DNA from: Amanita rubescens
Taxonomy: Eukaryota > Basidiomycota > Agaricomycetes > Agaricales > Amanitaceae
DNA length: 62,722 bases
Direction: 5' to 3'
NCBI GenBank assembly: GCA_015039365.1
Contig: WION01000303.1
Span: forward strand, 1 to 62,722
Made by a program: the position numbers and the translations under genes. The first letter of the stretch is position 1. Each line of letters begins with the position of its first letter. Positions 1 to 62,722 of this stretch are shown in pieces. A model generated the notes under the pieces. The model was not told the DNA's origin. It searched no databases and was given only the letters and a program-made list of their open reading frames with translations.

Positions 1-1
1 C

Positions 2-853
2 ACGGACCCCAGCAAACTCCGAGAATTTCTAGTTTCATGCAGTCTTGTGTTCTCAGACCGTCCAGACTTGTTCAGGAAAGATGAAAGGATGGTCCGCTAT
101 GCGATTTCCTACCTCAAAGGTGCGGCTTTAGATTGGTTTGAACCTGTCATTATGGGTGATATTGATGACATTCCCGACTGGCTCTATGATTTTAATGCTT
201 TTGTCAAAGAGCTCACGGACCATTTCGGACCTTACGATTTCCGTGGGGACGCCGAAACTGCACTCAGCAACCTCACCATGAAGGATCATCACCATGTCAC
301 TACATACATTGTCGACTTCAACAAACTCGCTTCTCGTACCGAATGGAATGAACCGGCACTCCGTGATCACTTTTTCCGTGGACTCCCGACTCGTATCCGG
401 ATTGAATTACTCCGTGGTGGCAAGCCGAAGACACTTGTCAAGATGCGTCTCAAGGCCCAACAAATTGATCAGGCTTATTGGTTGACCAAGAATGAACTTG
501 CCAATGACACTGACCATTCTGCCACTACCCCCGACAATCACTCCACTCACAGTTCCGGATCTCATTCCTCAGTCTCACATTCATCACCCAACTCCCCAAT
601 CCCAAACCCTGAAACTCCGGACTTTGCACCGTCCAGTCCAAACCCCGAAATTTCGGACTCCACACCCTCCAGTCCCAACTCCGAAATTCCGGACTTTGCA
701 ATGTCCAGCCCAAACCCCGAAATTCCGGACTCCACACCCTCCAGTCCAAACTCCGAAACTTCGGACCCCACACCCCCCAGCCCAAATTCCAAAACTTCGG
801 ACTCTGAATCAGTGTATATGACCCCATTGGAGTCATCTGACTCAGACGAATAA
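2..853 (+). CDS. Retrotransposon Gag protein (5' truncated by window edge)
   Basis: The frame is open from base 2 to the TAA at 851-853, so the true start is upstream. The first 150 residues have the retrotransposon Gag (capsid) pattern, with short motifs such as YLKGAALDWFEP, a region around DFNKLASRTEW, and RDHFFRGLP. Gag of this type packages element RNA into cytoplasmic particles. The last 90 residues are low complexity and made of a 12-13 residue repeat rich in Ser, Pro, Asn and Asp. At the DNA level this is a repeat built on the motifs ACTCCGAAA and GGACTCC. No CCHC zinc knuckle is seen. The frame is intact although the rest of the element is not. Confidence 0.8.
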   Translation, partial: TDPSKLREFLVSCSLVFSDRPDLFRKDERMVRYAISYLKGAALDWFEPVIMGDIDDIPDWLYDFNAFVKELTDHFGPYDFRGDAETALSNLTMKDHHHVTTYIVDFNKLASRTEWNEPALRDHFFRGLPTRIRIELLRGGKPKTLVKMRLKAQQIDQAYWLTKNELANDTDHSATTPDNHSTHSSGSHSSVSHSSPNSPIPNPETPDFAPSSPNPEISDSTPSSPNSEIPDFAMSSPNPEIPDSTPSSPNSETSDPTPPSPNSKTSDSESVYMTPLESSDSDE

Positions 854-884
854 CTGGCGTCCTCTGGATTGCACTAACTAGGAG

Positions 885-1190
885 TTGCGTCGACTCCAGT
901 CACTAGTGCTAGTGGTTACCTCAATGTGGCCATTTTCGACGACCCGGACTTGCTTGTTATCTTGGCTTTTTATCTTGGACTCCGTTACAACCCCATTCCC
1001 ATCTCTTCGCCTCTCACCCCTATACAACCAATATCACCTATCTGCCTCCACCTTGTGGATGGATCTGACGCCAACTTGCTGGTTGTCTCACCCCAGGTGA
1101 ATTGTTCTTCTTTCCGTTGGACCTGAACTGCCACTCGTTCTCAGACACCGATGACCCCACCAACACAATCCGTTGATTGACCGGATGGAG
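885..1190 (+). pseudogene. Degenerate retroelement protease region
   Basis: One forward frame reads a stretch including LVDGSDANLLVVSPQV, which resembles the region around the strand motif of retroviral-type proteases in fungal Ty3 elements (leucine-rich stretch, then a DGS-like segment). The frame is interrupted within about 70 codons and neighbouring frames carry the continuation, so it is not a working enzyme. Assignment rests on a short similarity and on its position directly after Gag; no certain catalytic DTG or DSG triad is seen. Confidence 0.35.
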
Positions 1191-1489
1191 CATCACCATA
1201 TTCCGGACCTCTGTCATATTACGGTGCCAACACCCCTAGGATATCCCCCCTTGTCAAAGCCTAATCTCTGGCTCCGACTACCTACTATCCCCTTGACCTC
1301 AGCGCTGCCTGACGCCTCTGACGTTAATCTGACTACCGTAACTGAATATTTTCGGACTTACTTGACAGCCCCGAAAAAACCCCAGACCCATTCAGCTACT
1401 ATACCCCACACTCCTTCAGACCCCATTTTTTCTCCTTCTTCATCCGACTTCTTCCCCAACTTCTCCCAAATGCCAGCCTCCATCTCCAA

Positions 1490-1700
1490 TGGTCCTCTGG
1501 ACTCCGAAAAACCCCGAAAAACTCCGAAAAAACTCCGAAATTTCCAGACTTCATACACCTCCTTATACGACACCTCCCTTTGACAGAACAACTCCGAAAA
1601 AACCCCGAAAAACCCCGAAAAAACTCCGGAAATTCCCAGACCTCCATACAGGACATCTCTGGACTCCGAAAAACCCCGAAAAACTCCGGACTTCACTGTT
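1490..1700 (+). repeat. Short tandem CTCCGAAA-type repeats
   Basis: Dense imperfect tandem copies of ACTCCGAAAA and CCCCGAAAA. A second cluster, ACTCCGTGAC, lies at about 1960-2040. The same core (CTCCG or GGACTCC) recurs in the Gag tail and in the LTR, so it marks the whole element. No coding function is apparent. Confidence 0.7.
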
Positions 1701-1842
1701 CTGACATCCTCCCTTGTCCTCTCTTATCCTCCCTCATCCTCTCTCATTCTCTCTTTGGCAATGTTTGTTGCGACTTATTGAACCTCGTACTCATTCTCTC
1801 ATCGACAATGGCCTCGAGGGCTCGGCCTTAAAGGGGGAATAC

Positions 1843-2752
1843 TGTCATATCCTGTTCCAGACTCCACCCAAACTCCATGACCTCGGACCCCGATGGACTC
1901 CTGACTATACCCATGACCACTTTCCACCCATGTTGCATCTCATATCAAGCCTATGCCAAAACTCCGAAAACTCCGTGACAACTCCGTGACAAACTCCGTG
2001 ACGGACTCCGTCACAACTCCGTCACAACTCCGTGCATATTCGCTAAGTTCCTTTCTACATATTTTCCATACTTGTTTCACCTCTTGTTTCATCTTGGGTA
2101 TCACTGGTATCATTATCCCTTCGTACCATATGCTCTACTCCACTTCCTGTTCCATATCTCTATGGTTTCCTCGCTTATCAGAACACGGCCATAGAACCCC
2201 TTGTCGGACTATGTATATAAGGCCTCACTTGTATTCATACAGTAGTCCGAATATCGACTTGGATTGTGCCCCAACTCGTATTGACTCCCTGTCTTTCATC
2301 GTCTCAACCTCATCCAGACCGCTCGCCCTTCGGACTCCGGTCCCGGACTCCATCCTGGACTCCAGAGCGTTCTCCAGAAGTTTAGGCAAGACGTACGTTA
2401 GCACGGCGCAGCTTGCACGCTGAAGCCTAGCCTTTCCCCACTACGTCCCGGACTCCGTTATACTCCACCCTTCCCCGTCCGCGGCTTAGTTCCCGGGCTC
2501 CGTCCCAATTAGGATCACCGTCCTTACAAATACAAACTCTCCTAGTTTGTTAGCTAACATCGCTTTGTCTCGCCTAAGAACACCATTCATACTCTGTTCA
2601 TTATTACTCTCAAGTATAAGACTTCTTCTACTCATCTTATTACTTAGCTTATCCATTCACCTATTGTTTGACTTGTCCATTGGACTTAGTCTACTTTGTC
2701 AAATGCTCTTAGTGTGGATGCATCATAGGTGGAGATCAACGTGATCATAACA
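1843..2752 (+). repeat. 3' long terminal repeat of the Ty3-like element
   Basis: Begins TGTCAT directly after a purine tract (AAAGGGGGAA) and appears to end ATAACA at 2752, nearly inverted termini as in LTRs. A TATA box lies at 2214-2220. The second LTR is outside the window, so the 3' edge is inferred and could be off by tens of bases. Confidence 0.55.
2214..2222 (+). promoter_or_regulatory. LTR TATA box
   Basis: TATATAAGG about 370 bp into the LTR, followed by a C/T-rich stretch. This is the position expected for the U3/R promoter of an LTR element. Confidence 0.5.
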
Positions 2753-3045
2753 CTATCTAGTTATACCAGACTCCAGCCAAAATCCTGATGTGATATCTTT
2801 ACTTCCAGGAAAAAATTATACATATATAGGTATGTAATCCACATTAATGTCTAGTACATCAGGAAGAAAATATTACAGATGCATGAACAACAAAGGGAAT
2901 GCATATGAGAATGCATATGAGAAGTGATCTACTATGTACAAATAAATATGATCTCAATGCAAAGGCAATGCAGCCAATATATCACTGACTGGATATCATA
3001 CTGTGTGTTTCACCCTGCCATGAATTGTTCATAACTAATGCATGA

Positions 3046-6000
3046 CTAGACGAAGCACATACCATCAATGTGAGACACCTGCCTATTGAGTAATGTGACA
3101 AAATCTTGATGACCAGAGTGCATAAAGTCAGGAGTAATGTCAGTCTTCAGCTTCTGAGCATAGCCTTTTTGCTTGTATTGATCCAAGGCCTCTGTGACTG
3201 ATGGCAGAAATGGTTTATTGATCCAAAAGGATAGCTTGGCAATGATAATAATTGCTCCAAGGTTTAAGCATAAATTCAGTACATGAAAAGGAGTGATTTA
3301 CAAACTAAGACCTGGCAACCAGTAGGCTTGTTGCAATGGCATCAGTTTTGTATTACCCAAAAAGAAAAAAGAAAAACACCTTGACTGCAAAGTTCCTTTG
3401 CCTGTTTCCAAACATCGAGAAAAATTCATGCTAGTTATGTAGTATGAGATAGAGAATACAGAATAATCACATGAGGTGGGAGTGGGTGAGCTGAAATGAA
3501 ATCTTACATTCTATGATGATAATAATGTAAAAGGATGACATGGAAAAGATAAGGCAATATGCTCACTTTCTGATATGTGTAAATAGGATGTAATGATATA
3601 TCAAACATTCATGAATTGAGGTATGCTGAGAATGCAGGTCAAAAAAATTGCAAAGGAACTCACAAGCTGTTGGTCATAGGAAAAAATGTGATGAGACTGC
3701 CTTTCACAAAATGTGCAATGTCACTCACAAGCTGTTGGTCATAGGAAAAGATGTGATGAGACTGCCTTTCACAAAATGTGCAATGTCACTCACTCGCTGT
3801 TGGTCATAGGAAAAGATGTGATGAGACTGCCTTTCACAAAATGTGCAATGTCACTCACTCGCTGTTGGTCATAGGAAAAGATGTGATGAGACTGCCTTTC
3901 ACAAAATGTGCAATGTCGCTCACGAGCTGTTGGTCATAGGAAAAGATGTGATGAGACTGCCTTTCACAAAATGTGCAATGTCACTCACTCCCTGTTGGTC
4001 ATAGGAAAAGATGTGATGAGACTACCTTTCACAAAATGTGCAATGTCGCTCACGAGCTGTTGGTCATAGGAAAAGATGTGATGAAACTGCCTTTCACAAA
4101 ATGTGCAATGTCACTCACGATCTGTTGGTCATAGGAAAAGATGTGATGAGACTGCCTTTCACAAAATGTGCAATGTCACTCACTTGCTGTTGGTCATAGG
4201 AAAAGATGTGATGAGACTGCCTTTCACAAAATGTGCAATGTCACTCACTTCCTGTTGGTCATAGGAAAAGATGTGATGAGACTGCCTTTCACAAAATGTG
4301 CAATGTCACTCACTCGCTGTTGGTCATAGGAAAAGATGTGATGAGACTGCCTTTCACAAAATGTGCAATGTCACTCACTCGCTGTTGGTCATAGGAAAAG
4401 ATGTGATGAGACTGCCTTTCACAAAATGTGCAATGTCACTCACTCGCTGTTGGTCATAGGAAAAGATGTGATGAGACTGCCTTTCACAAAATGTGCAATG
4501 TCACTCACTTGCTGTTGGTCATAGGAAAAGATGTGATGAGACTGCCTTTCACAAAATGTGCAATGTCACTCACTCCCTGTTGGTCATAGGAAAAGATGTG
4601 ATGAGACTGCCTTTCACAAAATGTGCAATGTCACTCACTCCCTGTTGGTCATAGGAAAAGATGTGATGAGACTGCCTTTCACAAAATGTGCAATGTTACT
4701 CACTCGCTGTTGGTCATAGGAAAAGATGTGATGAGACTGCCTTTCACAAAATGTGCAATGTCACTCACTGCCTGTTGGTCATAGGAAAAGATGTGATGAG
4801 ACTGCCTTTCACAAAATGTGCAATGTCACTCACTCCCTGTTGGTCATAGGAAAAGATGTGATGAGACTGCCTTTCGCAAAATGTGCAATGTCACTCACAT
4901 CCTGTTGGTCATAGGAAAAGATGTGATGAGACTGTCTTTCGCAAAATGTGCAATGTCACTCACGATCTGTTGGTCATAGGAAAAGATGTGATGAGACTGC
5001 CTTTCACAAAATGTGCAATGTCACTCACTCGCTGTTGGTCATAGGAAAAGATGTGATGAGGCTGCCTTTCACAAAATGTGCAATGTCACTCACTTGCTGT
5101 TGGTCATAGGAAAAGATGTGATGAGACTGCCTTTCACAAAATGTGCAATGTCACTCACGATCTGTTGGTCATAGGAAAAGATGTGATGAGACTGCCTTTC
5201 ACAAAATGTGCAATGTCACTCACGATCTGTTGGCCATAGGAAAAGATGTGATGAGACTGCCTTTCACAAAATGTGCAATGTCACTCACTCGCTGTTGGTC
5301 ATAGAAAAAGATGTGATGAGACTGCCTTTCACAAAATGTGCAATGTCACTCACTCGCTGTTGGTCATAGGAAAAGATGTGATGAGACTGCCTTTCACAAA
5401 ATGTGCAATGTCACTCACAAGCTGTTGGCCATAGGAAAAGATGTGATGAGACTGCCTTTCACAAAATGTGCAATGTCACTCACTCGCTGTTGGTCATAGG
5501 AAAAGATGTGATGAGACTGCCTTTCACAAAATGTGCAATGTCACTCACTGCCTGTTGGTCATAGGAAAAGATGTGATGAGACTGCCTTTCACAAAATGTG
5601 CAATGTCACTCACAAGCTGTTGGTCATAGGAAAAGATGTGATGAGACTGCCTTTCCCAAAATGTGCAATGTCACTCACTTCCTGTTGGTCATAGGAAAAG
5701 ATGTGATGAGACTGCCTTTCACAAAATGTGCAATGTCACTCACAAGCTGTTGGTCATAGGAAAAGATGTGATGAGACTGCCTTTCCCAAAATGTGCAATG
5801 TCACTCACTTCCTGTTGGTCATAGGAAAAGATGTGATGAGACTGCCTTTCACAAAATGTGCAATGTCACTCACGTCCTGTTGGTCATAGGAAAAGATGTG
5901 ATGAGACTGCCTTTCACAAAATGTGCAATGTCACTCACTCCCTGTTGGTCATAGGAAAAGATGTGATGAGACTGCCTTTCACAAAATGTGCAATGTCACT

Positions 6001-8438
6001 CACATACTGTTAGACATAGGCGAAAATTTGGTAAGGTCATCTTTTGAACCACTAAATCAGCATGACATGCTGCTAACCTTCTATGTTTATAGGAAAAGAT
6101 GTGATTTCACTGCTTTTCACAAAACTTGCAATATCACCCACAATCTGTAGAACAAAATAATGTGTCCAAATTGTCCTCTAGCCAAATGGCCAGCATCACT
6201 CACTTCCTTTTAGAATGAATTAGTATCATGAGGAGTTGAAAAAAAAGAAAACAATGCCACTGACTCTCTTTTGCTGTATTTCATATGATGAATTCACATG
6301 TCACAGAAGGATCACATACATCCTGTTTATTTCACAATAGCTTGTGAAGAGACTTTGAAAAGGAGAAATATTTACTGTCTGTTGTTTTGGGACATCATAT
6401 AATGTTTATAAGCAGACAGAAAGTAAATGTTACTTACTTCCTGTTATTAATCCAATGAAATTTGTTGAGACTCTCTTTCAGATAATAATATGTTACCAAC
6501 TTTCTGTTGCTCATTGAGTAGTATGTCTGATAAGCTGTGCAAACATCAATGTTGCTTACTTTCTTTAAGCAGGTCAGATGTAGTGTGAAGGAACATTGTA
6601 TTACTCACTCCCTGTCCATGAACGACTGGATTGACAAGTCTGCTTACAATGATAGATCAACTCACTTGCTATTGGCCATATGGTGCACCATGCCATCATT
6701 TACCAAAAATCAAAATTGAGTCATGTCACTCACTTCCTGTAGATTATGGGACAAGAGTGCTGATCACAAAAGGAAGCATTACTCACAAACTGTTGTCATG
6801 AGACAATATATCAGATCTATGCTATGTAGTCCAATGCCACTTACCCACTGAGATCAATATCATCAGATCCTGCTGCCAACTTGAATATGGTGACAGTGAC
6901 TAACCTGTGCTTCACTCAGTTGTTCATTGGCCATCTGAAGCATGACTAATTTTGGTTTCATGTGAAGGCATTGGAGTGCTACTTACCACCTGATGAACAT
7001 TTGCAAGTATTTATCATTCCATATGAAGGTCACCTACCTCCCTGTCCACCTATTTCCATTTAAATTTTCCTATGCTATGTGCAGTTTGACAAAAATGCAT
7101 ACCCAAAAATGTGGAAATTTTGAAAAAACTATGAAAATGACATCATTCCATTTCCGATCTTTATATTTCAGAACTTGTCTGAACAATGTCAATGTTAGTA
7201 AGTGACAAAGATGTGAATGTGACCCTCACTGAAGTGCAGATTTAACACAAAGGTCAAGATTATTCATCTGTGTTGAAACAAACAGCTCATGTATGCTGTC
7301 ATCATCTATTGCATCAGCAGTTTGCTGAGTTAATTCAGCACAATTCTTCTCTGGTAAATCCATGTCTATGAAACAACATTACTCCTGTTTTTTAGGAAGA
7401 AATCCTCATCATTCTCACCTTCCAATTTCACATATGCCTTGGGAGGATATTTGGCATCTGAAACTTTAGGAAGATAAACTTTCCTAAAAGTGATTTCAGC
7501 AATTTCCTTGGCTCTCTCCCACTTATCCTCATCCTTTGCATCAGTCAAGTTGACATATTCACTGGCTATTTGACCATCAAATTTAGTGAATATAACCACC
7601 AAAGGGACTGTAAAGGAAATATTTACTAGTCAGTACTAGTAGATTTGTGGCAAGTTGGCCAATGGAAAGGAGGTAACATAACCAATCTCTCCAAAACCAA
7701 CTTGAAGTTACAAGATGAGATATGAATTCATTAGGGCTTACCTCTGCCTGTCCCTTCATTGAAGAATTCAAGTTCTGCAGGTAGAATGGGACGAGGACTG
7801 TCCATGGGTATACAGTACCTAGAGGAAGCCAGGTCAGCCAGTGCTGTAAAGGGATAGAGCAAGATACCAAATTGCATGCAGCTGGTTTTTCAGCTCAGTT
7901 TCTGCAGACTTCTTTTCAATGAACTTCCAAGCAATCTCCAATTCCTCAGTTGAACCAGATTCAAAACCCTGAGAGTCATGGAAGATAAAGTTACTTCCAG
8001 GGTATGTAATTTGATGCTCAATATCATGCAGGCCTCTCTGATATTGTTGCATGTAAATGGGTACATCCATACATCATTATCTGACTCACCTCAATTGATG
8101 GCATCAAATGATTCACAGACTGTTCAAGCTGATTACCTGCAAGAAACTCAGCAGCCAAACTTGGAAGCACAAAACTCAGATTGACTTACCATCCTTGCCA
8201 TATATGATGGGCTTTGTCCCCTTGGCTACACCACAAACCTTCTCAAGGATGGTTGTCTTGCCTGCATTAGCCCTCCCAATGACAAGGATGCGAAAGTGTG
8301 GGCATAGATAGCGTTCTTTGATTATTTGAAGATGTGTCTCATCTTGATCTGCTATTGTCAAGGATTAGAGATGCTGATTCACATAAAATAATAAATTAGC
8401 CTACTCAAAGATCCAGGTGCACCAGTTGTGGCTGCCAT
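3046..8438 (-). CDS. P-loop GTPase with single-codon microexon array (left copy)
   Basis: Reverse-strand twin of the gene at 50228-55392. The ATG is at 8438. Seven early introns separate exons encoding a GTP-binding domain with P-loop GRANAGKTT, G3 motif HDSQG and G4 motif TKFDG, then a segment ending SKFPHFW. Next come an exon of 12 nt (7039-7050), one codon, a 30-nt exon (6905-6934), fourteen further single-codon exons and one 9-nt exon down to 6004. Then 36 single-codon exons of the 65-bp array (3664-5938), two more codons, a 22-nt exon and a last exon to the stop at 3046-3048. Every predicted exon joins in frame without a stop, giving about 443 residues. G-domain proteins of this kind form large families in Agaricomycetes; the role is unknown. 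G-domain call is firm, microexons are predicted. Confidence 0.75.
3664..6006 (-). repeat. 65-bp array with 36 hypervariable triplets (left)
   Basis: Thirty-six tandem units of about 65 bp. Read on the minus strand, each unit is a 62-nt intron-like segment from GTGAGTGAC to GACCAACAG, followed by three variable bases. The unit after TAT at 6004-6006 is the first. The triplets are CGA (10), CTT (5), GGA (5), ATC (4), CAA (3), GAA (3), CTC (2), GCA (2), GAT (1) and GAC (1). None is a stop codon and none contains AG or GT. Both CTC units in the 5' half carry a GTGAGC donor, a sign of unit duplication. The intron bodies are almost identical; nearly all variation sits in the triplet. Confidence 0.95.
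6078..7050 (-). other. Older, non-repetitive microexon zone (left)
   Basis: Same organisation as 51617-52663: introns of about 45-75 nt whose sequences no longer resemble one another, each ending AG, then three bases, then a GT donor. It includes one 12-nt, one 30-nt and one 9-nt exon. Compared with the right copy, three microexons differ, all Glu/Lys exchanges: AAG at 6078-6080 against GAG, GAA at 6438-6440 against AAA, and one codon inside the 30-nt exon (6905-6934). Confidence 0.7.
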
Positions 8439-10974
8439 AGCTTGAGCTAGGATCAAGATCAGATTGTTTGATTGAGGGGGTGGTGAAATGGAAATGATGC
8501 TTGCCACTGGAGATATGGAAAAAGCAGTGATAGCTGGGTGTGTGAATCAAGAGGGGATTGTGTACCGGAGACTTGGATGAGGAAATGGATGATGTGTCTG
8601 GATCCTGGATCAAGAGATCAGCAAGCAGCCATGGTGGTTCCATGATGTGGCTTGACCTACTAGTTCGTGAGGCGTAGATGGTGTGTGCGGGCAAAGTGAG
8701 TTGCAATACAGTCAGATGACCGTGTGAAAGGCAAGAGCTGGTTAGAGATGATGCGTTTGCTGTTGGTTAAGACTTGAGAGCGCACGGAGCGATGCGAGTG
8801 CACTCTGGGTACAAGCGAAATCAAATGGCCGTCTTGTCAAAGGATTGAGAGCGCGCAGGACTACTATAAGTTCACGTGCGAGGCAGCACTGACCCCAGGA
8901 ACCAGGCTGCTCTCGGGCCCAGTCATACATATTTAGGTAACTTCTCCATTTGGCAACGTGGGTCTTCCTGAGGCCATTCTAGCTCTTTCTCGAGACTACG
9001 GACTATCATCGGGCAAGTTACGCAACAATACGGACGGGCGCTCGCCTACCACGGTGCTTCCAGAGACTACTACAAATTGTCCACCCCAACCGCCATCTTC
9101 TATTCGCGTCTCGGCCAGTTCATTGAAACCTAACCAATCTTATAATCGAGCTACTGGCGATATGCGGAGGACGGGGCATGCGAGCTGTTCCGAACAGGCT
9201 TTACGGCGCTACACGCAAACGACAGAGACGGACAGTAGGGACCAACACATACGAAGGTGCATTCATCTCTTTCCGTATCAAAACCTTGACTGACCCCCTT
9301 CCTCAGGCTTCCGAGTCAGGTCCTTCATGCGCCCATCAACGTCTATAAACTCCATATCGGCGCCATCTCCTGATATCCGTACGTCACGATCCAACCTGAA
9401 AAATACCGACGCGCACAGGCGTCGAACGAAATACAGCCTCTACCAGCCTCGTTCATGTCGGCCTGCCGCCTACTCCATTCCATCTGGTTTGGCCCCTGCT
9501 GCTGCAGATATATCTCTCAACACGGCCTCATCTTCCTCTGCTGCCTCCTAACTTTCTTCTTCCCACGGAAAAAATCATCGCTGCCGCATTCTACTTACTC
9601 TCCTCTTCCTCCTCCCTCCGCATGACTGCAGACCCTACTGGCTCAGATCTGCTCTCGAAGTACAGGTCCGCGAAATGCCGCTCTGGCTATGCTATTGCTT
9701 CCGGTAAACGCGTATCTCTCGTTTCATTTGCAGATTACCGACCTCGCCCTTCCACAGATTCCGTCATACAGCCGCTTCCTGCGCCTCTCGCGCATTCCAT
9801 TCTGCTTATGCACCGGCTGTCCCCTTCTCTTCCTGCCGTAGTAACAAGGAAATAGGAAGAGAAAACTCGGTCGAAGTCGACGTCACCCTAGTCCATGACA
9901 AATCCACCCCAGAAGATATCGCGTCGAGATGCAGAGTGGTTAAGACGATGACAACTTTAGACAGTAAGTCGTTTACTCCTCGTACAATGGATGGTCCATG
10001 ATGCCTAATCCACTACCTCAGTGATGCACACCGGATCATGTGCCTCTACGAACGATCCCTTCCGAATCCCAGCCTACTGATTCTCTTTTATGGTCCAAAT
10101 CAAGGAATAGCCGGCCGACGACCTCCTTCCTCCCGGCCCCATTACTATGCCAGAACCCACTCACTACGAGTCCCCAATGACTACTGAGGCCGCACCCGTG
10201 TCTTCCCACTGTCGCCTCATGAATCGGAAGAGCTACCCGATGCACCGGTCATACGAAGCGCAAATCTCAATAGTTAGTTCGGTTCATATCCTCCTCGCCC
10301 TTATCTGTCCAATCTAACTACCGAGTGTAACAGCGATTATAACCGCATATTCATCATCACTCGCTATCCTTTAATCACACCATGATCGACGCCAAGGCTC
10401 CCGTACAAAAACACAAAGAGCACCCACAAATCATTACTACTCCTTCTCGCTCAACCTAATGACCTCCGACAGTTTGGTGCGGTCAGATTTGTACAACCAT
10501 AGCGCAAATGCGAAGAGTAAGGAAATTATTTCCCTTCGCTAGAATGTGTTCACGAGGAAGGACCTCATTCCTGCCTGGGTCTTAGCACTGGTATTACGTA
10601 CAGACTGTATAACAACTTTTTCTTCCTTATTCCGAAAAATTAACATAAATTACACCGATAACGATACTCATTCCGTCATAACTCGTATTCACTCAGCCAA
10701 TCAAGGCCTTTCGCTCCCGGTTACCCCCCAATCCCACCTTCAAACTTGACACCATGAACTTCTTGTACAAGCCCCTGAGCTGCCTGCGCTTTCAAGCTGT
10801 CGTCTTGGATCGACAAACTACCGACACTCAGTTCTGTGATCCCAAACTCCCCACTTCCTCTCTGACGAGGTACTACAATTCATCGTGCACCAAGATGAGG
10901 GATCGCGCTCGGATCACGATGAGGTATAGATCAGTATGTGGAAATAATCCACACCCGAGCAGCCGTTTGTGGAA
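8439..10974. other. Upstream part of the left arm: promoter region and degenerate coding remnants
   Basis: About 2.5 kb shared with the right arm (47962-50227 reversed). It has codon-like stretches, for example around 8958-9290 and 9327-9550, but frames differ between the two arms through small indels and I recognise no protein. A 90-bp part (about 9435-9530) recurs in degraded form at 12757-12850, which suggests a broken gene. The left arm carries about 300 bp (roughly 10290-10590) absent from the right. The region next to 8438 should hold the promoter of the GTPase gene; no clear TATA box was found. Confidence 0.5.
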
Positions 10975-11636
10975 AACATACTCGCCGTCACTCTGATACG
11001 AGCCCCCCCACACCTTTTTTCCAAATTCGGCTGGGTGGCTTTTTCCAACTGCGGTGGAGCTCGGAGGTAAATCTTCTTTTTGGCGTAGACAACGAAAGCT
11101 TCTTCTATGACTAGAGGGGGGGAACGTCAAAAACGTATCACGAGATAGAAACTATTCACTGGACGCACTTCTCGGCCCGCACATCGATACAGGATTTCAC
11201 AGCGAGATCAAAACTAATGGCCATATCAGCGGCCCAAGCTTTATGCGCGTTTCCCGTGGCGGCATCGTAGTATAATATAGTTCATCTACTATACCACTGA
11301 CAAGTATTCTCCTGCCTTCAAATCCTCCCCGCGGTACCCGTCATGCGTTGCGTGATGGGGAATAGCCGGATGGCTTCGTTGATGTCTTCGACGACGACGA
11401 CGTGCTCGACGCCAAATGATGACAACAACTGCAAACAATGTCGTGCCTCTCTATCACGCCGTTCTCTAGCTCACAGGTCAGTTTTAACCTCATGATCGCT
11501 CGCTTTTGCTCGTCCAACGCCACCATTGTTGTATTCACTGCGTTGGGTCAACCCAAAGAATAACAAAGAGGACGACAGCGAGCAGAACGAAGACCAACAT
11601 GGAAACAATCACACAGACGAGCAACTTCCTCTTCTT

Positions 11637-12702
11637 CGGTAGCTCCAGCCGAACCTCCATCCAATTCTCAACCACCTCCCGCTCCGCCACCTCCATCTTC
11701 TTCTAGTCCTCCACCAGGTTCCATAGCCAGAAAAGTTTATCCCAGATTTTACAAAGCAGTCGTCTTACGCAACCCCGCCGTCGTCGCTGCCATCAAAGAG
11801 ATGATGAAGCGCGGCCAACCCTACCTTGGCGCTTTCCTTCTCAAGGATGAAAACACGGACGCGGACGTTATAACAGTCATCAATCAGGTTCACCAAGTCG
11901 GAGTGTTTGCACAAATCACTAGCGTCTTCACCGCCTCGTCTTCAGACGGTGCACCGGGTGAAAGCTTGACAGCAGTTTTATACCCCCACAGAAGGATCAG
12001 GATCACCCTCGAGCATGGCAGATCGACGACGTCAGATGGGAATCCCAGCTGCCAACACCACCCGCCCCAGAAAGTCAAAAGCTGGAACAATCCCCTCCCG
12101 GTACGTTCAACAAAAATCATTACACAGGTCATCATCTTACTCACGCATACGCAGGTCCCGTTCACAATCATACCGTCTCCGTCGTCAGTGTCGAGAATCT
12201 AGTCACTCAACCGCACAACAAAGATGACCAATACATTCGTGCCTTCATGTCAGAAATCATGTCGGTTTTCAAGGATATCGCCCAATTGAACCCGTTATTC
12301 CGTGACCAGATTACCAACTTTTCCATCAATCAGGTCACGTCAAACGTTTTCGACGAGCCCGACAAGCTGGTCGATTTCGCCGCAGCACTCTCTACAGGCG
12401 AAGTCCGGGAGCTACAGGATGTACTTGAATCCCTCATAGTTGACGATCGTCTCCGAAAATCTCTTCTTTTTATCAACGCTTAGATGCAGAGCAAGCTCAG
12501 TAGGGACGTTGAGAGCAAGATCACAAAGAGACAACGCCAGTATCACCTCATGGAGCAACTGATCAAGAAAGAATTCGGCACGGAGAGCGACGGAAAAGAC
12601 AAAATAATCGAAAAATTCAAAGAACGCGCTGCAGCACTCAAAATCCTAGAAGCCGTTCGCAAAGTATTCGACGAAGAAATCGCCAAACTAGCCAGCCGCT
12701 AG
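11637..12702 (+). pseudogene. PIM1: Mitochondrial Lon protease (PIM1) N-terminal fragment
   Basis: A forward frame from about 11637 has a Pro/Ser-rich lead, then a strong Lon N-terminal domain (VVAAIKEMMKRGQPYLGAFL, and a segment around VGVFAQITSVFTA). After a break it continues in other frames with the helical part (QLNPLFRDQITNFSINQV, then [10 protein letters not shown] and [20 protein letters not shown]). Lon degrades misfolded proteins in the mitochondrial matrix and binds mtDNA. This copy is dead: the frame shifts around 11640 and again after about 12020, a TAG at 12481-12483 interrupts the helical domain, and homology stops at 12702 before the AAA+ ATPase and the Ser-Lys protease domains. 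The functional gene must be elsewhere. Confidence 0.85.
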
Positions 12703-12756
12703 TGAAGCCAACGTGTCGCGTACTTCAGGCCCATGGTATGTCGTCAAACGTAATCC

Positions 12757-12850
12757 AGCTACCAGCTTCGTTCATGTCTGCCTGCAGCCTACTCTGCTCC
12801 ATCTGGTTTGGTCCCTGCTGCTGCAGACATGCATCTCAACATGGCCTCAG
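12757..12850. repeat. Short degraded copy of an inverted-repeat-arm segment
   Basis: About 90 bp matching 9435-9530 (and its right-arm partner) at roughly 80-85 percent by eye, including CATCTGGTTTGG and CCTGCTGCTGCAGA. It shows that part of the arm sequence existed here as a separate, older copy. Confidence 0.7.
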
Positions 12851-12972
12851 GCAGTAGCAACGCTACGCAGGTGCTTTCAAGGCGATCTGGAGGCCTTCTA
12901 ACAACGCCCTATTTTCTTCACTGTCGTACATTCTTTCAATGCCAAATCGTTTAGAAACCTCATAGTAGACCA

Positions 12973-13195
12973 GTGTGGTTACTCGCACAAGAAGAAATCG
13001 TGCAGCGATGTGTTCCGATGGACATTGAAGGTCTCGAGACATACGACGCGAAAGGTTCCCGTGGATGTTTAAGAAGGCCGGGGCGAGAGCCCGTCGTAAA
13101 ATACATGTGGCATTTTGTTGGCATGAACAGGGCCAGAAAGCCTCTTGAAGGTCTCTAGCGCAAGGAGCGCCTAGACTCTTAGAGCTGCCAGCGAA
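12973..13195 (+). pseudogene. Fragment of the unknown gene at 35445-36890
   Basis: Translates to stretches that match the gene at 35445-36890: AQEEIVQRCVPMDIEGLETYD against TQEEAAERCAPMDFEALETYD, and VKYMWHFVGMNRARKPLEGL against VKYMWHFVALDRARKHLEAL. The middle (the YPWRS segment) is missing, a TAG follows EGL, and neither end of the gene is present. The orientation is opposite to the parent. This is a broken duplicate made from a gene only 23 kb away. Confidence 0.85.
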
Positions 13196-13360
13196 GGAAC
13201 GAGGAAGAGATTGTTGAGCAACAAGCTGCCAGTCTACTTGAGTTACACCATTCTTCTCTGGTCAAGATCCTGATCCACTTTGTGTACCGTTGTCGTTACA
13301 ATCACCTTTCGCTGAAATGAAATGGGGATAATTGGATAATGGACATACTACTTTACAAAA

Positions 13361-14300
13361 TCATAAAGATACGTCAGGCTCATAATAAGCATACGTCTTG
13401 ATATGCCGAACAAGTGCCTTTGGGGTCAACACTAAACGATTGAATATCGCAACGCCTGCTTGGCTGCTACAATGTAACGCTAATGTGCACATATTTGAAA
13501 GGACAAGCAGGGGCTCAGTATCCGGAAGCCTAGAAAACGCAATATCGGAAGTAGGCTTTAGATGGCAAGAGAAAAGAGATGTTCCTTGGCGTAAGATTAC
13601 GTTAAGGCACGTCGTAGGAGGTATGTCGAATTGAAGACGGGGTTGCGTCAAATTATGCCAAGGCACGGCCGTGACGACTTTTCCAAGATCCTCTGCGAAG
13701 CAGTCGCAGAGGGAAAGAATTTTGAGGTTTGGAATTTTCTCTGGGAGGCGCAAAGTGCCAGCAGGAATAGTTATGGGGGTTCCATAGAGAGTTGGGCGCT
13801 TCCTGCGATAGCTAATGGAGAGAAATTGCAAGTGTTAGCATGTACTCGGGTGGGATTTTTGTTATGGTAATTATGTCGTCGAATTCGAGCCCAAGGATTA
13901 GTCTCGTAAACGGGAAAGGTGCAACTAGCTGCTCCACCACGTCAGAGGAACGTCCATGGCTATTGCGGTGGTCGACTATCAGTTCTTTCCTAGGATGGGA
14001 GCCACCGCGGGTTAGCCACAGGCGGATTAAACGGAATTTCTGGTAGTTCATGCAGTAATCATTGCGAGGGCATGAGTCTTCGGTACTATGCAGCCATACG
14101 AAGAACGGAATCTGGGCCCACATCTGAGGCATGTCCAATATGATGCGCCGCCATGCGGAGCACACATGTGACAAAGTCAGAACAGGAGATGCGACCCGAA
14201 AGTTGGAACCGTGCGTTGACTGGCAGACGAGATCGAAGATGATTCGCAAGACATCTCGATGTAGTGAGACGGTAGCGCTGGGAAAGCTGTCGTCCTGTGT
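13361..14300 (-). CDS. F-box-like protein
   Basis: The first reading frame has an F-box-like core (LHRDVLRIIFDLVC, then LTLSHVCSAWRRIILDMPQMW), the hallmark of fungal F-box proteins that recruit substrates to SCF ubiquitin ligases. It runs to about 13836. A 34-nt intron (GTACATGCTAAC to CCATTAG) would join it in frame to the second block (13361-13810), which has the leucine-rich character of the C-terminal part of such proteins (IPNLKILSLCDC and similar). The 5' end is uncertain: the frame is open upstream to about 14330 and may begin in a further exon up to 14581. The target is unknown. Confidence 0.65.
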
Positions 14301-14329
14301 TGATTTTCTTCTTTGCGCGCGGAGACATA

Positions 14330-14581
14330 TTATTCTTCAGCTATGACGGTTTGATGCATGAGTGCGTCTTCTTCTGATATGTCGGCGATAGAGTCGTCGA
14401 TGCACCGATAGTGCATATCGATCAGTGGGATTGAAAACGCGACACGATTGTGACCCCTGACTGAGCATAAACGTAGGGATGAGCTGGACGCGAAAAGTTT
14501 ACCTTGTAAGTTTGATCGGCGCTTTCGTCCAGATGTATCATTATGGTAACGGTCACTCTCCTTCTCACACAACTGACGCAA
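14330..14581 (-). CDS. Possible 5' exon of the F-box-like gene, or small unknown gene
   Basis: A reverse frame of 83 codons starting at 14581, with a possible intron whose acceptor is CTCAG near 14460. No known domain. It could be the amino-terminal exon of the F-box-like gene downstream on the same strand, or not be coding. Confidence 0.25.
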   Translation of the reverse strand: MRQLCEKESDRYHNDTSGRKRRSNLQGKLFASSSSLRLCSVRGHNRVAFSIPLIDMHYRCIDDSIADISEEDALMHQTVIAEE

Positions 14582-16285
14582 CCTCTATGGCTTCAAGGAA
14601 AAAGCTGTCGCATACATGTATATAGTGCGTAACTATACACTACCCAGCCCAATCGGATCTCCCCGAGTGCTCAAGCATTAACTGCTTTGCACTAGTCCAC
14701 ATACCCATGAACCCGGCCGCTGAACCAATTGAACCTGAACACCATTCACGACCCACTCTGGGTGACACTCGCCATGATCCATAAAACGGCCCCATCACCA
14801 ATCACCGGTACCTTATCTGTGGTTGCGTTCCTGTACCCTCCTCTGCCAATTTAGACTCGCCAGATCATGGGGAGGTATTTGGATCAGCTAAAAAAAAGCT
14901 GAGAAGGTGTTGAACGAGGAGGCGGAGAGTAGCCCGTCATGTGATCATCGATCATTGTCCAATGATGACAGCAACTGCAAACAACGCGTACCCATGACCA
15001 AACAAACCTCTTTTGACGACTGGCGCGTCTTGTCGTTGCTCTTCAGTCAGTTCTTTTCAACCTCAATGCACACCTGTACTTGTATCCAAATGGTACCGCG
15101 TTATTTATCATGGAACATTCCATTGCGCTAGACGGGGAGAAGATCAATCGACGCGTCCGTTTGAGCTGCAATCGCGCCAAAGGAGACGCATGGATGCTAC
15201 GTCAACTGACTATCATACAGCCTTGTGATCATTCACATAATGTGACATGGCGCACCGCGACATCCTCGGCTCTATTGCTAACAGCCACCTTTGCGTCATT
15301 ATATGCGTTCGAGAAGGTCGAGGCTATCGGATGGCTTACGGACATCGAAGTACGCAGGCCAACGTGTTCCCCTCGAAGCGACTCACCGAAAGGTTTCGAC
15401 TCTACCCGTTTTACGGACTCGGGTTACCCTTCAGCACATTATGTCTTGTAAAAGGAAACAAAGTCCACACATGCGCCGTCACTGTCCATGCACAGACGAA
15501 CTCCCTGACCCCCTCTGTTTCAGGTTATCCAATGCAAACTGGGAAGGTCCAAGTGCAGACGTTCAAATATCATAGTAGCCGCTCACGCTTCCAGCAGTCA
15601 AGCATCGGCAGAGCTACATATAGTGCCACCGCACACAGTAACTCACTTCCACAGGTCGATGGTTGTGCGTGCGACGGCTCCCTAATGAGGCCGGCCGCAG
15701 GATAAATTCATCAAGGTAGGAGATGTTTGCGAGCCGTAGACGAAAGGTTAACGGAAGCTTCAGGATACAGGGTTCTGCGAAATCATGGGGTATCCGTTGG
15801 CACAGAATACGCTATGAATTCAAGTCCTGGAGTCAATTCACAGTGCAGCGAATTTTTTTTCATGGTGGCATCCGAAGTGTTCATCCCGAATACCGTCGCG
15901 TCCAGCACGTCGTCATTTGATAATGTGTGTGCCCTCATCTGAATCTGAGACTAGGGGAATGACGATATCATTTCTCGTTCTGCTTAGTTGACTCTCTTGC
16001 TCGCTACAGAAACAATGCTAGCTTGCTAAAGGCAAATGTCCCGGCTTTCTTACTTGCCGCAGCGATGCCCTTAGACTGTGATGCCCATGGTCAATCGATC
16101 ACGCCGAGGCTCAATAAGCACCTGAGGGAACGTAGACGAATACCAAACAGTAAACATGTAAAGGAACCGAACAAAGTACAACAGTATGATAGCCTACATA
16201 CTCTGGTAGTTTCCAGCATGTATAATCATTTCCTTGACAACTAAATCAGCAAGAGTGACATTTGATAATATTATACATACCCCTA
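14582..16285. other. Region without a recognised gene
   Basis: Several short open stretches on the plus strand (for example 15080-15451 and 15247-15705) overlap in different frames and match nothing I know. A 26-base piece near 14960 resembles 11418-11443 beside the Lon fragment (both contain ACTGCAAACAA after a GATGACA-like lead). I read the region as decayed gene pieces. Confidence 0.4.
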
Positions 16286-16747
16286 TTAATCCTCTCGGAC
16301 GTTGATTCTTCCCTTTCCCAAGGCGCCAGAGGAGCTGAAGCCATCGAAGGAGATGTCGTAACCCCTCTTCAAGTCGCGCTTCTCAACTTTATTACCACCA
16401 ATGTAGGGGCAGTTCCAATAGATTTTTGCAATCTTTTCGCCGCTTCCTTCGAGATGCACTTCGAAGGAGCCCTCGGTGCCACTGGGAGAACCTTCTCGAC
16501 CACAGTGGCCCCATTCGTGCTCACCCCTGCTTCCGATCTTAGTCCCTTGGGCGCTCACGGTTTCGTGATATGGATGATCTAAAGGAGACATTCGTTAATA
16601 GGTTGAACGAGTGATGCAGGAGCAATGCAGACACTTACGGATATCATAGAATTTTCCGTAATTAATGTAAAAATTCGCCAAGACGATGCCTCGCCCCAGC
16701 CTGTTTCTGACGGTCGGTTGGAACCACTGTTTCTCTCCCAAGGTCAT
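16286..16747 (-). CDS. Aegerolysin family protein
   Basis: Two exons: 16639-16747 with the ATG at 16747, and 16286-16578, joined across a 60-nt intron (16579-16638, GTAAGT to TTTAG) in frame. The product is about 133 residues, the usual size for aegerolysins, without a signal peptide, which is also usual. Family marks are the early basic segment followed by NYGKFYD, the central SPSGTEGSF motif, KIYWNCP in the middle and SSSGALG near the end. Aegerolysins bind specific membrane lipids such as sphingolipids, and some act with a separate MACPF partner protein to form pores. No MACPF partner gene is seen in the window, so lytic activity cannot be assumed. The gene looks intact among pseudogenes. 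Confidence 0.85.
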
Positions 16748-18234
16748 GATGATGTGGCAAGCGTTTGAAATTCGAAGAGAGATGAGGTTACTATAGAAAA
16801 AACGTGTACAACGGCTAGCGTTTGGAGAAGGATTGCACCCACCAGGCGAGTCACGGAGTTTTCGCCTGTCAACTCAGCTAGAGGACCACCACTGGTATTT
16901 ATACGGAACCCGTATCCCCAAACAGCCAGACCAAATGTGCAACTTTGCGAAGTTCTACGCCACCGTTTGGACGGATGGAGTAAATGGGTATCATTTGCTG
17001 TCGAGCTTAGAGCGCGTTCAAACTTGAGCAACACCCTATCAATCAACAAGTCTGGAAAACATCGGTTATGACATCTGCTGACTTTATCAATGAGGGCAGA
17101 TTAAATTGGGGCTAAACTTATTTCCTTGGCAGGACACCAGAATATGACGATTGCGCCTGTTCCTCCGTGATGATTTGGGTCAAAAATGCTCTACGCGAAT
17201 CTCGAGAGGATAAGCTCGTGTTGTTCACTCCACCTACATGTTTTTTGACATTTATTTGGGAGTCGGGAAACTTGGCAAGTTGTCTACATGTGATTGTCCA
17301 CGACTGCCAAGGCTTGTCTAGTATTTTGTAAAATGTCAAGATAACTTCTTTTCATTTGTCGCAAAACTTACGCTCTGCGGCCGATTCACGTGGACGTAGA
17401 GATTCAGCTTCTCTCCAATTGTGCGGTAGTAGTGATGCCAAATAAAGCCTTTCCCACGGCACTTCAGCTTCCTCGAACACTTGGCAGCCTGCCAAGCCTA
17501 AATTTCAAGTTCGCCGCGTCTCACAACGTTCTAGTCAGTGTGCAGTTATTGCGGATTCGACATGGCCCCCAATGCCGTACAAACCCAAAGGTGTGGTACC
17601 CACAAACTTAATGATCAAGAACATCGTTCCTTTCTGATTGTGCCCAGCCCAGAAAGTACACACAAGGAAAGAATAGTTTCTGTCCTGCTGACCAGTGACA
17701 GACGTCTCTACCAAGCACACGACGGGGTTTTCAAGCCGTGCCGGCCGCTGTACGATACAAGGATGGATTGGAGAATGCCTGAGGAACACGGACAGATAGA
17801 TCCTCACTTGTGCTGTTATCCCTTTCTCTGCATGTGTAGACGGGTCCGTGACATCCGCAGGCTTCTGATCCTCCGCCCAAGCTGTTCATGTCCTAGCCTC
17901 TAAACCCCATTGATGCACTTCGTCCACCGCCTGTTTGCAACTCATAATCCAATCTCTATCCACCGGCAAGCGTCGGAGAGTCCTTATTGCGCGATCATTG
18001 GAGAAGCGTCATGAACGGGGGATGGCTGGTGTTACCTCTTGAGGCTGCTTGGATTCTCGTTGCAATCCAACCCTTTACGACTCAGAAAACCGCAATAAGC
18101 GTCAAAGATATTTGGTATTTGGAGGAAAGTGAGGTTCCAAACGCGGGTGGGAGGAAGATGAGACCTGTCAAGCTACCTGGAGAGGTGTTCGCATCCATTC
18201 TGGAACAAGGCGCAAACGCGTAAATCATAAATCA
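16748..18234. other. Region without a recognised gene
   Basis: Short open frames on both strands (for example 17118-17339 minus, 17535-17807 minus, 17987-18223 plus) have no similarity that I can name, and none is supported by a clear exon-intron structure. Probably decayed sequence between the aegerolysin gene and the phosphoglucomutase fragment. Confidence 0.4.
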
Positions 18235-18560
18235 AATTCAATGTATTTTACATACAACCCTTGATTCAATTCAATTTCAACGCATTACTACGAAAATCTG
18301 TTAGTTTCGAGCTGCAGTCAAAATAAATCGGAAGACTTGCCATTATGAACGTTGGGTTTTCCCTTCTTTCAACTTGCTAATCTGGGGCGCAACTTCAATC
18401 AACCCTTGCGCTGCGAATTGTACACCCGGCAACAGTGACGAGAGCATTTGCCCCTCCGATGAGACTTCTAGACTTCTTCGTAATCATCAGAGCGAGAGAA
18501 AAAGTAGCAACCTTAGGTATCGTGGTGAGGGATGCAGTTGATTTTCGAAGGCATATAATC
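18235..18560 (-). pseudogene. Phosphoglucomutase 3'-end fragment
   Basis: Base-level match to the 3' end of the intact phosphoglucomutase gene (29860-30400), same orientation. Shared blocks include CAACGCATTACTA, AAAATCTGTTAG, GACTTGCC and CCCTCCGATGAGACTTCT. About 200 bp of the parent (between the GCGCAACTTCAATCAACCC block and the CGAGAGCATTTGCC block) are deleted, and numerous small indels break the frame. Only the last exon and 3' flank are represented, so this is a local DNA duplication that has decayed. Confidence 0.85.
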
Positions 18561-18689
18561 CGATCCGAATTCGTTCGGGAGGTACTCCTTGCTCAACGCG
18601 TACGTCACGCCGCATCCCAACGCAGCCATCCTAGACTTCTCATCTCTTCAAGCCTGTTAAACACGAAGTTCTCAGATCCTCTGAACCAA

Positions 18690-19880
18690 AACTTTCGCTC
18701 AAACATGTCAGATCAATGAGTGTTGCGGCCCTTTGTGGTAGCATGCAGATTTTCCGCGAGTTTTTGAGTTTCCGGGATCGACATCCCCGCACTGGCTTGA
18801 AGGAGGAGCAGAACGGCATGTTCCCATGACCGATAGCGCAGGTTGGCCTCGGACCCTGCCACGCGAGCGGTGGCCCATAACTGACAGCCGGTTTCGAATG
18901 CAAGTCCGTCCCAGCACTTTTCGTTCCTTCGAGCGTCATCCACCCCAATCCCGTCGCACCATGCATACCGAACTGCGCGTTCCCCCATGCAACTTGAGAT
19001 CCACAGCTCTTCCGAATCCCGCGCGTAGTCAGGTGGTGCACGGACCATTGCTTTTAGTCCTGACCCGACGCGGTTCTTTTTCGCATTGGAAGCTGTCAAC
19101 CAAATCTTTTCAATCGCGCGGCGGATGACTTTGCCCATGGTAATGGCTTGAGGGTGAACCACTGGCATACCCCACTTGTCATCCTTATCCTCGAAGCCCA
19201 ATTTCCACCCACCGCCCACCCAAACGATCATCTGGTTCATAATCTGATCCCTCGAGCTCATCCAATAGCTGCAAGCTGCGTTCAACTCGAGCGACTCTTT
19301 CGCCTCTCCACCCGGACCCATCCGCCGCATATTTGACGAACGTCTTGGAGACCCCACATTGGCTTTTTCACCGTCTTTATGAAGCAACTTGTGGAGCGCA
19401 AAACCGTGATGAATTAGATCGGCGAGAGTCAAATCAGCAGGGTTGGAGAACGTCAGCGACGATCCGTGCTTGGAAGTTTCCCAGACGGAAGAAGGAACGC
19501 GGTATATTCAACCGTGTTCCCTCGAAGGGTAACCTGTCCGCGCCAGCTTAAATAGAAGTGCAATTATTCGATCGTCCAGATCCTTTGAACCAGACGATAA
19601 CGCCATCGCTAGGTCGTTATTGTCAGACGTCATCTCACCCGAAGCCAACAGTACTTTTGCACGGCGCGGACCAAGGATCTGACTGGTCTTCTGACCGCGA
19701 GCAGTGCGCAGTTTGCCCACTTGTCGTCGACGTAACTCCAGCCCCCTTTGCCCGAGAATTTGAGTGGAAAGCCATGATACGCCAGCTTGAGCAGCAACGG
19801 GACGATACAAGTACCACCGAATCTTCTGGTACTTGCAACGCATCAGGTACAGGTCCAGGTTCATCAAGTTCATCAGGTTC
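18690..19880 (-). pseudogene. MIP1: Mitochondrial DNA polymerase gamma (MIP1) fragment, left
   Basis: On the minus strand, a continuous 239-codon frame and its neighbours give family A polymerase motifs of the fungal mitochondrial replicase: [55 protein letters not shown], then, shifted by one frame, [17 protein letters not shown], and back in the first frame [14 protein letters not shown] ending TKGRNTH. Farther upstream an LLLKLAYHGFPLKFSGKGGW segment fits the region before the polymerase domain. MIP1 replicates mtDNA. Frameshifts inside the palm domain and loss of both gene ends make this copy non-functional. A second fragment lies at 46790-47961. Confidence 0.85.
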
Positions 19881-20401
19881 TTGCACCTTCACGTAACTTG
19901 AGCAAAAAAAAACAGCAACGAAAAAAGCACCGCTTACCACAACTGCGCAAACGATCCACGAGACTTACTACCTGACGTATTCCAAGAAACGTGGTCCATA
20001 TGACTCGTTAAGAGTGGACACCGACGTTGTGCGCTGGAGTTTTCCTTGCAATTCGAGAGTGTGGAGGACGATGACGAGCGAGCTACGCCAAACGCAGTGT
20101 ATCACATGACCGGACCGGCTTGGGCTCATCTACAAAACGGCGCGAAGTTCGAACCTTGATCAGTGGCTGTGCCCCTGGCCAGCCTGTTCCAGGCAAGGGC
20201 ACCGCCTCGCAAGGGTGATCCAAGGCTCGCGTCAGCCTTGCAATGCTGCCAGCTGGATGGTCCGACCACGGCTGAATACGTAGCATTACCCAACAGTTGA
20301 TATACCATTCGGTTGCTATATATGTAAAACGGTAGTCATATATATAATATATTTAAGAATACCCCGTCTTGGTCATAATACTAGTGGACTCGAGTTGGCC
20401 T
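19881..20401. other. Spacer, probable 3' terminal region of the Plavaka-type element
   Basis: No gene seen. The stretch 20150-20260 is rich in GCAAGG and CCTTG words, as is 27830-27990 on the other side of the transposon, which would fit subterminal repeats of a CACTA-like element. An AT-rich stretch follows at 20315-20360. I could not define terminal inverted repeats. Confidence 0.3.
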
Positions 20402-23400
20402 TCATAGCGCACCGTAGCCAACCTCCTCATCCTCGTCATCATGGTCCTCGCCATCCTCGGGGCCCAATGCTTCTTCGTCCTCCTGTTCTTGCTCTTTATT
20501 GTTCCCGTTCTCGTTCTCGTTCTCATCCTCCGAGTCTTCATCCTCGCCCATTGCAATCTGAGGCATCCTTTCTCCCCCTTCACCCTCCATATCATCATCA
20601 TCACCATTTTCAAATGCAACGGGTGCCTCGGATGGATGACGATCTTGCAAAAATTGATCTGTCGCTTCTCGTGTTGATTTGTGTCCAACGCCACCACCTC
20701 GATACCTCAGAAACATGTCTCAATCTACGAAACTGTTGGAGAAAATTAGACAATAGAACTTTGATCATCCGAAAAGGTACATACTGGTTTATGTAGTACT
20801 GTCGCCATTCGGAATCTTCAAGCTTGGCTGGTCGAACAATTGGACCAGTTAGATATGCCGTGGTTCGTCCGAGTTCGAAGGCAGGGATAAGGTGCACAGC
20901 ACGGATGACATTTGCTGGATCCAGAAAGCCATATGCAGCTGGATCTGAGCTCGAAATGAACCCAATGCGGTGAAGGCGCCGCCGTTTCCAGCCTGCATGG
21001 TGATCCAAATCACGTCCATACCAGCGGACCCAGAGGAATTCCATCCTCTTCGGTGGCGAACTTTCTCCACGCCAAAGTACCTCTGCATGGAAGATTCCCA
21101 CTACTCTTGCATACCAATAAGGGTGAGGGTCGGGTCCGGGTTCATCTTCATGGGCGACCATCATGATGTCCGGGTGGGTCCTAGGATTCACAGAATCTTG
21201 ATCACGTCGAAGGTCGTAGGTAGTATAATTGACCCGTAGAACTTTGTGTTGGTATATAGCCTCATTGTCCAGGACAATACAGCTTCGCTCTTTGTCGCTG
21301 AAAACATGTTCATCGCCGTCGAATAGGTCATATCCTTTGAGACGGGCCAGGAGATGATCCAACAGTTTTATATACCAATCCTGATACGACGTTTGTTAGA
21401 AGTTGACTGAAGCGAACTCGATCTTACTTTGTATACGAAATCTTGTTCCAAAAGTTCTTCATCCGGCCATTGATATATGTTTAGCTTGTATTTTGTAGAC
21501 TTTCCGATATGATAATGGTCATTGGGGTCTGTATAAGGGAGCTTCTCTTCATCTTCTAAGAGAAGTATTGGCCCTTTCCGCTTCTTGTTCTGTTGGGTAT
21601 TAACCGGATGGTTGGCAGCGTTCATGTTCGCCTCCGCCGCTCTGCTGCATTCGGCAATATTGCGAAGGATGCGCTCACGACGTTCGCGCTTGGTTATACT
21701 CCGCGTTGATTGTGATTTGGAAGCGCGCTTGTAATATACCTTGACTTTTTTATGTTGAGTTTCTCCCTGAATATGTCGGTAAATATCTTTTCTATTGGAG
21801 CATGCGATAGTATCCTACCACTTGACTCGTATATCCATCTGTAGTGCCAAACATTCGAATTGTATGGGGGTAATCGCCGAGTGCATGTAGTTTATACGTT
21901 GAAAGATTGAATTTCTTCTCCCGCTTTCTTCTAGCTGTTGTATTTGTGGTTGGTCCGTTGGAAGCAGGCTGTTTGGCACGTAGAGCTGATTCCCGTCGAC
22001 CGCGGGCTGCTTCTTCCGAGGGTAGCTCCTTGGTGACATACGTCTCGCATGTAACACTCTTGAATTCTCGCAATGACTTTCCTAGCCTTTTGGTGGATGC
22101 TTCAAGTGCATTTATAGTGGTCTCCGTGTGAAGCCGGAGTTTTGCAAGCGCATGCCATGTTGCAAGTTCGAAAAGAAGGTTGAGGACAATTCGATTGTGC
22201 GGTGGCGGTAGAAGACCGTCAAAGACCGGGATAGAACACTTGGAATTGGATTTAAATTACAAACGAGACAGGGAACAAGGCGAAACCTACTTGTAGCAAG
22301 TCTTCATAATCTCGGGCTGCTAGTTTCTTCATACCTGATGCATTTGAGCCAAAGCGTCGGATAGTCCCACGACCATAGGTAGGGACCTGCCTGTATCTGG
22401 TGACGGTCAGCTTTGATGGAGTAGGTGTATGGCGGGTACCAACCTTTTGTTTAGTTTTTGAATTGTATCGTTGCCATTTGCATAGAGAATTCGCATTAAA
22501 TGGACAAATGTTGCCTTCCACACGCCTAATTCGAATTCGTGCAAAAGATCTGGTACAAACATTTCATAATGATTAACCCCTTGTTCATAGAAGCGTGTCG
22601 AGAAAGCACTCTACAAGGCTTATCAGATTTATTGCTAGGTCCTCAAACAAGACGTACCCGGACGGGTGTCAAACTGCGATCACCGGTTGCTGCTTCTATA
22701 TATTGGCAGCTGAAGGATGCCCCACATTCAAATATGGCGTTCCGAGCGCCAGCAATTAGCACCTGCGTCGTGGGATCGTCAATTCGAGCGCACTTCATTC
22801 GATTGATCATGTCCCTTCTCTTCCCGATGTCGGATATATCATCCTTGATGATTAGACAGCGTGGGCAGGGGCATTTTGCCAGATATTTGATGCATGCTAA
22901 TAAAACCCTGCGAGAACGCAGATTCAGTTCCCCGCAGCGGTTGTCGTAATAAATCCTGCTTACTTCTCAGGGTAATCTGCTGCATATGTGAACAGGCGCG
23001 GGAACACGAGCCGTCGAATCCCATCGTGGAATAGATAGTCGAATCCATGTACATATGCATGCATGAACTCTTTGTCGAGTATCAACAGCCATATTAAGTG
23101 GATTAATTCTCGCTTGCAGTGGGTAATAATGTCGGAGGACGCGGAAACACCGAAAACGTCTCTGTAGAAGTCTTGGAATGTGTCAGGTAGCTGTTGCGTT
23201 GATTAGGCGGCGATAAAGGTTAAATATAGTATGGTGCGCTGGCCTTGGGTATATATGCCAAATGCTGTGCAGCAAGTAAGCTCGTCCTGCTTCGTATATA
23301 TTTTGATTGATTCCCGACAAACATGTATATCGGCCATAAAGATGCTGTTCCGAAACTGGCGAGGTGCGTCGAATCAGACCAGAGCATGATCCCCACTATG

Positions 23401-24694
23401 ACTGCCTCCATACGAGGCAGTTGCCCCACCATCCCTGCGATGCGTTCATTGAGCCGGCGATGTTCATCAATAAAGGCGTCCGAGTTGTACAGTTCCGAAT
23501 AAACTCGTTCTGCTGCCGCGTCTTTGTTCGGCCTCCAGTACTCCTGAAATGGGAACCAATGCATGTATTGCTCGGTAGGATCCCGTAGAGCGGCCTTGAG
23601 AACTTCCAGCGGCCTGCGAAAAAAGACACCACCAATATCAAAGCATGGTGCCAGTTCTTCCTTTAATTTCCGACCCTCGCAAGGCAGCCGTAGCTCGGCT
23701 GTAGCCTCAACCCACCCATCGTTTGGACTGAACAGTGCATTGGTGTCAAGGGGTGTTTCTGCAAAGGCATCGACTCGCTTTCCCTCTCGCTCAGCACTGA
23801 AGCCTTGCAGATCCTTCGTATCGAATCGAGGATCTGAAAGAATATCCACCAACCGATCCATCTCAGAGTTGGACTTAGAATCCGCCCCCGTACTTTGCCA
23901 TAACATCAATAAGAACTTCGTCGCATTTTCGAACGGCGCATACATGTTGTCGATGACGGCTTTCAATGATGTGCCAAAAACCACCCACCATGGCCGTCGT
24001 TCTTCACTATGCGTTGCCTCAAAGTTGGGCGAATTGTACATCTGAGCCGCTGCCTGAGTTCTCGGGTATATCGATGGTCGCCCACCCGTGTACAATCTGT
24101 AAATGCCAAAGCTGTTGGCCTCTGTCTGGAAAGTCGAGGTGACCTGGCGAACTGGGTGGTTCAGGGGGTGAACTGATGGAGGTAGGGGGCATATGGTAAT
24201 ACTGGGAGTTCCGGGCAGGGTGATGGCTGGAGCAGGGACACTTGGAACAGGAGGTGGCGGCTCGTCTCTGAATCGTTTGGGGGGTCGCCGTTTGCGACCA
24301 GATCGCGTCGGGGCAAGATTATAGTTATCCTATGTATAAATTCAATGGTGAGTAACTGACATTAACAAGATACAGGACTTGGAGAAGCACATACGGGCTG
24401 AGACTCGGCTACCAATGATGATGTGGCTGCATCAACGTCCATATTTACAGCCTCGTGTACTTCCTCATCTAGCAGAGGTAATCCAGGTGGATATCCGGTC
24501 AGAGTATCAGTGTCGTTCATGGGGGGATGCGACGCGATTTCTGCTAGCTTCCGTTTTTGTGCATTTTGGATGGCTTGTACCCGCAAGACCCATTTTGCAT
24601 TATTTATTTTCTTACATTGGCGTTCGTGATTACTTCTCCCGTGGGATGAAGGAAAATTCCGCGAGCACGAAGCGCATTTATAGACTGTGACCAT
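20402..24694 (-). CDS. Plavaka-type DNA transposase
   Basis: A multi-exon gene with ATG at 24694 and stop near 20402. Order: a C2H2-like finger at the amino end (YKCASCSRNFPSSHGRSNHE with CKK following), a proline-rich linker (about 24340-24130), the conserved core in a 291-codon frame (23220-24095) with MHWFPFQEYWRP, ERVYSELYNSDAFIDEH, then IMLWSDSTHLASFGTASLWPIYMF and NQSKYIRSR, further exons with PCPRCL, and a C-terminal part with HHAGWKRRRLHRIGF and FLRYRGGGVGHKSTR before an acidic tail. These are marks of the Plavaka group of CACTA-like elements abundant in Agaricomycetes. The acidic WSDST-like motif belongs to the presumed catalytic core. Exons join at GT/AG introns of normal size and no certain break was found, though several exons in 21600-23200 were not resolved. 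Confidence 0.85.
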
Positions 24695-24815
24695 GATGAG
24701 GTGTGAGCCAGCTGCTGAATGCGTTGAACGCGTTTGTAGTCACGTGCTGCTCCTGGCATAAACAAACAATTGCTCGTAAAATTTTCAGGTTCTCACCTCT
24801 CTCAAGTCTTATATC
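24695..24815. promoter_or_regulatory. Divergent promoter region of the transposon gene pair
   Basis: The transposase ATG (24694, minus) and the partner-gene ATG (24816, plus) are 121 bp apart and point away from each other, so both must be driven from this interval. It includes GTCACGTGCTGC, with a CACGTG E-box at about 24741. No TATA box is obvious. Confidence 0.5.
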
Positions 24816-26858
24816 ATGTCTGCTGCTCTGGACCCTGGGCCCAAGGAATTTTACCCACTTTCTAAACGTGCAAATGCCATTGCTGATGCACTCAAAAAAC
24901 CTTCCAACAAGGTGTCAAAGTACGTAACATCACAGCCACGCGATGATACCGTCAATCACATACCCGATGGCCAGGGTTGTCCTCGAACCTTTCCACAGGG
25001 CCGCGCGCTGGTTTCCACTGGGTGTCTATCCTTTCGTTAGAGTCGGTGACATCTTAACAGCTGGCGCACAGAAGAGATTGTCCGACTTGCAGAAAGCAAG
25101 TAATCCTCCTGCCAGTGACTTGGGAGGTGAATCCTCCCCGTGAGTATTTCCCATGCACGTCACGTCGGATCATTCCCTGACGTGATCAATGCCATAATCA
25201 CTGGCAGCGCCCCGGATGAAGATCTCATACTGTTCGACCGTCTCAAAGATCTCATCCCAGAGTTTGATGCCATACTGAATGAAATGCTCATGCATCCAAC
25301 TCTAGTTTTTGATTTGAGCAAATACGTAAGTATGTGAATCATTTTATGGTACATATCTGATTTTGTGCTCTAGATGACGGACCAAGGCCAGTCACAGCGC
25401 CAGGTCGACTCAAGCGGGATCAAGACCCAAATTTTTTATTATATGGACTCAGTCACACAGCCCGAAATTATCGCCGGCTTGAAATCAGTGACGCGCGGGT
25501 TCAATCATACGATCTTCGGCCGTCTCCTGGTTCCTCGAAAATCGCTGGATGCCTTTGATCGCAATCCTGAGTGCGACCCTGAATTCGCCCTTGTGTGTAA
25601 CTAATTCCTCTTTAGGGACTATATGAACAAAGTCAGGACACGAGTCATTAGGCCGACCAGCCTGGACTTTCCGACATTCCTATATGATGAAGGTGTTGAT
25701 TACGACCCTGATGACATGGATAATGGCCTACTCCGTGGAAAACTTTTGGTCAAAGTACGTTAACTTGTCAATTGGATATCACCATCTAATGAAAATTAGG
25801 TATATCGACACTTGTTTACTGGCCCAAGCACCGCTTTGCTTGGACCAGTTCACATCGACGCACGCCCTACAAAACCTCAGCGCTACCGACAACATGGCTG
25901 TGACCCGCAAACTATAGCGTACGCTGCTGTACAGGTAATCTGAGTTGCTAATCACGGTGATTCAGTAATTGATTTACTTCTAGACATATTTTACCCTGTC
26001 CTCCGCTAAGGAATGGAAACCGGAGACACAGGTTAGTGGTGTTGATCTGGTGGCATTTTACAATCAGATCATCCGACTATTCAATCCGGTGGCAGATGAA
26101 GACGATCAAGAGCCTGAGGAACCCCGGGAACCTGATCCGTGGGTTCAGGAAACTTTAGACTGGTGGAATTTGTAAGCGCCCCCTAGATTGCACATCGCGA
26201 TTTAAACCAATGGAGCTACAGCCAAGTTGGGCTATACCGTGGACGCGAACATCAGAATCGGTCTGGTACTGAAACAGAAGATGAATCCGCAGACGATCCA
26301 ATGGAAGTAATCAAGGTCCAACGACGTCGTCGCCGCCAAGCCAAAAGGGGCAAAAATGCTAGCACCAACAACGTTGACCACAACATTGACCCTGTGCTCC
26401 AAGCCGCTCTGAATCCCCAACACGATGACTCTCCAAGCCGCCAAGCTGCAAGCCGCGAAAATGCTGTCACCAACGACAATCTTGACAACGTTGACCCCGT
26501 GCTCCGAGCCGCTCCGAATCCCCAACACGAAAACGCTCCAGCAGAGCAGTCCACCCACAACCACCAAAATGACGCCCCGCTGCCTCAAAACCCTGATGCG
26601 CTCGAGTCCAACCTTCAAGTCCAATCGCAGGGCTGTGACAGCCAACCACGTGAAGACTCCACTAGTACCCCCAGGCTGACGGACCTCGACATGAATCGTC
26701 AAGGCGCCGCAGAACCACCAGTCACGGATAGCAATGCATGCAAATCTAGAGCCCAAAAAAAGCGCCAGGCCAGTTCAGAGGCCGCATCTGACGCAAAGAA
26801 GAAGAAAAAAGCCAGTGTTGGCGTTCGGACTCGCAGCAAGAGGAAGAACAGAAGTTAA
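24816..26858 (+). CDS. DUF6698-like transposon-associated protein
   Basis: Plus-strand gene divergent from the transposase. Exons include 24816-24919, the segment around FPLGVYPFVRVGDIL, 25160-25326 (DEDLILFDRLKDLIPEFDAIL), 25374-25590 (TRGFNHTIFGRLL), a FLYDEGVDYDPDDMDNGLLRG segment, VYRHLFTGPSTAL, a TYFTLSSAKEW segment, and a final exon from about 26220 to the TAA at 26856-26858. The RGFNH, DPDD..NGLL and HLFTGPS pattern is that of a basidiomycete protein family (DUF6698) that I associate with this kind of transposon. The C-terminal 180 residues are low complexity, with two NVDPVL repeats, ending in a Lys/Arg-rich tail that looks like a nuclear localisation signal. Function is unknown. Confidence 0.7.
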
Positions 26859-26861
26859 AAA

Positions 26862-27647
26862 TAGTGTTCGAAAGTCCGGTTCAGTCCGGTTTTTTGCGCT
26901 ATTTTTGGTGCAACCGGACTGCAACCGGTTTTTGAAATTTCGGATTTTGGTGCAACCGGACCGAAACCGGTGAAAACCGGTCCTGCAGTAAGGCAGGCTG
27001 GTTTTGCAACCGGTTGCAACCGGTTTTTGCCCAAAACCGCTTATGTAATACTGAAAATTTTGAAATATACATAGATAACATCCTAGACCACCAGATAAGC
27101 TATGTTATGGACATTGGATATGTAATTTTTCAAGATTTGACATTTACTACATTAATACAAGTGGTTGAATGGGTGGATGCGAAAATGGGCAGTTGGATGT
27201 TGTTGCTAAAATTAGACTAAAGTGATGTCATTGATATGTCTCAGCAATTTGTTCAAGGAAATTTCTAATTTTAGCAATGTTATCCAAGTCCCCATTGGCG
27301 AATCCACCCTCCAACCCTGACAATAGTTGTGTACGAAGGGTTATATAGGTGGATGCATGAAAGGGCAGTTGGATGACACTGCTAAAATTAGAAATTATTC
27401 TAATTTTAGCAGCATCATCCGAGTCCCCACTGGCCAATCCACCCCTCCGCACCTCCCAACGGTTTCTGTAAAAGACCGGTTGCAACCGGTTGCCAACCGG
27501 TCTTTCACTTCTGGCCAAAAAACCCGGACCGAAACCGATTGCATCTCGGAATTGCCAAAACCGGCAACTGAAGTTCGGTTGCAACCGAATTTGGTCCGGT
27601 CCGGTCCCGGTCTTTTGCCGGTTGCACAACCGGACTTTAGAACACTA
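26862..27647. mobile_element. hAT-like MITE (786 bp) with 8-bp target duplication
   Basis: Perfect 8-bp direct repeats GTTAAAAA at 26854-26861 and 27648-27655 bracket the element. Its ends are inverted repeats: TAGTGTTCGAAAGTCCGGTT at the left and the same with one mismatch (T for G at position 9) reversed at the right. An 8-bp duplication and a TAGTG terminus fit the hAT superfamily. No transposase is encoded. Inside are many copies of the palindrome-like CCGGTTGCAACCGG and the half-site AACCGG, dense near both ends, plus two near-copies of a stretch with ATTTTAGCA (about 27262 and 27400). It landed on the stop codon of the host gene, which survives because the duplicated target contains TAA. 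Confidence 0.92.
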
Positions 27648-27655
27648 GTTAAAAA

Positions 27656-28575
27656 GGTCAGTTCTAATACCTCCTCTTATTTTCCGCTTCAATCCTCACT
27701 TCAGTTCCAGTAGCCGCCATTCGCGCTCGTTATATGCATATATATTATACATATTTAAATAACAATATATGATATTTTATTTATTAATTCGTGTGATTAT
27801 CCCGGTTTTTTGTGGTATGCCTTGGGGCTACCTTGTAAGGGATCCCATGGCTTAGCTATGCCTTGCAAGGTTATGATAGCCTTGTGGAATCTCCAAGGGC
27901 CCAGAAGGCACCCGAGGATTCCAAGGGTTAGCACCATTGCAATGCGTGACAAAGCCTTGCCAAGCCTTGGAGAGCCTTGTTAGGCTCGTGACGTTTTGTT
28001 GATGCTGTTCCCAGGCACGTCGAAATTTCGACGTGATGGCCATATCTAACCTCACCTTCCAGGGAAGGAAGGAGAAGGGCAACGACCCGATGACGACTCA
28101 GGTACAGTGACTTGAGCCGTTGCCTATGAAGCTGCCGCCTCACGGCCTGCACAAGGCCTACAACCCCAAGAGGCCGTGAGCCCACAAGCCTGGCACAAGG
28201 CCCGGCCCAGCTCATGCGTGTCCATCAGGCCCTTTCTGAGCTTGAATGGAGTGACTATGACTGCATAGAGGTGTGTTCGCAATCTGCACATTAAGATTAA
28301 TTTCGTCTTTCACTATCACTGGACTTGCACTAACCATTCCTGTGCCATCGTCCAGAGACCAGAAGACGTACAAGACATTGCCTCATGGTGGAAGTGCCAT
28401 CAATGCCGTGGTGAATCTGATCATGCCATCACACGCTGCAATCCGTCATGATATAAAAGCATTAGTTCGGAACTTGGCATGCTGGCAATTCATTTGCAGC
28501 TTTTTGTCATCTCGTTGCAAACAATGCGTAAGCCATACTTCCAGCTTTCAATACCATGGTTCTGACCTATGCGGC
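27656..28575. other. Spacer rich in CCTTG/CAAGG and AGGCC words
   Basis: 27720-27790 is very AT-rich. 27830-28000 has many CCTTGC, GCCTTGG and CAAGG words, and 28100-28210 has AGGCC palindromic words, as might be expected for a subterminal region of the Plavaka-type element. 28273-28575 is open on the plus strand but I recognise nothing; it could contain the first exon of the lipase-like gene. Confidence 0.35.
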
Positions 28576-29400
28576 ATGGTCAGATTTCCAATCGTTATTG
28601 TTCATGGGCTAGGAGATTTCAATCATGTCACCGGCTGCTCGCCGACTCGCAACGTCGAAGCGATGCTACGATTGAGAAAAATTAAACATTTGATGTTTAC
28701 ACTTCCCGCTTTTGGGAGTGTGCAGGAGCGCACGTCATCCCTGGCCCAGCAGATTCAGTCCGCTTACCCTGATCAACCGGTTCACATCATCGCACAGTCG
28801 ATGGTTAGTTCTTCCAGCCCGCATGTTCATTCTTTCATTAAATAAATTTCTTCCAATCAGGGTGGCGTGGATGCTCGCGCATTAGCAGCAAGAGGCCCCA
28901 TAACTACTTTCGTAAGTGACTTTCATGTTTTCCTGTCATCAACTTTGCTCACGGTATATTCCAGGGAACTCCGCATCATTAGATTCCTCCACCGTTTCTA
29001 GGTTCATAGCTAATAGTGCGCTATCTATTCCATCATATTTCATTTGCAGAACTTATGTAGGCGTGTTTAGATTTACTCGCACGAGTACTTGGACAAGGCG
29101 GTATGAAGGACCTCTCTGAATGCGCGATGACTAAATTCAATAATCGCACTCCCAATGATCCAAGTGTTTACTACGTCAGTCGGGCGGCTCAACTGCATCC
29201 ACATCAGCTTTTACCACCCATTTTTGGTAAGTGTTTAATAAGGCTGATAAGCGCTGTATAATTCACTCACCAACGTTAGGTCCTCGCAACGACGAGTTGC
29301 TGCTGCAGACAGCCGACCGAGTGATGGCCTTGTGACAGTTGAAAGCGCCACATGGGGAACGCACTTGGGAACGATTACGGGTGAAGACCAGTAAGTGCTA
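28576..29400 (+). CDS. Lipase-like alpha/beta hydrolase, possibly decayed
   Basis: The frame from the ATG at 28576 reads FPIVIVHGLGDF (oxyanion region, HGLG), then MLRLRKIKHLMFTLPAFGSVQER and a nucleophile elbow. The elbow spans an intron (28804-28860): AQSM before and GGVDARALAARGPITTF after, giving A-Q-S-M-G-G, where relatives usually have His in place of Gln. Later pieces fit the family: KFNNRTPNDPSVYYVS near 29120-29190 and SDGLVTVESATWGTHLGTI near 29320-29385, each followed by a plausible donor. The segment expected to carry the STPHRG-like motif (28970-29050) reads poorly and I could not close a full frame to a stop. It is either a gene with unresolved short exons or a recent pseudogene. 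Confidence 0.6.
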
Positions 29401-29855
29401 GCTTCGGTTTTTACCTTAGCATGAGATGAGATTGAAGTTGCTTTTTTACTAGCATAAGTATCCTAAATTCGAAGTTAGTGGAAGCAGCGTTCCCACACCT
29501 CGAGGCCGCCGAAGATGAGACAACAGCTAGCATCAAGCAACAGTCAAACATTACCCGTGCTGATGCCTTCATCGAAAACACTTATACATTTGTAATGGCA
29601 CCTTCTAGGGTTGCATTCAACGTCGCAGAGAGATTACAGATTCCAGGTACGACTGTATCCAGGAAGAGATGTGCTCGAGGTCCACAGAGAGAAGAATGAT
29701 CAGCTTATACGAAGGAGCTCACGTTGTCAGATGATGTCCACGCGCAGTCGGTCTCAACTATGATTTGGCGAAAGAGCATTTGCTATCGGCTGGCTTCAAG
29801 ATAGGCCAAACGAGGAAGGTGGGAGTCGCATTCTAGAGCGAAGCATATATCTAAT
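29401..29855. other. 3' flank of the lipase-like gene
   Basis: An open stretch at 29478-29699 might be a last exon of the lipase-like gene, but I see no recognisable motif. 29700-29855 is the intergenic 3' flank shared with phosphoglucomutase on the other strand. Confidence 0.35.
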
Positions 29856-31807
29856 TCAATGTACTCTACACACAACTTTTGATTTCAACGCATTACTATA
29901 AAAATCTGTTAGCTTCGAGCTACAAGTCGAAAGACGAAGACTTGCCGTTATGACCGTTGGCTTTTCCCTTCCCAAAAACTCTTTCAACTTGCTAATCTCG
30001 AGCGCAACTTCAATCAACCCTTGCAACCCTTGCGCAGCATCGCGGCGCAACTCAGAGGGAGGCGACCCAGGTGGTAAATACCTCTCAACGTACATTCTGA
30101 CCGTCGCACCTTGACTCCCGGTCCCGCTCAACCTAAACACGACGCGAGATCCATCCGTGAATGTAATCACTTGTCCCTGGTTCGATGAAACCGAATGATC
30201 AATCGGGTCTTTATACTCGAAATTGTGCAACCCGGCGACGGTGAAGCTGCCTTCTGTCGACTTGGCCTTATGAGTGGTGTTTGCCAAGGTGCCATTTTTT
30301 AGACCCTCGTTGAGGTGCGCGACAAGAGCGTTTGCCCCCTCCGATGAGACTTCTTCGTAATCGTAGCGAGAGAAAAAGTTGCGGCCGTAGATATCGTAGT
30401 GCGCGTATAACAAATCGTTGATGCCGATGAGCTTTTCGCGATTGGGGGATTGGACGTTGGCTGCCGCGAGTATGTTGAGCCACGCTAAGAATAGAAAGTT
30501 AGCTGGGAACGCAAAAAAAAAAAAAATTTCAGGACTGTACCTACGACGGCCCAGACTCCGTCTTTCTCTCGTATATGGTCGGATCCCGTACCAAAAGACT
30601 CTTCACCGCAAATAGAAAGTCTCCCAGCGTCCATCAAATTCCCAAAGAACTTCCACCCGGTGGGAACTTCAAAGTATTCATATCCCTTTTTCTGGGCCAC
30701 GAGGTCAATGGCTTTACTCGTTGGCATACTCCTCGCCAAGCCCTTGACGCCATTCTTCTTGAAATAGGGAATCACCTCGGCCCAATGCGCGATTATCGCA
30801 ACTGAATCAGAGGGTGTGACGAATGCCCCTTTGCCGTAAATCATGTTCCTATCGCCATCGCCATCGCTGGCGGCACCAAAGTTGACGTTGTTCTTTTCTA
30901 CAGCTTCGACGAGAGTGTGAGCGTAAGTCAAGTTGGGATCGGGATGGCCTCCGCCAAAGTCGGGTAGCGCGACGCAGTTTTGGATAGAGGATTCGGGAAG
31001 GCCAAGTTTGTCGATAAAAATGGCTCTCGCGTACGGACCGGTAACGCCATGCAACCCGTCAAACAACACTCGAAAGTCGGATTCGCGCGTGTCCAGGAAA
31101 AACTTGATAAGCGTAAAATCGAAAATGGACTCTAGGAGGAGGACGTAATCTTCAACAGAGTCGATGATGGATACTTGAGCCGGGCCAAACGTGAATTCGC
31201 CAATCTTTGAAAGATCGAGAGCGGGCGCGTTGATGACCTTGTATTTCTCAATCGTCTTGGTCTTTTCGTAAATCTTGTTCGTAACGCCTTCCGGAGCGGG
31301 ACCGCCGTTCGATACGTTATATTTGATGCCAAAATCGTTGTTCGGACCGCCGGGATTGTGAGAAGCAGTTAGGAGGATACCGCCATAGGCCTTGTATTTT
31401 CGGATCACATTGGAAGCGGCGGGAGTGGACAATATGCCATCCTTTCCAATAATAAATTTGCCCACGCCGTTTGCAGATCCGATTCTGAGGATGATCTGGA
31501 CAGCTTCAGGAGAGAAGAACCGGCCGTCGCCTCCGACGACGATAGTGGCGCCCTTTGCATCGATCGAGTCAAAGATCGCTTGAACGAAATTCTCGGTGTA
31601 GTTCTATGATGCACTGTGCGTGATAGAGCGACGATGGCGATAGGTGCCGCATACCTCTTGCTGAAATACTTTAACGCTAAACAGGGTTATTAGCGTTATC
31701 GGGTAAGGTTCAAAGCTTGAAACACTCTACCGTTTTCTGAGGCCTGAAGTTCCTGGCTTCTGGCCGTCGTAGGGCTTTGTGGGTACTTCAATTACGGTGG
31801 GGGACAT
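29856..31807 (-). CDS. Phosphoglucomutase
   Basis: ATG at 31807 ([25 protein letters not shown]), then short exons RVKVFQQE and NYTENFVQ onward, a large exon 30540-31600, and a last exon from 30485. The enzyme interconverts glucose 1-phosphate and glucose 6-phosphate in the cytosol, linking glycolysis with glycogen and cell-wall precursor synthesis. Seen: phosphoserine loop TASHNPGG, metal loop DGDGDRN, sugar-binding [11 protein letters not shown], and C-terminal phosphate-binding RLSGTGSQG. Introns are GT/AG and phases match. The conserved end PTVIT is followed by about 30 more codons before the stop at 29856. A GC-AG intron starting GCAAGTC right after PTVIT and ending GCTAACAG is an alternative. 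The 3' end was duplicated to 18235-18560. Confidence 0.95.
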
Positions 31808-31877
31808 GGTGTGGAGTGAAGAGTGGATCCCGGGTTGTGAACATTAAATACGACATCATGACACGTGACTTTATGCA
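31808..31877. promoter_or_regulatory. Divergent promoter, phosphoglucomutase / SEN2
   Basis: Only 70 bp separate the two start codons, which point away from each other. It includes ACACGTGA at about 31861, an E-box-like CACGTG. Shared regulation of the two housekeeping genes is likely but not shown. Confidence 0.5.
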
Positions 31878-32995
31878 ATGTCAAAACTGGGCAATCATCA
31901 AAAACTGTACGCGAACCCACTGCCAATTGGGTCACACTGCGATGGGTCGTTTGACAAGCTCACGAAATCGGTTTGGGTGACGAAGAGAGAAGATGCGATG
32001 AAGCTGTGGCGGAGTGGGTTTTTTGGAAAGGGCGATTTGTCGAGGAGCGAGCCGAGTTGGTTTGCACGACAACAAAAAGGAGAATTGACATCGGAAGAGG
32101 TGACTGCACGAAGACGAGCTCAGAGAAAGCAATTCAAACTCGACCGTGCACGGGCCATTGCTGCAGTAGCAGAAGAAGCTGAAGCCGTTTTTGCTACTCA
32201 AGGCCACGTCACAATTCCAGCTCTCTCTGGTCCTGCCATCCCATCCTCTTCTACATGGCGTCCAACTCCTCTTCTTCAAAATCCGGATCCAGTACCCCAG
32301 GATGATGAACCTCTAGAAGATATCGAACATCTTCAACTCACACTTCAAGAAGCCTTCTTTCTCGCTTGGGCTATAGATTCTTTCACTATACTCGATTCAC
32401 AGCAAAATCCCATGTCGCTTCAGGATATTTGGCTCGCATTTCACCGAATACACTATCTACCCAATACTCCCATTGACAGATTCGACAATCCGTTTTTGAT
32501 TCACTACGTTGCATATCACCATTATCGTTCTCTAGGCTGGGTAGTCAAAGGAGGCATCAAGTTTTGCGTTGATTATCTGCTGTATAAACGCGGTCCCGTA
32601 TTTTCTCATGCCGAGTAAGTTGTCTTTATCGCCACCTCGTGGTTTCTCACTAATCGTGAGGTTGTAGGTTCGCCATTGTCCTATGCCCAGTTTATGAAGA
32701 CCCTGAAGATCAAGTGTCTTCTCCGTTTACACTGCAAAATGTGGAGCCCTTTACGTGGTCGTGGTTTAGCACGATTAATCGAGTCAACTCTCAAGTACAA
32801 AAGGCGCGTTTTCTTTAGAGAACAGTGTAATGTATTCTGATTGATCTTTTATAGACTCTGATCTTGGCATATGTGACGATACCCGCGCGTTCACGCCTTT
32901 CTGCCAAGCTGCTAGAGTCACCAGCTTGCTTGGCCCACTATTCTATCCGCGAAGTGGTGCTTCGTCGATTCATTCCTGCACGTATGCGGGATTGA
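31878..32995 (+). CDS. SEN2: tRNA-splicing endonuclease subunit SEN2
   Basis: Catalytic subunit of the heterotetramer that cuts introns from precursor tRNA. Three exons: 31878-32614, 32668-32803, 32855-32995, about 337 residues. N-terminal part has LYANPLPI and the SEN2-type GFFGKGDLSRSEPSWF segment, then a charged helix. The nuclease fold at the C terminus has YLLYKRGPVFSHAEFAIV, with the catalytic Tyr and His, and VQKTLILAYVTIPA with the catalytic Lys. The first intron is GT/AG. The second (32804-32854) must use a GC donor (AAG then GCGCGT) to keep VQK; the nearer GT site at 32795 would remove exactly the catalytic Lys. The gene converges with the palmitoyltransferase, 79 bp between stops. 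Confidence 0.92.
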
Positions 32996-33074
32996 GTTGG
33001 TGATACATTCCATCATCATTAGTACATCGCGTAACCCCTCATACAAGGTCATAGATACACAAACAAACAACACG

Positions 33075-35027
33075 TTATTGAAGTTCATTCGGCCATTCCG
33101 AGCGTCTTCTCCATCGTCCGTCGGCATCAAATCGAGGATTAACAGGATATGACGTGCCGTTATTCAAGCCACGAGAAACCGGGACTGTCAAGGCCAAGTC
33201 AGTATCATGGTCAAAGCCCACATCGCGGACACACTCACAAAACCAGCCCCATATATTTGTCCCCATGACGTCCTCCCACGCCGTTCGTTTGTCCTCCATC
33301 CACCATATATGACCCTCTGTATCCAAATCTCCCCACTCATTATCCCACTCTTTTCGACTATACCTCTTGGATCTGCATTCGTATTTAGTATACAAAAAAG
33401 GTGTACGACGCGCGCCAAACACGTACCTAATGTCCCAACAAGCATAAGCCTTGTTTAACTGGTGTGATTCTCGTTCTTTCATGTGACGTATCATCAGACT
33501 TTCAACCGTCGTTTGACTACTTAAAATAAGCATTATATGAGATATGGTTAGTGTCCAGGTGAACAAGCCGAAAAGGCCGGTCCTGGGGGTGCATTCTTTT
33601 TTTAGTATTTGCGCCCCGAAGAGTAAGGGCCGCCACGTACAACGCGATGATCAGTACGAGTTGGGGATCAAGACTGGCGTCGTCAACTTGGATGTCGTGT
33701 ACCGTGTAGGCTAGAATAGTAGCAAAAACATAGGCGCAGTAAATTCCTCCTGCTTCCGTGAAATTTACAAAAAACTGTTCCGAAATCAGTGGGTTAGATG
33801 GGTCGTTATTATAACTCACTTTGTGATTTCTGGCTCCGACACACTGTCCTATCCCTGTTTAACAATTCTGATTAAAATGTGACTTGCGCGCGCGCGAAAT
33901 GGACGGGCGACGTACAGGGACAGTGATGGTCGTATCTTAGAATACACTTGAACAAGAGTGTCATTCCAAGAATAATAATAAGAAAAGCGGCTCACAGTCC
34001 CACAATGTCGACAATGATGACTCCTAAAAGGCTTTACAATCCCATCTTCATGACAATACCTATTCTCAGGTAACAACGTCCCACTCGTCGGAGGTCTTCG
34101 CGCAATGTACACTTTCGGTTTAGGTGGAGCCTTCTGTCGAAGCACAAGGAGTTTACGAGACTGAGATTTTGCCGCTTGGGCAGAAGAGGCAGAAAAAGCA
34201 GAGGGCGGGTGAGTTTCTGTAGCTTCGGATTGTCGTTCGGGCTGAGAGAGGGTGGGTGTTGCGGTTGCTGGTCTTGTTCTGTCGCCGCTGGTGTTGTGGA
34301 GTAGAATGTTTTCGTAAGATGGACCACCGACGCCCGTGTTGTCTGGTCTGGAGTAGCCGTTGTTGTCTGGTTCGACTCTGTGAGTGAACCGTCGGTGGTC
34401 GTTTGCGATTGCTTGGATTTGAGAGTCGGAAGAGCCTCTTTGAGACATGGCCAAAGGCGGCAAGGATGGCGGGGTTGGTTGTAAGCTCAGTGCTTGAGGT
34501 TGAGGTTGCGGTGTACGAGGGACGTGCTGGCAAAGAAACGTCGTTACGCGTGTCGGTGCTGAACCGAACAAGACTTACGTCTCGTGCGTATCCCGGTGAG
34601 GTAAGGACGACCTGGCAATGAAGGTTTATAGGGGTTCCGATTCCAACTTTGGAACACGCACTTTCATATAACTCCATAGCACCCAAAGAAGAAGAATAGA
34701 GAATACGACTAACAAAGCAACTGTGATCCGCGTGGGTAAGTTCGATAGCAAATGAGCAGAACAGACGGATAAACGCGTACTCCCAGCTGCTTTACGTCTT
34801 CCCTTGATAAATGGGACACACAATCTTCCGATGTAGACGTAGGCAGAGTATCCGATGAGTGCAATGGAACCGAAAACCATCAACTTGAGTACGATCCACG
34901 GTTGAGGTCCCCTCCTGGCTTCACGTTTCATTTTGACTTGGTACTTTGTGTCCTCTACAATACCGCAACATTTGTGTTCTTGGAAGCGACCATGCTTAGC
35001 GGTGCCCGACCGCAATTGATGGGGCAT
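33075..35027 (-). CDS. DHHC-type protein S-acyltransferase (PFA3-like)
   Basis: Integral membrane enzyme that attaches palmitate to cysteines of target proteins. ATG at 35027. Exon 1 (34662-35027) has two membrane segments (around LMVFGSIALIGYSAYVYI and ITVALLVVFSILLLWVLW). A 50-nt intron then joins SYMK to VVLTSPGYARD. The next exon has a long Ser/Pro/Gln-rich insert and the zinc-binding start CHEDGIVKPFRSHHCRHCGT. Across two short introns follow [21 protein letters not shown], with the catalytic DHHC, then the third and fourth membrane segments and a C-terminal tail with NPRFDADGRW and RRSEWP, usual for the fungal PFA3 group. All exons join in frame. Which orthologue group it belongs to is less certain. 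Confidence 0.9.
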
Positions 35028-35444
35028 GTGGAGGTGCCAGTGTCGGTGTAGTATGTGATGAGCGCACAGCGTTTGCGTAATGAAACCCTAACCCTAAGGG
35101 GCCATAACCCCTTAATATACAATTCATGCCGCCATTGTTGTATCTAGCACCTTGATTTGATACGGAACGGCGCACCGGTAGCGTAAAACGCCTCTCGCCA
35201 TCAGGACTACACGGATGGATATATGCAGGTATTAATAACTACTCGACGCCAGAAACCCTTGCATATGGTATTAAATTAGCTAGAGTACATCCAACCATGC
35301 CGCACGAGGCACGAATGGATAATACAATCCCAACATCTCTAAGCATACAATCAGTCCGAAGGGAAAGGGTAAAAAGTTCAAACACGGTGATATTATTAAA
35401 TGTATCACACAGCCTGGGTAACTGAAACGCGAGTCGCGTCGTCG
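35028..35444. other. Intergenic, with a small telomere-like motif
   Basis: Contains AACCCTAACCCTAAGG at about 35083-35098, two copies of CCCTAA. Two units are too few to count as an interstitial telomere. No gene seen. Confidence 0.5.
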
Positions 35445-36890
35445 TCATATTAGCGTAAACGTTTGAGTCCGGGCGAGTTTTCCTCGTAACCCTCTGGAGA
35501 GTCCAGAGGGTGATGATGAGTCTTGCATATGTGATCCCTCGCGGGGCGAACCGGGAGGGGTAACCACGTTGTTGGTGGGAGGTAATCCACGTTGTTGAGA
35601 CTGGCTGCTGATAATGCTCGCTGCATCGGGGTAAATGTTTGGGTCGTAAGAAGATAAAGGCGCTGGGTATTGCTTTGCGGGAGCGTTGGGAGGGAGATGG
35701 TAGTCTTCTTGGGATTGTGGTAAAAAGAGATGCGCGTCGCCTGACGGACTAGGCGGTAAAGCGGATGAGGATGGTTGTGGAGTGAGACGGGCACGTTTCG
35801 ATTCGCCAGGTGCGTCGTCACCGAGGTCCTTGTCGTTTCCGTCATAAGCTTCACGGCCGGTAGCTTGGTTCGCAGCGTTGCTCAATGATCGTTTCCGTGA
35901 TCCTTCGCCGGTGGCTCTAAAGAGCTTAGGGAGCGTTAAACTTTCCCAATCCTCCGGTAACACCCCCATCTTCGCCTGTCCTTTCTTCTCCAACTCTTGC
36001 CGCTGCAAAACTTTCATCGCCAACTGTTCTTCCTCTTCAGCCTGCTCCCGGGACAACTGCTCTTTGCGTTCAAGCGCCTCGAGATGTTTTCTAGCCCTGT
36101 CCAGGGCGACGAAGTGCCACATGTATTTCACGACGAGCTTCTTCCTCTCCTGCATCGTCGGCACGGTAGTCCATTTGAGCGAACGCCAAGGGTATATGCC
36201 CCTGCCTTCTCGAACATCCACAGCCACCTTCACGTCATACGTCTCCAGGGCTTCGAAATCCATCGGAGCACATCTCTCTGCAGCTTCTTCTTGCGTAACC
36301 CATCCCATTACGAGAAGACGGCGAAGAGTCTTTGCCCGGAACGGGCCGCCTAAATGTTTTGACGCCCAAGCGATATTCAAACTCTGCCACGCCGCGGTAC
36401 GGGTCGAAAATCTCGGGTACGGGTTTCAGTGTCAACTGGCGTACTTCTTCCGGTGAAGCAAAGTCCCGAATTTCGATACCTCGCGCGACGAGGTTGGCTA
36501 TGATATCTTCTACTGGCGGATCCTCCAGGATCTCTGTGGGTACCGGAGATACTGCTCGGGGTATCTGAGATGCGGGATCCTTCATAATGCGGTTGACGAG
36601 TGATACAATAAACAAAAAGAACAAAAAGGTGGACGTACTTGATCTATTTCTGATTCGGGAGTATCGGTAACCATTGAGGAACTCCCAGGTTGAGGTTGTG
36701 ATTCGGATGAACCGTAGCCACTGCCAAACGTGGCGTTCTTAATAGTCGAGCGTAGGCGCGTGGCGAATGTGAATGAGAGAGTTCTCTGTAATGCGCCTGG
36801 TAGTGAAAAAGTGAAGCCAAAAGGTCTTGATGATGGAAAAGAAAATGATTTAAAGGACGAGGGATGAGCGGGTGGTGACTGCGGGTCCAT
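35445..36890 (-). CDS. Conserved hypothetical protein (unknown family)
   Basis: ATG at 36890. Exon 1 is Ser/Pro/Phe-rich to about 36639. Exon 2 starts near 36584 (DPASQIPRAVSPVPTEILEDPP) and runs past PVPEIFDPYRGVAEFEYRL. The third block (36330 down to 35445) has LRRLLVMGWVTQEEAAERCAPMD, a YPWRSLKW segment, VVKYMWHFVALDRARKHLEAL, then a Glu/Gln-rich coiled coil and a disordered Ser/Pro-rich tail. I do not recognise a domain. The join between the second and third blocks needs a frame change: a 37-nt intron (GTACCCGAG to GTGGCAG) would do it, or the gene has a one-base shift near 36333. A fragment sits at 12973-13195. Confidence 0.65.
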
Positions 36891-37794
36891 AGCAGACCAG
36901 CGAAACGGTTCAAGGCGCGAGACAAGGGAGGCAAATGACTAGATTCGTGCGTTTACTTCTTTTGGAAAACCACATGCACAGTTCTGACTAATCAAATCTC
37001 ACGCTCTGCGCCTCCAACCCTTTTTTCCCATTTTGGAAATATAATGTCAGCTGTCCATAAGACCCGGGTATGATTCATTTGCCTTCTGGATCAAGCTGAT
37101 GCCGCACCCCGCAGGGGCCGCCACGCAGACGATGACTAGAGTCGCAGCCACGTCATCTGCAGCCGTCATATATGCGGCAATTTTTCCTGATCGAAGCCTT
37201 CCAAAGCGGGAAGTTCATGGCGCATACTGAAATTGGATAGCAATGGAAAGAAAGCTGCTGACACTTTGCTGAGCCCCCCAGCTTGCTCCCGCCATCCCCT
37301 TCGCTCCTTACCCGTCACCCTCCTCCCCCACATCTCGAACTGAAAATGCTTCTGGTGGCTGCTCGCAATGAGCTTCTTGATGATAGAAGCGAATTGAGAG
37401 TATTAGGGGCTCTACCCAAATTTGCTCAGGTTCCTGGAGCTGCCGCAGCCGTGTGGGTTAATCGCAGCTGTAGTAACATCTATGGCTTGTCCGGTTCCTT
37501 CGATGGCAGAAGCCAATTCGTTCGACTCGTTCCGTCCAGCGTGTAGGCGAGAACTGACGAATGTTGATCGATCGATCCTCGGCCGGTATCTTACTTCACC
37601 GTATGGAGTGCTACAGAATTGGTTTCGGTTATTACTTATACTCTCAAGAACAAGCCTCAGAAGCCTCACCGTGACGTCCGAGCTGATCGTATTGTTCTTT
37701 AGCATGGGAAACAATGCATTAATGACAACATATAGCTCGATGTTACTGAGGGGCTGGGAACGACTCGACTTCTTCAACCTCCAATACCTCCGCA
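36891..37794. other. Intergenic or unrecognised
   Basis: 36935-37280 is non-coding by eye. 37283-37550 and 37422-37790 have open frames on both strands with no similarity that I can name. It includes the promoter of the flavin monooxygenase gene. Confidence 0.4.
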
Positions 37795-39957
37795 ATGGCC
37801 ACCCTCGCTAATACTGTAGGAATCATCGGTGCCGGTCCCTCCGGTCTTATCACGGCTCACGTCCTGTTACAAGACGGGTTTGACGTCCAGCTCCTTACTG
37901 AGGACAGGTCCCCCGGAGGCGTCTGGGCCAGACATCGTGTCTATCCCAGCATGAAAATTAACAGGTGCGTTCCACAGGCGACCTTGTCCCTCATCTCTTA
38001 CATAGATGATCGGCCACAGCCCCCAGGGAGAGTTTTGCTTCTCTTCCTTGTCCATGACTCCGCGAAGACTGGCGGTCGACTGTCCGGAAAAGATATGTGC
38101 AATTATATGGAAACATTTGCGGAAACGTTTTTGAAAGACAAAATCAAATTTGAGGTCGAGGTCCTCAACATACGGCGGTCTCCTAGCGGTTCCTGGAACG
38201 TGGACATCAAGGACAAGCACGAGGGAACCATAACAGTTCTTGAATACTCCAGGATTGTCCTGTGCACCGGCGTCAGTACTCAGTTTGAAAACGTTCGAAC
38301 GACTTCTGAAGTACGCGTATCTACAGGGTTGCCATTCTCCCAATGTTCCTAAAGCCTTGTCGCCTTCGGCTGCAGAAGCCGCCGGGTTCCAGGGCCTCGT
38401 CGTTCATGCAAGGGACTTTGCACCAAACTTGGATAACATTCTTGCGAGGACCAACTCTGAAAGTGAACCCAAATACGTCGTCGTCGTAGGAGGCGGTAAA
38501 TCCGCGCAAGAGTAGGATATTGCGTTCTCTTGCACGCACGCCAACAATCTGATATTCTGCACGTAGTACATCTTGTCATCTGGCAAATGAGGGTCGAAAC
38601 GTTGCCCTCGTTTTTAGCAAATCAGATGCCCCAATGGCCAATAAAAAGCCCCTCCCTAACTATATTCGAAGAAGTCGGCAAGTAGCAGGTCGTTACTCTT
38701 CTCTTGCGATTTAGTGAATTTATTCAAATAAGATTCTTGAGCATTCTGTCCCCTCATATTGAATTACGGACACGCCTAGAGTCAGTCTTCGACCTTCTCT
38801 CGTTCTCCTCTCACCAAAATCCTCTAGACGATTCTTACACACGACCTGGGTGGGGAGTAAAATTACACACTTCATTTGGAATAAATTATCATCATCATCA
38901 GTACGTAAAGTCTGTTACCTCCACCATACAACCTGACACCACTATTAGTTTGACGTACTCGAACTCCCCAATAACTCTCCACTCCGAAGCACCCACTCAC
39001 TTTTCTGGAACGTTCGCACCACTGACGAGGGGACTTACCGCCCCGACAGCTTCTTCGCCGCAGTCAATCGGGGAGACGTCCAGCTTTTTCCTTCAGCCCA
39101 TGTGGAAGGCTTCGGCGCGGACGGCCGCTCTGTGATTCTGAGCACGGGCCAAAGCTTGCCAGCGGATATTGTCATTTTAGCCACAGGTTACACATCGTCT
39201 TGGAGCCATCTATTTGATGGTGCGTGCGTCTTTGTTCGTCATACTTTTGGGAACGTGAGGCTGAAAGTTAGTATGCATCGTAGCCGAGACAGCGGAAAAG
39301 CTGGGGATCAATAGACATCCTCCGCGAACACAGGTGTTGAAGGATGCTTGGGATTCCTTTATTACCCTGAAAGACGCTCCGGTAGCTCATCCAGATAGCG
39401 AGCAGTGGGCGTCCTCGATCTACCGTGGCATTGTTCCCGCGAAGAACATTGAAAGACATGATTTTGCTATTAACGGTGCTGTCGTACGTGGTCAAGCCGT
39501 CAATCCGTCATATCTATTCTTACATCTGCTTGCAGTTTAGCGCCAATAGTGGCTACACGTACGAAGTTTCAGCTCACTGGATATCTTCGTACTTCCTCAA
39601 AGATACAATGCGGCTTCCATCTTCTGTGGAAGAAGCACTGGCTACTGGGGAGTACTATGCTGCATGGCTGAGGAAGCGGTTCCCGAATGTGCCTATGTTC
39701 GTTAACGAGAGCTACTGCGGTGCTCTCTGCTTGTGGGAGTGAGTTTCTTCAGCATAAACACCACTTTTTGGTTGATCATTTGTTTTCATTCAGCTGGTGT
39801 CAACATGTAGATACGTTGCTCATGGACATGCATCTTCCTTCCATGCGGAGCGGTGGAAATTGGTTCAGTTGGCCTTTCCAGGTGATCGAGCAGAGCGAGA
39901 TTGCAAGGCTTGGTGAAGAGCGGCGGGCGCAGAGGGTTGCAATAAGTTCATCATCCT
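37795..39957 (+). CDS. Flavin-containing monooxygenase, possible frameshift
   Basis: Start MATLANTVGIIGAGPSGL has the FAD-binding GxGxxG. Exon 1 runs to 38271 (LCTG); a 55-nt intron with a GTCAGT donor leads to GCHSPNVPKALSPSAAEAAGFQG at 38327. The NADPH-binding VVVVGGGKSAQ follows, with a GTAGGA-donor intron (about 38511-38567) giving SAQD then CHLANEGRNV. Later pieces are RFLSILSPHIELRTRLE, the FMO mark ILATGYTSSW at about 39177, and HWISSYF and LTDMHLPSMRSGGNW-like motifs to 39957. Family members oxygenate N- or S-containing or carbonyl substrates; substrate unknown. Around 37970-38065 the expected GEFRFSSLPM-type segment is in a different frame from the flanks, suggesting a one-base deletion near 38060. 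Confidence 0.75.
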
Positions 39958-40449
39958 AGTACATTCTTTTACTATGTTCGCTGTGGGGTACGATGCGTTT
40001 GTCTTGTTTGTTCCGGCACGGGCGGAGATCGAAATTTACGACGCCTCATGCAAACCAGCCTCCCAGATCTCCCTTTTGCGGGTCGTGGGGGAATAGAACT
40101 CGATCCCTCTGGTTTTCGTAGTCCTGCCAAATCATTACGGACACATCCTAGGACCGATCTTCAGACACTCACGCCTTGGATTTCCTTCCCCAATGACGTT
40201 CACCAAGCCATCCAATCCCATCAGGAAAAACGTCGATGGCCGTTTAGACCCAATAATCTCTATTTACATCTAATATGACTAATAATGTCTAGCCCAGATA
40301 TTCGAGTCTAATTTACTAATAAATCATACAATGTTTTGTCCAATCTGCTTAGTTAAAAAGAATATAGGTGTCTGGGATATTGAATGGATTGACAAGGAAA
40401 TGACCAGCACTGTATCACTACTTAAGTCCTGAGGTATCATATGACCGAC
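39958..40449. other. Intergenic or unrecognised
   Basis: An open stretch at 40048-40278 on the plus strand reads as Pro/Arg-rich protein without known motifs. The rest looks non-coding. Confidence 0.35.
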
Positions 40450-41260
40450 CAGGGCACGCGTTGATTTGCAGATGTCGATCGCTGCGGTGGGGAGCGGCCA
40501 TACTAGTCCTCATAAGCAACGGACTCGAACTGCGACCTCAGAGCTTGGTATTAATGTGCTTTGGCCCAGTGGCATCCGTAGAGATAAAGGGCAGATTGAT
40601 TTCCGCCTGGGTAGTCGCCGAAAGTGCAATCTTTGCCTTTTCTGCAGCTTCACAAATCCGTTGTACAGCCATGCGATCATTCGAGGTCATAGACAGCGAT
40701 GACGGCACTTTCTGCCTTGTCTAGACCGTAAGCGAGCGCAGCGGCAGTAAGGTTCGTTGATGAGTCATGACACGAAGAACCTCGAGACCAGCGATTTGAC
40801 CGGCATCCTTTGGCATTGCCTGCCGTTGAGCATCATTGAAGTAGGCCGGTACCGTTACGGCTGCGTGACTGGTTAACTTTCGGATGACGTGGTTCATCGG
40901 CGAGGACTTACTTCACTGGTTACTGACTCGCAGTATCACACATCTTGACTAGGCCAATAGTTCCTTGGGGGACTACTATATCAAGACTGAGTGGTCTGAT
41001 TTATGGAGGTGGCATGACGGTGAAACATACAAATTTCTGTCTATGTCTGATCAACCGTTTGCGGCCGAAGGCAAAAACGGAGTTAACGACCACCTTGACG
41101 TTTCGCAGGAAGACCGACAAGACTCTCCGTGTTTCGTGAAGGCGACAGCTGACGGAGTCGTCCGTTGGCCTTCCGAGTTTTCGACGACTCGAGCTGTCTT
41201 TCCTTCCATTACGGTGACCCATATTTGACCCTTGCAGGTGGGAATGACAGTACCGAGAGG
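40450..41260 (-). pseudogene. SSC1: Mitochondrial HSP70 (SSC1-type) fragment
   Basis: Minus-strand pieces in three frames match mitochondrial HSP70 in the right order. From 41255: [30 protein letters not shown] (ATPase start, its GIDLGTTNS part already lost). Then [13 protein letters not shown] and [14 protein letters not shown] at about 40860-40780, and [20 protein letters not shown] with [18 protein letters not shown] at about 40690-40545. Large pieces between them, including the phosphate-2 region, are deleted and the frame shifts repeatedly. HSP70 of this type drives import and folding in the mitochondrial matrix. The substrate-binding domain is absent. A dead fragment. Confidence 0.85.
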
Positions 41261-42366
41261 AAAAGAGTTGACATCAATGAGCATCGAGGACCATGTCGTT
41301 CATGCTTTTGTCATCAGCGAGGATAGCGCCCTGCGCAAGGGGAATCATCCGCAAAAATGTTAAGTCCACTATTTGCTTCTGTTTGTCACGTGACATGTTC
41401 AACTTCCCTTGCACGCTCTAATAAGCTGTCAGCTTCCCCCCACCATCGCCCATGCAATAAGGTGAGTGACTCCAAATTCACAGGCTTAGCTTCATCCTCT
41501 CACTCACGTTTGCTCCGGAAAACCAGACCTCAAATGATATGTGCCCGCTCGGCTCAGAACTTGAGTGCACCAGTTTCTCGGACGACGGATGTAGAGCATC
41601 ATGACTTGCTTGAGATATTCTCCCCCACATTCTCTTGAGAGAGCCGAGGAAGGGTGAGGCTGCTTGCGGGCAGTCTCGGGTTCTGGTGAGTGTAAAACAC
41701 TCGCTAAATGATCTGTATTGATATCACCCTATCGCGCGCCACCAGCCTCCAATGAGATTCAAGTTAATACTTGTTCACACTCTGCCACCTCCACGCCTTT
41801 GCCAGGACCCTCTCCGCATCTTGTATCCACTGGTCATCACCACATCCATGTAACCTTTCTTGCTCCCCGTCTCGCGTTCAACCGTTTTCAATTAAACTTG
41901 CGTACGTCGTCAATGCCCTCTTTTCTCCCTTTCTCACTTAATACCAGGATTATGGATACACGAAGACGACAGAGGAAAATTCGCAATGGGAATGGGCATC
42001 AAACCCGTTCTTCGTCGCAACTCAATCATCGTTGATGACCTGCAGTGGGTCATAAGATTTGTGGCCGTGGTCCTGATAGGTTACAAACGTGCAAACCTGT
42101 AAACGGTATGGGTGAGCGTAGCACCTGTGTTAGTAACACATACACTAGTATGTTATAGTCTAGATACCCTCTTTAATAGCAATATATTTAGTTTTGTCAT
42201 CGTAAATCTGAGTGATCTCGAGGAAAAGGCCAATACTATTCTTGTATAATGTGATTCTTTTAATGCTTATTAGGCATAACTTAGACAAAAATATAGGGGG
42301 GGTGAACTAATCTAATCCTGGCGTAATTAGATCAAATTCTGTCTATATACATATAATCGGAACTAA
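41261..42366. other. Region without a recognised gene
   Basis: Frames at 41357-41638 and 41718-42035 on the plus strand are Pro/Ser/His-rich without recognisable motifs. 42060-42366 appears non-coding and contains several AT-rich words. Confidence 0.35.
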
Positions 42367-43631
42367 ACAGGGTTCTCCGTTTTTCCTGATGCCGCAACCT
42401 CCCGCGTCGATTCACCTTCTACTCCATTCGATGTCGGTGGCCTGACAAGGACGAGATTTGTGGCAAACGAAAAACGACTTCATACCTATGTGACATTTGC
42501 GTTACATGAGCCAGTTGAAGAGGTGTTAAAGAAACTTGGGGTGAATGGAGAGTTCGCCCCATCAGGTGGGAATGTCGCGATCATAGGAGATCCGGATTTT
42601 TCATGGGTTATGAGGGGCGCACAGCCACACCCGAAACTAATCGTACGTGTACCAGTTCCTACTCGTTTGCTTGTTGATAGATCCCACTGGTGTAGGTTGA
42701 ATATAAAACGTGGTGGGTGGTGGATGTGGAGCACGTCGTCGCTGCTTTTAATGGCAGTCATGATGACACATATTCCTTGCATGCTCTCGAACAAATATAC
42801 GGATATATGACGTTCAACCACAACAAATATGGCATTCTTACCAATTGGCAATGTGCCTTGTTCCTGCGGCGCACTGATCACAAGACCCTTGGGTATTACA
42901 CCATCAAACTAGACAGACCTGATCAACCTATGTCGATGTTGAAAGCATGGGTCGGCATGGTGTTGCTTGCAGAAGACGGCTGGTTCTATGCATCCCCTAC
43001 CCCTTCAGGTCAAAACTTCGGAACCTCAACAGCTGCCTGGAAGGAACGGAAGAGAGCTGTTCGCGATGCCCAAGGGCATCATATGCAACCTGTCGATGGT
43101 GATTACCAGTGCGTCCCTCTTGACTTTCGCCTCTGTCACTTTGACCTCAGCTCCGCTCGCCATGGAGAGAATGGCTGTCATGTGGTAAAAGCACGACTTC
43201 TAGCATCGTCCGTCGGGAAACGTGACCTTCACGTTGTCTGCAAAGTTGTCGATGTCTTGCGCTATCCCGACGAAGCCAATTTACTAGATGACGAAGCCCG
43301 CGCCTATGCGGCTCTGCAAAATCTCCAAAGCGAGGCGATCCCCACACTGTATGGTTACTATGAAGTTTGGGGCATTCTGCGGTTCCTCGCTCTGGAACCC
43401 GTTGGTAATGCCATTCCTGAAGACGAAGAAATTGACCCAGCGCTTCGCGAGAAGATGATGGTGGCTCTCAACTGCATTCACGATGCTGGGCATGTGCACG
43501 GCGATGTCGCACGTCGTAACTTTTGTAGGACGGAAAATGGTGACATTTTCTTGGTGGACTTGGAGAGATGTCGACCTTCTGGGAACCAATCTCAGATGGA
43601 TGATGAAATGATTGTAATAGAAGGGCTCTAG
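42367..43631 (+). pseudogene. Protein-kinase-like gene, 5' truncated
   Basis: Two exon-like blocks joined in frame by a 53-nt intron (42643-42695): the first ends HPKLI and the second begins VEYKTWWVVDVEH. The second runs to the stop at 43629-43631. Near the end is a kinase-like catalytic loop, GHVHGDVARRNFC, followed by IFLVDLERC, so HGDxxxxN and a DLE motif in place of the usual DFG. Earlier there are no clear glycine loop or VAVK motifs. Basidiomycetes have many genes of this shape, of unknown role. There is no ATG in frame between the TAA at 42364 and the first block, so the 5' exon is missing or unrecognised. It could be a live gene with an upstream exon. Confidence 0.55.
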
Positions 43632-43739
43632 CTTCACCTATACATTTCGAGGTATATTGGCTGCTGGTGGTCGTTCACTATACATTACTTTCTACACCTG
43701 CCAATATGTTTAGTACGCCGGCGCCTTCCCGTTGCGATC

Positions 43740-44340
43740 ATTACCGATTATTTCCAGTTACGCCCGCATGCGTGGCAGAACCCGCAATCATTGCCGACTA
43801 GCCGACACATGCGTCCGCCGCTGCAACAGGCTATTCTGCTAGCGCGATTAATTTGTTGCAACATCCGCTCATCTAACCCTCCCACGGCCCTTATTTGGCT
43901 GCTCCTATACCACCTCACCGAACGCCGCCCTCGCATCCTTATTTGTTCACCGACTAGCCGACACATGCGTCCGCTGTTGCAACAGCCTAGCTAATGCGCG
44001 ATTATGCGTTGCAACCATCAGCTCGCCTAACCCTGGACCTCCCATGCTCTTGTTTTGCCGCTCCGTATTGGAAATATACCGCCTCACCGACCCTTGTGCG
44101 CTGCTGCTGCAACAGACCTAGAGGGCGATCATGTGTTACAACCTTCCGCTCACACACACCCTTGTCTGCTTCCCGATGTAATATACCTCACCATCCCTCT
44201 GTTCACCATTACTACTCGCGCCCAGCTAGAACACGCCCCACCACCGTCCACGTTCACTGTTGCAACGCACTCTACTGCCAAACGGAATTACCGCCGCGTT
44301 GCAACAGCTCCACGTGTCCACGTCGCACCACACCAGGTTA
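43740..44340 (+). repeat. Degenerate tandem repeat with GTTGCAAC palindromes
   Basis: Three to four diverged units of about 130-160 bp. Each has a CATGCGTCCGC-like block, TGCAACAG, a GCGCGATTA-like block and GTTGCAAC, then CGCTCA and a C-rich end. Clear starts are near 43800, 43957 and 44085. Not coding by eye. Confidence 0.65.
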
Positions 44341-46789
44341 TCCGCACACCAGTCACCATCTCTGATATCCAATATGAACCCGAAAGAGTGCCCTCGGTAC
44401 AGCATGTGCTGCCGTGTAGTACGAATATCTCTTCCTGGTACCATCAACTAGCCAGTATTGGCCAATCTTTCAGCGGCGTGGCCTTCCAACGTGAGTGGAA
44501 CCAACTTGAAGTTTTCAATGTTTCTCTCTCACACTGTGTCTCAGCACGTTTTAAATAACATGAACTATTACACTACCACGCCACGGGAAACGCACGAACT
44601 GTCTTGTGTGTGGGGTTAAAGCTTGGGCCGCTGATATGGCCATTAGTTTTGATCTTGCTGTGGAATCCTTTATCGATATGCTGGCCGAGAAGTGCGTCCA
44701 GTGAATAGTTTCTATCTCGTGATACGTTTTTGACATTCTCACCCTCTAGTCATAGAAGAAGCCTTCGTTGTCTATGCCAAAAAGAAGGTTTATCTCCAAG
44801 CTCCACCACAGTTGAAAAAAGCCGCCCAGCCGAATTTGGAAAAGGTGTAGAGGCTCGTACCAGAGTGGGGCGAGATTACGGTCACGGCGAGTACGTTGCC
44901 CTTTAGTCTGAGGTTTCAAGTGGGGTATAATGGGTTTTCGGCCCTTTCTCGAGATCATTCCCCAATGAAGGGGCCGCCTTGACCCACAATTTCCGTTTGG
45001 TTCTTTCTGCACCTTGCGCCGTATAGCGGGAAAATCTGTTTCGTACAATCCCCGTTCACGTTCTATCTATCTCGAAACTCTTTTTTGTTCCCGTAGTGAC
45101 TACTCAGGCGATGTTACATGTAACGTGCGCTGCTGCTAGTTGCATCACAATACGGGGAATTGGAATATCCTTGGCAGTTCCCTTATAAGGGATCTATTAT
45201 ACTGCTGCGAGTCAAACGTTCTTGTATTGCAAATTATGATCTCGGACCGACAATGACCATGCTATCCAAACAGGACCTACGAAGCACTCAAATTGGGAAC
45301 ATTTTCATTGCATTGTCGAGTTTGACTTCGGAGTGCCTCCCATAGGCGCTGCTCTTCTTCACTTCTATAGCACCAATTCGTATTGTTTCACCATCTTGAA
45401 CAAGAAAATGTGACGATCTTTCAGACCCTTCACTGCAGCGAGATCATGACCGTAACCTAACCTATCATGGCGTTGTGGAATCAAGTCAAATCCGGTGACC
45501 TGAGAGCTTATAAAAGCTCGCCAATTCTCATCTAGGATGTCGTCTCAAAGCATCAAGGGAAATGAGCACGAAGTCGGAAAAGTGTAAGACAATCATTTAA
45601 CTTTATTTTTTGTAATATATTACTGACGGATAGTCAACACAGCGTGGTGTGAGCTTCTCTCCAAGCTGACCTCTGAATATTGCATGGCGGCACCTAGATA
45701 TACAGACAAACGGAGGTCACAGCTGTGGATGTCTAGTGTCATAAGTGAGCATCTCAGCCATATATGTAGATTGATTGTGTAAATTGAATGTGTGTTAGTC
45801 GATGGCACAAGTTATGGCGACGGAATGGGCAGTAGTAAGATGGAGGCTCAGGAAAAGGCTGCCGCCTCTGATTTAACACGTCTTTATACGAGCGGCTTGC
45901 GTCGTACTGGGTGAATGGCGGTCCAATACTCGAACAGACAGCCCCGGTTTATGCACATAGTTTTTGTAAATTTCAATATATTGATCAGTATGTTATCGCA
46001 GTCGTTTATAAAGTAGTGGTACCGTAGGCGCCACTCATTTTCCGTGAATCATTTGTTGTAACGGTCCCGTCTTTGCCAGTTCCTGAGTCCTTGTTCGAGA
46101 TCCTCCAATTTTATTTGAAGGATGGCTCTTGAGCCGGGCATACGCAAACGCGAGCACGAAACTGAGCAATCAGAACCAGTTCAGAAAATGGCGCGTACGG
46201 TCTAGGTGGGTGGCTTATCTTGTAGGGTGTGTTTCAAAACCATATCTCGTGCCTCCCGATGGTACTTGTTTTTTGATTCGTGTACACTTCAACCTAGGCC
46301 GACGATGAGTTCCGAGTCCTGCTGTGCATAAAGAAAAGAGCTCACTGGTTCACGGCCTCCGTGGACGCTCGTGGCAGACGAATGCGGAGTTGTAGGTGTA
46401 GGTGAGCAGGTGTTCGATGTTCCGAACTGACTTAGACTCCGAGTCAAAATGTGAGCACAGCAGGCAAGCCAGCTCTTGAATTTGACGTGGCAGCACAGCC
46501 ACCCGTCTCAACCGTTTAGATCTAGATCCCGTTCCGCACGGTGGTAAGTTCAACGCTTTGCGCGCCTGGTCCTTTTCTATCACGGGCCACGCTTTGGGCC
46601 ACCGTATCTTCCTTTCGATCACGCCCGCGTCGAAAATGAATACTCCCTTGCTGGTACAAGTGGAAAGAGTCGGCGGAATAGAACTTGGGAATCACTCAAC
46701 TCACCCACTGTGGACGTCGCGAGACTCCGTCGCAACATCAATTGGAACAGGGCAAGGCGAGCGAGCTTATGTCGCATTCGGACCCAACA
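44341..46789. other. Region without a recognised gene
   Basis: Short open frames on both strands (44746-45048 minus, 45620-45808 minus, 46350-46622 minus, 46558-46890 plus) have no motif that I can name. The palindromic GTTACATGTAAC is at about 45114. The part nearest 46790 may belong to the polymerase gamma fragment. Confidence 0.4.
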
Positions 46790-47961
46790 TCCCAACGGCA
46801 AGGCTGTCCACTCGAATTCTCGAGCAAAGAAGGCTGGAATTACTTCGACGACAAAGGAGAAGTGGGCAAACTGCGTACCGCTCGCGGTAAGAAGACGAAT
46901 CAGATCCTTGGTCCGTGCCAGGCAAAGGTGCCGTTAGCATCGGGGGAGATGACGTATCACGATAACGAGCTAGCGATGGTCTTACCGTCTGGCTCTAAAA
47001 ACCTGGATGACCGAATACAGGACCAGCGGCTCGCGTGATGGAAGGATCCCGAATCAGTCATTGTTCAAGGACCGTGGTTCTCTCAACTCGATTTGAGCTG
47101 GGGAAAGGACAAAGCCGAAAGAGCAGGAGAAGCCGAAAGCGCTCAACATGTATTAGCCGAAATGGTGCTGGGGCGACCTCCCTCTCGTGCCTCGAAACCG
47201 AATTGCACCGCCCTTGCTCAAGTTGGCGTTGGAGAGGCTACCTTTTGTTTCAGTCTATAGAACGCGGTTGTGTATAAACGCGTTCCTTCTTCCACCTCGG
47301 AAAATTCCAAGCACGGATCATCTCTGATGTCCTCCAACCCCGACGATTCGACCCTCGCTTCTTTTTCATCACAGTTTTTCCGAGTTCCCCAAGTTGCCTC
47401 ATAAAGACGGTGAAAAGTCTCCCTCGGCAAGATGATTGTCATGAGATGGTGCCAACGAGTCCGGGTGGAGAGGTGAAAGAGGCGTTGAACGCGCTGTGTG
47501 GGTATTGGATGTGCTTGAGAAATAGGATTATGGACAAGATCGTTTGGGAGGACCGTGGGCGGAAGTTGGGTTCCGAGAACGTGGAGGATAAGGATGAAAA
47601 GTGGGGCATGATTCTCCCTCGAGTCATCCTCAGGCCGTCACCTGCCGCGCGTTCAATGTTAACTGCTTCCAACGTGAAAAAGAACGACTTCGGGTCAGAA
47701 CTGAAAGCAGTGGTCTGTGCACCACCCGGCTACACGATCGTCGGTGGCGGTATGAATCCAGAAGAGCCGTGTGGATCTCGGGTTGGGAGACGCGCAGTTT
47801 GGTATGCACAATGCGACTGCATCAGGGCGGATGATACTCGAAGGGACGAAAAGCGCTGGAACGGATTTGCATTCGAAAGATACTCAGCACTCATCACAGC
47901 CAACGCGATGATGTGACGATGTCAATACCGGAAGCTAAAAACACGTGGAAGATCTATAGGC
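46790..47961 (+). pseudogene. MIP1: Mitochondrial DNA polymerase gamma (MIP1) fragment, right
   Basis: Homologous to the left fragment but on the plus strand and broken differently. Pieces: a GCPLEFSSKEGWNYFDDKGEV segment, then GKKTNQILGPCQAK and ELAMVLPSGSKNLDDR, a KLPHKDGEK remnant at about 47393, then EVKEALNALCGYWMCLRNRIMDKI, DEKWGMI, KAVVCAPPGYTIVGGGMNPEEP (motif A region, with its aspartates lost) and a RMDLHSKD-like remnant. Just before 47961 the reading MSIPEAK matches the left copy. The catalytic DSE-type sequence is altered and the frame shifts several times. Homology ends exactly where the inverted-repeat arm begins at 47962. Confidence 0.8.
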
Positions 47962-50227
47962 TTCCACAAACGGCTACTCGGGTGTGGATTATTTCCACAT
48001 ACTGATCTATACCTCATCATGCGGGACCATATCCGAGCGCGATGCCTCATCTCGGTACACAATGAATTGCGGTACCTTGTCAAGGAGAAAGTACTGCGAG
48101 AGGGAGTTTGGGTGGGGGTTCACAGAACTGAGTGTCGGTAGTTCGTCGACCCAAGACGACAGCTTGAAAGCGCAGGCAGCTCGGGGGTTTGTACAAAAGT
48201 TCATGGTGTCAAGTCTGAAGGTGGGATTGGGGGTGGACTGGGAGCAAAAGGCAAAAAGGGGAGGATGGGGAAAAGGCTGGGATGGGGCCTTCGGGAAATG
48301 GGGAGGGGCCTTGATTGGCCGAGTGAATACGAGTTATGGCGGAATGAGTATCGTTATTGGTGTAATTTATGTTAATTTTTCGAAATAAGGAAGAAAAAGT
48401 TGTTATACAGTCTGTACGCCGTAATACAAGAACCGAACTAACTATTGAGATTGGCGCTTCGTATGACCGGTGCATCGGGTAGCTCTTCCGATTCACGAGG
48501 CGACAGCGGGAAGACACGGGTGCGGCCTCAGTAGTCATTGGGGACTCGTAGTAAGTGGGTTCTGGCATAGTAATGGGGCCGGGAGGAAGGAGGTCGTCGG
48601 CCGGCTATTCCTTGATTTGGACCATAAAAGAGAATCAGTAGGCTGGGATTCGGAAGGGATCGTTCGTAGAGGCACATGATCCGGTGTGCATCACTGAGAG
48701 GAGTAAACGACTTACTGTCTAAAGTTGTCATCGTCTTAACCACTCTGCATCTCGACGCGATATCTTCTGGGGTGGATTTGTCATGGACTAGGGTGACGTC
48801 GACTTCGACCGAGTTTTCTCTTCCTATTTCCTTGTGACTGTACACGGCAGGAAGAGAAGGGGACAGCCGGTGCATAAGCAGAATGGAATGCGAGAGAGGC
48901 GCAGGAAGCGGCTGTATGACGGGATCTGTGGAAGGGCGAAACGGGAGATACGCGTTTACCGGAAGCAATAGCATAGCCAGAGCGGCGTTTCGCGGACCTG
49001 TACTTCGAGAGCAGATCTGAGCCAGTAGGGTCTGCAGTCATGCGGAGGGAGGAGGAAGAGGAGAGTAAGTAGAATGCGGCAGCGATGATTTTTTCCGTGG
49101 GAAGAAGAAAGTTAGGAGGCAGCAGAGGAAGATGAGGCCGTGTTGAGAGATATATCTGCAGCAGCAGGGGCCAAACCAGATGGAATGGAGTAGGCGGCAG
49201 GCCGACATGAACGAGGCTGGTAGAGGCTGTATTTCGTTCGACGCCTGTGCGCGTCGGTATTTTTCAGGTTGGATCGTGACGTACGGATATCAGGAGATGG
49301 CGCCGATATGGAGTTTATAGACGTTGATGGGCGCATGAAGGACATGACTCGGAGGCCTGAGGAAGGGGGTCAGTCAAGGTTTTGATACGGAAAGAGATGA
49401 ATGCACCTTCGTATGTGTTGGTCCCTACTGTCCGTCTCTGTCGTTTGCGTGTAGCGCCGTAAAGCCTGTTCGGAACAGCTCGCATGCCCCGTCCATTAGC
49501 CTTATCCTCCACATATCGCCAGTAGCTCGATTATAAGATTGGTTAGGTTTCAATGAACTGGCCGAGACGCGAATAGAAGATGGCGGTTGGGGTGGACAAT
49601 TTGTAGTAGTCTCTGGAAGCACCGTGGTAGGCGAGCGCCCGTCCGTATTGTTGCGTAACTTGCCTGATAGTCCGTAGTCTCGAGAAAGAGCTAGAATGGC
49701 CTCAGGAAGACCCACGTTGCCAAATGGAGAAGTTATCTAAATATGTATGACTGGGCCCGAGAGCAGCCTGGTTCCTGGGGTCAGTGCTGCCTCGCACGTG
49801 AACTTATAGTAGTCCTGCGCGCTCTCAATCCTTTGACAAGACGACCATTTGATTTCGCTTGTACCCAGAGTGCGCTCGCATCATCGCTCCGTGCGCTTTA
49901 CCAACAGCAAACGCATCATCTCTAACCGGCTCTTGCCTTTCACACGGTCATCTGACTGTATTGCAACTCACTTTGCACGCACACACCATCTACGCCTCAC
50001 GAACTAGTAGGTCGAGCCACATCACGGAACCACCATGGCTGCTTGCTGATCTCTTGATCCAGGATCCAGACACATCATCCATTTCCTCATCCAAGTCTCC
50101 AGTACACAATCCCCTCTTGATTCACACACCCAGCATCACTGCTTTTTTCATATCTCCAGTGGCAAGCATCATTTCCATTTCACCACCCTCTCAATCAAAC
50201 AATCTGATCTTGATCCTAGCTCAAGCT
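47962..50227. other. Upstream part of the right arm
   Basis: Counterpart of 8439-10974. Open stretches (49425-49715 minus, 49112-49345 minus, 48209-48568 minus) overlap those of the left arm but with different frame breaks, so I treat them as remnants. The segment 49860-50227 is open in the same frame as the GTPase start on this arm, but the left arm has a frame-changing indel there, so I start the protein at the ATG at 50228. Confidence 0.5.
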
Positions 50228-53200
50228 ATGGCAGCCACAACTGGTGCACCTGGATCTTTGAGTAGGCTAATTTATTATTTTATGTGAATCAGCATCTCTA
50301 ATCCTTGACAATAGCAGATCAAGATGAGACACATCTTCAAATAATCAAAGAACGCTATCTATGCCCACACTTTCGCATCCTTGTCATTGGGAGGGCTAAT
50401 GCAGGCAAGACAACCATCCTTGAGAAGGTTTGTGGTGTAGCCAAGGGGACAAAGCCCATCATATATGGCAAGGATGGTAAGTCAATCTGAGTTTTGTGCT
50501 TCCAAGTTTGGCTGCTGAGTTTCTTGCAGGTAATCAGCTTGAACAGTCTGTAAATCATTTGATGCCATCAATTGAGGTGAGTCAGATAATGATGTATGGA
50601 TGTACCCATTTACATGCAACAATATCAGAGAGGCCTGCATGATATTGAGCATCAAATTACATACCCTGGAAGTAACTTTATCTTCCATGACTCTCAGGGT
50701 TTTGAATCTGGTTCAACTGAGGAATTGGAGATTGCTTGGAAGTTCATTGAAAAGAAGTCTGGAGAAACTGAGCTGAAAAACCAGCTGCATGCAATTTGGT
50801 ATCTTGCTCTATCCCTTTACAGTACTGGCTGACCTGGCTTCCTCTAGGTACTGTATACCCATGGACAGTCCTCGTCCCATTCTACCTACAGAACTTGAAT
50901 TCTTCAATGAAGGGACAGGCAGAGGTAAGTCCTAATGAATTCATATCTCATCTTGTAACTTCAAGTTGGTTTTGGAGAGATTGGTTATGTTACCTCCTTT
51001 CCATTGGCCAACTTGCCACAAATCTACTAGTACTGACTAGTAAATATTTCCTTTACAGTCCCTTTGGTGGTTATATTCACTAAATTTGATGGTCAAATAG
51101 CCAGTGAATATGTCAACTTGACTGATGCAAAGGATGAGGATAAGTGGGAGAGAGCCAGGGAAATTGCTGAAATCACTTTTCAGAAAGTTTATCTTCCTAA
51201 AGTTTCAAATGCCAAATATCCTCCCAAGGCATATGTGCAATTGGAAGGTGAGAATGATGAGGATTTCTTCCTGAAAAACAGGAGTAATGTTGTTTCATAG
51301 ACATGGATTTATTGGAGAAGAATTGTGCTGAATTAACTCAGCAAACTGCTGATGCAATAGATGATGACAGCATACATGAGCTGTTTGTTTCAACACAGAT
51401 GAATAATCTTGACCTTTGTGTTAAATCTGCACTTCGGTGAGGGTCACATTCACATCTTTGTCACTTACTAACATTGACATTGTTCAGACATGTTCTGAAG
51501 TATAAAGATTGGACATGGAATGATGTCATTATCATAGTTTTTTCAAAATTTCCACATTTTTGGGTATGCATTTTTGTCAAACTGCACATAGCATAGGAAA
51601 ATTTGAATGGAAATAGGTGGACAGGGAGGTAGGTAACCTTCATATGGAATGATAAATACTTGCAAATGTTCATCAGGTGGTAAGTAACACTCCAATGCCT
51701 TCACATGAAAACAAAATTAGTCATGCTTCAGATGGCCAATAAACAACTGAGTGAAGCACAGGTTAGTCACTGTCACCATATTCAAGTTGGCAGCAGGATC
51801 TGATGATATTGATCTCAGTGGGTAAGTGACATTGGACTACATAGCATAGATCTGATATATTGTCTCATGACAACAGTTTGTGAGTAATGCTTCCTTTTGT
51901 GATCAGCACTCTTGTCCCATAATCTACAGGAAGTGAGTGACATGACTCAATTTTGATTTTTGGTAAATGATCCCATGGTGCACCATATGGCCAATAGCAA
52001 GTGAGTTGATCTATCATTGTAAGCAGACTTGTCAATCAAGTCTCTCATGGACAGGGAGTGAGTAATACAATGTTCCTTCACACTACATCTGACCTGCTTA
52101 AAGAAAGTAAGCAACATTGATGTTTGCACAGCTTATCAGACATACTACTCAATGAGCAACAGAAAGTTGGTAACATATTATTATCTGAAAGAGAGTCTCA
52201 ACAAATTTCATTGGATTAATAACAGAAAGTAAGTAACATTTCCTTTCTGTCTGCTTATAAACATTATATGATGTCCCAAAACAACAGACAGTAAATATTT
52301 CTCCTTTTCAAAGTCTCTTCACAAGCTATTGTGAAATAAACAGGATGTATGTGATCCTTCTGTGACATGTGAATTCATCATATGAAATACAGCAAAAGAG
52401 AGTCAGTGGCATTGTTTTCTTTTTTTTCAACTCCTCATGATACTAATTCCATTCTAAAAGGAAGTGAGTGATGCTGGCCATTTGGCTAGAGGACAATTTG
52501 GACACATTATTTTGTTCTACAGATTGTGGGTGATATTGCAAGTTTTGTGAAAAGCAGTGAAATCACATCTTTTCCTATAAACATAGGAGGTTAGCAGCAT
52601 GTCATGCTGATTTAGTGGTTCAAAAGATGACCTTACCAAATTTTTGCCTATGTCTAACAGTATGTGAGTGACATTGCACATTTTGTGAAAGGCAGTCTCA
52701 TCACATCTTTTCCTATGACCAACAGCAAGTGAGTGACATTGCACATTTTGTGAAAGGCAGTCTCATCACATCTTTTCCTATGTGGCCAACAGGAAGTGAG
52801 TGACATTGCACATTTTGTGAAAGGCCATCACATCTTTTCCTATGACCAACAGTTTGTGAGTGACATTGCACATTTTGTGAAAGGCAGTCTCATCACATCT
52901 TTTCCTATGACCAACAGGGAGTGAGTGACATTGCACATTTTGTGAAAGGCAGTCTCATCACATCTTTTCCTATGACCAACAGGGAGTGAGTGACATTGCA
53001 CATTTGTGAAAGGCAGTCTCATCACATCTTTTCCTATGACCAACAGGGAGTGAGTGACATTGCACATTTTGTGAAAGGCAGTCTCATCACATCTTTTCCT
53101 ATGACCAACAGGGAGTGAGTGACATTGCACATTTTGTGAAAGGCAGTCTCATCACATCTTTTCCTATGACCAACAGTTTGTGAGTGACATTGCACATTTT

Positions 53201-55392
53201 GTGAAAGGCAGTCTCATCACATCTTTTCCTATGACCAACAGGGAGTGAGTGACATTGCACATTTTGTGAAAGGCAGTCTCATCACATCTTTTCCTATGAC
53301 CAACAGGGAGTGAGTGACATTGCACATTTTGTGAAAGGCAGTCTCATCACATCTTTTCCTATGACCAACAGGGAGTGAGTGACATTGCACATTTTGTGAA
53401 AGGCAGTCTCATCACATCTTTTCCTATGACCAACAGGGAGTGAGTGACATTGCACATTTTGTATTTTGTGAAAGGCAGTCTCATCACATCTTTTCCTATG
53501 ACCAACAGCTCGTGAGTGACATTGCACATTTTGTGAAAGGCAGTCTCATCACATCTTTTCCTATGACCAACAGGAAGTGAGTGACATTGCACATTTTGTG
53601 AAAGGCAGTCTCATCACATCTTTTCCTATGACCAACAGCAAGTGAGTGACATTGCACATTTTGTGAAAGGCAGTCTCATCACATCTTTTCCTATGACCAA
53701 CAGTTTGTGAGTGACATTGCACATTTTGTGAAAGGCAGTCTCATCACATCTTTTCCTATGACCAACAGATTGTGAGTGACATTGCACATTTTGTGTAAGA
53801 CAGTCTCATCACATCTTTTCCAGCGAGTGAGTGACATTGCACATTTTGTGAAAGGCAGTCTCATCACATCTTTTCCTATGACCAACAGCTTGTGAGTGAC
53901 ATTGCACATTTTGTGTAAGACAGTCTCATCACATCTTTTCCTATGACCAACAGGAAGTGAGTGACATTGCACATTTTGTGAAAGGCAGTCTCATCACATC
54001 TTTTCCTATGACCAACAGCAAGTGAGTGACATTGCACATTTTGTGAAAGACAGTCTCATCACATCTTTTCCTATGACCAACAGGAAGTGAGTGACATTGC
54101 ACATTTTGTGAAAGGCAGTCTCATCACATCTTTTCCTATGACCAACAGTTTGTGAGTGACATTGCACATTTTGTGAAAGGCAGTCTCATCACATCTTTTC
54201 CTATGACCAACAGGGAGTGAGTGACATTGCACATTTTGTGAAAGGCAGTCTCATCACATCTTTTCCTATGACCAACAGTTTGTGAGTGACATTGCACATT
54301 TTGTGTAAGACAGTCTCATCACATCTTTTCCAGCGAGTGAGTGACATTGCACATTTTGTGAAAGGCAGTCTCATCACATCTTTTCCAGCGAGTGAGTGAC
54401 ATTGCACATTTTGTGTAAGACAGTCTCATCACATCTTTTCCTATGACCAACAGGAAGTGAGTGACATTGCACATTTTGTGAAAGGCAGTCTCATCACATC
54501 TTTTCCTATGACCAACAGCAAGTGAGTGACATTGCACATTTTGTGTAAGACAGTCTCATCACATCTTTTCCTATGACCAACAGTTTGTGAGTGACATTGC
54601 ACATTTTGTGAAAGGCAGTCTCATCACATCTTTTCCTATGACCAACAGTTTGTGAGTGACATTGCACATTTTGTGAAAGGCAGTCTCATCACATCTTTTC
54701 CTATGACCAACAGGGAGTGAGTGACATTGCACATTTTGTGAAAGGCAGTCTCATCACATTTTTTCCAACAGCTTGTGAGTTCCTTTGCAATTTTTTTGAC
54801 CTGCATTCTCAGCATACCTCAATTCATGAATGTTTGATATATCATTACATCCTATTTATACATATCAGAAAGTGAGCATATTGCCTGATCTTTTCCATGT
54901 CATCCTTTTACATTATTATCATCATAGAATGTAAGATTTCATTTCAGCTCACCCACTCCCACCTCATGTGATTATTCTGTATTCTCTATCTCATACTACA
55001 TAACTAGCATGAATTTTTCTCAATGTTTGGAAACAGGCAAAGGAACTTTGCAGTCAAGGTGTTTTTCTTTTTTCTTTTTGGGTAGTACAAAACTGATGCC
55101 ATTGCAACAAGCCTACTGATTGCCAGGTCTTAGTTTGTAAATCACTCCTTTTCATGTACTGAATTTATGCTTAAACCTTGGAGCAATTATTATCATTGCC
55201 AAGCTATCCTTTTGGATCAATAAACCATTTCTGCCATCAGTCACAGAGGCCTTGGATCAATACAAGCAAAAAGGCTATGCTCAGAAGCTGAAGACTGACA
55301 TTACTCCTGACTTTATGCACTCTGGTCATCAAGATTTTGTCACATTACTCAATAGGCAGGTGTCTCACATTGATGGTATGTGCTTCGTCTAG
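50228..55392 (+). CDS. P-loop GTPase with single-codon microexon array (right copy)
   Basis: First eight exons: 50228-50261, 50315-50476, 50530-50576, 50629-50798, 50848-50924, 51059-51247, 51301-51436, 51488-51563; together exactly 297 codons. They encode a GTPase domain with P-loop GRANAGKTT, HDSQGFE (G3), FTKFDG (G4) and the family end NNLDLCVKSAL to SKFPHFW. Then come exons of 12 nt, 3 nt and 30 nt, and a series of 3-nt exons plus one of 9 nt to TAT at 52661. Thirty-three array codons follow, then AAA (54869), AAT (54928), a 22-nt exon (55037-55058) and a last exon 55184-55392 with LSFWINKPFLPSVTEAL. The last two exons total 231 nt, so the frame closes perfectly. Total 63 exons, about 440 residues. 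Role unknown. Confidence 0.78.
51617..52663 (+). other. Older, non-repetitive microexon zone (right)
   Basis: Eighteen predicted exons between dissimilar introns of about 45-75 nt: VDRE (12 nt, 51617), GTG (51677), a 30-nt exon (51732), TGG (51819), TTT (51877), GAA (51930), CAA (51998), GGA (52055), AAA (52104), AAA (52163), AAA (52226), ACA (52288), GAT (52344), a 9-nt exon (52393), GAA (52461), ATT (52523), GAG (52587), TAT (52661). Each is preceded by AG with an upstream pyrimidine or branch-like stretch and followed by GT, mostly GTGAGT or GTAAGT. Every size is a multiple of three and no stop arises. Some introns still resemble the 65-bp unit (for example from 52526), so these look like aged array units. 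Confidence 0.72.
52661..54774 (+). repeat. 65-bp array with 33 hypervariable triplets (right)
   Basis: After TAT (52661-52663), thirty-three units each consist of a near-constant intron-like body (GTGAGTGACATT to GACCAACAG) and a triplet. Triplets: GGA (10), TTT (7), GAA (5), CAA (4), CGA (3), CTT (2), CTC (1), ATT (1). Several bodies carry indels: minus 5 near 52826, plus 2 near 52783, minus 1 near 53005, plus 7 near 53460, minus 10 before each CGA unit (53824, 54334, 54389), minus 7 before the last CTT. None is a multiple of three, and none touches a triplet or destroys the AG and GT. Confidence 0.95.
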
Positions 55393-55587
55393 TCATGCAT
55401 TAGTTATGAACAATTTATGGCAGGGTGAAACACACAGTATGATATCCAGTCAGTGATATATTGGCTGCATTGCCTTTGCATTGAGATCATATTTATTTGT
55501 ACATAGATCACTTCTCATATGTATTCCCTTTGTTGTTCATGCATCTGTAATATTTTCTTCCTGATGTACTAGACATTAATGTGGATT

Positions 55588-56416
55588 GTGACTTGTGTTA
55601 CAAACATACGTCATGGCCTATCTTTTCCTTATCTTATCATCTTCGTCATCCCTCCTACGTCATTATTTGCATATGCATTCCTTCTGGAACATTCATTGTT
55701 TATCATATGCTATTTCATTTTATCACATGTATGTCGATTATCACATGTAAACCGTTTCATTATCACATGTGACTGTTTTGATATCATATGTATTCATACT
55801 TACCATATTTGCGTATATACCTTGTACTATATAAGATACGCAAATATACGACTAGACTGAGGTCTAGTTTTAACAGTCAAAATCTGTCTCATTATTGTCT
55901 AAGCTCCCTTGAGGACTTATCCAATAAACACTCTTATTCTTTGAACATTCTTAAGTGCCAGAACTCCCTTGAGGAACCTACGGTACCTGATACATCAGGA
56001 AAATCCCAGGTTCAGCTTTAGCTGCTTTGCAAAGCTGTAAAAGCAGCCAGAGTACCAGTGCTTTCAAAAGTCCCATTAGGGACTTTCCACACAAGGTACA
56101 TTTGCTCTGAGAGTCAAAAAGGTGCTTTGAAAGCAGTCCTAATGCTTTCAGAGGCCCATTGTAACTTTTAGAAGTATCAATAAAGGCTCTGAAGCCATGT
56201 CTGGGACAATTTAGTGCCGCTTTTGGCACTATTTAGTGCTGCTTTAGGCAACTTCCTCTTTTATCACTATTTAGTGCTTGTTTTGGAAGGCACCCAATTT
56301 AGAATTGTTTTCCATGCTTCAGAAAACTCGTTCATGCACAATTGTTCTTATCTTTCTCTTCATCTATTGCTTCTCCCCCACCTTCTACTGAGCATATAAG
56401 CGTCCTTTCTGTAATT
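55588..56416 (+). other. Possible solo LTR or transposon debris
   Basis: Immediately outside the inverted-repeat arm. Has a TATA-like CTATATAAG at about 55826 followed by GGTCTAGTTTT and an AATAAA-type signal near 55923, an order seen in LTRs. From 56210, three copies of TATTTAGTGC or ATTTAGTGC lie about 24-50 bp apart. No terminal repeats could be defined. Confidence 0.3.
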
Positions 56417-56626
56417 ATGACTCGAGGGAGGCCTCCTGGCACTAAGAATAAGCCTGGACACTCTGCTGGCAGGCCAGTTGGCTCTAAAAACAAGTCTGGA
56501 CATTTGGCAGGTGGATCCAGCTTGAGACACAGGTCTGGGCCTTCAGCTGAGCCTCATGATCATGGCACTGGGTTTAGGGTTATTGGGACTCTCCAGGGTG
56601 GTGGGAGGGTAGCACAGAAGGCTTAA
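56417..56626 (+). pseudogene. AT-hook-type N-terminal fragment of a transposon protein
   Basis: A 69-codon frame starting MTRGRPPGTKNKPGHSAGRP, with two AT-hook-like GRP motifs (RGRPPG, GRPVGSKNK) that bind the minor groove of AT-rich DNA. This opening is typical of proteins of basidiomycete transposons. The frame ends after a Gly-rich stretch and nothing coding follows, so it is probably the leftover amino end of an element. Confidence 0.5.
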
Positions 56627-57110
56627 CTCCTAATTTAGGGTTAAGCCTTTTTGGCTGACCCTGGTAGTACTCATGAGGCCAGACTGGTCAGTGCATGCAT
56701 TTGATGGCTGACCTGGCTGGACAGTAATGAGCCCAGACCTGCTGCACATTTATCTGTGTCCTGCCAGGCTGGATGCCCATTGTGATGAGCACAATTACTA
56801 CCAAACAACATGGCAGAGATCTGGTGTGTGTACTATGTGTGTGTTATGTTGTCTAGGCTGGACAAAGGTTTATGAATGCTTGGTTGGTTTACATTTGTGA
56901 TACTGCATTTACTACTCAATCTGTGCCCTGCCATTATATAGGCCTAAGTCAGTAAGGGTGGGGGGTTTAGGGTAAGCAGGGGGGGGGTTAAGGGTATTGG
57001 TTTTTCGCATAGCATGGCTCAAAATCTAAAAATAATCTGCGGATATATTTTTGTTAATATGTATATAACACACATGAAACACAATATATTATATTATTCG
57101 GTAGATATTT
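56627..57110 (+). other. Spacer with telomere-like words
   Basis: Contains TTTAGGGTTA words at about 56568-56580, 56635 and 56967-56980, the last in a very G-rich run (GGGGGGGGGTTAAGGG). They resemble scattered remnants of the TTTAGGG telomere. No gene seen. Confidence 0.5.
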
Positions 57111-58060
57111 AACCGTGGATGAAGACATCAGAATAGGCGGAATGATGTCTGCCTTCAGAACATAGGATATTTTATGATCCGCCAATGACAACACTGGAAT
57201 GGGCAGAACATTTCTGCATCTTTTCGTCCGCGGATGTCAGTGTTTGAATCGGTGGATCTCTTAAACTCTGATATTTTGTAAATAGCATTCCGCCGAGATC
57301 GGCGGAAGATATTCTTTACTTAGATTATATATCTGGACATAGCATCTACTGATGAAGAGACGATACATGGAGCACTCTATTTGAATGTTAAGTAATGGAA
57401 ATAGTGTTGTGGTTAAAGTACTATCCGCCAGTTCATGCATCAGAATCAGCGGATGAAAAGGAAAATATTCAGAGAGATAGGTGTGATGCGACTCTGCGCT
57501 CAAGCTTGAGAGTCATTAGCAGCTTTGAATGAGATATTGAAGTTGAGAAATGAACATAGGTGTGATGCAACTCTGCGCGTGTTGAACGAGATGCCAAGTG
57601 ATTCCAGAGAGAGGAATTGAAGTTGAGAAACGAACGTCGACTCTGCGCTGAAGCCAAGAGAGAGCGGGTTGAACAAGATGACAAGTGATTCCAGAGAGAG
57701 GTTTTGAAGTTGAGAAACAAACATAGATGTGACGTGACTCTGTGCTCAAGCCAAGAGAGAGAGCGTGTTGAACGAGATGTCAAGTGATTCCAGAGAGAGG
57801 TAATGAAGTTGAGAAATGAACATAGGTATGACGCGACTCTGTGCTCAAGCCTGAGTGTTGTTATCAGTATTGAACGAGAAGCACAGCTGTTTGTGAGATC
57901 AAACCTATTGAGTATCCGCTGATTCAATCGTCAGAATCAGCGGATATCTGAGCATTGCAGGAGTAGTTTGTTTTGATGGCTAGAGCGTGAAAGTGGAAGT
58001 CAAAGTGAAATAAGTATCCGCCGATTCAGACGTCTGAATCGGCGGAGGTATCTAAACAGT
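57110..58060. repeat. Dispersed CCGCC/GGCGG palindromes
   Basis: Inverted repeats built on TCCGCC and GGCGGA: TTCCGCCGA GA TCGGCGGAA near 57288; an ATCCGCCAGTTC / AGAATCAGCGGAT pair near 57420; an ATCCGCTGATTC / AGAATCAGCGGAT pair at 57914-57945; and a perfect 30-bp palindrome at 58017-58046 centred on GACGTC. They flank and interrupt the tandem repeat at 57480-57870. Confidence 0.75.
57480..57870. repeat. Tandem repeat, about 85-110 bp, four to five units
   Basis: Each unit has a GACTCTGCGCTCAAGCC-like block, a GTTGAACGAGAT-like block, AAGTGATTCCAGAGAGAGG and GAAGTTGAGAAAYGAACATAG. Units differ by small indels. The minus strand is open through much of it, but I see no domain and regard that as a by-product of the repeat. 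Confidence 0.7.
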
Positions 58061-58439
58061 GCACAACATGATGGGAGGGTAGGATATAGAAAGATATTCC
58101 CACATGATAAGACCTTCTGGACCTAATGTCCACCAAATAGGTACGTATGTTATGAAGGCCGTATCAGCGTTTTCTGACGTGTAGAAGGGTGGCGTTACTG
58201 ATTGGAGGATGCAGAAGGGCTTGCTGAACACGGTAATAAGGGCAAAGTGTTGAGGTGGCATGTACGTCATGTTCACCTATACTGTTGTCATTGTCAATGA
58301 ACATCTACACTGAAGACTTGTGCCAGATGTCTCGCATTACACCGCGGACCCTGTTTTTTACATCGGCGGATGTTCACATCACATCCTCTGTGCACAACGT
58401 ATGTCAGATATACCACCAACATGTCAGTACGCCAATGAC
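58061..58439. other. Spacer between palindromes and the 56-bp array
   Basis: No gene seen. Includes an isolated CATCGGCGGATG motif near 58365, related to the neighbouring palindromes. Confidence 0.4.
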
Positions 58440-59160
58440 GACAGTATAATAGGCGGAGGTTCTGCTCAGCGATACCAACGTTGTATCCCAATGACGACAT
58501 TTAAGTATTCAGGTGAGTATCTGCTCAAATATACCAACGTTGACCGCTAATGACGACGGTCAAATAGGCGGACTATCTGCTCACATCTACCAACATTGAC
58601 CACCAATGACGACGGTCAAATAGGCGGACTATCTGCTCACGTCTACCAACATTGACCGCCAATGACGATGGTCAAATAGGCGGACTATCTGCTCGAATCT
58701 ACCGATGTTGACCGCCAATGACGACGGTCAAATAGGCGGACTATCTGCTCACATCTACCAACATTGACCACCAATGACAACAGTCCAATAAGCTGAGTAT
58801 CTGCTCACATCTACCGACGTTTACCGCCAATGACAACGGTCAAATAGGCGGACTATCTGCTCACATCTACGACGTTGACCGCCAATGACGACGGTCAAAT
58901 AGGCGGACTATCTGCTCGAATCTACCGATGTTGACCGCCAATGACGACGGTCAAATAGGCGGACTATCTGCTCACATCTACCAACATTGACCGCCAATGA
59001 CAACAGTCCAATAAGCTGAGTATCTGCTCACATCTACCGACGTTGACCGCCAATGACGACGGTCAAATAGGCGGACTATCTGCTCACATCTACGACGTTG
59101 ACCGCCAATGACGATGGTCAAATAGGCGGACTATCTGCTCATGTTGATGCCAATGTCGAC
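58440..59160. repeat. 56-bp tandem array with hairpin-forming core
   Basis: About a dozen units of 56 bp. Each contains CCGCCAATGACGACGGTC followed by AAATAGGCGG, an imperfect palindrome (CCGCC against GGCGG, GAC against GTC), then ACTATCTGCTCACATCTACC and a linker ending in a TTGA word. Degenerate units extend to about 59300. The core is the same palindrome family as at 57110-58060. Confidence 0.85.
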
Positions 59161-59896
59161 ATTCAAATAGGTGGATTATCTCTTCAGTGATGCCCACATT
59201 GTCTGCGATGACGACGTTCGAATAGGTGGACGACGATCTTCTCAGCAAACATCAACATAATCCACAGATAACAACGTTCAAGTAGGCGGAATCTTCTGCA
59301 CACACATATGGTCTCACTCACCCCTACAATACTAATCGACATCGAAGTCTTCTTGGTGACGGACGCTGGAGATGTGATGTTGGTAGCATTCCTGATGGAT
59401 AAGGTACATTGGTGCGTATGTTAATGCTATCATAGACTTATAGCTGACCGCATACATCTCATCAGCCTCCAGCGCACATAGCATTTACCATATTCGTTCA
59501 TTACATCATCGTTACTGTATACATACGTGCCACATCAAATGAAATGATACAACTAGATCGAACAAAATCCATGTTGCACAATGTGTTGCGCCTTGTGATC
59601 CATTAATATCCCCTCAATATGTGCTGAAACACGAGATGAAACGCTTTACCCATCAACCCTTCCTGCATTTACACGTACCAAGCGCCCCTTTCTAGACCAG
59701 CAGGTGCTAACCTTGATGTACTGTTTGCATGAGGCATGATAGGAGTCAGGCGATGATGTCAATATCGATGTCGGTAAGCGATTCCACCTGTTTCACTTGT
59801 TTGCTTGCCGATTAATGCAAACGTGTTACAGCTAAGGGTCAGCGATGATAAGTAGAGCACCGCTCATTCTCGCTGATTTGCCGTGCATCTCACATC
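59161..59896. other. Spacer and upstream region of the ParB-like gene
   Basis: Two or three decayed 56-bp units to about 59300, then unique sequence without a recognised gene. The last 200 bp should contain the promoter of the ParB-like gene. Confidence 0.45.
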
Positions 59897-62040
59897 ATGT
59901 CTGACACAATCGTTCAATCTGAAAACGTCTTTAACACGCCCAGCGCCGAGAAAGATGAGGAAAAACATGGATTTAAACCAAAGGTGAGTTTTTGGCGTAC
60001 TACAATTGGTCAGTTGGAGTGGCTGACAATGTATTTAGAAGATTCCTGTTCCTTGCCCAGCGAATCGCGCTAAAGTTGCTCAGGAAATGGTGAATACGGA
60101 AGGCTCCAAAATGCAAGTAGATGCGCTGGTGCGTATACCATCACCAATCATGATTGATTCCTGATCTAATGATTAACTAGGCTACCGGTTCGGACGCTTC
60201 AAAGGAGGACGGTGAAGAAGAAAAGGAAAAGGAAAATGAGGCAGATGGAAACGTTCAAGTATGTATTATTACTCGTATGGTGTCAAACATGCAGCGCTAA
60301 TGGACATTCAATAGGATGGACCCAGGGGCGATGGCAATATGTCTAAAAAGAGAAAAGGAAAGAAGAAGGCGCAAAAGGTAAGGAACGAAGCATTAGTATC
60401 ATTCAGAGACTTATACAGTGGGTAACAGGCAAAATCGAATAAAAAAGGGAAGGGGAAGAAGCGGGAGGCAGATGATGATGTGGATATGGACGATGGCGGT
60501 GATGATGACGATGGAATGGATGAAGATTATAGGCCAGCGAAAGGCAGCAAGGGGGAGCCGAAGGTGATGGAGGCAAAGATGGAAAAGGAGACGGCGAAGC
60601 ACAGCGACGAGGAGGAGAAGGTTGATGCTGCTCAGTTTTCAGTCAACGTGATCAACTTATTCAACGCACCAATGGAAATCCATTTCGGCAATTGGAACAC
60701 CCGACCTCTCGTCGCCCTTGAATGGAAGAAGCTGAAGGCGTCGATGACAGCGCAAGGGATCAAGTCGTTTTCCAATGAGCACATGATGCCGCTGGTTATC
60801 AAACGTCGACATGTCGATCCGTCATGCGTGGACAACAACGTGAGCGGGTATGCAGCGAAGACGCTGGCGTTAAGCGAGGAGGGGAAACAGGAGGTGAAGA
60901 GACTTGAGATGGCGGGTGGAAGACACCGGCTGGCTGCTGTGAAGTCGATCAAACAGGATAAGGAGCAGGATGTTGCGAAACTGAAGAAGCAGCACCAGAT
61001 CCTAAGCAAGAAGCGGGCTGTGAAGGACGATGCGGTGACGAAGAAGCTGCAGAACTTGAAAGACTATGAGGAAAAAATCGCGAAGCTGGAGGAAGAGATA
61101 TCTAAGATCGGACTATGGGGAGTTATTGTATACGATGAAGGTAAGCGTTTGTGATGAATCTGGTATCGGAAACGCTGAATGACATGGGGATTTGACAGAC
61201 AAATTGAAGGAGGACGAGCGGCTTCTTCCATATCTGTCAATGAATTTAGCTGTTCAACGCTATGCGCAGACGGATGGAGAGGCACTACTGCATGCGATAC
61301 ACACTTACCTCAAACTCTTGAAAGACGGAAACCAGCAGGCAGCGGATGCCTACGTCGTAAAGTGCCAGGGAAAGGGCCAGCCTCTGTTGAACGTCAATTA
61401 CTCGATGCCGAATACGGAGGGGCGTGAATTTGCGATGAAACTATATAAGCTACAGTGTTATATGGGTCATACGACGGCGTTCAATTCGAAGTGGATCAAA
61501 GACCATCTCATTGGAGTATATGGAGGGGTAAGTGATGCGTTTTGCGTTGAAGAAGAGTGAATTAATGAATGTATTGAATAGATATTGTGCGAGATTACGG
61601 AGTATCTCGTGAATATCATGATATCACTATTCACGCCTACGAAAGTATTTACTATGGACAACGACGATATGTTCCATAAATACCAAGAACAGAATGAGAC
61701 GGATGGAGAGATGACGATGGATGCAGGGATGAAGAATAACATGGAAGCGTGTTGGAAGTGGATGGCGTCAAAGGAAGCACTTGAGAAGCCGGGTCGACAG
61801 GAGCCTCTGGTTGAGGAGATGCTTACGACGGAGATCGCGGATGGATTGGATGAGCTGCTTGGGAGCGTGACGAATCATCTGATGGTTTTAGGGTGGGCGG
61901 AGCAACCGAGCGAGCGAAGCGAGCGTTGGTTGCGATGCTGGACAGCAGAGGAGACCAGAGGGATGACCGTTGGGATGACGGTTTCGACTGAGTCTCATCA
62001 GATCCCTCAAGTCGAATATATACAAAACCTGTCCCTCTAG
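59897..62040 (+). CDS. ParB-like domain protein, subtelomeric
   Basis: Seven exons: 59897-59983, 60039-60128, 60181-60258, 60315-60377, 60429-61140, 61199-61527, 61582-62040, all with GT/AG introns and matching phases, about 605 residues. The first four exons plus the start of the fifth encode a Lys/Glu/Asp-rich nuclear-type tail with KKRKGKKKAQK and an acidic run. The fifth carries EIHFGNWNTRPL, a substrate-loop segment and EMAGGRHRLAAVKSI. This last is the GG-x-H-R-x-x-A motif of the ParB/sulfiredoxin nucleotide-binding fold. A coiled coil follows (about 60960-61100), then an unknown C-terminal half. In bacteria ParB binds CTP and DNA; a fungal role is unknown. The stop is about 480 bp from the telomere repeats. 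Confidence 0.75.
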
Positions 62041-62521
62041 TGACTAAGCATTCCCGCGGTGGCGGGCCAATGAGGGGTAAGGTAACAATAGCGAAACTGA
62101 ACTGTGGTAAGCTTGCCCTAAACCTCCGCGTGAGACCGCGGTGAATCCGCGGAATGCTGAGGTAAAGAGCTCCATATGGAAGAATGACTTACAAACATTT
62201 CCCACCGACGTGGGAGAGAAGTAAAGATAGACTTACCTGGGTCCGTGATCGGTCCGTGAAACCGATGGTCTGGAGTGCTCCAAATCTATTTAAAGCAATC
62301 AGTGACATCATCGCTCCAGGCCGGCCTAGACTGGCCTGGAACGTTCTAGATGATATATTTATAACTCACATAGGACCCATTCCCGTTTAGGGATTTAGGG
62401 TTTTAGGGTGTTACTATTACAGTTCGTATTGCGATTAAGCATGTTAAATCAGTGTCTTGTAGTTTTTAACTTAGAATTATCAACGTACGGGTTTAGGGTT
62501 TAGGAGCGCCTTTTGTCGGTA
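62041..62521. other. Subtelomeric spacer with degenerate telomere units
   Basis: GC-rich words such as CCGCGGTGGCGGGCC and GACCGCGGTGAATCCGCGG (62043-62155) give several short palindromes on CCGCGG. From 62380 degenerate telomere units appear (TTTAGGGATTTAGGG, then TTTAGGGTTTAGG near 62491), split by unique sequence. No gene seen. Confidence 0.6.
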
Positions 62522-62722
62522 TTAGGGTTTAGGGTTTAGGGTTTAGGGTTTAGGGTTTAGGGTTTAGGGTTTAGGGTTTAGGGTTTAGGGTTTAGGGTTT
62601 AGGGTTTAGGGTTTAGGGTTTAGGGTTTAGGGTTTAGGGTTTAGGGTTTAGGGTTTAGGGTTTAGGGTTTAGGGTTTAGGGTTTAGGGTTTAGGGTTTAG
62701 GGTTTAGGGTTAGGGTTTAGGG
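62522..62722 (+). repeat. Telomere, (TTTAGGG)n
   Basis: About 28 uninterrupted units of TTTAGGG to the window end, with one six-base TTAGGG variant in the last 14 bases. The G-rich strand runs 5' to 3' toward the end of the window, as required at a right-hand chromosome end. Confidence 0.97.

Follow-up and report, generated by a model that had tools for sequence, protein, structure and literature searches.

A family of Amanita rubescens GTPases with variable tails likely encoded by chains of single-codon exons

Micro-exon genes (MEGs) of Schistosoma mansoni are hard to annotate and are tied to variable proteins; they contain 10-20 small exons of 6-81 bp (3-81 in the abstract), usually divisible by three in length and predominantly 15 bp, which are separated by introns of 0.1-5 kb (PMC10526429). 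Alternative splicing of the central exons is a further trait of MEGs. The bicycle and megacycle genes of aphids encode divergent proteins and have many unusually small internal exons, with more than 100 microexons in megacycle and internal exons that are nearly all phase 2 in bicycle genes (PMC9168663). Fungal introner-like elements are near-identical introns found at many places in one genome, in unrelated genes (PMC4457414). Exons of one or a few nucleotides are also on record – 1-nt microexons spliced in plants (PMC8831610), a run of 3/18/22-bp exons in RPS24 (PMC12686416), and two 3-nt exons in lipS of Dactylellina (PMC5639578). Immunity-related GTPases (IRG, e.g. Irga6, and GM4951), in which the G domain packs with a characteristic helical domain, are likewise counted among the closest known systems.

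Here, we describe a GTPase gene family of Amanita rubescens, starting from a gene in the window (the whole stretch of 62,722 nucleotides that was analysed, contig WION01000303.1 of assembly GCA_015039365.1). Like MEGs, these genes have many short predicted exons, mostly multiples of three, are hard to annotate, and are linked to variable proteins; unlike them, they have predicted runs of tens of exactly 3-nt exons, introns near 60 nt, and tandem units. The exons are not of the 15-bp type (890 of 971 are 3 nt), nor are the introns long (46-94 nt in the window chain). Many unusually small internal exons (51 predicted 3-nt exons in the gene model for the window) are shared with bicycle genes, whereas the A. 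rubescens chain is in phase 0 with one codon per exon and belongs to a GTPase. The genome also resembles those with introner-like elements in that nearly the same intron recurs at many loci (1188 flank matches), but in the loci examined, which were selected by array pattern, the A. rubescens copies lie head to tail inside a single gene family, one codon separating each copy from the next. The plant, RPS24, and lipS microexons are isolated or few, whereas in A. rubescens a chain encodes a protein segment. A literature search of titles and the beginnings of abstracts, with most subscription journals outside its scope, returned nothing pointing to a single-codon-exon chain.

If the layout is correct, tens of one-codon exons in a row are processed by the spliceosome, something that neither gene finders nor common ideas about the smallest possible exon foresee, and the introns acquire a plausible job, making of a 65-bp tandem repeat a one-residue repeat incapable of shifting the frame. 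It would also make testable the minimum exon in such a chain, the sequence in which introns are removed, the way in which intron arrays remain uniform beside diverse codons, and whether a hypervariable protein family in mushrooms is hidden by annotation.

The window gene and its predicted exons

The window gene lies on the + strand and is predicted to comprise a G domain, a series of 51 exons each exactly 3 nt long, and conserved exons for the C-terminus. The G domain (50228-51563) comprises exons 1-8, which total 891 nt or 297 codons as the initial annotation had it, and ends in phase 0 at FPHFW. P-loop GTPases carry the motifs GxxxxGKT, DxxG, and TKxD, and these are present in its translation as GRANAGKT, DSQG, and TKFD. 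Pfam and NCBIfam searches gave GTPase matches below threshold only, among them MMR_HSR1 on P0001 at E 0.00046, below the family cut-off in Pfam, and a sequence search of the PDB returned weak rows, mostly Arf, also Der and septin. The A. rubescens protein P0002, as annotated, spans 92% of the G domain and ends ahead of the array.

Beyond FPHFW the predicted chain continues with a 12-nt exon encoding VDRE (51617-51628; compare VDRA in P0003 and VGRD in P0031), the first single-codon exon, GTG (V; 51677-51679), where P0003 has V and P0031 has E, and a 30-nt exon, MANKQLSEAQ (51732-51761), whose peptide is identical in P0031. Fifteen head codons, one per exon, follow at 51819-52663 (W F E Q G K K K T D R E I E Y), and then a variable middle of 33 single-codon exons (52726-54774); a 65-bp tandem array of 33.1 copies, each unit being a 62-nt intron plus one codon, spans 52643-54766. 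The chain ends with single-codon exons AAA (K; 54869-54871) and AAT (N; 54928-54930). Altogether, the 51 predicted 3-nt exons between 51677 and 54930 are, like the rest of the chain, in phase 0, and the introns between them are all GT-AG; the reported recurrence of AG, three bases, and GT some 50 times is confirmed and is larger than first described, and, as also proposed, no join makes a stop (0 in the chain model). The 12- and 30-nt exons were borne out, while a supposed 9-nt exon is better read as a single AGA at 52399, because SDREI and TDKQI stand at this place in P0003 and P0031, respectively.

The C-terminal exons were placed by homology in preference to frame-aware splice parses, in which the C-terminus came out badly and some small exons were joined wrongly. 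They consist of a 51-nt exon, HEFFSMFGNRQRNFAVK (55008-55058), with PELFSVFG or DELFSMFG in transcript-like relatives, a 25-nt exon, PTDCQVLV (55112-55136), matched by PTDCQVLV in P0122 and PTACQVLA in P0121, and the exon SIIIIAKLSFWINKPF...SHID (55184-55375). The original proposal of two final exons totalling 231 nt fits 55112-55136 (25 nt) plus 55184-55389 (206 nt), and did not mention the preceding exon at 55008-55058. Its in-frame stop at the end of the last exon, giving about 440 residues, was replaced: as ...HIDG forms the C-terminus of several transcript-like relatives, a further intron was placed at 55376-55423. The segment 55424-55428 then begins with the two bases that complete the final G codon and finishes with the stop TGA (55426-55428), for a predicted protein of 452 amino acids. 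The joined peptide is predicted to run FPHFW-VDRE-V-MANKQLSEAQ-WFEQGKKKTDREIEY...LKN-HEFFSMFG.

A second gene of the same build lies on the - strand of the window (3010-8438), with its ATG at 8438 and its stop at 3012-3010. Its single-codon array occupies 3508-6989 and holds 50 codons by strict scan.

Splice signals and exon lengths across the family

The strict pattern YAG.NNN.GTRNG occurs nine times in 51564-52640, where shuffles average 0.23 and reach at most 3; 33 times in 52641-54766, where they average 0.48 and reach at most 4; and three times in 54767-55183, where they average 0.02 and reach at most 1. Counts for the looser AG-NNN-GT in the same three parts are 24, 87, and 4, of which shuffles reach only the last (maximum 5). 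Genome-wide, the flank pattern CAACAG-NNN-GTGAGTGACATTG has 1188 exact matches, with a stop codon in one. A slightly extended flank, CCAACAG, gave 15 exons in the 4-30-nt range across the genome, six of 4 nt and nine of 6 nt, together with 17 exons of 0-2 nt, 14 of them on one contig. The 22-base flank pattern had no match in viral contigs; a match in a bacterial contig (L047), where the surrounding 901 bases hold one unit and no array, was taken as chance.

A splice parse of 17 loci that is blind to frame and codon content assigned exactly 3 nt to 890 of 971 internal exons and met no stops where 56.2 were expected; its intron-end profile was trained on 3-nt-spaced sites of the same loci, and intron positions alone were scored. 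In controls, 3-nt exons made up about 1% (4 of 290 on the antisense strand; 3 of 425, 4 of 418, and 5 of 417 in shuffles). Unlike the exons, the introns of the 17 parsed loci are spread in length over all three remainders (567/220/201). The chain start is the same as in the window gene at 13 of the 17 parsed loci, with one letter missing in two more, and AAA ATT stands near the chain end in 13 of 20 chains scanned. Exons that break the frame occur in L017 on C13 (2 and 4 nt), in C749 (0, 1, 2, and 4 nt), and in C254 and C599 (one of 4 nt each). The addition of one residue per single-codon exon, as initially proposed, is supported by these length and stop statistics, by the chain-start codons conserved in 15 of the 17 parsed loci, and by a sister array that corresponds about one-to-one with an intron-free protein (see below).

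The 22 oriented loci examined are all members of a single GTPase family, but the array pattern was the basis of their selection, so they give no measure of how common the layout is. A G domain lies upstream of the array in 17 of them, and a C-terminal family exon lies beyond it in 21, the exception, C26, gaining one on extension. Such exons are readable by rule past the array at 18 of 21 loci, which argues against a non-coding satellite, i.e. a 65-bp tandem that merely resembles splice sites behind a gene ending near FPHFW. The array core is indeed a clean tandem, and 83 of 98 gene models among the 120 homologs listed end at exon 7 or FPHFW, although this is presumably what a gene finder unable to place 3-nt exons would give. 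The older array C1b, with diverged introns, also retains 3-nt exons, and we find a satellite scarcely credible.

A different alternative is that the AG-NNN-GT sites are stepping stones for recursive splicing, or lie within one long intron, with the codons absent from the mRNA. Stepping stones of this kind seem to exist here, as zero-nt junctions (CAG or TAG, then a GT donor) are present near the chain end in 14 of the 19 loci shown. Within the chain, however, 3 nt rather than zero separate AG from GT, 890 three-nucleotide exons are without a stop, chain-start codons are conserved, and the codons of one sister locus (C207) appear in a protein, P0122, contradicting this alternative for that locus; we therefore consider it very unlikely.

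Intron-free relatives of the genomic chains

The jgi contigs, whose source is unstated, are presumably RNA-derived because they are without introns. The best genomic exon of P0122, a C-terminal exon 90% identical to it, lies at C207, and this locus was fetched for that reason. The content-free parse of C207 gives a 46-residue chain, to which P0122 aligns over 45 residues with 43 matches and two indels of one residue each; the score of 197 compares with a maximum of 66 in shuffles (0 of 5000 as good) and 18-34 for 17 other chains. The P0122 contig is 2135 nt, shorter than the 3.3-kb genomic stretch of C207, and likely comes from a relative. Outcomes named at the outset as speaking against spliced single codons – transcripts stopping near 51570, retaining the array, or removing it as one 3.6-kb intron – do not fit the P0122 match at this sister locus.

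When 16 hand-picked transcript-like proteins were compared with 18 chains over 1000 shuffles, four beat all shuffles, five were matched by 1-3, and seven by 9-254. P0003, P0031, and P0051 beat all 1000 against their own best chains; over 2000 shuffles, the score of C1b was reached seven times with P0045 and five times with P0047, and that of L009+ twice with P0003. Such partial separation is expected for a variable region with most loci unsampled, and is not proof. Of the A. rubescens genomic rows listed for P0031 and P0003, the top ones are 81% and 77% identical and none is near 100%, and so both proteins seem to be from relatives. A tail query taken from the window itself recovered P0121 and P0031 only, and a profile built from eight predicted tails reached 74 proteins. 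In P0132, one frame runs from head to C-terminus.

Codon and intron variation and a model for the tail

Codon diversity in the variable middle of the window gene is 0.626 per site, compared to 0.0081 at intron sites, and in four young arrays codons are 78-, 47-, 85-, and 40-fold more variable than introns, so that the chain resembles a region that is hypervariable codon by codon. The first 16 or so introns, initially described as unrelated, are instead diverged, with an edit distance between paralogs of 0.20 for head introns compared to 0.55 when shuffled; the 13 loci compared were picked by the motif F[ED]xGK, and their low head codon divergence is thus partly built in.

Targeted hypermutation of codon sites could account for codon diversity so far above intron diversity in young arrays. 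However, the P0122 and C207 chains keep 43 of 45 residues, a rate of change that does not exceed that of the C-terminal exon (90% identical), so codons are not fast-changing in that pair, and two near-identical copies differ by adjacent whole-codon swaps, as expected of unit exchange; hypermutation is accordingly improbable. These copies, with four edits in 3190 intron positions and two adjacent codons swapped, were compared by unit-level alignment, as whole-array MAFFT slid the units; unit-level alignment misses non-3-nt exons, and the window - array compared to L045 has one 66-edit intron, at the C254 4-nt exon.

A mobile intron might alternatively have inserted at every codon boundary of an ordinary exon, in the manner of introner-like elements, making the codons old and the introns new. 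As this would predict, the codons differ although the middle introns are almost the same, both inside a locus and from one locus to another (the middle introns of L025 are mostly 0-2 edits from the window consensus), but random insertion would not leave 3-nt spacing, and the older diverged array already has single codons. Multi-unit blocks with matching codons (L025 at lag 18, where codon identity is 0.42 compared to a median of 0.15 over lags) point instead to tandem duplication, and we regard such an invasion as unlikely.

We favor a model in which the variable GTPase tail is likely built by the cell one amino acid at a time, as the sequences suggest. The 51 predicted one-codon exons, with introns of 46-94 nt, would be spliced in order, each adding one amino acid past the GTPase domain. 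In chains of this family, a variable middle lies between a head that is conserved (in this gene, W F E Q G K K x T D R E I x Y) and an end that is often K I. The middle would grow or shrink through tandem duplication or loss of the 65-bp unit; because 62 of its 65 bases are intron, each gain or loss would alter the protein by exactly one residue with the frame intact. Recombination between units may keep the introns alike while selection keeps the codons different. As a whole, this account is highly probable. The initial proposal added that single-codon exons might be skipped in frame, which would let one gene yield a large set of tails.

The likely role of the tail, as a variable recognition surface on a large fungal GTPase family, is a guess made from the variation pattern and a loose fold match. 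A bolder and somewhat doubtful proposal is a genome-wide system of one-residue diversity, in which more than 100 fungal GTPase genes would carry exon-cassette tails, with near-identical introns as recombination handles and residues gained, lost, or swapped between genes in frame, yielding an NLR- or IRG-like recognition repertoire. In the fold comparison, the best IRG-type row lies about 1.7 Z ahead of generic GTPases, with a high rmsd.

An array of predicted single-codon exons and its extent in the genome

The eight G-domain exons of the plus-strand GTPase gene total 891 nt (50228-51563), end in phase 0 and match the initial annotation, and the chain of about 50 three-nucleotide exons proposed there corresponds in our model to 51 exons of exactly 3 nt, separated by introns of 46-94 nt, all GT-AG. 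The observation made in the initial annotation is real. In the three parts of the array, the strict AG-NNN-GT pattern is approximately 40, 68, and 150 times as frequent as the average for 1000 dinucleotide shuffles; a looser form is also enriched, with shuffles equalling the count in the short last part. The core of the array is a 65-bp tandem repeat of 33.1 copies, with a unit of one 62-nt intron plus one codon. A second gene of the same build was identified by scans and a gene model on the minus strand at 8438-3010, and its near-identity to arrays on contigs C254 and C769 (L045 and L046) suggests haplotypes or recent copies.

Among the proteins listed, P0002 of A. rubescens has the highest G-domain identity (95%), and its gene model ends upstream of the array; among the 120 homologs listed, 83 of 98 gene models stop at either exon 7 or FPHFW, the end of the G domain, plus at most 15 residues. 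The pattern CAACAG-NNN-GTGAGTGACATTG has 1188 exact copies in the A. rubescens genome, compared with none for the reversed control. At least 150 genomic places carry the family C-terminal exon when protein P0122 is the query (150/225 candidates scored), a tally that includes near-identical copies.

To our knowledge, no gene of consecutive one-codon exons has been described, and none was found in the portions of the literature consulted. Because the two nearest kinds, the schistosome micro-exon genes and the bicycle genes, each have a tested defining feature that single-codon-array genes lack, and because single codons are the units by which the arrays grow and vary, we call these genes a new category.

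Coding capacity of the arrays

That each such exon contributes one residue, the main proposal of the initial annotation, is supported by three tests free of coding assumptions (codon content, exon length, and splice parse). Among the 1188 genomic NNN sites, one is a stop (TGA), the other TRR-form codons being two TGG; array codons rarely end in C or G (47/1188), and a G before the donor is therefore rare. With CCAACAG and GTGAGTGACATTG taken as flanks, there are 15 exons of 4-30 nt (six of 4 nt, nine of 6 nt) and 17 of 0-2 nt, 14 on contig C749 and three on C13. Frame-breaking arrays with exons of 0, 1, 2 or 4 nt lie at C749:2068-4151 and C13:582104-583229 (L017), with single sites on C254 and C599, and we suggest that they are decayed copies or assembly errors.

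The splice parse scored intron ends and intron length only, with an intron-end profile trained on 3-nt-spaced sites of the parsed loci and scoring intron positions only; it left out L028, a near-identical duplicate of L024, and loci without both anchors. In 17 loci, 890 of 971 internal exons are 3 nt, counts that are not independent events because the units are related by duplication, and the 890 include no stops, whereas base composition at each of the three codon positions predicts 56.2. The antisense control gave 4/290 exons of 3 nt, and three shuffle controls 3/425, 4/418, and 5/417.

Proteins from short 'jgi' contigs are most likely RNA-derived, because the G domain is uninterrupted in them and divided among eight exons in the genome. 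P0003 reads ...FPHLWVDRAVTNEQLSETKWFEKGKKESDREIEYDGG..., P0031 reads ...FPHFWVGRDEMANKQLSEAQWFEHGKKDTDKQIVYDGE..., and P0132 runs from head through variable middle to C-terminus in a single frame. By sequence comparison, the decisive case for chain residues in spliced sequence is P0122 and contig C207, taken for comparison after its C-terminal-exon match (the best genomic matches being C207 and C278, 90%). Parsed without regard to codon content, C207 yields QVELESRLWLFRGEVVTEKKQQSLSEMMEVSRKLQQVGEQQFQQFC, and P0122 reads QVELESRLEWLFRGEVVTEKQQSLSDMMEVSQKLQQVGEQQFQQFC, with 43 of 45 aligned residues identical and two one-residue indels. Their score is 197, compared with a maximum of 66 in 5000 shuffles and 18-34 for 17 other chains. 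Both residues of the single 6-nt exon (K L) in this stretch are present in P0122, whose contig is 2135 nt versus approximately 3.3 kb of genomic sequence. The predicted end of L027, GGTHSMISRQ, is also the end of P0123, which lends smaller support. When 16 selected transcript-like proteins were compared with 18 chains, four beat all 1000 shuffles, five were equalled by 1-3 and seven by 9-254; the scores of the C1b array against P0045 and P0047 were reached in 7 and 5 of 2000 shuffles. These poor results for many proteins count against chain-to-protein matching, and many misses are expected because most loci are unsampled and the region is variable.

Variation of codons and introns

Per-site diversity, measured for arrays with at least eight core units, differs greatly between codons and introns in four young arrays: 0.626 versus 0.0081 in the plus-strand gene, 0.620 versus 0.0131 in the minus-strand gene, 0.332 versus 0.0039 in L017, and 0.648 versus 0.0164 in L025. 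Eight older arrays, including one near-identical pair, have codon/intron ratios of 3.2 to 9.5. In L025, which lies on a different contig, most middle introns are 0-2 edits away from the window consensus, and thus introns are similar across loci while codons are dissimilar. Between the two genes of the window, introns diverge by 2.4% and aligned codon bases by 37%, and almost all of the codon differences lie in the middle of the chain. The minus-strand array differs from L046 by 4/3190 intron edits and two neighbouring codons (CGA CGA to ATC GGA), and from L045 by a block of four versus three codons; L024 is separated from L028 by a single codon base and 6/4399 intron edits. These patterns probably reflect concerted evolution of introns, selection on codons and exchange of whole units; mutation targeted to the codons is possible but less likely. 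The P0122-C207 alignment shows that codons can also stay stable.

Chain ends and other loci

Chains start with F(E/D)xGK, after optional V/E and W, in 13 of 17 cases in a parse blind to codon content; two more lack one letter, and L011 and C1b differ. AAA ATT (K I) occurs near the chain end in 13 of 20 chains scanned. A rule-based reading recovered the downstream exons HELFSMFGDKQRNFAVK - PTDCQVLVS - IIIIAKLSFWINKP... in 18 of 21 loci, including L015, which then shifts frame; it fell short of the full set in L014, L017, and L009-.

A zero-nt junction (CAG/TAG directly before a GT donor), resembling a putative recursive splice site, lies near the chain end in 14 of 19 loci, being absent from both window genes, L017, L025, and L026. 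It is also present in C207, between ATT and TGT codons, where P0122 reads I then C with nothing added. By eye, C1b (L009/L049) has a possible GC-AG intron in its chain, with a TGG codon before gcaagt.

Around the long array of L012/L013 on contig C3, a C-terminal exon and no G-domain match were found within 20 kb. L019/L048 (C26:108900-123999, minus strand) is an old array of approximately 70 single codons in a loose scan, with the family C-terminal exon, an impression of transposon-like sequence at the expected G-domain place, and a block of approximately 1.9 kb that by eye seems duplicated with altered codons. Elsewhere in the window, open reading frames appear by eye to be retroelement gag-like (47-853, plus strand) and phosphoglucomutase-like (30485-31465, minus strand).
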